Positions 1-33,501 of a DNA stretch of 33,501 bases are shown here, in pieces; within the stretch, counting starts at the first letter, position 1, and each line of letters starts with the position of its first letter. The stretch lies in IMG/VR virus record IMGVR_UViG_3300021247_000696, positions 1-33,501 of that record; one strand, written 5' to 3'. This DNA comes from a virus. The notes beneath the pieces are model-generated. The model worked only from the letters and a program-made list of their open reading frames with translations, made no database searches and was not told the DNA's origin. The position numbers and the translations under genes were made by a program.

Positions 1-530
1 GTTCCGTACTGAACCGGAACCGGGGACACGACCAGAAGGTCGCCAGTATGATGGGCGTCAGCCGCGCGAGACCACGTCCCGGTCGAGACGGAGCCGAGAG
101 TGGAAACGTAATAAATGCCGTTTTCGACGCTGTTAGTTTGGTCCTTAACTAGCACGCGGTCATTTAATACGAGCGTGCGATTATCCAACGTAGCGGGAGC
201 GCCGCCAGTAAGAGTGATCGATGTGCCGACCGTTGCAGCGACACAGGCCGCATGAATGTCGGGCCCACGGTAGGCGACGGTGTCCGCATAGGACTTGGTG
301 GCCGCGTCAGATGCGAGGACAGGAGTTGGCAGGCCCGTAATGCTCGTGCCGGAAATTGCACTGTTTTGAATCGCCGTATTGGTGACCGTGCCCAGCGTAA
401 AAGAGGAGCTGGTGAGCAGGACTCCGACGTAACTACCGCCGTTCGAGAACGTCGGAGTGGGGTAGCATCCGCCGAGAATGCTGTTCGGCTGGTTGACCAG
501 ATCGTTGAGATTTTCGCAGTTGCAGGACAT
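1..530 (-). CDS. Tail fibre-like protein, C-terminus cut by window edge
   Basis: The frame is open from an ATG at 528-530 to the window edge, giving 176 residues of an incomplete protein. The start is Cys-rich (MSCNCENLNDL). Residues about 75-170 repeat a domain also found in the next fibre gene (572-3145): AATKSYAD, then TLDNRTLVLNDRVLVKDQ and NGIYYVSTLG, matching AANKSYVDA, TLDGRTLVANDRVLVKDQ and NGIYYVQVLG there. Such modules are common in phage fibre and adhesin proteins. The start lies 41 bases after the neighbouring fibre's stop and is preceded by CCGATACTT rather than a Shine-Dalgarno site. Probably a receptor-binding or fibre-accessory protein. The C-terminal fold is not visible. Confidence 0.75.
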   Translation of the reverse strand, partial: MSCNCENLNDLVNQPNSILGGCYPTPTFSNGGSYVGVLLTSSSFTLGTVTNTAIQNSAISGTSITGLPTPVLASDAATKSYADTVAYRGPDIHAACVAATVGTSITLTGGAPATLDNRTLVLNDRVLVKDQTNSVENGIYYVSTLGSVSTGTWSRAADAHHTGDLLVVSPVPVQYG

Positions 531-536
531 TTTACG

Positions 537-545
537 AAGTATCGG
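537..545 (-). promoter_or_regulatory. CCGATACTT motif before fibre gene
   Basis: Minus-strand CCGATACTT ends six bases before the ATG of the fibre gene at 530. It is one of six CCGATACT copies in the window, all on the minus strand and all just before a gene. It could be a -10-like promoter element or an initiation signal. Confidence 0.45.
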
Positions 546-571
546 ATTTTAAAAAGTGCGTACCGAGTGAA

Positions 572-3145
572 TTACGGGATGTGGTCAAAGAATGGAACCC
601 AAACAGTGCGGCCATTGACTCGCATCGCCAGATAAGAGGCCGTTTGAGCGCCGTACGTTCCGCCGTCTTCGCCAGTGGCGAGCTGATTGTCAGCACCGGG
701 GTGCACGTTGTAGCTTGAGGCATTAAAGCCTCCCGCTGCTTGAATGCTTCCACTAACGTACAGGCTCGTGTTGATGCCGGAGTTTACGGAAAGCGCACCG
801 TTTACGGTCATGCCGTTGTTGGTGGTGATTCCGTTGGCAGTCAGTGCGCCATCAATGTTGGCGCCATTATGGTTATAGTAGGTACCGTTCCAATAAGAGA
901 GACTTCCCGCATTGAGGAGGCTGGAACTTCCATTATTAGTACTGAGGACCAACTGACCTGTGCGGGCAACAGTACTTCCAGTAACGGCGAGAGAAACGCA
1001 TTCAGTACCGTAAAGGGAGCCGACTAGTCTTGAAGTCTCACCAGCGTACTGGAATCCGTAAGGAGCGTCCGAACCATAACCAAAGGTAAGGACATTGGCA
1101 GACAGATGAATTCTTGAACGGTCTGACCCGACATCGATAGCTCCCGAGGCGGTGATAGTTCCCGCAGTGATTGTACCTAAATCGGCACGAATTGCTGCCA
1201 AGTTAATGACGTCGATTTTTGCGGCCGTGACAGCGCCCGCGAGAATGTTGCTGGCGACAACCGAATCGGCGGCCAGCTTGCCCGCACGAACCTCTCCAGC
1301 AGCAATTTGGTCTGCCTTAATCGCACCGACCTGAATCATGCCGGTCGTAATCGAGTTGGCAGTAATTTTGTCGGAAGTGATCGCGTTTGCTGCAATCTTG
1401 TCAGAAGTAATTGCGTCGGTCGCAATCTTTCCCGCCGTGATAGCATTTGCTACGATCTTGTCCGCAGTGATGGCGTTGGCATTGATCTTGTCGGACGTAA
1501 TCGCATTGGTTGCAATCTCCGTGGCAGAGATTGCCCCAGCAGCAATTTTTCCTGCGACAACCGCATTTGCTGCGATCTTATCTGCCGAAACGGCGTTGCT
1601 GACGATCTTATCTGCCGTAATCGAATTGGCCGCGATCTTGTCGGACGTTACCGCGTTCGCGTAAATTTTATCTGCCGTGATCGCACCCGCCGCGATTTCT
1701 GTGGCCGATATTGCGGCAGCTTGAATCTTTCCTGCGGTAATAGAATTGGCCGCAATCTTATCCGTCGTGATTGCGTTGTTGCTGATTTGAGTCGTTACAA
1801 TTTGGCCGCTAATATCTGTGGCAGGAACCACTGATATCCAGCCTGTTGAACTGTAGCGATAAACTTTGCTGTCCGTCGTTAAGAAAACCTGACGTCCGAC
1901 AAAGTTACCAGTGGTCGGAAGAGCATCTGCAATTTCAACGGGTGTGATGCCTGAAGCAAACTTGGCCGTGGTGATCGCAGCGTTTGCGATCTGAGTCGAA
2001 ATGAGTTGCCCACTGATATCCGTAGAGGGGACCAGAGTAGTCCACCCAGTGGTGGAGCTGTAGCGATAGACTTTGTTGTCGGAGGTCAGAAAAACCTGAC
2101 GGCCCGCAAAGTTTCCTGTGGTCGGAAGCACGCCAGAAATTTCGATGGGCGTGATGCCCGCAGCAAATTTGGCGGTGTTAATCGAGGCGTCGGCAATCTG
2201 CGAGGAGACCACCTGACCGACCAAGTCGACCGTGGGCACTGAAGCAGTCCAAACCGTACCGTCGTAGCGGTAAAGTTTTTTGGTGGTAGTTAAGAACACC
2301 ATGCGACCCACAAAGTTGCCAGTGGTGGGGAAGTCGTCTAAAACTTCTACGGGTGTAAGTCCCTGAGCAAATTTGGCGGTGTTAATCAAACCGTCTGCAA
2401 GCTGAGACGTGATAAGTTGACCGAGAATATTCTCAGCAAGAATTTGAGTGGTCTGACTGAAGAGAGTCCAGAGAATCGGGCTGGTTCCAAGAACGATGAT
2501 GCCGGGCGTGTTCATCACGTACGCCGCGTTTCCGTTCACCGTGCCGTGCATGACGAACACGTACGTTCCCGTCGAAAGTTCAGCGCCTGTATCGGCATCT
2601 GCAGTACGTTGCCACGTCCCATTAGAACCCGTGCCCAGTACCTGAACATAATAGATGCCATTCTGACGGTTGTCGGACTGGTCTTTTACCAGTACTCGAT
2701 CGTTGGCAACAAGTGTCCTGCCATCCAGAGTGTTGGGGGCCGCGTTAAGGTTGATCGGGCCTGTGGTAGCAGCGACGACAGCATTCTTAATGTTAAGACC
2801 CGCCGACGCAGCGTCGACATAGCTCTTATTTGCGGCGTCCGTACCGTTTGTAGGGATTCCAAGGCCTGTGACTTGGGTAGCCGTTAGTACATTTACGGCG
2901 GCGTTGCCAGACGAGTCGCGCTTAATTAAGGCCGAGGCGACATTTGCATCCGTAGCGGTATCTAATTTACTTTTGTCCGCAGAGGAAAGGAGACCGTCGC
3001 TAACTGGTGTGGCTAGTGGGAGACCAGCCAAAAGAGCCGAAACTGTTCCGCGAACCGTGGTTCCACTCTGCACCAAAGGAACCAGCTCATTTCCGACAAT
3101 GGAAGATGCGGCTGGAAGATTTGAGATTGTTACGTTTTCGGCCAT
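572..3145 (-). CDS. Repeat-rich tail fibre protein
   Basis: An 857-residue fibre or adhesin. The N-terminus (MAENVTISNLPAASSIVGNE) resembles phage fibre attachment segments. Residues 100-230 hold the NKSYVDA / DRVLVKDQ module shared with the fibre gene at 1-530. Residues 239-445 contain three 69-residue repeats built on TPVEI...TTGNF.GRQVFLT..KVYRYSS. Residues 458-647 are nineteen decapeptide repeats (AITSDKIAAN type), expected to make a rigid beta-helical or trimeric shaft. The C-terminal 200 residues are Gly/Ser/Asn-rich and probably form the tip. No catalytic motif is seen. The start at 3145 has no Shine-Dalgarno site (GATACCCAC precedes ATG). It follows the 94-residue gene by 17 bases. 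Confidence 0.85.
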   Translation of the reverse strand: MAENVTISNLPAASSIVGNELVPLVQSGTTVRGTVSALLAGLPLATPVSDGLLSSADKSKLDTATDANVASALIKRDSSGNAAVNVLTATQVTGLGIPTNGTDAANKSYVDAASAGLNIKNAVVAATTGPINLNAAPNTLDGRTLVANDRVLVKDQSDNRQNGIYYVQVLGTGSNGTWQRTADADTGAELSTGTYVFVMHGTVNGNAAYVMNTPGIIVLGTSPILWTLFSQTTQILAENILGQLITSQLADGLINTAKFAQGLTPVEVLDDFPTTGNFVGRMVFLTTTKKLYRYDGTVWTASVPTVDLVGQVVSSQIADASINTAKFAAGITPIEISGVLPTTGNFAGRQVFLTSDNKVYRYSSTTGWTTLVPSTDISGQLISTQIANAAITTAKFASGITPVEIADALPTTGNFVGRQVFLTTDSKVYRYSSTGWISVVPATDISGQIVTTQISNNAITTDKIAANSITAGKIQAAAISATEIAAGAITADKIYANAVTSDKIAANSITADKIVSNAVSADKIAANAVVAGKIAAGAISATEIATNAITSDKINANAITADKIVANAITAGKIATDAITSDKIAANAITSDKITANSITTGMIQVGAIKADQIAAGEVRAGKLAADSVVASNILAGAVTAAKIDVINLAAIRADLGTITAGTITASGAIDVGSDRSRIHLSANVLTFGYGSDAPYGFQYAGETSRLVGSLYGTECVSLAVTGSTVARTGQLVLSTNNGSSSLLNAGSLSYWNGTYYNHNGANIDGALTANGITTNNGMTVNGALSVNSGINTSLYVSGSIQAAGGFNASSYNVHPGADNQLATGEDGGTYGAQTASYLAMRVNGRTVWVPFFDHIP
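1205..1774 (-). repeat. Nineteen 30-bp coding repeats (decapeptide shaft)
   Basis: These tandem 30-bp units encode ten-residue repeats of the type A-I-T-S/A-D-K-I-A-A-N in the 857-residue fibre (residues 458-647). Unit-to-unit variation is mostly at the DK and AN positions. It is a protein-level structural repeat, not a CRISPR or an origin. Confidence 0.85.
1811..2431 (-). repeat. Three 207-bp coding repeats in fibre
   Basis: Three tandem copies of a 69-residue unit (residues 239-307, 308-376, 377-445), each with a GQ..S/TQIA start, TTGNF.GR and a KVYRYSS-like stretch. The start of a fourth copy runs into the decapeptide repeats. Confidence 0.8.
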
Positions 3146-3162
3146 GTGGGTATCTGAAGTTC

Positions 3163-3447
3163 TTATTCTCGGACCAAGTTAGCCTGAGATTCTGTTGTGA
3201 GGAAGTATCCATCTTCCGTGAGGAGGAAACCGTCGGCCGCAGGCGGCACCGGCACCGGAGTCGGAAGGATTTTGATCGAAAAGTACTCAAGCTCAAAAAG
3301 ACGGTCTAACGCGAAATTATTGTTAAATTTCGATGGCTGCACCGTTATCGGACGCATGCCTGTGTCCGGCGTCGAAATGAAGTCGATTTCTATGACCCGA
3401 GAAACAGGGGCGCCAAGCGCGCTTAAACGTGACGCCTCGATCAGCAT
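3163..3447 (-). CDS. Small tail-module protein, unknown
   Basis: A 94-residue protein with no recognised family. It contains a Pro/Val linker (ILPTPVPVPPAADG) before a short ending FLLTEDGYFLTTE, in which two LLTEDGYFLTTE-like half repeats are visible. Its ATG overlaps the end of the 648-residue tail gene by seven bases (ATGCTGA), so the two are probably translationally coupled. It lies between the tail protein and the fibre, so a connector or fibre-attachment role is reasonable but unproven. Confidence 0.6.
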   Translation of the reverse strand: MLIEASRLSALGAPVSRVIEIDFISTPDTGMRPITVQPSKFNNNFALDRLFELEYFSIKILPTPVPVPPAADGFLLTEDGYFLTTESQANLVRE

Positions 3448-5387
3448 GTTCCTGTGGGGAGAATTTTAACTCCCGTTTCGTTGAATGCCTTCTCGCCCGT
3501 CGCAGTTTCGTCGAACGGATCGGCAAAAATGCGGTAGCTGCGGAGGGCCGCGTGACCCGTCCAAACGATTAGCAAAGAGAACCCGATATCGACCCAGTCA
3601 TTAAAGGGCGACTCGACTCCGCGCGATGTGCAGTCGGCCGAGTCCTCAAACCGTTGGATTGCGGGTGTGCGGAGAAGCCTCTGTTGCGCGGAGTACGTCG
3701 ACATCGTACTGGAAGAAATGTTGGCGTCGAGGGAGCCCTCGTCGGCCTTGAGATTCCATTCGCCCAAGAGCTTGTAACGTCCGCGTGTTCCCGCCCAGTA
3801 CACCTTTAGGTTCACGTCGCCGTGAATGTGCTCGAGGGTGACCTCACAGAAAGCGATGCGCTTCTTGTTAAGACCGCCCGCAGTATCCGAAAAGTCGATG
3901 TGAGTTTTGGTCTCGATGAAGGACGTGATTGGCTGTCCGTTGTCGAGGTTGTCTGAAACAAAGGACTCCCAGACGCGAATGTAACCGTCGTAGTCTTTGG
4001 AAACGTGCGCGCAGCGCAGGGTGCTGTTAAAAAGACCTGTTGCCCACTGTACTGGACGTGTACCGGTCCAAACCGACGACCAGCCCTGAGAGGCGCTACC
4101 GCTTGAATCCGATAAGACAGTTTGATCGAGCACCCAAGTGTGGCGGTTGAGTTTGTCGCCGTTTGGAACCGAGCACAGAAGAAAGTTTTCGTAAAAACCA
4201 ACCGCTGTTTGCGAAAGGTCGGGAGAGAGGTTGGCCTTTGAAATCGCCATATCCGTATCCTGCGGCACGATGCGCGAGGTGATGCGGGACTGCTGCGCGA
4301 TATCGATGTTTACGAGGCCCGTGGGGCTCATCCACCAGAGCAAACCGTAGGACTGGATGACGGAACGAGAGGAGACGCAACCGACGCCGGGCAGAAGCTG
4401 TTGCTGAAAGTTTGGCGTCGATTTCCACGTCGTGCGGTCTCGAATATTGCTGCGCAGCACCCAAGTCGAGTTGACGCAAAATACGACAAGCACGGGGTTG
4501 TCTACGGAGGGCAACTCCTTCAACGCGATAATGCGCTCGGGAAACTGAAAGTAACCGCCCTCGGCCGCATATTGATTTTCTTCAAAGGAAAATGGATTAG
4601 AAATGTCAGACGCGAAAACAAGGTTGTCGCGAGCCACCCAGAGACGGTCGCCAGAGGCCTCGATGGGGCCCCCGACGGGAGTTCCAATCAAATCCTGCGT
4701 CGAGGGCGGCGAGGCGGTACCACTTCCAGTGCCAACACCCGTTGCAACAAACGAGGTGCCCGCAGTGGAGGAGGCGGCGCCGATCTTTGTAAAATCTGTT
4801 GAACCAGCATCGACGATTGTGTACCGGGTTCCGATTTCAAAGGAGCCCGCGTTAATCACGAGGGTCGTTGTTACCGAGGGGTCGACGTGTCCGCTGGTAG
4901 AGCCGTCCCAGAAGGCTGTCTTCGTGTACCCGCCATCGGTAAGAAAGAGAACGCGCTGCGGGGAAACGATGGAGATCGTAGCGTCGCTGTTGCGTTTGGC
5001 CGCCTGAACGGCCGTACACGCGTAAACTTCCTTGGCGTGCTCGTAGAGTTGAATGTTCGGAATCTGAGTGTACGTCAGCTCGCCGCTTTCTGCGGGTACC
5101 AGATTGGATTCGTAGGCCTTACCCGAAATAATCGCGACGTAGTGACCTTCGCCAGAGATGGGACGGAAGTAATAAAAGCCCTGTAGATTTCCTTCGGGTA
5201 GCTTGAGCAGTTGACGGTAACCGGGCCGCGTACGAACAATCCCACCGCGATGGATCGTATTCTGCGCATGCCGATACGCGCGATCGTCGATGAACGCGGG
5301 GTCGACGGCAGAGGACATGCCGGCTGTGAAGAAGGCGGAGCCGCTGACGCCTCGGCCCGTTCTGAGGATTGTCGGGGAGAGTGCCAT
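3441..5387 (-). CDS. Structural tail protein, nozzle-like candidate
   Basis: A 648-residue protein with many short beta-rich blades (for example GGIVRTRPGYRQLL, DRLWVARDNLVFASDI, YGLLWWMSPTGLVNID), as expected for a propeller-type tail protein. Residues around 170-230 form an inserted module (GTRYTIVDAGSTDFTKIG... TGVGTGSGTA) that recurs in many phage structural proteins. It lies directly downstream of the neck/adaptor-like gene with a 12-base gap. In short-tailed phages the adaptor and nozzle genes have this order, so a tail tube/nozzle role is my best inference. I did not recognise an exact family. No Shine-Dalgarno site is seen before the ATG. Confidence 0.7.
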   Translation of the reverse strand: MALSPTILRTGRGVSGSAFFTAGMSSAVDPAFIDDRAYRHAQNTIHRGGIVRTRPGYRQLLKLPEGNLQGFYYFRPISGEGHYVAIISGKAYESNLVPAESGELTYTQIPNIQLYEHAKEVYACTAVQAAKRNSDATISIVSPQRVLFLTDGGYTKTAFWDGSTSGHVDPSVTTTLVINAGSFEIGTRYTIVDAGSTDFTKIGAASSTAGTSFVATGVGTGSGTASPPSTQDLIGTPVGGPIEASGDRLWVARDNLVFASDISNPFSFEENQYAAEGGYFQFPERIIALKELPSVDNPVLVVFCVNSTWVLRSNIRDRTTWKSTPNFQQQLLPGVGCVSSRSVIQSYGLLWWMSPTGLVNIDIAQQSRITSRIVPQDTDMAISKANLSPDLSQTAVGFYENFLLCSVPNGDKLNRHTWVLDQTVLSDSSGSASQGWSSVWTGTRPVQWATGLFNSTLRCAHVSKDYDGYIRVWESFVSDNLDNGQPITSFIETKTHIDFSDTAGGLNKKRIAFCEVTLEHIHGDVNLKVYWAGTRGRYKLLGEWNLKADEGSLDANISSSTMSTYSAQQRLLRTPAIQRFEDSADCTSRGVESPFNDWVDIGFSLLIVWTGHAALRSYRIFADPFDETATGEKAFNETGVKILPTGTC

Positions 5388-5399
5388 TTCGAAAAAGTG

Positions 5400-6422
5400 T
5401 TACCAGTCGATGCGGTCGGACTTGTCGGCGAGAAGATTCTGATCGGCCATCTGAATGCTCGGGCCGCTTGGAACGTCCATCGAAAGCTGTTTCTTGATGA
5501 GCAACTGCACGGCCTTGGTCTGATACTGTTCGGCCTCCTCGATGCGATCCTCGTCAAGTTTCTTCAGGGCCTTCGCCATGAGGACGATAGCGTACCGAGA
5601 GTGCAGCGGAATGATGTCGTTGTCGTTGGACAGCTTGCCGACCGCCTTGCGGAATGCGATGCGGGCCCATGCACAACCCGAACCGCAACCTGAGCCGCAG
5701 TTTGAGTAGTTGGACGAGCCCGTATTGGTACCGCCCCGCACGCCAGAGATTTGGAACTGGCGGAACTGCGGATTTTTTTCGTTCGGTAAATACTGTCCGA
5801 GCAAGTAGGTCGCGAGATTGGTGGTCGCGTCTACCGCGTACAGCGAGATTTGACCCGCTGTTTCGGGCTTCTCGATACGAGTGATCGAGCGAATTGTTTG
5901 GGTGGTGTAAATGGGGACCGCGCTGGGGTAAACCACGGGCACAAGCACGCCATCAACACCGACACCGTTCTCAACTGAGCGAATCCAGACGCCAGCGCCA
6001 TCGTAACCGTAGACGCGGAACTTGATGTTGGCGTCAGCGGCTACCTCCGCAACGGCCACGACCTTAGAACCCGGCGCTGGAGGATCGCGGAACACGCACA
6101 CGGGCAGATTTTCCATCCAGTGGCCTGTGGCCTTGCGGCTGGTATCTTCGCCGGGCCCGTTTAAATGGTACTTGAACCAAAAATCGTGCGTCTGCATCGG
6201 CTTCCCCGCGACGTTTACCGCGAGGATCGTGCCGACCTGACTGGGCAGCGTCACAATGCCGTCCGCACCGACAATAACGTCAACCTGACCGCGCAGGGGG
6301 TCCCATTCGGACTCCGTGGCGAGGATTTCAACCGCGTCGTTGAGTCGATTGTAGAAAACAGCGTCGTCGGCGCCGCCGAGTACGCGTTTTACATCATCTT
6401 TGACGTCTGCGACAGTGAGCAT
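5400..6422 (-). CDS. Neck / head-tail adaptor-like protein
   Basis: A 340-residue protein. The N-terminal 60 residues (MLTVADVKDDVKRVL, then FYNRLNDAVEILATESEWDP) resemble the helical start of phage adaptor (tail-tubular-A-like) proteins, followed by a beta domain (VDVIVGADGIVTLPSQVG). Residues near 255-265 are unusual: NCGSGCGSGCAW, a Gly/Cys cluster that might bind metal or be a flexible loop. The C-terminus is helical (EDRIEEAEQYQTKAVQLLIKK). It overlaps the preceding 119-residue gene as TAATG, which implies coupled translation. The role is inferred from position and shape. Confidence 0.65.
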   Translation of the reverse strand: MLTVADVKDDVKRVLGGADDAVFYNRLNDAVEILATESEWDPLRGQVDVIVGADGIVTLPSQVGTILAVNVAGKPMQTHDFWFKYHLNGPGEDTSRKATGHWMENLPVCVFRDPPAPGSKVVAVAEVAADANIKFRVYGYDGAGVWIRSVENGVGVDGVLVPVVYPSAVPIYTTQTIRSITRIEKPETAGQISLYAVDATTNLATYLLGQYLPNEKNPQFRQFQISGVRGGTNTGSSNYSNCGSGCGSGCAWARIAFRKAVGKLSNDNDIIPLHSRYAIVLMAKALKKLDEDRIEEAEQYQTKAVQLLIKKQLSMDVPSGPSIQMADQNLLADKSDRIDW

Positions 6423-6781
6423 TAGTCTGCGTCCTCGGTTTCAACCTCTTCGTAACGATTGGATTCTTTGCGGGCAGCTTTTTCGAAAAGTTCGTCGATG
6501 GATTCGCTCGTTTCGTCGGAGTCCATTTCGGTGCCTTTATTTTCTTCGGCTTTAACGTCGCAGATTGCGGTCAAAGTCAGGTCGCAGGAGGCCGATGCAG
6601 GAGAATCTTCGCTTGCTTCGGTGGCCGTAACTGGACCTTTTTTAAATTTAAAGGTGATGCAGCCCTCATCAGGAAGGTCAAGAACGCAGAGGTCGCGCAA
6701 GTACAGATGCAGGCCGCCCGATTCGCTAGGCATGGCGGGAGAAGTGAGGTAGTCTGACTTTTTGCTGAGGTCGATGTGCAT
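6422..6781 (-). CDS. Small acidic protein with SIDELF motif
   Basis: I place the start at the ATG 6779-6781 (MHIDLSKKSDYL), giving 119 residues. The longer frame to 6892 would overlap the preceding membrane-protein gene. The N-terminal 70 residues look beta-rich (GLHLYLRDLCVLDLPDEGCI). The C-terminus is strongly acidic and contains SESIDELFEKAARKES, nearly the same as EDSIDELFKEAGGIL at the C-terminus of the scaffold-like protein (20956-22326). The ATG is preceded by CGGATACTT at five bases, a variant of the CCGATACTT motif. The function is unknown, possibly a capsid- or neck-binding accessory protein. Confidence 0.65.
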   Translation of the reverse strand: MHIDLSKKSDYLTSPAMPSESGGLHLYLRDLCVLDLPDEGCITFKFKKGPVTATEASEDSPASASCDLTLTAICDVKAEENKGTEMDSDETSESIDELFEKAARKESNRYEEVETEDAD

Positions 6782-6786
6782 AGTGG

Positions 6787-6795
6787 AAGTATCCG
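6787..6795 (-). promoter_or_regulatory. CGGATACTT motif (variant) before acidic protein
   Basis: The minus strand reads CGGATACTT five bases before the ATG at 6781, one base different from the CCGATACTT element found before several other genes. It supports the choice of this start. Confidence 0.35.
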
Positions 6796-6800
6796 CTTTT

Positions 6801-6986
6801 TCAGCGGCGTTTATTTTTAAAGAGGTGATAAATCGTGACGGCGGAGACCACGATGGCCCCAATGTAGCTAACGCACCGAAGCCCCCACTCAAGTTGCTCT
6901 TGACGAGCGGTTATAACACCGAGCCAACTAGCAGCGGTGCCAGAGATTCCGACGGTGTTGTTTTGAATTGTTTCTCTGACACTCAT
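6801..6986 (-). CDS. Small membrane protein, holin candidate
   Basis: A 61-residue protein starting MSVRETIQNN. The start is set by the ATGA overlap with the upstream stop at 6983-6985. It has one clear membrane helix near residues 38-55 (RCVSYIGAIVVSAVTIYHLF) followed by a basic tail KNKRR, with a weaker hydrophobic segment before it. Size, topology and pairing with the coiled-coil membrane protein upstream suit a holin or other lysis protein. No endolysin is visible in the window, so this stays a candidate. Confidence 0.6.
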   Translation of the reverse strand: MSVRETIQNNTVGISGTAASWLGVITARQEQLEWGLRCVSYIGAIVVSAVTIYHLFKNKRR

Positions 6987-7705
6987 GTTGTGGGGTTTTT
7001 TGGTTTGTCGATGTCGGTCGCCAGCTTGGCGGCGGTTTGGATGCGAGAGTGCAGCCAAGGTGCGATGACGCGGTCTAGCGCGGCAATGGGGTCCTCACCC
7101 GCGCGGATGCCTGCGGCAGCAGAGCCGAGGGCGGCGGGCGTAATGGAGTAGAATTTGATGTAGGCGGCGATCAGCACCAGTACTATGCAGGCGATGATGA
7201 AGCGATTTGCTTGTCGCTCGGCAGCTAGGCGGGCGGCGGCCTCCTCGGCAAGGGCCTTATCGGCAGAGCGACGTGCGGCCAGTGCGGCGTCACGTTCCGT
7301 TTGGAGCTGTGCGGCCTGCTTGCTCGCGGATTCGTACAAACGACGCGCCTCATCGACCTTGCCCTCCATGACGGCAACGCGACGTTTCTCGGCCTCGAGA
7401 AGGGCTGTCGCGCTGGGAGCGGGAAGCAGAGAAAGGGCGTACGGAACCTCGCGACGAATAAATTCTTTTGCCGGGGAGTCCGGTGCCGCCGAGTTGGCCT
7501 CTCCGATCTTTGCAATGGAGGCCGCTGCATTTGCGCCTTGGGCCGTCGTGGCGGCGTCGAGTCGTTCGGTCGTCTTGGCGGACTGCTCGGCACGTTTGCT
7601 GTCGCCGTCAAGGAACTTGGGCTTTGTGATCGCCAAACTTCCGCCGATGATGGCGATGATTAGCAAGATGATTACCGTCGTCTCTCCCTTGTTGTTATTT
7701 TTCAT
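6983..7705 (-). CDS. Two-TM coiled-coil membrane protein, lysis candidate
   Basis: I start this at the ATG 7703-7705 (MKNNNKGETTVIILL), which overlaps the upstream stop as ATGA. The longer frame to 7858 is not needed. The product has 240 residues: a membrane helix at 10-27, a long Ala/Glu/Arg-rich coiled coil at about 100-168, a second membrane helix at about 169-188 (FIIACIVLVLIAAYIKF) and a soluble tail. Proteins with a helix, coiled coil and a second helix occur in phage lysis or membrane-associated modules, for example as spanin-like or holin-partner proteins. It is followed directly by the holin candidate. The exact role is unknown. Confidence 0.65.
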   Translation of the reverse strand: MKNNNKGETTVIILLIIAIIGGSLAITKPKFLDGDSKRAEQSAKTTERLDAATTAQGANAAASIAKIGEANSAAPDSPAKEFIRREVPYALSLLPAPSATALLEAEKRRVAVMEGKVDEARRLYESASKQAAQLQTERDAALAARRSADKALAEEAAARLAAERQANRFIIACIVLVLIAAYIKFYSITPAALGSAAAGIRAGEDPIAALDRVIAPWLHSRIQTAAKLATDIDKPKNPTT

Positions 7706-8232
7706 ACGGCTTTGGGATTGGTTAATCGGCGAAAAATAAAATACGGCAACCAAATCCACTTTGGTATTTTGACCAATTTCACTTTGGTATTTTGCACGAT
7801 TGGCGTCTCGCCATCCCAAATCTTGACGCGAATTGGCGAACCGTCCGGTGAGCAGCAATTCACGAGTGAAACATTGCGCGTGGGAGCGCGACCTCGCGTC
7901 CAGTAGTTGTCATATTGGCCTAGCTCAACGGTGCCACTTATGACGCAATTCGTGAGGCTTAATCCGTCGATACTTCCTTTGATCGTTACCGAGCCTTGAA
8001 TGACGCATGATTGGAAATAATAGCCGCTTCCACGCACACAATCAATCGAGTCCTCACGGCTTGCAGGTATGACCAGCCCACAAGCCGAAAGGTTGCTCAC
8101 GTTGCTGCACTTAAACAAGTCGTCCCACTCGAGTGGTTCACTTGGAGTTTGCCAATCCTCAGACGTAACCAGCTTGCCGTTGTCCTGTGGGCCAACGTAG
8201 CTGCGCCAATTAACATCTTTGGTTCCGCTCAT
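7702..8232 (-). CDS. Beta-helix-like hypothetical protein
   Basis: A 176-residue protein. Residues 50-140 alternate short hydrophobic strands with conserved turns (SGYYFQSCVIQGSVTIKG, LSLTNCVISGTVELGQ), typical of a right-handed beta-helix. The C-terminus (KIPKWIWLPYFIFRRL) is amphipathic or membrane-seeking. It lies between a 47-residue gene and the lysis-candidate pair and overlaps the latter by ATGA. It may be a fibre accessory or membrane-interacting protein. I do not recognise a family. Confidence 0.6.
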   Translation of the reverse strand: MSGTKDVNWRSYVGPQDNGKLVTSEDWQTPSEPLEWDDLFKCSNVSNLSACGLVIPASREDSIDCVRGSGYYFQSCVIQGSVTIKGSIDGLSLTNCVISGTVELGQYDNYWTRGRAPTRNVSLVNCCSPDGSPIRVKIWDGETPIVQNTKVKLVKIPKWIWLPYFIFRRLTNPKAV

Positions 8233-8233
8233 C

Positions 8234-8377
8234 TCACTCGGCTTTCTTTTCGTCCTTGGGCTTCAGAGCCTCCACGAGAACTTCCACAGACTTACGGATG
8301 ATTTCGTGCTGCTCGGCTGGCAAGGGAGCGAGGCGGGCGGCGGCGTATAGGTTGTTGAGGGCTTGTTCGGTGTTCAT
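8234..8377 (-). CDS. 47-residue helical protein next to fibre
   Basis: This short gene lies in the gap between the giant fibre and the beta-helix-like gene. ATG at 8375-8377, TGA at 8234-8236; the protein begins MNTEQALNNLYAAARLAPLP and ends in a charged KPKDEKKAE tail. It is one base from the fibre stop codon (TAACATG) and one base from the next start, a tight coupled arrangement. The sequence is Ala/Leu/Glu-rich and probably all helical. Small helical proteins of this kind often follow phage fibre genes. The function is unknown. Confidence 0.7.
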   Translation of the reverse strand: MNTEQALNNLYAAARLAPLPAEQHEIIRKSVEVLVEALKPKDEKKAE

Positions 8378-8378
8378 G

Positions 8379-11300
8379 TTATTTTGCTTCTAGAGCAGCA
8401 AGACGTTGACGAACAGATTGCAATTCTGCAACTAGATTTGCGATTACCTCAGCCGACGACGCTTGCATGCCTTGGTAGATGGGCTTGCCATCAGCATCTA
8501 CGGCGTCTTTTTCCCCATGTACAGACGATGGAGATACCTCGGCAAACTCGTGAGCGAGGAAGCCAACGAACTTGCTGCCATCGGACTTCCATGTGCCCGT
8601 TTTAGGTTTGAGCGCGTCAATAAACACACCGCTGCCAGTAAGCGGTCCAGTAATGTCTTTGAGTCGGTAGTCGGAAGAAGTATTGTAATTAACAGCATTG
8701 CTTGTTCCAGAGCGAGTAATGCTACCAGTAACACCAGCGGAACTATTACGAAAAACGGCGTAATAAGCATTAGAGGTATCGGTGGTATCTTGAAGGTCTA
8801 TGCCGTGATAACTGCTGCCATTGAAGTAGGCATCAAAAGCACCTGCGTTAGTTCCGGTGCTACCAAAAGCCTTAATTTGTGCGCTACCTGTGATGTTGCC
8901 ATTGTAATCAATGGTCATCGCGCTGTTCGTGATGCCGCTCGCGTAGCTATTCGACGTGCCAAATACCAAGTAGGAACCAGAGTTGCTGTAATAAGCACCA
9001 ATGCGTGCGCGTGGAGCCTGCGTGCTGGCCGAGAAATCAATGCCAGAATAGTCGTTGGTCGAGGTCGAGCCGGTAATACGAACGCCGAGAGCGGTGCTTC
9101 CGGTGAAGCTGGTGACGCTGGCTGGGCCGACGACTTCGAGTTTTGTGGCAGGACTCGTCGTGCCAATGCCGACGTTGCCAGAGGTATCTATCGTCATTAA
9201 CGTAACAGGCGTCGTGTAAGCATCATTTACTTTTTCAAATGACCACGCACCAGAAGTAGTGCCACCGAAACGCAACCATTTCTGATTTACCCCCGCCGCG
9301 CTGTTGTAAAGATTTGCGTAGGTTGATGAGCCAGAAGTGATGACGCTGTATCCAACGACGTTCAGCTTCTCGCCAAGGTCAGGCGAAGAAGAAATGGCCG
9401 TTGCGCCTAGGATCGTCTTTCCCGTCGCACTCAACGTCCCAGTAACGGCGAGGCCGGTGGAGGAAAACTTGCCAATCGTAGTGCCAGCAACGTCAATCAG
9501 CGAGTTGGTTTGCGAGCGAAGAATAATGTCGCCAGCAACCGAACCGCTACTTCCTTGACCCGCCGTTTGCGCGATACCAACTAGCCCTTGAAACGTGCCA
9601 GACTTATCGAAACGGATGAAGGCATTGCCGGTTCCGTTGTCGATGTTTAGGATTTCATTCGTGGCGGTCGTGCCAATCGAACCCTTGCCAGTGGAACTCA
9701 ACGTCCCAGTAACGGCGAGTCCGGTGGAGGAGATGGTACCAACCGTTGAACTACCTATGTTAAGATAGATTTGACCCGAAGAAGTTGTTCCAGTGCCGGT
9801 TTGAATTGTTATAGTTCCGGCTGCTCCGCTTGAAGTATTGCCTGTGCGTAAAGTTAGGTTTCCGGGAGTTCCGGTTGTGACATCGCCAGTATAGATAGCT
9901 AGAGCACCACTATTTCCAGTTAAGACAGCTCCAGTTAAAAAAGATGCGTTACCACTATTTCCAGTTGTAGCGCCTGCACTGCCTATTGAAACGTCACCAG
10001 TATTTCCGACAGTTCCAGCACTACCGCTAGCAAGTGAAACAGAGCCACTAGTTGTAGAACTAGATACAGTTAGTGCTAACGTAGCTCCCCCAACGGTGCC
10101 CGAACTAATCGTTGAAACAGTACCACCTGAAATCATAACAGCTCCACCGAAACCGGTTAAACTTGAGCCATCATTGGTAGCATCACCAGCGGTTATCTGA
10201 ATGGTGGAACCGTTGTAATAAGTAGCTCCAGCATCCGCAGCAGCCCTACCACCCTTTAACAAGATTCCGCCTCGGCGGCGAGCATTTGCAAGAGTAAATG
10301 CCGTCCACGGAGTAGTGCTACCGTAACCAATAATCTCAATGGTTCCGTTGCCACCACTTGCCCCAGCTTGACCCGTTCCCGAAGAACCTTGGATAAGCAG
10401 TTTAGAACCCGCACCCGCTCCGTTATTAGGAGAGGTTAGATAGCCTGTGAAAGTTGAATTACCGCTGGCACTTAGGCTTGTGAATGCACCAGAGCCTTGG
10501 GTTGTGAGACCGATGGACGTGAAGTTGCCTGCGGCTGGAGTTGTGACGCCGATTGTTCCGCCCTCATAATAAATAATCGCAGAAGCGTCCGGGAGTGTAA
10601 ATGTGCGCTCTGTCGTTGTGGGGCCAGAAAATTTGGTGAAGCCGTTACCCGTTCCGCCGTAGGTCGAGGCAATGATTTGGGTGAGTGCAGCGGTGCCGTC
10701 AAAGTTGTTGCCGTAGATCGCTCGACTGCTTTGAAGCGCCGTAGCCGTGCCTGCGTTGCCCGTGATATTTGTCTGGTCGCCCGTGTTGGTTCCGCTGATC
10801 GAGCTAGTGCCCGTAACTGCCAGCGTAGGCGTCGAGCTACCGGACAACACAACCGAGTTGACCGACGTCGGCGTAATCGCTCCGAGGGTCAAACTGATCG
10901 CCGGCGTCGAAGAAGGGTTGGCGACGGTACCGCTGATGCCGTTTGCCGTCGTAACCGACACGGTTGTGACGCTGCCGCCAGCCGAGGTAGATGCAAGCGT
11001 TCCGCCGACAAAAGTCAGGCCGCTGCCAACAGTGACGTTGTTGAAGCCGCCCGCGCCATCGCCGTAGAAAATAGAGGTGCCCGTTGTTGCAGGAGCGTAA
11101 TCGACTCCAGACACTGCGATCGAGGGGGCGCCTGTGCCGGTCGTATTTTTAAGGATACCTGTAGCCAGCGCTGCTAAGGAGGTGCCATTAAGTTTGGTGA
11201 CCGTGGCGGTGAGGGTTCCAGTGCTGCCCGAAGCCGTCACATCGCCCGTAATCGAAATTGTCTGGTCGCCCGTGTTGGTGCCGCTGACGGTGGCCGTAGC

Positions 11301-14165
11301 CGAAGCAGTCAGAGTAGCGCCGTCAGCGATGGTCAGCGTCGAGCCTGTAGCCGGAGCTGTGATCGTGACCTTATTAACGCTGGTGGCCGAAGCAACCCCG
11401 AGTGTCGGGGTTGTCATCACCGGCGAGGTCAGCGTTTTGTTCGTCAACGTATCCGTCGTAGCACGACCCACCAGAGTATCCGTCTGGTTGGGGAGCGTCA
11501 ACGTGCCGGTGTTAATGATAGAGGAGATCGTTGGCGTCGTCAGCGTCACTGAGGCGAGGGTGCCGCCAGAGATTGAGACGCTGGACGAATTCTGCACTGC
11601 CATTGTGCCCAATCCGAGATTGGTGCGGGCGGAAGAAACGGAATCTAAGTCGCTGAGATTATTAGCGCGATAAAGGTAGGTCGTGTCTTGGCCGGTTGCG
11701 GTGACGCCGAGATTTGTGCGAGACGTAGAAGCAGACGCTACGTCGCTAAGATTGTTGGCCGAGAGAAGAGCACCAGAGGACGAAGTGAGGGCGCCAAGAT
11801 TGATTGTCCACGCGCTATAGGTACCCGAACCGGTATGCGACACCGAATTAACCACCATCACGCCTGTCGAGCTGTTGTACGAGACAACGTCGCAGTGCAT
11901 GTGGTTATCAAAATCGTAAACTATCGTGACCGTCTGTGTAGCGATGTACGATAAACCAGTCGCAACAACAAACGTTTTGTTGTTTCCGTTGTCGATCGTG
12001 TTGGTGCTGGTAGAAGTCGTGAGATACTTATCACCGCGATTGGATTGAACGTATTGCGTCGTCGCAATCTGAGTCGTGTTCGTACCGTTAGCCGCCGTCG
12101 GTGCGAGTGGCGTACCCGTAAGTGTAGGCGAATCGGACAAAACAGTAGACCCTGTGCCCGTCGAAGTCGTAGCTCCTGTACCGCCGTGAGTGACGGCCAA
12201 CGTACCCGTGACACCCGTACTCAACGGGAGACCCGTGGCATTTGTCAAAGTGATAGCCGAAGGCGTATCAAGATTGGGTGTTACTAACGAGGGGGAATTG
12301 GAAAACACCAGATCGCCTGATCCAGTTTCGTCTGTCACCATTGAGGACAGATTGGCGCTGGTTGGGCTCTGCAAGAACGACGCGACGCCTATTCCAAGAC
12401 CCGTGACGCCCGTGATAGCGACGTTGGTCGCAGTAGCGGCGTTGCCCGTGGTGTTCTGATTAAGCGTCGGGAAGTCGGCGGCAACCGCGATGCTAGGGAC
12501 GCCAGTACCCGTAGTGTTTTTGAGGATACCCGTCGCAAGCGTCGCTAAAGCCTGACCGTTGATCTTGGTGACAGTAGCCGTTAAAGTATTTTCCGAACCC
12601 GCTGCTGTAACGTCGCCCGTGATCGAGATCGTCTGGTCGCCCGTGTTGGTGCCCGAAGAAGTGCCGCTAAAAGTACCGTTTTGAGTAGCCAGCGTGCCCA
12701 GACCTAAGTTAGTGCGAGCATCTGCCGCGTTAGACGCGCCGGTACCGCCGTCGGCAATCGCCAAGTCTGTGATGCCAATAATTGAGCCGCCCGTAATGGA
12801 GACGTTGCTGGCAGATTGAGTGGCGATGCTGCCCAATCCCAGATTAGCGCGCGCATCTACGGCCGTTGAAGCTCCTGTGCCGCCATCCGAGATGGCAAGA
12901 TCGGTGATACCTGTAATGACGCCACCAGTGATAGTGACGTTGTTCGCATTCTCTACCGCCATCGTCCCGAGACCCGTGATATCTGCGACAGGGATCGTTG
13001 TGGAGGCCGTTAATGGGTTTGTGCCAGAACCTTTGACGTATCCGGTCAAAGAAGAGGTGCCCGTACCGCCGTCTGCGACAGCAAGGTCAGTGATGCCCGT
13101 AACCGAGCCACCGGTGATTGATACGTTATCAGAATTTTGGAGGGACAGGGTGCCCAAACCTAAATTACTGCGGGCGCCGCTTGCAGTTGAGGCTCCCGTA
13201 CCGCCGTCGGCAATGGCAAGGTCGGTAATGCCGGTGATTGAGCCGCCTGTAATTGCGACGTTGTTCGCATTTTGTGCGGCCATCGTCCCGGCGCCTGTAA
13301 TGTCGCTAAATGGGATTGTGGTCGAAACAACAAGTGATCCAACCCCATCAACTGTTTTAACGTAGCCGTTGGTAGCCAAGGCCGAGAAACTTGGCGTTCC
13401 GTTTGAGGAAATGGCAAAACGGTTTACGCCAGCGGTAACATCGTCGAAAAGAAAATTTGTCCCAGACGTAGCAATTCCGTACGAATGCGAGGAACTGTTT
13501 AGGACAAACTGATAGTTGCCATCTGTGCGGGTGGCAATGACTCCCTTAAAGGTTGGAGTGCTTGTCGTCGCGATATCTTGCGGAGTAGAAAGTGTAACAC
13601 TTCCCGTGGAGGCCGAGGCAATGATTTGATTTACCGTGCCCTGTATCGAAGTAACAACATTCGTGAAATCAGAAGAAATTGAAATCGTTCCAGAGCCAGA
13701 AGAAATGACAATTCCCGAGCCTGCCGTAAGAGTGTTTAAATTAAAGCCTGTGCCCGTTCCGATAAGAAGTTGACCGGCCGACGGTGTCGAAGACAGGCCG
13801 CTACCACCGTGTTGAACGGTCACAACTCCTACGACGTTATCTGAGGTTCCTGAAACATTTCCTGTTACGTTACCGACAACATTGCCAACGACGTTTCCCG
13901 TTAGAGGTCCTGAAAAACTCGAAGCAGTAATAGGTCCGATTGAATCGGACCAGTATGTCGAACTGCCGTTGGTGCTAAGAACCTTGCCTACATTGCCAGC
14001 TTGACTGGGGAATGCGGCGTTCTCTAATGAAATCCACGTCGCGTCCCCACGTAAAAAATACGATTCGTTGCCTGCGGCTGGCGAAGGCACCAAACCCATC
14101 AGGCCGTTCTCAGTAGCTGAGGCCGGACTGAAAGGCTGCGGAGAAAGGAAGAGTGGATTTGACAT
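8379..14165 (-). CDS. Giant tail fibre with S74 chaperone domain
   Basis: A 1928-residue fibre. Most of the length is made of phage-fibre repeats: NVSITGGSITGITDLAIADG with GGTGASTA..AR.NLGLG, and GTNTGDQTISITGDVTA with ILKNTTGTG.PSIAVA. The C-terminal ~110 residues (SDYRLKDITGPL, KFVGFLAHE, ending LQSVRQRLAALEAK) match the intramolecular chaperone/peptidase S74 domain that trimerises fibres and then cuts itself off after the Ser of SDYRLK-type sites. The Ser and Lys are present. Probably the main receptor-binding fibre. The start at 14165 follows the 147-residue gene by eight bases and has no Shine-Dalgarno site. Confidence 0.93.
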   Translation of the reverse strand: MSNPLFLSPQPFSPASATENGLMGLVPSPAAGNESYFLRGDATWISLENAAFPSQAGNVGKVLSTNGSSTYWSDSIGPITASSFSGPLTGNVVGNVVGNVTGNVSGTSDNVVGVVTVQHGGSGLSSTPSAGQLLIGTGTGFNLNTLTAGSGIVISSGSGTISISSDFTNVVTSIQGTVNQIIASASTGSVTLSTPQDIATTSTPTFKGVIATRTDGNYQFVLNSSSHSYGIATSGTNFLFDDVTAGVNRFAISSNGTPSFSALATNGYVKTVDGVGSLVVSTTIPFSDITGAGTMAAQNANNVAITGGSITGITDLAIADGGTGASTASGARSNLGLGTLSLQNSDNVSITGGSVTGITDLAVADGGTGTSSLTGYVKGSGTNPLTASTTIPVADITGLGTMAVENANNVTITGGVITGITDLAISDGGTGASTAVDARANLGLGSIATQSASNVSITGGSIIGITDLAIADGGTGASNAADARTNLGLGTLATQNGTFSGTSSGTNTGDQTISITGDVTAAGSENTLTATVTKINGQALATLATGILKNTTGTGVPSIAVAADFPTLNQNTTGNAATATNVAITGVTGLGIGVASFLQSPTSANLSSMVTDETGSGDLVFSNSPSLVTPNLDTPSAITLTNATGLPLSTGVTGTLAVTHGGTGATTSTGTGSTVLSDSPTLTGTPLAPTAANGTNTTQIATTQYVQSNRGDKYLTTSTSTNTIDNGNNKTFVVATGLSYIATQTVTIVYDFDNHMHCDVVSYNSSTGVMVVNSVSHTGSGTYSAWTINLGALTSSSGALLSANNLSDVASASTSRTNLGVTATGQDTTYLYRANNLSDLDSVSSARTNLGLGTMAVQNSSSVSISGGTLASVTLTTPTISSIINTGTLTLPNQTDTLVGRATTDTLTNKTLTSPVMTTPTLGVASATSVNKVTITAPATGSTLTIADGATLTASATATVSGTNTGDQTISITGDVTASGSTGTLTATVTKLNGTSLAALATGILKNTTGTGAPSIAVSGVDYAPATTGTSIFYGDGAGGFNNVTVGSGLTFVGGTLASTSAGGSVTTVSVTTANGISGTVANPSSTPAISLTLGAITPTSVNSVVLSGSSTPTLAVTGTSSISGTNTGDQTNITGNAGTATALQSSRAIYGNNFDGTAALTQIIASTYGGTGNGFTKFSGPTTTERTFTLPDASAIIYYEGGTIGVTTPAAGNFTSIGLTTQGSGAFTSLSASGNSTFTGYLTSPNNGAGAGSKLLIQGSSGTGQAGASGGNGTIEIIGYGSTTPWTAFTLANARRRGGILLKGGRAAADAGATYYNGSTIQITAGDATNDGSSLTGFGGAVMISGGTVSTISSGTVGGATLALTVSSSTTSGSVSLASGSAGTVGNTGDVSIGSAGATTGNSGNASFLTGAVLTGNSGALAIYTGDVTTGTPGNLTLRTGNTSSGAAGTITIQTGTGTTSSGQIYLNIGSSTVGTISSTGLAVTGTLSSTGKGSIGTTATNEILNIDNGTGNAFIRFDKSGTFQGLVGIAQTAGQGSSGSVAGDIILRSQTNSLIDVAGTTIGKFSSTGLAVTGTLSATGKTILGATAISSSPDLGEKLNVVGYSVITSGSSTYANLYNSAAGVNQKWLRFGGTTSGAWSFEKVNDAYTTPVTLMTIDTSGNVGIGTTSPATKLEVVGPASVTSFTGSTALGVRITGSTSTNDYSGIDFSASTQAPRARIGAYYSNSGSYLVFGTSNSYASGITNSAMTIDYNGNITGSAQIKAFGSTGTNAGAFDAYFNGSSYHGIDLQDTTDTSNAYYAVFRNSSAGVTGSITRSGTSNAVNYNTSSDYRLKDITGPLTGSGVFIDALKPKTGTWKSDGSKFVGFLAHEFAEVSPSSVHGEKDAVDADGKPIYQGMQASSAEVIANLVAELQSVRQRLAALEAK

Positions 14166-14173
14166 CGAGAGTC

Positions 14174-14617
14174 TTAGACCGAGTAACCTTGGGCGGAAAC
14201 GAGAGTGGAGGTGCCTGTAGTCAGGACATTAAAAAGAATTGATTGGCCGACCACTCCCTTGAGGGGGATTTGGAATTGGATGCTGATCGGACTTGCGCCA
14301 GATGCGGCGAGGTTGCCAGACCAGAGAAGGGTGCCGTTGCTTGTAATAGTAACGAGCGAGGCGGTGGCCGAAGTGTTGTAGACTTGGAGATTTGTGACGT
14401 ACGGAATCACGCCAGAGGTGGCGGCAACAAGGGTGGCCGAGGCGACCGTAGTGATCGGACTGGCAGTCGGAGTGGCATATTGCCAAGCAGCCGAGTCGGC
14501 CGCGAAGGGTTTGACGGTTGTTTGATAGGACGGCGTCTGCCCGCTGGAAGAATTCAAAAGAATTTTGCGGAGGAGATTTGTGGTGCTATCAAAATTGTCG
14601 GGAAGTTGGAGGGCCAT
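14174..14617 (-). CDS. Small beta-rich structural protein
   Basis: A 147-residue protein starting MALQLPDNFDSTTNLLRKIL. The core is beta-rich (VIPYVTNLQVYNTSATASLV, TLLWSGNLAASGASPISIQF) and resembles small phage head-decoration or tail jelly-roll proteins. It is the first gene after the moron-like cassette and its terminator. A CCGATACTT element stands 22 bases before the ATG, so it may begin the fibre transcript. The function is unproven; a decoration or fibre-base protein is most likely. Confidence 0.65.
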   Translation of the reverse strand: MALQLPDNFDSTTNLLRKILLNSSSGQTPSYQTTVKPFAADSAAWQYATPTASPITTVASATLVAATSGVIPYVTNLQVYNTSATASLVTITSNGTLLWSGNLAASGASPISIQFQIPLKGVVGQSILFNVLTTGTSTLVSAQGYSV

Positions 14618-14639
14618 GATGTATTAGGGGGGTCTTACG

Positions 14640-14648
14640 AAGTATCGG
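14640..14648 (-). promoter_or_regulatory. CCGATACTT motif after terminator
   Basis: CCGATACTT (minus strand) sits between the terminator at 14680-14707 and the ATG at 14617, in a 60-base gap where a new promoter would be expected. This is the best positional hint that the motif belongs to a promoter. No convincing -35 box is visible. Confidence 0.45.
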
Positions 14649-14679
14649 AGAGGATTTGGAAAGGCTTCGATTTATCCAA

Positions 14680-14707
14680 TAAAAAACCCGAGGCTTTTGA
14701 CCTCGGG
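14680..14707 (-). terminator. Rho-independent terminator of moron unit 2
   Basis: The minus strand has stem CCCGAGG/CCTCGGG with loop TCAAAAG followed by six T. The stem and loop are an exact copy of the terminator at 15658-15685. It closes the 289-residue gene. Confidence 0.9.
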
Positions 14708-14715
14708 CTGGAGTC

Positions 14716-15585
14716 TTAGGCGACCACTGCGACGGGTTCGCCGACCGGCGGCTGCTCGTCGAGCAGGTGCGGCCGTGAGCCGAAGGCGAAGTGCTGATCG
14801 TCGCGGCTGCGCTCAAATTTGGCCCGCAGGCGGATCGTCCAGCCGCGCCGGGCGCGAGATGCGCTGGGCGAGGTGACCCAGACCTTGTTGTGATCGGTGA
14901 GGTGCACAAGCAATTTCACGCTTCTGCCAAACTGATTCTCGACTTCCTTCACGCCGAGCACGGTGCCGCTGATCTCGACGCGGCCCTCGGGCGCGGGCGT
15001 GGTGGGCTGCGGTTCAGCGGCCTTGGTGGCGGCACGCTGATCGTCGCGGTCGAGCGCGTTGCTGACCGCGCTGATCTGCGCGGGCGAGAGCGAGCCCCAG
15101 CGGTCGAGCTTCGCGACCACGTCGCGTACGAACGAGTTGGTGCTCTTCTCGGCGCGAGCAAGCAGCTCGGCGAGCCCCGGCGTGGCGGTGATGAACTTCT
15201 CGCGAGTGATCAGCAGGCGGATGCTTTCTGCGCGGGCCTCGCTGCGCTGGCGGGCTTGCGCGGCGCGAAAATCGGACTTTGAAGCGAAGCCGAGGCGAAA
15301 CGCGCACTCGTTGCCGAAGCAAACGTGCTTGCCGGTCGGGATGTGCTGGGCGGCAGCGACCCAGCGGACGTTGCCCTGCCCGCAGTGCTCGCAGCGGTAG
15401 CAGTTCTGCTCGGGGAACAGGCGCTCGCGATCGGCGAGCCACGCGTCGCGCATCGCGTTAAACGCATCTGCGGCGCCAATGCCGACGAAATTGAAACCGT
15501 TAGCCTGCGGCGGCTGGTTGTCGAAATAATCGATGACGACGTAGTCGGCCGGGTTGAACTGGGAGGGATTGTGGATGGTGCTCAT
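14716..15585 (-). CDS. Zn-finger plus OB-like hypothetical protein (moron)
   Basis: A 289-residue protein. Residues 62-94 hold C62xxC65xxC68, then H87-V-C89 and C94, a likely zinc-binding cluster. Residues 100-190 are helical and Arg/Ala-rich. A Pro-rich linker follows, then residues ~205-275 form a beta domain (VEISGTVLGVKEVENQFGRS ... TIRLRAKFERS ... FAFGSRPHL) that resembles an OB-fold. This suggests nucleic-acid binding. The gene is markedly more GC-rich than its neighbours, has its own promoter-like region (15588-15643) and a terminator directly after it. I recognise the type from mobile elements and phages but no named function. Confidence 0.75.
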   Translation of the reverse strand: MSTIHNPSQFNPADYVVIDYFDNQPPQANGFNFVGIGAADAFNAMRDAWLADRERLFPEQNCYRCEHCGQGNVRWVAAAQHIPTGKHVCFGNECAFRLGFASKSDFRAAQARQRSEARAESIRLLITREKFITATPGLAELLARAEKSTNSFVRDVVAKLDRWGSLSPAQISAVSNALDRDDQRAATKAAEPQPTTPAPEGRVEISGTVLGVKEVENQFGRSVKLLVHLTDHNKVWVTSPSASRARRGWTIRLRAKFERSRDDQHFAFGSRPHLLDEQPPVGEPVAVVA

Positions 15586-15587
15586 AT

Positions 15588-15643
15588 TGGTAGGGATGTC
15601 GTGTTGATGTGCTGACGGTGTAGATACGGTGAACCCACGTCAA
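15588..15643 (-). promoter_or_regulatory. Promoter-like leader of moron unit 2
   Basis: Minus strand: TTGACG (15638-15643), nine bases, CGTATCTAC (15620-15628), twelve bases, then TCAACACGACATCCCTACC (15589-15607) and the start codon. The same blocks with identical spacing precede the gene at 16873. TTGACG resembles a -35 box. No good TATAAT stands at 17 bases, so the polymerase is uncertain. Confidence 0.6.
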
Positions 15644-15657
15644 TACTTAATTTGCAG

Positions 15658-15685
15658 AAAAAAACCCGAGGCTTTTGACCTCGGG
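15658..15685 (-). terminator. Rho-independent terminator of moron unit 1
   Basis: Stem CCCGAGG/CCTCGGG, loop TCAAAAG, then seven T on the minus strand. Its 21-base stem-loop is identical to the one at 14687-14707. It lies after the 58-residue gene and before the second promoter-like leader. Confidence 0.9.
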
Positions 15686-15695
15686 CTTGTGTCGA

Positions 15696-15872
15696 TCACC
15701 GCGCTTTTGGCGCTCGCCAGTTGGGTGGCGGTGCGGTGCGGTACTCAGTGTCGCCGAGACGTGCGTTGAGTCGTGCGATCTCGGCGGTGGCCCAGTACAG
15801 GCGCTCGTCAAGCAGCGCCTTCTCGGCGGTCAGGTTCTCAATGCGGGCGGCGAGGATTTCGGTGGGTGTCAT
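15696..15872 (-). CDS. 58-residue coiled-coil protein (moron)
   Basis: I choose the ATG at 15870-15872 because it is preceded by the TCCCTACC box shared by all four cassette genes; the longer frame to 15941 would overlap the upstream gene. The product begins MTPTEILAARIENLTAEKAL, forms a short coiled coil to about residue 40 and ends in a Pro-rich basic tail. The function is unknown. It is the last gene of unit 1, just before its terminator. Confidence 0.65.
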   Translation of the reverse strand: MTPTEILAARIENLTAEKALLDERLYWATAEIARLNARLGDTEYRTAPPPNWRAPKAR

Positions 15873-15898
15873 GGTAGGGAGAAATGTGGTTGACTGGA

Positions 15899-16558
15899 TT
15901 ACTGCGCCGCTTCGACCAGCCACGCGTGCTTCACGCGGCACAGCTTTGAGGTGCGGGAGGCGTCGTGGATCACACCGTCGATGATTGCGAACGCGTGGCG
16001 GCGAATCGTGACAAGCAACTTGCCCTTGGGAAATTCCCGCACAAGGCGTTGCACGGTGCCGCTGCGGCGCACCTCGCGCACTTTCACGCCGAGGTCGCGG
16101 CTCACGTCGTGGACGTGCAGCGCGGTGCGAAATCCTTTGCGGTGTTTGCGACCGTGCTTGGCGAGGACGGCGTGCGTTTCGGTGTATTTTTTGCCGCTGA
16201 CGTTGGTGAACGCGACCACCGTGCAGTCGTTGGTTTCGCGCAACACACTAGATTCCGCTCTGAATCGATTGATGCAGTAACCGTCCGATGGCTCGGTCGC
16301 GGCAGTCTCAACAACGCGCTCGGCGATGAAAATCAGCCGGTCGTCGCTGGTCTTGCTGTCGATGACCGCGAGGTGATTCCCACCGCGATGACGGTACAGT
16401 TCGGGGAACGCGGTGCGGATCGCATCGTGCGCGTCGTCGAGGTTGCCGAAGGGATTGCGTTTAGCGGCTGCGACAAACGCGATGACGCGCTCGGCGACGT
16501 CAATGCTCGTGCGGCTGATGTTTTCGATGCTGACTTCAATGATGGTGGAGGAGTTCAT
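15899..16558 (-). CDS. Papain-like cysteine protease-fold candidate (moron)
   Basis: A 219-residue protein. Residues 110-200 resemble a phage/plasmid family with a papain-like layout: NDCTVVAFTNVSGKKYTETH (candidate nucleophile C112), the AKHGRKHRKGF segment, then GKLLVTIRRHAFAIIDGVIH (H188, D194). The order Cys...His...Asp is conserved in the family as I know it. The N-terminal 100 residues are not recognised. The substrate is unknown and activity is not shown. It is the second gene of moron unit 1, between the basic 97-residue gene and the coiled-coil gene, and starts after the TCCCTACC box. Confidence 0.7.
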   Translation of the reverse strand: MNSSTIIEVSIENISRTSIDVAERVIAFVAAAKRNPFGNLDDAHDAIRTAFPELYRHRGGNHLAVIDSKTSDDRLIFIAERVVETAATEPSDGYCINRFRAESSVLRETNDCTVVAFTNVSGKKYTETHAVLAKHGRKHRKGFRTALHVHDVSRDLGVKVREVRRSGTVQRLVREFPKGKLLVTIRRHAFAIIDGVIHDASRTSKLCRVKHAWLVEAAQ

Positions 16559-16579
16559 GGTAGGGAGGAAGGTGGTTGA

Positions 16580-16873
16580 TCAGGCGGCGAGGAACCGGCT
16601 CAGGCTGCGCGACACTTGCGCGGTGTAACGGTACGATTTGCGGCCGCTGGGCAGCGTGACGGCGCGGCATTCCAGCGTGTTGAACTGGCTGGCCGGGCGC
16701 TCGCCGAGCCCGGTGTCCCAGCATTGCAGCTTGATGCGAAGCTGAGAGTTTAGGTCGCGGCAGGTCGCGAAGGCGGCTGCGTCGGTGCTCAGGCTGCGGC
16801 GGGCAATGCGGTACGCGCGGCGGGCCATTTTGTACTCGTTGCGGGAAACGTTGCGGATGGTGGGGGAGTTCAT
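16580..16873 (-). CDS. Basic 97-residue protein (moron)
   Basis: The first gene of moron unit 1. The 97-residue protein is very basic (NEYKMARRAYRIARRSL) and ends SRSLSRFLAA. No known domain is recognised; nucleic-acid binding is possible from its charge. It starts at ATG 16871-16873 directly after the conserved CACGACATCCCTACC leader, and its transcription is likely to begin in the promoter-like region upstream, just beyond the capsid terminator. Confidence 0.6.
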   Translation of the reverse strand: MNSPTIRNVSRNEYKMARRAYRIARRSLSTDAAAFATCRDLNSQLRIKLQCWDTGLGERPASQFNTLECRAVTLPSGRKSYRYTAQVSRSLSRFLAA

Positions 16874-16928
16874 GGTAGGGATGTCGTGTTGACATTCCGA
16901 CTCTGCAAATACGTTTTTATGGCGTCAA
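16874..16928 (-). promoter_or_regulatory. Promoter-like leader of moron unit 1
   Basis: Minus strand: TTGACG (16923-16928), nine bases, CGTATTTGC (16905-16913), twelve bases, then TCAACACGACATCCCTACC (16874-16892) and ATG. Spacing is identical to the leader at 15588-15643 although the bases between the blocks differ, which indicates selection on the blocks. Confidence 0.6.
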
Positions 16929-16954
16929 TACTTTTTTTGAATTATTTTGAGCAA

Positions 16955-16983
16955 TAAAAAACCCCCGCTTTTTAGGGCGGGGG
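16955..16983 (-). terminator. Rho-independent terminator after capsid gene
   Basis: Minus-strand stem of Cs and Gs (CCCCCGC pairing GCGGGGG, loop CTAAAAA) followed by six T, 25 bases after the capsid stop. It separates capsid expression from the moron units. Confidence 0.9.
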
Positions 16984-17007
16984 TCGAGATTCTAAACTTG
17001 TTAAAGC

Positions 17008-18231
17008 TTAGAGCAAGCTGCCAGTTGTGGCGCAGGCTGTGATGCCTGTGTCGAACGTGCAACGACGGAAGATGATCGGAACCACGTTGGCGGGACGCAC
17101 GGGGCGGTAAGCACGAGTGAGCTCGTACTTGTGCCAGCCGAAGTCGCCGAACTGATTGCAATCATTGTCGAGGACGTAATGCCATTGGAGTTCGCCCATA
17201 GCAAGCTGCGGGCTGAACTTGAATGTGCCTTCGCCCGTGTAACGCTCTGGGACAAGACGCTCGAAGCTGTCTTTACCGATCAGGAACGCAACTTCGAACG
17301 GAGCCGCGACCCAAGCTGGATTCACGCGGGAAGCGGTCCCGGTGGTCGTGGAGACGCCGACGAACGGCTCGACAGTCGTGAGCACGCCGCCAGAGAAGGC
17401 GGAGCCACGGATCGGACGTTGGTCAACACCGAAGGTGATGCCACGGTAAGGACCTTCCCAGCGATAGCCAGTGAGGGCTTCTTTACCGACATTGAACGAA
17501 CCGGCCGAGATGTAGCGCAAGTCGGTGACGACGTTGAGCTCCGCACGGAAGGACTCGATGATGTCAGGCCCACCGATGAACTTGAAGTTCTCGGCATTGC
17601 CGTCGCCGAACATCGCGGTCAAATTCACTTCGTGAATGTGACGGGCGAGTTTGTGGAGGGCTTTAAAGGTGAGCTGACCGACGGAGGCCGAAGGGATGTT
17701 CGCGAACGCGACATCGATTTGGGACTCGCCGCCTGTGAGGCCGCTTTCGAAGCTGTAGGTACCGCTGTTGGCGGCGACGTATTTAACGCCAGAACGATTG
17801 AAGAGCGTGGCGCGGACGTCGCTGTTGAAGTACTGAGTCATCAGTTTCTTCAGGGAGTCTTCGGCCATGAGGTACGAGCCCTTGTAGGCGGCGTACGCAC
17901 CCTTGACGCAAATCTTGGGGCCGCGACCACGTTTGGTGCCGAGCGAGTAGGTGTACTCGGTCGTGGCGGTGGACTCATTCGAGCTACCGGGTCCGCACAG
18001 GTCCTTCGTAGCGACGAAGGTAGGATTCACCAAGGAGTCGCCAGCAAGGGCTTGCTCTTGGATCACCGAACGCACGGTGTCGGAGACACCAGCGGGGAGG
18101 ACGCCGCCGTTAAGGATGTTAACGAAGGGCGAGTTAATGACGAGAGCTTTCGCGATCTGACCAAGGAGACGATTAACGTCTTTGGAAGCGATCTGGGAAG
18201 CTGTGTAAGGTGTGACAACGCAGTCAGCCAT
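17008..18231 (-). CDS. Major capsid protein
   Basis: A 407-residue protein. Size, position after scaffold and portal, its own strong terminator and a long leader all fit the major capsid protein. It starts MADCVVTPYTASQIASKDVN, has an extended N-arm, a long central region (FKFIGGPDIIESFRAELNVV) and a beta-rich C-terminal part (AFLIGKDSFERLVPERYTGE). I infer an HK97-like fold from context and did not see a decisive motif. About nine Cys residues, several near both ends, are more than usual and could stabilise the shell. Probably the most highly expressed gene of the block. Confidence 0.8.
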   Translation of the reverse strand: MADCVVTPYTASQIASKDVNRLLGQIAKALVINSPFVNILNGGVLPAGVSDTVRSVIQEQALAGDSLVNPTFVATKDLCGPGSSNESTATTEYTYSLGTKRGRGPKICVKGAYAAYKGSYLMAEDSLKKLMTQYFNSDVRATLFNRSGVKYVAANSGTYSFESGLTGGESQIDVAFANIPSASVGQLTFKALHKLARHIHEVNLTAMFGDGNAENFKFIGGPDIIESFRAELNVVTDLRYISAGSFNVGKEALTGYRWEGPYRGITFGVDQRPIRGSAFSGGVLTTVEPFVGVSTTTGTASRVNPAWVAAPFEVAFLIGKDSFERLVPERYTGEGTFKFSPQLAMGELQWHYVLDNDCNQFGDFGWHKYELTRAYRPVRPANVVPIIFRRCTFDTGITACATTGSLL

Positions 18232-18405
18232 GTTTATTTAGGCCTTATAGGAGGCTTAATCCCGCTTCAAGGGGGGTTATGTCGGGGACGCGAAGCGATA
18301 GCGTCTTGTCCGACGGGTAAATTCTGACTCTGCCGCATACGGCGGCGCGCTTCTTACCGGCCAACGAAAGAATAGGGCCTTTTCTCGGCGGAGTGACCCG
18401 AGCAA
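18232..18405 (-). promoter_or_regulatory. Structured 174-base leader of capsid gene
   Basis: This gene-free gap has several hairpins on the minus strand: GTCGG(ACAA)GACGC...GCGTC(C)CCGAC at 18281-18314, a GCCGTATGCGGC hairpin further upstream, and a small GCCT...AGGC hairpin just before the ATG. No T-run follows them, so they are probably mRNA stabilising or regulatory structures, not terminators. No clear promoter box is seen. Confidence 0.45.
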
Positions 18406-19161
18406 TTAGACTCCGTTCACAGTATCAGATGATTTTTTCTTAAAATTCGAAAAAAGAATTCGATCAGCATAATTTTCTACTGATAAGTCTTTTACACCGT
18501 GAATTAAAACAGGTCGTTTGCCCTCGATTAGCTCTGATTCGATGTCTGCGTCGGATACCTTGACCGCCTTGTAGAGGTTTTTGACGAATCCAGCCTTGTG
18601 CCAAACGCCGCAGATCGCGGGAGCGATGGCGTCGTCCCACCCCACGACAGGAGAGCACCCAATAAGCTGCTTGGCTCGGGCGATGTAGGGGTGAAACAGA
18701 GCATTTCCGTTGATATGGCCGTTGCCGTCGCCGTGATATGGAGACCAGCAGCCGCAAACGAGCTTGCCCTGTGCGGCGCCCACGTCCCATTCGCGGCTCA
18801 TCTCATCGATCCAGTCCTTCGCGATTGGTACGCAGTCGGATTCAAAGGTAAAAACGGCTTTTACGTCTTGCCAGCTACCGCCGTAGTACCTGTTGGCCGC
18901 CTCCTGCATAAAATCAAACCAGATATCGTTGCATCCTGCGGGCCAGCCAACTCCTCGACGCGTGCAGGTGTGCGTGGAGACCTTGAATTTCTTGGACACG
19001 TATTCGATTGTGTCCTTGTCGTGCTCGCAATCGAAGCGTGCGACAAAGCAGAATTCTACGTCCTCGCGAAACTGCGGTTCGATGTCGGCAATTCGACGAG
19101 CGTTGCGCATGGCGGCCTCCTTGTCGCCTGCCCAGAATTGAAGTGCTAAAACCAGTCTCAT
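18406..19161 (-). CDS. Glycosyltransferase-like protein (GT-A type) 1
   Basis: I start at the ATG 19159-19161 (MRLVLALQFWAGDKEAAMRN), which overlaps the upstream stop as ATGA, giving 251 residues. KAVFTFESDCVPIAKDWIDE (residues 101-120) is a DxD-like segment of GT-A glycosyltransferases, where the acidic pair (E107, D109) would bind metal and nucleotide-sugar. The C-terminus (VLIHGVKDLSVENYADRILF) is also typical of such proteins. It forms a coupled trio with the next two genes, between scaffold and capsid. Acceptor and sugar are unknown. Confidence 0.65.
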   Translation of the reverse strand: MRLVLALQFWAGDKEAAMRNARRIADIEPQFREDVEFCFVARFDCEHDKDTIEYVSKKFKVSTHTCTRRGVGWPAGCNDIWFDFMQEAANRYYGGSWQDVKAVFTFESDCVPIAKDWIDEMSREWDVGAAQGKLVCGCWSPYHGDGNGHINGNALFHPYIARAKQLIGCSPVVGWDDAIAPAICGVWHKAGFVKNLYKAVKVSDADIESELIEGKRPVLIHGVKDLSVENYADRILFSNFKKKSSDTVNGV

Positions 19162-19901
19162 TTTAAAATATTTTCGAGCTGTACGCGCTCGTCGTCGGTA
19201 AGCCCTGAGTGGGACCAAAATTGTTTAACCTTCGCGGGCTTGAGAGTATTTCGGGTTGCGTAAAAATAAAACTTGTTGCGGTGAAAATAAAAAGCAGCGC
19301 AACCGAGGGCATTGAACTCGCTGTAACCGCGCCAGCCCGGTGGAATTGGAAAAGCATTGAGGGCGTAATCGAGAAACGGGCGGTGATTTACTTCCGCGAC
19401 TCGATCCCGTGTCCATTTGTATAGCCACGTCGGATACATCATCGGAAACCTGCGCATGGTTTCGATGCTGACGTCAACGCCCAGTGCGCGGGCGGTAATT
19501 TTTTGCCAAGGCACCTCAGAGCCTCCGTGAGCGTTGAGCAGTTCTGAGTAGGGGGCGTACACAATATCACAAACGCCGTCTGTCATGTAGTCCTCGGGAC
19601 GGGCCTCTTCGATGAACATACAGTCACTGTCGAGGTGAAAGAAATACTCGGCGTCACTGAAGGTGTCGCACGAGGTCTTAACCGCGTTTTGATACAGGTG
19701 GCCGTCGCCCTCTTCGACAAAAGTTTTCTGAATGACAAAGGGAAACTTGTCGCACACGGGCTTTAAGGTACCTACATCGCGTTCAGGGTAGGCAACGATA
19801 GTTTGCCGAAAGCCCTTGGCGTACTTCTGCACAGAGCGCAAACAAAACTCTAACCAGTTTGCGTCCTTCCAGTACGTGCAGATGAAGATATCGACGATCA
19901 T
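19158..19901 (-). CDS. Glycosyltransferase-like protein (GT-A type) 2
   Basis: A 247-residue protein. The N-terminus MIVDIFICTYWKDANWLEFC is the first strand of a GT-A fold (like 'ISVIIPTYN' segments), and EYFFHLDSDCMFIEE carries D91-S-D93, the metal/nucleotide-sugar DxD motif. The middle region has many aromatic residues (MMYPTWLYKWTRD). The gene starts in an ATGA overlap with the preceding gene. Being in the head operon it may modify a virion protein; modification of DNA or host surface sugars cannot be excluded. Confidence 0.75.
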   Translation of the reverse strand: MIVDIFICTYWKDANWLEFCLRSVQKYAKGFRQTIVAYPERDVGTLKPVCDKFPFVIQKTFVEEGDGHLYQNAVKTSCDTFSDAEYFFHLDSDCMFIEEARPEDYMTDGVCDIVYAPYSELLNAHGGSEVPWQKITARALGVDVSIETMRRFPMMYPTWLYKWTRDRVAEVNHRPFLDYALNAFPIPPGWRGYSEFNALGCAAFYFHRNKFYFYATRNTLKPAKVKQFWSHSGLTDDERVQLENILK

Positions 19902-20956
19902 CGGACCTTGGTATTGTGGTGCATCCAGACGTTATTTCCAACGTGGCCGCAAACAATTCCGAGGTCGACGTAGGGTTGATGACCCGCCTGCTTGGCGCGG
20001 TGACAAAAGAGCTGGTCTTCGCCCTGCTGAAGACGGTTGTGAATAAGTGCGTCGGCTTCGGCGGACTCGATTTGTTTCAGCATGTCGGAAATGATTTCCG
20101 AGGCTTTGCCAGCGGTGCCGGTCTGAATCTCAAGGACGGCCGAGGCGGCCTTCGCTTTGATCTCAGACATCGAGTTGATTAAGCTGTCTGCCGTGTTTGA
20201 GAAAAAGTGAAAGGATTCGGACGGGTGCTGCGGGGCGAGGTGCGGGAACTTGGCCTGAATATCGAGCAGAAGTTGGCGATTGTGCCAAAGGCAGCCGGTG
20301 CCAATCCAGTCTGTGGGGCGCACTTCGTCGATCGGGCCCTCGTGGATTTTTAAGTTTTCGGTACGACCTGCGGCGGTCATAGCCATCGCCTCGGCGTAAA
20401 CTCCTTTACCGTACGGGTTGCGACCGAAGTAAAGGGCGCCCACCAGCGACTTATTATGCGAGCGAAGGCGATTCGGGGTGTGAATGCCCGCAAACTTGTC
20501 GGGGAGGTTGGAGTCGGTGATCGTGTTGAAGAAGCTGGCGTTGCCCATCGGCACGAGCATATCGTCATCAATCCACCAGCAGTAGGGCATCTTGGATTCC
20601 AAGAAGTCGGTGGCGAGTTGATTGCGGGCGTGGATGATGAAGGCGTCGCCGAAGCGCGGTCGAAAACCGAACTTGGTGCGATCCCAGACACCGAGCAGAC
20701 AGGTCAGGGTGCCGGGGTTGGTGGTCTTATAAAACGGCGCCGCGATAAAAACTTCTTTACCGTCCCACGCTGCGTCGACTGGTTTTTCTTCGGGTACAGA
20801 AAAAACTTTCTCCACGGAAGCAAGCGACGGCGTTTTAGAGCCGTTGACCCACTGACGTACTAGGCCCTCGGATACCTCGAAGAAGGTTGCCGACTTTTCA
20901 GTTCCAAGCTCCTTGCACTTGTTGACTACGAGACTTTGCAGGTAGCTGTCGGACAT
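19898..20956 (-). CDS. HTH-glycosyltransferase-like fusion protein
   Basis: A 352-residue protein with two parts. Residues ~5-52 look like a Cro/C1-type helix-turn-helix (SATFFEVSEGLVRQWVNGSK, then TPSLASVEKVF). Residues ~65-352 look like a GT-A glycosyltransferase: EVFIAAPFYKTTNPGTL at the start, the acidic triad WIDDDMLVP (D130-D132), and a C-terminal GEDQLFCHRAKQAGHQPYVD ... GHVG ending as in many family-2-like enzymes. It is the first of the three glycosyltransferase-like genes and begins in a TAATG overlap with the scaffold stop. The HTH could target DNA or simply be a binding module. Confidence 0.7.
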   Translation of the reverse strand: MSDSYLQSLVVNKCKELGTEKSATFFEVSEGLVRQWVNGSKTPSLASVEKVFSVPEEKPVDAAWDGKEVFIAAPFYKTTNPGTLTCLLGVWDRTKFGFRPRFGDAFIIHARNQLATDFLESKMPYCWWIDDDMLVPMGNASFFNTITDSNLPDKFAGIHTPNRLRSHNKSLVGALYFGRNPYGKGVYAEAMAMTAAGRTENLKIHEGPIDEVRPTDWIGTGCLWHNRQLLLDIQAKFPHLAPQHPSESFHFFSNTADSLINSMSEIKAKAASAVLEIQTGTAGKASEIISDMLKQIESAEADALIHNRLQQGEDQLFCHRAKQAGHQPYVDLGIVCGHVGNNVWMHHNTKVR

Positions 20957-22326
20957 TAGAGAATGCCTCCCGCTTCCTTGAAGAGCTCATCGATCGAATC
21001 CTCGGGGGAGGCGTCTTTCTTTGGCGTGGAAACAGCGGAGGGATTAGGATTGGCGGAGGTGCGAGCGGTGCGGGAGGTCGCCGAAGCGCGACGAATGCCG
21101 TCGAGCTCTTTCTTCAGAGCGGCAACCTCGGACGAGAGCGCGTCAGCACGGGCCTTGAAGTGGTGAGCAAATGGAACCGCCAGAGCGGCCTCGGCGCGGG
21201 CGCGAGGGGACTGGTCGATGATCGCGTTCTTCAGGAGCTCCTGCGCGTAGGCCGCAAACTCGTTCGATTTTTCGATCGAGGCCTTCTCCGTGGCAGAGGC
21301 GGTGGCGGGAACATCTTTGATTTGAATCCAGTCGATCTTACCCAGCACGGGGCGAAGGTGGCTGGCAATTTCGCTCTCAAGCTTCTGCGCGTTTTCGACA
21401 GGTGCCTTGGCGCGCTCGGCGAGAATCTGTTCGGCCTTTTCGCGGGCCGAGGTGAGTTCAGAACGACGCTGTTCGGCAATCGTAATATTTTCAACGAGCT
21501 TGGCCTCGATCAGTCGGCGCGAAGCGGTTGGAATCTTGGTGAGAAAGTTCTCGATGTTTTGATCGCGCTCGGCGGCGGGCATAGCCTTGAGCTGGTTGAG
21601 GACCTCGTCCTTGAGGCCGTGCTCCTTCAGTTTGGAATAAACGGTTTCGTAGTTGCCGTTGAGCTTCGAGTCATACTTCGACTTAAATTCGGGGTCGTTT
21701 TCGGTATCGAATTGTGCGCGGAAGGCGCGGAGCTCTTTGAGCTCGTTCTCGATCTCGGGCGTGGCGACCTTGCCCTCGGAGCCCTTGATTTTTTCGGTAA
21801 GCTCGGAGACGGTTTTCTCGAGAGCGGCGGCCTTCTCGAGTGCCTGCTTCTCGCGCTCGCGGGCAGTATTTTTTAGGGCCTCGAAAGTTTCGCGAGTTTT
21901 TGGCGATGCGTCGGCTCGCAGCTTGACCTCGTCGTACGGATCGGATTTGGGGGCGGCAGTCTTGTCGTCCTTCTTGTCCTCGAGGATCGAATCAAGTAGA
22001 CCCTTCTTTTTGTCGGCCGTGTCCGCTTCGGCGGTTTTGTCGGCTTCGGCCGCAGGAGTCTCGGCAGGGGTCTGCTCGGCTGCAGGAGCAGCAGCAGCGG
22101 GCTCGTCTTTGATGCCACTCTCGCGCTTTGCATCTGCCTGCGGGTCTACGACGGGCTCGGACTTGGTGGCGTCGTTAAAAATACTGTCGAGTTCGTCGGC
22201 ACGAATTGGATCGATTTCAGCGGGACGAACGTCTGCGTTTGGATTTGTCCGCATCTGAGCGGCGTAGTTTTCTGCGACCTTGTCAGCTTCTGCAATCGAG
22301 TTATCGAGTGAATTATCGTCGGACAT
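20956..22326 (-). CDS. Capsid scaffolding protein
   Basis: A 456-residue, highly charged, mostly helical protein lying between portal and capsid genes. It starts MSDDNSLDNSIAEADKVAEN, has a disordered acidic/Ala-rich stretch (residues ~60-130), then a long coiled coil (LEKAAALEKTVSELTEKIKG). The basic/Ser-rich region near 420 is followed by the C-terminus EDSIDELFKEAGGIL. Scaffolds commonly bind coat protein through a C-terminal helix. The same SIDELF motif occurs in the acidic protein at 6422-6781. No protease domain is seen. Confidence 0.8.
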   Translation of the reverse strand: MSDDNSLDNSIAEADKVAENYAAQMRTNPNADVRPAEIDPIRADELDSIFNDATKSEPVVDPQADAKRESGIKDEPAAAAPAAEQTPAETPAAEADKTAEADTADKKKGLLDSILEDKKDDKTAAPKSDPYDEVKLRADASPKTRETFEALKNTAREREKQALEKAAALEKTVSELTEKIKGSEGKVATPEIENELKELRAFRAQFDTENDPEFKSKYDSKLNGNYETVYSKLKEHGLKDEVLNQLKAMPAAERDQNIENFLTKIPTASRRLIEAKLVENITIAEQRRSELTSAREKAEQILAERAKAPVENAQKLESEIASHLRPVLGKIDWIQIKDVPATASATEKASIEKSNEFAAYAQELLKNAIIDQSPRARAEAALAVPFAHHFKARADALSSEVAALKKELDGIRRASATSRTARTSANPNPSAVSTPKKDASPEDSIDELFKEAGGIL

Positions 22327-22327
22327 A

Positions 22328-22588
22328 TTAGTATTTTTCTTGCTTACCTTGATCGTGGATTACTGAGGGCTCGGCCATACGAAGCATCTCGGCGATGCAA
22401 CCTTCGTAGCCTGCACGTTCGTCGGATTGTACCCGACGTTGTTCTGGATTATAGCCCGAGACTTCGGGCCGAGAAAAAAGAAGAGAATTGAAATATTTTT
22501 GACCAAAACTTCCAGAGAGAAACTGGCGAAGTTCAGCACGGTCCTGTTCGGTCCACTCGGGGCGGACCGACAATAATTTGAGCAGCAT
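22328..22588 (-). CDS. Small protein between portal and scaffold
   Basis: An 86-residue protein, MLLKLLSVRPEWTEQDRAEL at the start, helical, with many charged residues. Small genes in this position occur in many phages and are often conserved, but I know no function. The start lies five bases after the portal stop and the stop one base before the scaffold start, so it is part of the same coupled transcript. Confidence 0.7.
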   Translation of the reverse strand: MLLKLLSVRPEWTEQDRAELRQFLSGSFGQKYFNSLLFSRPEVSGYNPEQRRVQSDERAGYEGCIAEMLRMAEPSVIHDQGKQEKY

Positions 22589-22593
22589 AAGAA

Positions 22594-24738
22594 TTAGGCG
22601 GTGGGAGGAGCTGAAGGCGCGGCCTCGGGTGCAACCTGCTGTTCAGCGGGAGCGCCCGGAGGGATGGCTCCAGCAGGCACGCCAGCTTGCGCGTGCGCTT
22701 GCATTTCTCCGAGGTGTTGAGCCACGGACTTGATCTCTTGAATTTCGGGTGCGAGGGCCTTCTTGTCTTCGCCGGCAGCGATACCGGCCTCGAGGTGGGC
22801 CTCCCAGTGCTTGAGGAACACTTCGGCGACGGCTAGGGCCTGCTGGTCGCCTTGGGCGGCCGCCTGCGCGATCGGGGCCAGCGCCTGCTTGAGCACTTGG
22901 CGGTGGATGGGGTGGCTGTCGCGAGGCGAGATCGGAACGTCGATGCCCTGCGTGAGAAGGTTGTTTTCGACGAGCTGCTGACGAGCTTGCTCGGTCGGGA
23001 CTGTCGGATCGTTCTCGGGCAGCAACACATCATCCGCAAATTCGGAGTTGATGAGTGCCGAGGCCGAACGGTGTTGCAGTTTCGCTTGATTGTAGAGGGG
23101 GTCCTGACGCTTCTGCTCTGCAAACGCGACGATCTTCTGCGTGTCGGACATGGTGTAGTCTTCGACGGTGCGGAGCGCGGGCTGCGAGGCGAGGAATTCC
23201 ATTTCCTCTTCGGACATGTAGTTGAGCAGCTTGGCGCGCACGCGCTTGCTGTCCTCGTCGGTGGTGTCCTTGACGATGCGGCGCTGGATGGTCGAAACCA
23301 CCGATCCGAGCTTGGTGACAAAGCGGGTGTCGATATCGTCGCGTTTCTCTTCCTCGCGGGAGGCATAGAGGTTAACTTCGGTCGACGTCACGCGCTCGCG
23401 CTCGAAGGTGCGGGGAGTAACTCCGCCCGCGATCTGATCGAGGAGCTGCGTGAGAAGATTGTCGAGGGCGATGAAGTCCTGAACGGAGGACTCGATCTTA
23501 TTCTGCGAGATGACAAAGCCCTCGGGAATGATTACCACATTTCCAAGGACGGTGAGCTTGAAGCGATTGATCTTGTTCTCGGGGCCCGTGATGATGATCT
23601 TGCCCGACATCTGCAGGCGATCGACGACCTCGTTGCGGGCGCGGTCCACGATGTTGGAGAGCTCGTAGATTTCGCGTCCGATACCCTTGGAGCCCATGAG
23701 CAGGCCGTTGCCTTGTTGGTAGGACATTAAGGCCAAGCAGTCTTGGATGTTGTCGAAGCGGTCGAGCTTTTCGAAGAGGAGTTTCTTCGAGTTGCCGTCG
23801 CCCATGTAGTGCGAAATCTTGCCGTCGAGCTCGGTGGCAAAAACGTGCCAGAGCATGACCTGCTTGGCGCCGTCGACGAGGGAGAGGGTAACGGAAGACT
23901 CGCGGAGGGCGTCCTCGTAGCGACGGAAGTCGGTGTACGGAGCGGACTGAGCGGCGGGGATCGACGGCGGCTTGGCGTTGTTGATCGACTCCATCGTGTT
24001 CTCGATGTCCCAGCCCGCGTCTTCGGCGAGCTTGAGGTCCTCGGCCGAACCGTTCTCGCCGCGAATGAGGGCGGCAAGTTCGTGCGGCATGACGTACTGA
24101 AGGAACGCGGCAAACTGAACGGTATCGACGGAGTGCTTGGTGCCGTCAGGCAGGTAGGCACGGTCCTGACGGAAGTGTACGGGTTTCCAAGATTCGGTGT
24201 CGAGCCAAGCGACGGTGGTCCAGCCGAAGGTGGAGGTCTCGGCGGCAACCTCGGAGAGGAAGTCGTACCAGCCCGGCCAGCGGCGGATGCAGTTCGTGAT
24301 CTCTGCGCGGAATAGTTCGGTCTTTTTCTTCGCGTCTGGAACGCTGTCTGGCAGCTCCGACGACGTGAGGTAGCGGGCCGCCTGAACGGCCTTGGTCAAA
24401 CGCGACGCAACTTTGTCCACCGTGGTCGACAGTGGCTTGGTCGAGAAGTTCGATTTGTAACCAAGGCCTTCCGCCTTCAGCGTGTCCTCGTCGTAGGGGC
24501 GCTCCGCGTTGAGCTTGCCCTGAATGCGTCCGTTCTTTTCGTTTTGCGAACGGCGGGCCATCTGCAGGTTGCCGATAATGTTGAACATCTGCGTGACGTC
24601 CGTAATCGAACGCTGCCTGATCTTCCCCGTCTTCGACAGCATCGGGCTGTTGATGCCCGAACCCGTAGGGGCCTGCTCATCGGCGGAACCGGAACCTGTG
24701 CGGGTAATTGTCGTCGGGGTAGGAGTAAGATCAGCCAT
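22594..24738 (-). CDS. Portal protein
   Basis: A 714-residue protein. Size, position upstream of scaffold and capsid, and a portal-like middle identify it: a helical/aromatic region WPGWYDFLSEVAAETSTFGW, a beta region with ETW-type contacts, and a long helical C-terminal half (DNLLTQLLDQIAGGVTPRTF ... YASREEEKRDD). The tail after residue ~640 is Ala/Pro/Gln-rich, probably disordered or barrel. Portal dodecamers form the DNA channel and bind the terminase. It is preceded by CCGATACTC and a tiny upstream frame that overlaps its start. Confidence 0.88.
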   Translation of the reverse strand: MADLTPTPTTITRTGSGSADEQAPTGSGINSPMLSKTGKIRQRSITDVTQMFNIIGNLQMARRSQNEKNGRIQGKLNAERPYDEDTLKAEGLGYKSNFSTKPLSTTVDKVASRLTKAVQAARYLTSSELPDSVPDAKKKTELFRAEITNCIRRWPGWYDFLSEVAAETSTFGWTTVAWLDTESWKPVHFRQDRAYLPDGTKHSVDTVQFAAFLQYVMPHELAALIRGENGSAEDLKLAEDAGWDIENTMESINNAKPPSIPAAQSAPYTDFRRYEDALRESSVTLSLVDGAKQVMLWHVFATELDGKISHYMGDGNSKKLLFEKLDRFDNIQDCLALMSYQQGNGLLMGSKGIGREIYELSNIVDRARNEVVDRLQMSGKIIITGPENKINRFKLTVLGNVVIIPEGFVISQNKIESSVQDFIALDNLLTQLLDQIAGGVTPRTFERERVTSTEVNLYASREEEKRDDIDTRFVTKLGSVVSTIQRRIVKDTTDEDSKRVRAKLLNYMSEEEMEFLASQPALRTVEDYTMSDTQKIVAFAEQKRQDPLYNQAKLQHRSASALINSEFADDVLLPENDPTVPTEQARQQLVENNLLTQGIDVPISPRDSHPIHRQVLKQALAPIAQAAAQGDQQALAVAEVFLKHWEAHLEAGIAAGEDKKALAPEIQEIKSVAQHLGEMQAHAQAGVPAGAIPPGAPAEQQVAPEAAPSAPPTA

Positions 24739-24766
24739 TGGAGTCTAATTCAGACATGAGTATCGG
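24731..24766 (-). promoter_or_regulatory. CCGATACTC motif and 8-codon upstream ORF before portal
   Basis: CCGATACTC at 24758-24766 is followed at once by ATG and eight codons (MSELDSNG) ending in TGA at 24731-24733, overlapping the portal ATG at 24736-24738. This could be a leader peptide that feeds ribosomes to the portal gene, or chance. Confidence 0.3.
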
Positions 24767-24794
24767 TGATGAGACCGACGGGGTTCGAAAAAAC

Positions 24795-25199
24795 TTATTT
24801 GATGCGTTGACCGATCTTGTACTGACGCGCTTCGCTCTCGTCGGCGAGGCCCTCGAGCATGTTGGAAACGCCGTGCGACACGCCGCCCTTGGCGAGGTAG
24901 GAATTGATCTCTTCGCAGAGGTCCTGCTCAAACTGCAAAATCTGGGAGAAGATTTTCTTTGCGTCGCCGAGCTTCTTGTCGGCGGCGGCAGCGGCAGCAG
25001 AGTCGGTGGCCTCGAGCGGATTGATGGGCTCACCGAGGCCGATGCTGCGCTCGATCAGGCTGTCGTAGGCGGATTCGTAGGTGCCGTAAAGGTCGCCCAA
25101 GAATTCGTGGTCCTCGAAGAACGTAGGGCCGGTGACGGTGTTGTGCGCGGCGTGCGTGTAGAATTGCGCTTCGCGGTAGAGGGTTGCGAGGGTTTTCAT
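24795..25199 (-). CDS. Dps/ferritin-like protein
   Basis: A 134-residue helical protein. The spacing of H19, H31, D46 and E50 exactly matches the ferroxidase ligands His51, His63, Asp78 and Glu82 of E. coli Dps (+12, +15, +4), within AHNTVTGPTFFEDHEFLGDL and ESAYDSLIERSIG. One ligand (Asp67) is not at the equivalent place (G35, with D36 next to it). Residues 75-134 would form the other two helices. Dps proteins oxidise iron and protect DNA; in a phage it might guard packaged or replicating DNA, or serve as a structural helical protein. A CCGATACTT motif lies seven bases before the ATG. Confidence 0.7.
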   Translation of the reverse strand: MKTLATLYREAQFYTHAAHNTVTGPTFFEDHEFLGDLYGTYESAYDSLIERSIGLGEPINPLEATDSAAAAAADKKLGDAKKIFSQILQFEQDLCEEINSYLAKGGVSHGVSNMLEGLADESEARQYKIGQRIK

Positions 25200-25206
25200 A
25201 ATGGGA

Positions 25207-25215
25207 AAGTATCGG
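25207..25215 (-). promoter_or_regulatory. CCGATACTT motif before Dps-like gene
   Basis: CCGATACTT on the minus strand, seven bases before the ATG at 25199, within a short gap after the 22-residue membrane peptide gene. The bases upstream are pyrimidine-rich (TTCTCCTGTTCTC). Confidence 0.45.
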
Positions 25216-25232
25216 AGAACAGGAGAACGAGG

Positions 25233-25301
25233 TTAATCGTCGTTGCTGTCGTAGGACATGATGGCAATGATCGCGATGAGCACAAAAAGACAGAGGGTCA
25301 T
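25233..25301 (-). CDS. 22-residue membrane micropeptide
   Basis: A very short frame: ATG 25299-25301, TAA 25233-25235. The product MTLCLFVLIAIIAIMSYDSN... is a single hydrophobic helix with an acidic Asp-rich tail. The start is three bases after the stop of the previous micropeptide (TAAAATG). Two adjacent short hydrophobic frames in a coupled arrangement make coding likely. A small holin-like or regulatory membrane peptide is possible; the function is unknown. Confidence 0.45.
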   Translation of the reverse strand: MTLCLFVLIAIIAIMSYDSNDD

Positions 25302-25302
25302 T

Positions 25303-25383
25303 TTACTTTGAGGAGGTAAAAACCGTGACGAATAAGAGGGCCGCAAAAATAAACAGAATGTAGGAGGCTACGATGACGTCCAT
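25303..25383 (-). CDS. 26-residue membrane micropeptide
   Basis: ATG 25381-25383, TAA 25303-25305. The product MDVIVASYILFIFAALLFVT... is one membrane helix with a short Ser/Lys tail. It starts one base after the kinase stop (TAACATG), the same coupling seen at 8377. It pairs with the 22-residue peptide downstream. The function is unknown. Confidence 0.5.
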   Translation of the reverse strand: MDVIVASYILFIFAALLFVTVFTSSK

Positions 25384-25384
25384 G

Positions 25385-25978
25385 TTAGGCGGGGAAGTGT
25401 TTGCAGAGAATGTCGAACAATTTCTTTTCGAGGTCTTCGGTCGTGCCGTCGTTGAGTACGTGCTCGTCGCAGCGGCTGGACAGGTCCTCGGTATTGTCGG
25501 CGATCGCGGGGCCGTCGGTACGCGAGACGTAAATTGTAAGTACGCGCACGCCGTTCCAAGCAAGGTGCTCGATCGAGTGGGTCAGCTCTCGGCTGCGACG
25601 AACGCCGTCGATGATGTTGCGGCCGTTGTGGTAGAGCGTGCGGATGAGGCTGCTCGGAACGCGGTACACGTCCTCGGGCTTGGGGGCGTCGGCAGACTTG
25701 GCGGCCTCGAGCTCAACGTCGTCGCCAGTGAGCCAGTTGCCGACCTTGATGAGCTCGGGGCGAAGGGTCTCCTTGTCCTCCTTGCGTAGGTCCTCGACGG
25801 ATACACCGCGCAGCAGCGCGAGGTAGTGATAAACGACATCGCTGCAACTGCCGCCCTTGAGGTGCGTGAGTTTGCAGAGAGCTTCGCGGGCGGTCGTCTT
25901 GCCGTGGCCTGCGGGGCCGCAGATCAGGATGACGGGCGGGATAGGTTGCGGAGAGGAGGTAGGTTGTTGATCGGACAT
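25385..25978 (-). CDS. P-loop NMP kinase-like protein
   Basis: A 197-residue protein with a Walker A loop (GPAGHGKTTAREAL, residues 21-34) near the N-terminus. NIIDGVRRSRELTHSIEHLA in the middle and VRVLTIYVSR are typical of deoxynucleoside/nucleoside monophosphate kinases, where the RR(S)R region binds the monophosphate. Phage kinases of this type supply dNTPs. The final part (LSSRCDEHVLNDGTTEDLEK) resembles the closing helix of P-loop kinases. It follows the Cys-cluster gene by a short A/T-rich gap. Confidence 0.7.
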   Translation of the reverse strand: MSDQQPTSSPQPIPPVILICGPAGHGKTTAREALCKLTHLKGGSCSDVVYHYLALLRGVSVEDLRKEDKETLRPELIKVGNWLTGDDVELEAAKSADAPKPEDVYRVPSSLIRTLYHNGRNIIDGVRRSRELTHSIEHLAWNGVRVLTIYVSRTDGPAIADNTEDLSSRCDEHVLNDGTTEDLEKKLFDILCKHFPA

Positions 25979-25985
25979 ATAAAAA

Positions 25986-26222
25986 TTACCAGCGTTTCAG
26001 GGGGCAGGATTCGGACGCAAGGTTCACCTTGCCGCGAATGAAGCAGGTGCAGCTTTTGCACTGCATCGAAGAAATTTCGAGCTCGGGGCAGATTGCGCAC
26101 ACTTCCAAGCGGCGCCGCTCGGTTGCGGCGTCGACGAGAATCTTTTTGTTCTTTGCCGCGAAGATACCTGCGCGCAGAGCCGCACGGATCGCGTTAGGAA
26201 TCGTGTTGCGGTTGAAAATCAT
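25986..26222 (-). CDS. Small Cys-cluster (zinc-ribbon-like) protein
   Basis: I start at the ATG 26220-26222 (MIFNRNTIPNAIRAALRAGI), which overlaps the upstream stop as ATGA, giving 78 residues. The C-terminal half is C-x2-C-P ... C-x2-C-x-C ... CPLKRW, a zinc-binding pattern seen in a small phage family with a conserved CP..W end. It probably binds a metal or nucleic acid. A related Cys pattern is in the 201-residue protein at 27070-27675, two genes upstream. Confidence 0.65.
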   Translation of the reverse strand: MIFNRNTIPNAIRAALRAGIFAAKNKKILVDAATERRRLEVCAICPELEISSMQCKSCTCFIRGKVNLASESCPLKRW

Positions 26223-26695
26223 GCGCCGCCCATCTTGGCCCCGTTCGTCATCGTCTTGTCGCATTCACTCGAGCCGCAAAACGTCATAGTGTCTGACTTG
26301 GCAGTCGTCCCAGACGTCGTCCCCCACATCTGCACACTGTCTCGTGCAGGGCCCCACGTGTTAGGCCATGTCGGATTAAAAGGCTTAGAGGGCTCAGGCG
26401 GCTTTGGTTCCACAAACGACTTGTAGGCTTCGATCACCTTCTGCAGGGCCTCGAGGGTCTCGATTGTTTCCTTGTTGGTTTCGCTTTTGCTGTCGATCTC
26501 GGCGATCGCTCGGCGGAGGTACACCGCATTGTCGAGCGTCTCCTCGTACGCGTGCTGCAGCCAGTCCCGCAAGGGAAGCGGGTTCTTGGCGACGGTCGTG
26601 CCGTACTTTTTGATGCCGATAAGCTGGCGCTGCGTGAGGTCGTTGCAGACTTGGGCCTCGATGCCTGAAGGAACGCTAGAAGTTGTGGTTTGCAT
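26219..26695 (-). CDS. MazG/all-alpha NTP pyrophosphohydrolase-like protein
   Basis: A 158-residue protein. Residues 15-65 (QVCNDLTQRQLIGIKKYGTT ... DWLQHAYEETLDNAVYLRRA) match the helical EExxD signature (E51, E52, D55) of dCTPase/MazG-like phage proteins, which clean the nucleotide pool. The remaining two thirds are low-complexity Pro/Thr-rich. Its start lies inside the last 20 bases of the HExxH gene. The catalytic role is inferred from the motif only. Confidence 0.6.
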   Translation of the reverse strand: MQTTTSSVPSGIEAQVCNDLTQRQLIGIKKYGTTVAKNPLPLRDWLQHAYEETLDNAVYLRRAIAEIDSKSETNKETIETLEALQKVIEAYKSFVEPKPPEPSKPFNPTWPNTWGPARDSVQMWGTTSGTTAKSDTMTFCGSSECDKTMTNGAKMGGA

Positions 26696-27077
26696 TTATA
26701 AGTTTGAAGTATTGTTCGAAAGTTTTCTGCAGGAGGGTGACAAATTTCTCTTCGGAAGAGGGGACGCGCCGGGGGGCCTTGAAGGGATTGAGCCCGATTA
26801 AGTTACTGTACCCGATCACCGCGTGCGTGAGCTCGTGCAGTACAACAGAATAGTTTCTCGAATCTACGGCGGTAAAGTAAATGGTGCCGAGCGGCCTAAA
26901 ACCTTGGAAGGCCTCCCCGTTGTATTCGTATCGAAGGCAGAGGGCGCGGACGTCTTTGCTGATTTTCCGTCCGCGAAGTTTGGACGCCGCTGCTTGCAGT
27001 TCCTTGTCCGTGCCGTAGATTTCGACAAAGTAAAAATACTTATTCGGAAAGGCTAAGATCAGTACCTGCTTAGACAT
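26676..27077 (-). CDS. HExxH metalloprotease-like protein
   Basis: A 133-residue protein. VVLHELTHAVIGYS (residues 79-91) contains HELTH, the zinc-binding HExxH, and E109/E110 in VPSSEEKFVTLLQ lie at a distance suitable for a third ligand. Small HExxH proteins of this sort are seen in phages, with unknown targets. The N-terminal part is beta-rich (FYFVEIYGTDKELQAAASKL). The gene overlaps the Cys-rich gene before it by eight bases. Confidence 0.6.
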   Translation of the reverse strand: MSKQVLILAFPNKYFYFVEIYGTDKELQAAASKLRGRKISKDVRALCLRYEYNGEAFQGFRPLGTIYFTAVDSRNYSVVLHELTHAVIGYSNLIGLNPFKAPRRVPSSEEKFVTLLQKTFEQYFKLINANHNF

Positions 27078-27675
27078 TTTTAAATCTCCAGCAGTTTGAG
27101 GGCATCTTCGCCGCCTCGTTCGGTGAGACCTGTGGCAGGTTCTTGGCCCAGACCGCAGAGGGGTTGTGCTGGCCTGTGGCGGCGCAACCTTGCAGCAGGG
27201 GGTCGGAGGGCAGCGTGCGGCCCGCGCGGAAAATAAAACTCAATCGTGCGATGTTGTCCATGCACGCACCGCAGCCCGAGACGTACGAAACATTGACGGG
27301 GCACTTGGCACAAATCTCGGCGCGGCTTTCGGCCGTGGCGGCGGAAATATCGGATGGGTCGTTCTGCAAGCGAACGAGGTCAGCCATCCACGCGGCGATG
27401 CGACCCGCCAAGCCGCCCGGCGTTTGCGCAGAGTTCGTCGGCGTTACCTCGCGTGGCGAAGTGTCGGTACAGTAATGAGGCCAGCGGGTGCAAACAAACT
27501 CGGAAACATCGGCAGACGGATTGCCGGGCGGGCGCTGGTTTGCTAAACGGAACAGCAGAAGATTGCGCGCGACGTTCTCAAAGGAATCGCCGTCGATGCG
27601 CTTCTCGCGGCCTTCGAAGATTTCGATGTAATGAAATCCGCTCGGCGGGACTACAGATGATTTGGGCGTCAACAC
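27070..27675 (-). CDS. Cys-rich protein, GTG start
   Basis: A 201-residue protein, beginning with GTG (27673-27675) because no ATG is well placed. Residues ~60-70 have CTRWPHYC, and residues ~120-140 CAKCPVNVSY..GCGACMD, then QGCAATG and CWRF. The Cys spacing resembles the smaller protein at 25986-26222 and suggests zinc binding. It is the first protein gene after the RNA island and its terminator, 52 bases from the terminator T-run. No function is known. Confidence 0.6.
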   Translation of the reverse strand: MLTPKSSVVPPSGFHYIEIFEGREKRIDGDSFENVARNLLLFRLANQRPPGNPSADVSEFVCTRWPHYCTDTSPREVTPTNSAQTPGGLAGRIAAWMADLVRLQNDPSDISAATAESRAEICAKCPVNVSYVSGCGACMDNIARLSFIFRAGRTLPSDPLLQGCAATGQHNPSAVWAKNLPQVSPNEAAKMPSNCWRFKNV

Positions 27676-27721
27676 AAAATTAAAGTCAGACGAGAATTAA
27701 AACGATGCGAAGTTTAAAAAG

Positions 27722-27750
27722 AAAAAATGCTGCACGTCGGTGCAGCAAAA
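27722..27750 (-). terminator. Rho-independent terminator closing RNA island
   Basis: Minus strand TGCTGCAC/GTGCAGCA stem with CGAC loop, followed by TTTTTT. The stem is a perfect palindrome so it could also act on the plus strand, where a shorter A-rich flank follows. It lies 52 bases before the GTG start of the 201-residue gene. Confidence 0.88.
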
Positions 27751-27983
27751 TAAAACACCCTAGTATGCGGCGTCCCGCATGTTCACCTGTCAATTCAGGC
27801 TGCCTGTTACGCATTTCGCAATGCTGTGAGGGGCGTTAATAATCGGGGACTACTAAAATTACGCATCAACAGCACCGTGCTCGATAGAGGCGCGCGGGTG
27901 AAAGAAAAAAGTGCTCCGCTTTTATTGCCTTACGGAGCCGGGGATGAAAATGACTAAGGTTCGAAGTACCTCGGGCTAGTCCC
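27728..27983 (-). ncRNA. Unrecognised structured RNA D (post-tmRNA)
   Basis: Between the tmRNA end and the terminator no protein frame is credible, but hairpins are frequent on the minus strand: GACTA..AGGT/ACCT..TAGTC at the start, CTCCG/CGGAG, GCAT..ATGC and ATGCGG GACG CCGCAT. Its 5' start GGGACTAG follows the tmRNA CCA after AATTT, as the other island RNAs follow their spacers. It may be an RNA gene or an extended tmRNA 3' precursor. Confidence 0.45.
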
Positions 27984-27987
27984 AAAT

Positions 27988-28346
27988 TGGTGGAGCTGGC
28001 GGGAGTCGAACCCGCGTGTTCTATGCGTCTGCCTCTGCGTTGACATGCTTAATCGGGTTCTGGAAGAACCTCCACCATTCGGTAAGCTAGTGCCGAAACT
28101 ATTGATTTCTGAATCCGCAGTTTTCTAACTCTGAGCCGTAATTAAACGGCAACAGCGACGCGAGCGGAGCGGGCCGACGGCGCGTACGCAACCGATTGAG
28201 CGGGAGCGAACGACGTGTCGGAGAAGGCCACAAACGTCTGAGCAATGTTGGTATTGTCTGTTATGGTTTGCCGCGCGTTTGCGACGGTGCGGCGTTGTCG
28301 GCATGAAACTTCGGCTTCGACATAGGATCGAATCCAGTACAGCCCC
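27988..28346 (-). ncRNA. ssrA: Transfer-messenger RNA (tmRNA)
   Basis: A 359-base tmRNA. The 5' end GGGGCTGTACTGGATTCGA and 3' end GCGGGTTCGACTCCCGCCAG...CACCA are the standard tRNA-like domain, and GGGGCTG pairs with CAGCTCC to form the acceptor stem; CCA is encoded. A pseudoknot is predicted from CGAC/GTCG and GCCGC/GCGGC (28270-28300). The resume codon is expected 11 bases after it (GAC at 28256-28258), as in E. coli. The tag frame then runs to TAA at 28142-28144 and would encode 38 residues, starting DNTNIAQTFV and ending SARVAVAV. tmRNA frees stalled ribosomes and tags the stalled peptide for proteolysis. Confidence 0.93.
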
Positions 28347-28368
28347 AAAATTATGAAAGAACGAAAAT

Positions 28369-28442
28369 TGGATGCAGGGGCTGGAATTGAACCAACAGCT
28401 CCGCGTTATGAGCGCGACGAGTTACCGTTACTCTACCCGGCA
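28369..28442 (-). tRNA. tRNA-Met (anticodon CAT)
   Basis: A 74-base cloverleaf with encoded CCA: acceptor TGCCGGG/CCCTGCA with one C-T mismatch, D arm GAG...CTC, anticodon stem TCGCG/CGCGG with loop CTCATAA, T arm GTTGGTTCAATTCCAGC. CAT could serve Met or, if modified, Ile. The weak 5' acceptor pairing argues for elongator or modified use, not for a standard initiator. Confidence 0.85.
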
Positions 28443-28444
28443 GG

Positions 28445-28476
28445 AAAAAAAATTGGAAGGGTTAATGATTACCTTC
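28445..28476 (-). terminator. Possible terminator before tRNA-Met
   Basis: Minus strand GAAGG...CCTTC hairpin (28456-28476) then CAATTTTTTTT. It closes the structured RNA C upstream of tRNA-Met. The stem is only five to six base pairs, so read-through into the tRNA-Met/tmRNA part is likely. Confidence 0.5.
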
Positions 28477-28698
28477 ATCTAACAGTGGTGCTCTCGGTTA
28501 TTCAGTCATATGGTGCCGTCGCACCTTAATAGTCCGCTTGTCATTGTATTTCAGGCTTACAGGACTATACCTCTGGTGACTTCGGTTGGCCGACCTAAGT
28601 TTCAGCGTAGTACCTTACCTACTTACACACTGTAGAACTGAGTGATGTTCTTCGCATCACCCATGCGTTAGCCCCATTAGAAAGGCTTGTTCCGCCAC
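28477..28698 (-). ncRNA. Unrecognised structured RNA C
   Basis: No protein frame. The RNA would start GTGGCGGAACAAGCC right after the spacer element and has several stable hairpins: GTGATG/CATCAC with a 7-base loop, TCGG/CCGA, ATAGTCC/GGACTAT spanning a 26-base loop, and GGTGC GACG GCACC. I recognise no known family. A covariance search against large ornate phage RNAs is the right test. Confidence 0.45.
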
Positions 28699-28725
28699 AA
28701 AAATTAAAAAAGAACAAAAGTTATC
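28699..28725 (-). repeat. RNA-island spacer element (copy 2)
   Basis: The minus strand has CTTTTGTTCTTTTTTAATTT directly before RNA C, one of five similar spacers in the island (others near 28347-28368, 28889-28912, 29058-29074, 29681-29699). The shared core is GTTCTTT followed by a T/A-rich stretch just upstream of the 5' end of the next RNA. Confidence 0.6.
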
Positions 28726-28888
28726 CACCGGCATTTCAGTGCCCAAACGCACATTGTAAGCCGATGATTTGGTTAGTTATTGGCGCGGGTGGAAATTTAC
28801 CACTATAAGACAGGTTGTACCGGTCGTTAATCGGTTTTCTCTGATTTATTAGATCAGCGATTGTACTCCAATCTCCCCTGTACGCCCC
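28726..28888 (-). ncRNA. Unrecognised structured RNA B
   Basis: Begins GGGGCGTACAGGGG after the spacer, as the tmRNA begins GGGGCTG. Predicted helices nest well: GGCG with CGCC and ACAGG with CCTGT enclose GATTG/CAATC and CTGAT/ATCAG hairpins; then GTGG/CCAC; then CATCGGC/GCCGGTG with inner GTGC/GCAC. The multi-branched layout suggests a real RNA of about 160 bases of unknown family. Confidence 0.5.
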
Positions 28889-28912
28889 AAAAATTAGAAA
28901 GAACGAAAAACG
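28889..28912 (-). repeat. RNA-island spacer element (copy 3)
   Basis: Minus strand TTCGTTCTTTCTAATTTTT before RNA B, almost identical to the spacer between tRNA-Met and tmRNA at 28347-28368 (CGTTCTTTCATAATTTT). Confidence 0.65.
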
Positions 28913-28975
28913 AGGCCCCTACTATCCCTATTATCTAGGAGCCCTAAATCCCTGTACCACACATGGTGGGTAGGC
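28913..28975 (-). ncRNA. Small structured RNA A / possible attenuator
   Basis: Minus strand ACCA/TGGT hairpin, then GGCTCCTA/TAGGGGCC eight-base-pair stem with a 14-base loop, followed by T-rich sequence (TCGTTTTTCGTTCTTT). It follows tRNA-Gly by about five bases and could be its terminator/trailer or a separate small RNA. Confidence 0.4.
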
Positions 28976-28980
28976 AAAAT

Positions 28981-29057
28981 TGGAGCGAGAAACAGGAGTC
29001 GAACCTGCAACATCCGAATTGGAAATACGGTGCTCTGGCCAGTTGAGCTATTCTCGC
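28981..29057 (-). tRNA. tRNA-Gly (anticodon TCC)
   Basis: A 77-base cloverleaf with encoded CCA: acceptor GCGAGAA/TTCTCGC, D arm GCTCAACTGGCCAGAGC, anticodon stem CCGTA/TTCGG (one T-T mismatch) with loop TTTCCAA, T arm GCAGGTTCGACTCCTGT. It reads GGA/GGN codons. Confidence 0.92.
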
Positions 29058-29074
29058 GAAAGTTAAAAGAACAC

Positions 29075-29149
29075 TGGAGCCCCCGATGGGATTCGAACCC
29101 GCAACCGCCTGTTTACAAAACAGGTGCTCTACCATTGAGCTACAAGGGC
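29075..29149 (-). tRNA. tRNA-Thr (anticodon TGT)
   Basis: A 75-base cloverleaf with encoded CCA: acceptor GCCCTTG/CGGGGGC, D arm GCTCAATGGTAGAGC, anticodon stem CCTGT/ACAGG with loop TTTGTAA, T arm GCGGGTTCGAATCCCAT. Its 5' end lies seven bases after a CCGATACTT motif. Confidence 0.95.
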
Positions 29150-29156
29150 GTCTGTC

Positions 29157-29165
29157 AAGTATCGG
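29157..29165 (-). promoter_or_regulatory. CCGATACTT motif before tRNA-Thr
   Basis: The motif stands seven bases upstream of a non-coding gene, so it cannot be only a translation signal. This supports a transcription role such as a -10-like box. Confidence 0.5.
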
Positions 29166-29168
29166 AGG

Positions 29169-29303
29169 TTACTTCTTTTTCTTGGGCAGCTTCTTGCCCT
29201 TGCTGGCGCTGTCCCACTCCGACACGGCCTTCTTGCCGCCGAGTGCTTTGGTTCCCTTTTCGGTGTGGGCCCACTTACGTTGTGCTTCTGATTTGTATGG
29301 CAT
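29169..29303 (-). CDS. 44-residue Lys-rich protein
   Basis: I start at ATG 29301-29303 (MPYKSEAQRKWAHTEKGTKA), not at the longer frame to 29384, because the shorter form matches a small conserved phage protein type: MPYKS..QR.W.H...G..ALGG, then W...SKGKKLP and a Lys tail. The family has no known function that I can state. It is the only clear protein gene inside the RNA island. Confidence 0.75.
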   Translation of the reverse strand: MPYKSEAQRKWAHTEKGTKALGGKKAVSEWDSASKGKKLPKKKK

Positions 29304-29332
29304 AAAACTAACTAAGGAATTGAGGTGTTTAA

Positions 29333-29444
29333 AAATAAAAGCATCAGGCGATGGAACGCACGTTTGGCTACTTTGCGGTTTCATTTCGAAAAACTACTTT
29401 GGCGTTTGGCTACTTTGACTATTGTAACGCGATTCCTGATGCTT
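29333..29444 (-). ncRNA. Repeat-bearing structured segment F
   Basis: An inverted repeat AAGCATCAGG (29339-29348) / CCTGATGCTT (29435-29444) encloses two exact 15-base copies of CGTTTGGCTACTTTG (29361-29375 and 29403-29417), plus a third partial CTACTTTG between them. On the minus strand the closing arm is followed by TTTTATTTTT. It could be an RNA with terminator-like 3' end or a protein-binding repeat array. Confidence 0.45.
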
Positions 29445-29481
29445 TATTTGAACCCTTTGCAAGGCTCAAAATAATGCAGCT

Positions 29482-29583
29482 ACCGAGGGCGTCTCAGTCG
29501 ATTCACCTATCGCTCTGCGGGGGTATGACTTCAAGACCGAGGGGTCAGTCTGTGTTATGCGATAAAGATTCGACGCGCTCGGT
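29482..29583 (-). ncRNA. Unrecognised structured RNA E
   Basis: A closing helix of eleven pairs (ACCGAG-C-GCGTC with GACGC-C-CTCGGT, one C-C mismatch) encloses ATCGC/GCGAT (29559-29563 with 29509-29513) and a GACC/GGTC hairpin within GACT/AGTC. The nested, contiguous layout is very unlikely in random sequence. It sits between the tRNA-like RNA and segment F and has no protein frame. Confidence 0.55.
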
Positions 29584-29607
29584 GTGCCGAGGTGACGGTG
29601 CTGCGAG

Positions 29608-29680
29608 TGGTGAGACGCGCAGGATTTAAACCTGCATCTTCGGGTACTCCCGACATCTTTTACATTAAGACGAACGTCCC
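29608..29680 (-). tRNA. tRNA-like RNA with abnormal anticodon arm
   Basis: Acceptor GGGACGT/GCGTCTC, discriminator A, encoded CCA and T arm GCAGGTTTAAATCCTGC look like a tRNA. The anticodon arm is TCGGG-AGTA-CCCGA, a five-pair stem with only a four-base loop, so no normal seven-base loop or clear anticodon exists (GTA/Tyr would need a distorted fold). The D loop lacks GG. It may be a degraded tRNA or a tRNA mimic. Confidence 0.5.
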
Positions 29681-29748
29681 AGAGTTTGAAAGAACGGTGT
29701 CGCTGTCGACTCCAACAAATTGCGACGCATTCTAAAATCGAGCGAACT

Positions 29749-31638
29749 TTAATTTAAGGAATCTATGCGATCGGTGCAACCGATGCGCGGAACGTACTCG
29801 TCGAAACTGTCGCGCACTCCCGCAGCGCCCGTCGCCGAGGGACTCGAGTCCATCGACATGCGGCAGACGTGAACGAGGATCGACAGCGCGTCCGCTCGGT
29901 CGGGAGATTTGTTGCCGCGAGATTTGTACTCCTTCTTCGATTCGACCTTGACCTTCTTGCTCGAGAGGAGAAAGCGGCGTCCTGTTAATTCTGATACGAG
30001 CGGGTCCTGCGGGATGTTCGGAGAAATCTTTAGCAGTCCGAACTCGATAAACTTCCGCATCGCAAACCACAGCTCCGAAATTAAGTAGCTGTACTCGTCG
30101 CAGGGCAACTGTGTGTCCTCCTCGAGAATCTTGCGCTCCGTCGGTGCGTGCGAGCCGTTAATCCCGTGCACTCCGCTGTTGAACTTGGAGACGAGAAGAT
30201 CGTGTACGCCTGCACCGTTACCCGCGCGGTCGACGCCGAGGTAGTTGCCCTTCAGATACGCGCCGCGACACACGCGTTCGATCTCGTCGACAAGTTTTAA
30301 CGTGTCGCCCTTGGGCATCGTGAAGAGTTGCTCGACCTGAAGTACCTCGCGTCGGATAGGTTCACCGCGCGCGTTCTTGAATGGGATGAAGGTGCCATTC
30401 TTTTTCCAGCCGCTCGCAAGACCGAACTTGCCGAGAACGAAGATAGCATTGTCGCCGCCCTCGAGCGCGACGTCCACGGCGCCGATTGTTGTTGGCGTCT
30501 CGGAGAACTCGTAGGTGCCGTACAGGTCGTGCATGAGGTGCTGCGGGATGACAGCGAGATCGACGCCTGTCGGTGGGTACCAGCCGCGAGCCATCGTGTA
30601 GTAGCCGGGGGTTCCGACACCGCCCGCGTTTCGGATCAGCGCGTCCAAGCCCTCGCGAGTCTGCATGCCGAAAAAGATTTCTCGTCCAGCTTGTACGTTC
30701 TCGGATTTGTACGCATCGAGCCGAATAACTTTCCAGCCGCGCTTGGACATCCACTCTTCGGACGTATCGATATCGAGTGACATCCACCCGTCCGTCGGTT
30801 CGGAGCGGACCGCGCACGATGAGTTCGGGTCCTTCGGATTGAATGGTGCGATAATCTTGAACTGCTCTTTGCCTCGAGCATTCGCCATGATGTTCGTGAC
30901 GTCCTCGAACAATCCGACGGGGATGTTCTCAGCTTCTTCCAGCACAACACGCAGGCGCGTTAGCGGACCGAACTGCGAGTGAGGATGCGGGCGGGCCAAG
31001 ACCTTAACGCCCTGCAAGCGACCTGCAGCCTTCTTGCCTGTGGGTGCCACGATACCGAAGATGCCGCTGTCTCGCGAAACGGAATCGAGTGTGATGCCGA
31101 GCTGCACCAGTTCACCGGGCCCCGGGATCGAGCACGCCTTGTGCAGCTTCGCCAAGTGCGAGAAGAGATTTCGTTCGAGATGGCCTTCGGACGGGCCGGC
31201 GATGAGGATGTTCGTGTAGTTGGGGTCTCGGCGCCAGTCGAGGTAGCACCAGACGCCCACGTTGTAGGACTTGCCCATAGATGCCGCGCCCGGCACCATT
31301 ACCGCCACGTTTTGAAAGATTGCGTCCCAGAGCCGTCGTACATTGCGGGGTTCGCCTGAGAATAGGTTGGGCGGCCACAGCAGCGTCGCAGCATCCACGT
31401 ACCGCTGGCCGTCGAGCAAGTACTGCAGGAAGGATTGAAGGATGGCGATAGCCATGTCCTCCGTCATCTTCGGCGGCCGCTCCTCTTTCAGGTGGTCGAG
31501 GATCAGCATAGCCGCCGTCTGCCGGTTGCCGAGATGCAGGGGCATGGAAATCTCCTTCGTGAAGTCAGAGATGAGGCCTCCGTTTACTAGGCCAAGAACG
31601 GGTTGTGCCGCGACAGGTGTGGAGTCTAAGTTAGACAT
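29749..31638 (-). CDS. Terminase large subunit
   Basis: A 629-residue packaging motor. The ATPase part has Walker A VPGAASMGKS (115-124) and Walker B LRVVLEEAEN (229-238), where E234/E235 are the likely catalytic acids. The nuclease part (RNase H-like) has candidate acidic residues D389 (GAVDVALEGGDNAIF), D470 (YLGVDRAGNG) and D580/D583 (SPDRADALSILVH). It cuts and translocates DNA into the prohead with the portal. The Walker A lacks the usual second Gly/Arg pattern but keeps the key GKS. It is preceded by a 250-base leader with a sigma70-like promoter and followed by the RNA island. Confidence 0.93.
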   Translation of the reverse strand: MSNLDSTPVAAQPVLGLVNGGLISDFTKEISMPLHLGNRQTAAMLILDHLKEERPPKMTEDMAIAILQSFLQYLLDGQRYVDAATLLWPPNLFSGEPRNVRRLWDAIFQNVAVMVPGAASMGKSYNVGVWCYLDWRRDPNYTNILIAGPSEGHLERNLFSHLAKLHKACSIPGPGELVQLGITLDSVSRDSGIFGIVAPTGKKAAGRLQGVKVLARPHPHSQFGPLTRLRVVLEEAENIPVGLFEDVTNIMANARGKEQFKIIAPFNPKDPNSSCAVRSEPTDGWMSLDIDTSEEWMSKRGWKVIRLDAYKSENVQAGREIFFGMQTREGLDALIRNAGGVGTPGYYTMARGWYPPTGVDLAVIPQHLMHDLYGTYEFSETPTTIGAVDVALEGGDNAIFVLGKFGLASGWKKNGTFIPFKNARGEPIRREVLQVEQLFTMPKGDTLKLVDEIERVCRGAYLKGNYLGVDRAGNGAGVHDLLVSKFNSGVHGINGSHAPTERKILEEDTQLPCDEYSYLISELWFAMRKFIEFGLLKISPNIPQDPLVSELTGRRFLLSSKKVKVESKKEYKSRGNKSPDRADALSILVHVCRMSMDSSPSATGAAGVRDSFDEYVPRIGCTDRIDSLN

Positions 31639-31878
31639 GGGGGTTCAAATTTCGTAAAAATTTTTAAAATTTTGCGCGAGTACCCTAGCCGGAGCTTTTG
31701 CAGAATTCCCCCCATAGGGGGTCCGCCGCTGAGACCGCCAGCCCATCCGCCGAGGCGCCGCTCAGGCGTCCAGTCGATGCGACCACAGGCCTCATCGCGG
31801 TGGGGTAGGGTAGGGGAGCTAGACGCATGGACATGCAGCCGTTACGGCGCCGCGTTTGCTCGACATAATTTCCATATT
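31639..31878 (-). other. Leader of terminase gene, no gene seen
   Basis: A 240-base stretch without a credible protein frame. It contains a strong CCCCC-TAT-GGGGG hairpin at about 31708-31722 and GC-rich inverted fragments near 31725-31770. No T-run follows, so they are not terminators. Confidence 0.4.
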
Positions 31879-31891
31879 AAACATAATGTTT
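31879..31891. promoter_or_regulatory. Palindrome at predicted start site, possible operator
   Basis: AAACAT-A-ATGTTT is a perfect 13-base inverted repeat immediately downstream of the predicted -10 box. A repressor bound here would block the terminase transcript. Confidence 0.4.
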
Positions 31892-31921
31892 ATTATACGT
31901 CGTACTGGCGGTGAGTGTCTA
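31892..31921 (-). promoter_or_regulatory. Sigma70-like promoter for terminase / RNA island
   Basis: Minus strand TAGACA (31916-31921), 18-base spacer, TATAAT (31892-31897): one mismatch to the -35 consensus and a perfect -10. It is the best host-type promoter in the window and would drive the terminase gene and possibly the RNA island. Confidence 0.6.
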
Positions 31922-31984
31922 AGGACGAAAAGTCGGTGAGGCGTGGAGCTGTGCGCGAACAAATCGAAACGAGCTCGAGATCGG

Positions 31985-32623
31985 CTAAGAATACTTGGGC
32001 GGACGGCCGCGACTTTGCTTGCGACCCACTGAGCGAATTCGACGGCAGTTGGCGCACACCAGCTCGCATTTACTGAGTTCGATGTCTAGGTCGGCTTGGT
32101 TGAGCCAGAGATACGCACTCGCGATATTGTGCTTCTTTTCTCCGCGAACATGATCGAGGTCCATGCACTCAGGTGGAAACGTCTGCTTACAGTCGGTGCA
32201 AGGACTTGCCTTCACTTCGCGCAACCACTCTTTACGTCGTTTCGTTTTTGGTGAACCCTCCTGACGTCTCACTCGGCACCGGTGGCAGCGTTTGGTTCGG
32301 TACTCTGTGCCGTTTATGGTCGCCTTTGCGAAGGCCTCGAGGGACAGGAAGCGATGGCAATCGTAGCAGCTCCGTCCGGTGCAATTCAGCTCGAGCAGAA
32401 TCTGAGTGTCGTACTGCGGCTGCAAACGGTCTGGAATACCGGAGGAACTCGGTGCGGACGAAGCGGAGGCGTTCAAGGGTTCGGTTGCTGGCGTATGGAT
32501 TGTTAGCTCGGCAAGCTCTGGAGATTGTGGAGAGTCGGACCCTGATTTGAGTGGCGAGTCGTTGCTGCCAGTTAAAGCAGTCGTACCAGTACTCAAAGAA
32601 TTGAATAAGTTCTCGGAGTTCAT
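31985..32623 (-). CDS. HNH endonuclease-like protein, atypical active site
   Basis: A 212-residue protein. The first 65 residues are Ser/Thr/Pro-rich and disordered. A zinc ribbon C86xxC89...C113xxC116 follows, then an HNH-like unit: C142xxC145, DLDHVRG (155-161) and ELVCANCRR (187-195). HNH nucleases near terminases help packaging-end cutting in several phages. In most members of this Cys-type family the last motif reads CANCH; here the His is Arg (R194), so activity is doubtful. It starts in an ATGA overlap with the gene before it. Confidence 0.75.
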   Translation of the reverse strand: MNSENLFNSLSTGTTALTGSNDSPLKSGSDSPQSPELAELTIHTPATEPLNASASSAPSSSGIPDRLQPQYDTQILLELNCTGRSCYDCHRFLSLEAFAKATINGTEYRTKRCHRCRVRRQEGSPKTKRRKEWLREVKASPCTDCKQTFPPECMDLDHVRGEKKHNIASAYLWLNQADLDIELSKCELVCANCRRIRSVGRKQSRGRPPKYS

Positions 32624-33213
32624 GCGTCGGTTTGTGGGAGCTCATCTTTCACAGCTTTGAGAATTTGTTTGGTGGCGTCGACGGCGGATACGTTGAAACG
32701 GTTCGCGAGGCCCTTGTACACCGAGAGAGAAATCTCGGCCACGCCCTTCACTCCCGAGGCGGTGTCGGCTTCCTGCGCTTGCTTGTCTCCGAGTGCGCGG
32801 TACTTGATGTCGTTCAGAATCTGAGAGCCCTTGGCGAGGTCGACGAGATTCTTGACGGAAAATTCCGTGTCGCCGTCCTTGCTGATTGTGGTGCAGAAGG
32901 CGCGGGCAAACTTCTCGTCCTTGTCCAGCTCTGCGATCAGATTGTTGAACACGCGCTCGAGGCGAAGAGCGTTGGCGTACGACGAGACGCGGTTCATTAT
33001 CTTCTCGTTCTCCGAACCCTCATCCGTATCCAGCCGAGCACGACCGCCAGCTTTTGCTTTCCAGTTGTAGTCGTGGGCCATTGCCTCGATCTGCGCGATA
33101 GGCACGCGGGTGACAACGGACACACGACCGACATTACCACCGAACATTGTGTAGAGGGTGAACAGTTGAACTTGGTCGGGGTCTTTCACCCAGTCGTCCT
33201 TGAGTAGTGACAT
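32620..33213 (-). CDS. Probable terminase small subunit
   Basis: A 197-residue helical protein just upstream of the HNH and large terminase genes. Residues 15-50 (VQLFTLYTMFGGNVGRVSVV, PIAQIEAMAHDYNWKAK) look like an HTH DNA-recognition domain of small terminases. The rest is coiled coil and oligomerising helices (RLERVFNNLIAELDKDEKFA). Position and shape support TerS, which binds the packaging site. No exact family was recognised. Confidence 0.6.
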   Translation of the reverse strand: MSLLKDDWVKDPDQVQLFTLYTMFGGNVGRVSVVTRVPIAQIEAMAHDYNWKAKAGGRARLDTDEGSENEKIMNRVSSYANALRLERVFNNLIAELDKDEKFARAFCTTISKDGDTEFSVKNLVDLAKGSQILNDIKYRALGDKQAQEADTASGVKGVAEISLSVYKGLANRFNVSAVDATKQILKAVKDELPQTDA

Positions 33214-33223
33214 GATATTATAA

Positions 33224-33451
33224 TTATTCGACCTCGGAGAATTCGAGATCAGTATATTTTCTAAGCAGAGCGGACGAGTAGGGCGTCGGCTTGCTCAGGG
33301 CCGCTCCGACAAACAAGCGGAGCTCACCGAAGTCGTCAAAGTCTGGTGTACGAACACCGAGGGCACCCTCAGACTCGGGAGCGTTCGGATCGGCGTACGT
33401 AAGGATCGCGAAGAATTTCTCACCCCGGATTAAATGCGACGTTTTAAACAT
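33224..33451 (-). CDS. 75-residue hypothetical protein
   Basis: A small protein (MFKTSHLIRGEKFFAILTYA) with a mixed beta/helix composition and an acidic C-terminus (YTDLEFSEVE). No family recognised. Its ATG is preceded at eight bases by CCGATACTT, which here overlaps the stop of the gene before it. It is the first complete gene of the window in reading order. Confidence 0.55.
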   Translation of the reverse strand: MFKTSHLIRGEKFFAILTYADPNAPESEGALGVRTPDFDDFGELRLFVGAALSKPTPYSSALLRKYTDLEFSEVE

Positions 33452-33457
33452 TACTGC

Positions 33458-33501
33458 CTAAGTATCGGTCGAAGCGTTGAGGCGGTACGAAACAGGGCTG
33501 A
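33458..33501 (-). CDS. C-terminal end of an upstream gene, partial
   Basis: A frame open to the window edge ends at TAG 33458-33460 and encodes SPVSYRLNASTDT, which reads like a normal protein end. An alternative frame ends at 33450 in a TAATG overlap. The fragment is too short to choose with confidence. Confidence 0.3.
   Translation of the reverse strand, partial: SPVSYRLNASTDT
33460..33468 (-). promoter_or_regulatory. CCGATACTT motif before 75-residue gene
   Basis: CCGATACTT on the minus strand, eight bases before the ATG at 33451. Confidence 0.4.

Follow-up and report, generated by a model that had tools for sequence, protein, structure and literature searches.

The 33.5-kb uncultivated-virus record analysed here (G000; its full 33,501 nt are the window) has tailed-phage genes and carries a real one-piece tmRNA (ssrA) gene, most likely of ordinary mechanism and a long-tag variant within a group of phage tmRNAs that has been little described. 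We consider it quite probable that this gene is functional and performs normal trans-translation with host factors, adding alanine and a 38-residue tag that ends in AVAV. The first-pass annotation had claimed a phage tmRNA at 27988-28346, and cmscan bore this out: RF00023 matched that interval on the minus strand over the full model (1-374) with 89.0 bits, against a gathering score of 47 (Table 1). The middle of the alignment is weak, with low posteriors, and the PK2-PK4 region, where hairpins A and B are seen, aligns poorly. ARAGORN called three tRNAs only in the window and left the tmRNA uncalled. The unconstrained fold was weakly more stable than that of shuffled sequences (z -1.4), a test to which a pseudoknotted RNA is ill suited. 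A permuted two-piece gene was rejected, as the RF00023 match runs in normal order; the permuted-tmRNA model RF04321 scored 23.9 bits against a cut-off of 47.

Table 1. Features of the tmRNA locus (window positions).
Feature	Position	Strand	Basis or remark
One-piece tmRNA (ssrA) gene, 359 nt, 3' CCA encoded	27988..28346	-	RF00023 match
5' acceptor strand GGGGCUG	28340..28346	-	pairs with 27998-27992 CAGCUCC, 7 bp including G3·U70
PK1, H-type: CGAC/GUCG + GCCGC/GCGGC	28270..28300	-	read from sequence
11-nt spacer AAACCAUAACA, PK1 to resume codon	28259..28269	-	sequence
Tag reading frame DNTNIAQTFVAFSDTSFAPAQSVAYAPSARSARVAVAV, 38 codons, GAC 28258-28256 to UAA 28144-28142	28142..28258	-	spacing, codon usage
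Helix-5-like hairpin GCCGU-UUAAUU-ACGGC, stop codon in loop	28135..28150	-	chance 0.14, this sequence alone
Hairpin A UUCGG-(10 nt)-CCGAA, directly before UGGUGGAGG	28078..28097	-	stem-length test
Conserved UGGUGGAGG	28069..28077	-	in 4/4 distinct tmRNAs found without using it
Hairpin B GGUUC-UUCCA-GAACC	28056..28070	-	stem-length test
3' part of helix 2, UUAAGCAUGU	28043..28052	-	RF00023 alignment
T-arm GCGGGUUCGACUCCCGC	27999..28015	-	RF00023 alignment
boxA-like leader (UUUUCGUUCUUUCAUAAUUUU) directly 5' of tmRNA	28347..28367	-	similar leader in L076, L078, L079
tRNA-Met(CAU) beside tmRNA	28369..28442	-	ARAGORN

The acceptor, T-arm and PK1 that had been read by eye are as described. An automatic check found 7/7 acceptor pairs, among them G3·U70, which is the alanine identity pair. 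Knots equivalent to PK1 can be drawn in the tmRNAs of three relatives (L076, L078 and L079), and these share with the window an A at -4 of the resume codon and a G-starting codon at the equivalent resume place. In E. coli, too, 11 nt separate PK1 from the resume codon. The earlier placement of the resume codon 11 bases past PK1 held, a clear PK1 being followed by the 11-nt spacer and then by GAC in the context AUAACA-GAC. A resume codon further downstream that would give a tag of ordinary length was looked for and not found; the PK1 spacing leads to GAC 28258-28256. Asp resume codons are rare, yet known (PMC1168896).

Read from GAC, the frame ends in SARVAVAV and then UAA, as had been predicted, and its hydrophobic AVAV C-terminus departs, again as predicted, from the usual ALAA-like ending. 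At 38 residues the tag is about four times the usual bacterial length, the commonest being 10 aa (PMC11915505). In a 2005 comparative study the mRNA-like ORFs of tmRNAs spanned 48-126 nt (PMC1168896), so that 38 residues are extreme and not unprecedented; the natural range of 8-35 residues given earlier is right in that tags are usually shorter and wrong as a hard limit. The claim that this is the only suitable frame was too strong, since from the resume place the other two frames run through 52 and 43 codons without a stop, and a 38-codon open frame arises with a chance of 0.35 in first-order Markov sequences of matched composition; tag length alone is thus not significant. Codon usage, scored with the codon frequencies of 15 genes of the same record, gave the tag frame a log-likelihood of +11.0, against -15.4 and -7.5 for the other frames and -4.8 ± 4.3 (sd) for the null. 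In known tmRNAs the stop codon lies in the helix 5 loop (PMC1168896). A stop-in-loop hairpin occurs in the window, in L078 (chance 0.21) and in L079 (chance 0.12), and by a strict criterion is absent from most of the wider phage set described below; hence it supports these three only. Taken together, the 38-codon frame rests on spacing, the AUAACA-GAC context, phage-like codon usage, the hydrophobic C-terminus and the stop-in-loop hairpin.

IMG/VR contains 71 relatives of the window capsid protein, and a profile adds more. An initial search of 50 capsid-relative records found RF00023 above cut-off in 4, a second search of another 53 found it in none, and a scan of capsid relatives with model R1 gave no further convincing members; a search of the phages collection with the terminase found no match, and the portal as query found no relatives. 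The capsids of the four tmRNA-bearing records are 75% and about 50-52% identical to that of the window. All four tmRNAs share the strand of their capsid gene. Three of them lie some 13-15 kb upstream of that gene, against 10 kb in the window; in G028 the tmRNA sits at the other contig end from the capsid gene. Among about 100 capsid-relative records, most of them fragments, tmRNAs are non-universal and scattered, since the capsid tree sets the tmRNA-bearing phages in two distant clades. The nearest such relative of the window, L079 (capsid 75% identical), has a tag of 20 aa, DNVIEVDFRATVPEQMKLAA. Two further tmRNAs, L077 and L078, are identical, with a 38-aa tag, DNTEPLGDSVSLFDMCARPAQPASPMQARTIPAHMILA, and L076 has one of 51 aa, AKNSVMEVIDAGMQLFDMCARPVRVAVTNGARAVKQSIRVQSGFVSVPSMA. 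The L076 and L078 tags resemble each other far more than shuffled sequences do (z 9.5) and have LFDMCARP in common, with two synonymous and zero amino-acid differences.

The surroundings of the gene are in part shared by these relatives. A boxA-like leader stands directly before the tmRNA in all three distinct ones (L076, L078, L079), and a tRNA-Met lies at most 1.5 kb from it in L076-L079. The leader appears to resemble the boxA antitermination element of rRNA leaders. In the window it recurs as TTTTCGTTCTTTC-AATTTT in three copies (28367-28342, 28720-28695 and 28909-28884, minus strand), and GGTTCTTTTA and CGTTCTTTCT occupy a comparable position in L173 and L180, of the wider set. Between tRNA-Gly and tRNA-Met lie two untranslated stretches, 28450-28695 and 28720-28890 (minus strand), each headed by a boxA-like leader. 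Neither contains an Rfam family above threshold; compared with shuffles, 28720-28890 folds somewhat better (z -2.1) and 28450-28695 no better. It is possible that both are unknown RNAs. A strong terminator-like hairpin, TGCTGCACCGACGTGCAGCA-TTTTTT (27747-27728, minus strand), about 240 nt downstream of the tmRNA, likely marks the end of the RNA cluster. Elsewhere on the minus strand, the products of 572-3145 (857 aa) and 8379-14165 (1928 aa) are very long, tail-fibre-like and, by their look, full of degenerate internal repeats.

The four distinct tmRNAs also share UGGUGGAGG shortly 5' of the AAGCATGT of helix 2. Used as a probe, this pattern retrieved 14, then 17 viral stretches, and so added 14 loci representing 12 distinct tmRNAs. 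Because the pattern served to collect this wider set, the presence of the element within it is circular; the contrast between viral and cellular sequences is not. Among 84,980 bacterial and archaeal genomes the strict pattern matched none. A relaxed pattern gave eight matches, of which one is a tmRNA, from a Flammeovirgaceae member (tag GENNYAMAA), and the others were not called as tmRNAs; within the class of that bacterium the element was found in 1 of the 12 tmRNAs scanned. This one tmRNA led us to reject GGTGGAGG as strictly virus-specific. In 16 phage tmRNAs one hairpin ends just 5' of UGGUGGAGG and the next starts with its last GG. Hairpin A has a mean stem of 6.0 bp (null 3.6; all of 5000 null means of 16 were at most 5.06) and hairpin B one of 5.75 bp (null 3.8; above all 5000 null means), and the stem sequences of both vary between phages. 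UGGUGGA and the mature 3' end, UCCACCA, are complementary; as both sides are nearly invariant, covariation gives a pairing between them no support.

The tags of the wider set are often long. Those of L173 (ANTNVSLFDAPPSLSEADEILARFGYVDREVAVAA, 35 aa), L178 (ANTNISLTEAPSLEQADEILARFGYSEKPVLATV, 34 aa), L180 (ANSFDMAPSVEQADAILAATGYVETELATA, 30 aa; ARAGORN calls this tmRNA too) and L184 (…PTADEADAILARFGWTEQREALAA, truncated at the contig end) belong to a single peptide family (z 9.7-19). One phage tag group contains …EADEILARFGY…, conserved as a peptide (pN/pS about 0.4). Between L173 and L178 synonymous change is 0.69, near saturation, and non-synonymous change 0.29 (pN/pS 0.42), so that the tag peptide, its body included, has been under purifying selection. 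A tblastn search with the L173 tag found unrelated endolysin genes only. The remaining one-piece tags are those of L175 (GNSLSNTTVEEFISTMVVAEREVAVA, 26 aa), L183 (AKTSNKVVSIFAKRPAQPALALAA, 24 aa), L176 (GNNVIRGNFGSNTVALVA, 18 aa) and L181 and L186 (16 aa each). The tmRNA of L186 reaches 454 nt because GTCAGTGAAGCTCCCGCGATGG… occurs two times downstream of the tag as a long direct repeat. Permuted (two-piece) genes in viral contigs (L174, L177, L179 and L185) carry UGGUGGAGG as well; their tags (ATNRDSAKSAKVLAFPAMPEALPMAA, ATAEPFALPMAA, ATNSVSAKSAKVLAFPARDAAALPMAA) measure 26 aa in L174/L177, 27 aa in L185 and 12 aa in L179. Blast of the tmRNAs against isolates matched mainly the shared T-arm and acceptor. 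The description of the tag as unusually long is supported, with 38 and 51 aa recurring in related phages and 24-35 aa in others, and 38 aa is not without precedent. The window tag itself has no similarity beyond chance to the other tags collected; by eye its DNTN… start and its …RVAVAV end suggest a likeness to some of them, which was set aside as not significant.

The analysis shows the gene, its fold elements, the evidence for the frame and the long-tagged relatives; the expression of the gene, its charging, tagging and the fate of tagged proteins we infer. Host AlaRS would charge the tmRNA via G3·U70, and host SmpB and EF-Tu would bring it to ribosomes stalled on non-stop mRNA. We found no SmpB gene in 15 records of such phages, several of them fragments, and this absence points to host SmpB as the partner. 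Translation would resume at GAC and add Ala and the 38-residue, mostly uncharged tag, and UAA in the helix-5 loop would end the tag and free the ribosome. The tag would be long through a lengthening, in this phage tmRNA set, of the stretch between resume codon and helix 5. Its hydrophobic AVAV end would probably still be a degron, perhaps weaker than ALAA. Engineered ssrA variants offer an analogy for weaker ClpXP recognition of altered C-termini, and by that analogy the AVAV, MILA, SMA and ATV ends of phage tags, which depart from ALAA and of which several end in V, may weaken recognition. Different behaviour of a long AVAV tag towards proteases, or a phage-specific signal within it, had been put forward as a hypothesis. 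It gains support from one tag group whose peptide conservation extends beyond the C-terminus, and from the V, MILA or SMA endings that several tags have in place of ALAA; the phage-specific signal is somewhat supported by the conserved tag family of other phages. The window tag has no close homologue. The long, partly conserved tags of other phages suggest that a phage version of the rescue tag has evolved. A stronger proposal is that these RNAs form a phage tmRNA class of their own, with UGGUGGA, complementary to the 3' end, between two hairpins, a long tag functional beyond its degron, and a fate chosen by the phage instead of host ClpXP; we regard it as unlikely, though deserving some weight. 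If true, that fate could be slower decay or a binding site, or could involve a different protease or adaptor.

Several points count against a functional, tagging tmRNA in the window: its tag has no similar tag, the L079 tag has 20 aa, an open frame of this length has a chance of 0.35, ARAGORN makes no call, the fold z is -1.4 and tmRNAs are scattered in the lineage. The first of these would fit an RNA that is only a ribosome-release device or an SmpB-titrating decoy, with an unconstrained tag open by chance in all frames. All three frames are indeed open for at least 38 codons, the window and L079 tags differ, and the tmRNA of phage DS6A, which amounts to scarcely more than the tRNA-like domain, is regarded as an inhibitor of the host's own tmRNA (PMC4131195; PMC11915505). 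Codon usage, however, strongly favours the tag frame, PK1, the resume spacing and the stop-in-loop hairpin are all kept, and some other phages' tags in the set are conserved as peptides, which makes this explanation distinctly improbable.

That the gene was captured from a host only recently, or is a host tmRNA in decay such as an attachment-site remnant, is very improbable. Remnants of ssrA can occur at the att sites of temperate phages, and the record of Escherichia phage LLS is annotated with a tmRNA pseudogene and attP; the window gene is nevertheless complete and adjoins phage tRNAs, the capsid relatives' tmRNAs have the same leader and UGGUGGAGG, and that element was found in 0/84,980 bacterial and archaeal genomes by the strict pattern and in one bacterial tmRNA among eight matches by the relaxed one. 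That the true resume codon lies elsewhere or in another frame, giving a different tag or one of ordinary length, is hardly credible. The weak middle of the Rfam alignment and the other open frames would allow it; against this stand the clear PK1 with its 11-nt spacing, the G-starting codon at the equivalent place in L076, L078 and L079, the codon usage that disfavours the other frames, and an in-frame stop that does not change with the choice among nearby codons of the frame.

On the question of why some phages carry a tmRNA, the tag itself becomes testable as the phage-specific part if phage tags prove to be long, to lack an ALAA end and to be maintained as peptides. ARAGORN misses the window tmRNA and most one-piece relatives, so counts of this type of phage tmRNA are probably too low.

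Compared with the bacterial one-piece tmRNA (RF00023; E. coli ssrA), the window RNA has the same part order, G3·U70 acceptor, T-arm, PK1, 11-nt resume spacing, helix-5-loop stop codon and TAAGCATGT of helix 2. It differs in its tag (38 aa against about 10), its resume codon (Asp instead of Ala), its AVAV instead of ALAA end, and a PK2-PK4 region that seems reduced to hairpins around UGGUGGAGG. The permuted tmRNAs (RF04321/RF01849) meet it in the viral L174, L177, L179 and L185, which share its UGGUGGAGG, whereas the window gene is unpermuted. The Odontella sinensis chloroplast tmRNA, a plastid gene, has an mRNA-like ORF of 126 nt (PMC1168896) and resembles it in having a very long tag region. 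Isolated phages have tags of either kind, ordinary and long. Streptomyces phage tmRNAs (for example Targaryen, ANSKFAFALAA, and others like it) are likewise phage-borne and one-piece, but have tags of ordinary length with an ALAA end. That phage tmRNAs can be active is indicated by phage Wildcat, whose tmRNA is its most expressed lytic gene (PMC7474061). Mycobacteriophage tmRNAs, for example that of Phabba, lack the GGUGGAGG element and have tags unrelated in sequence; like that of the window, they lie beside tRNAs and have a long tag ending in V, which in Phabba has 26 aa, ANDNDATVTEADFAEIEAFANDSVLV, and ends in SVLV.
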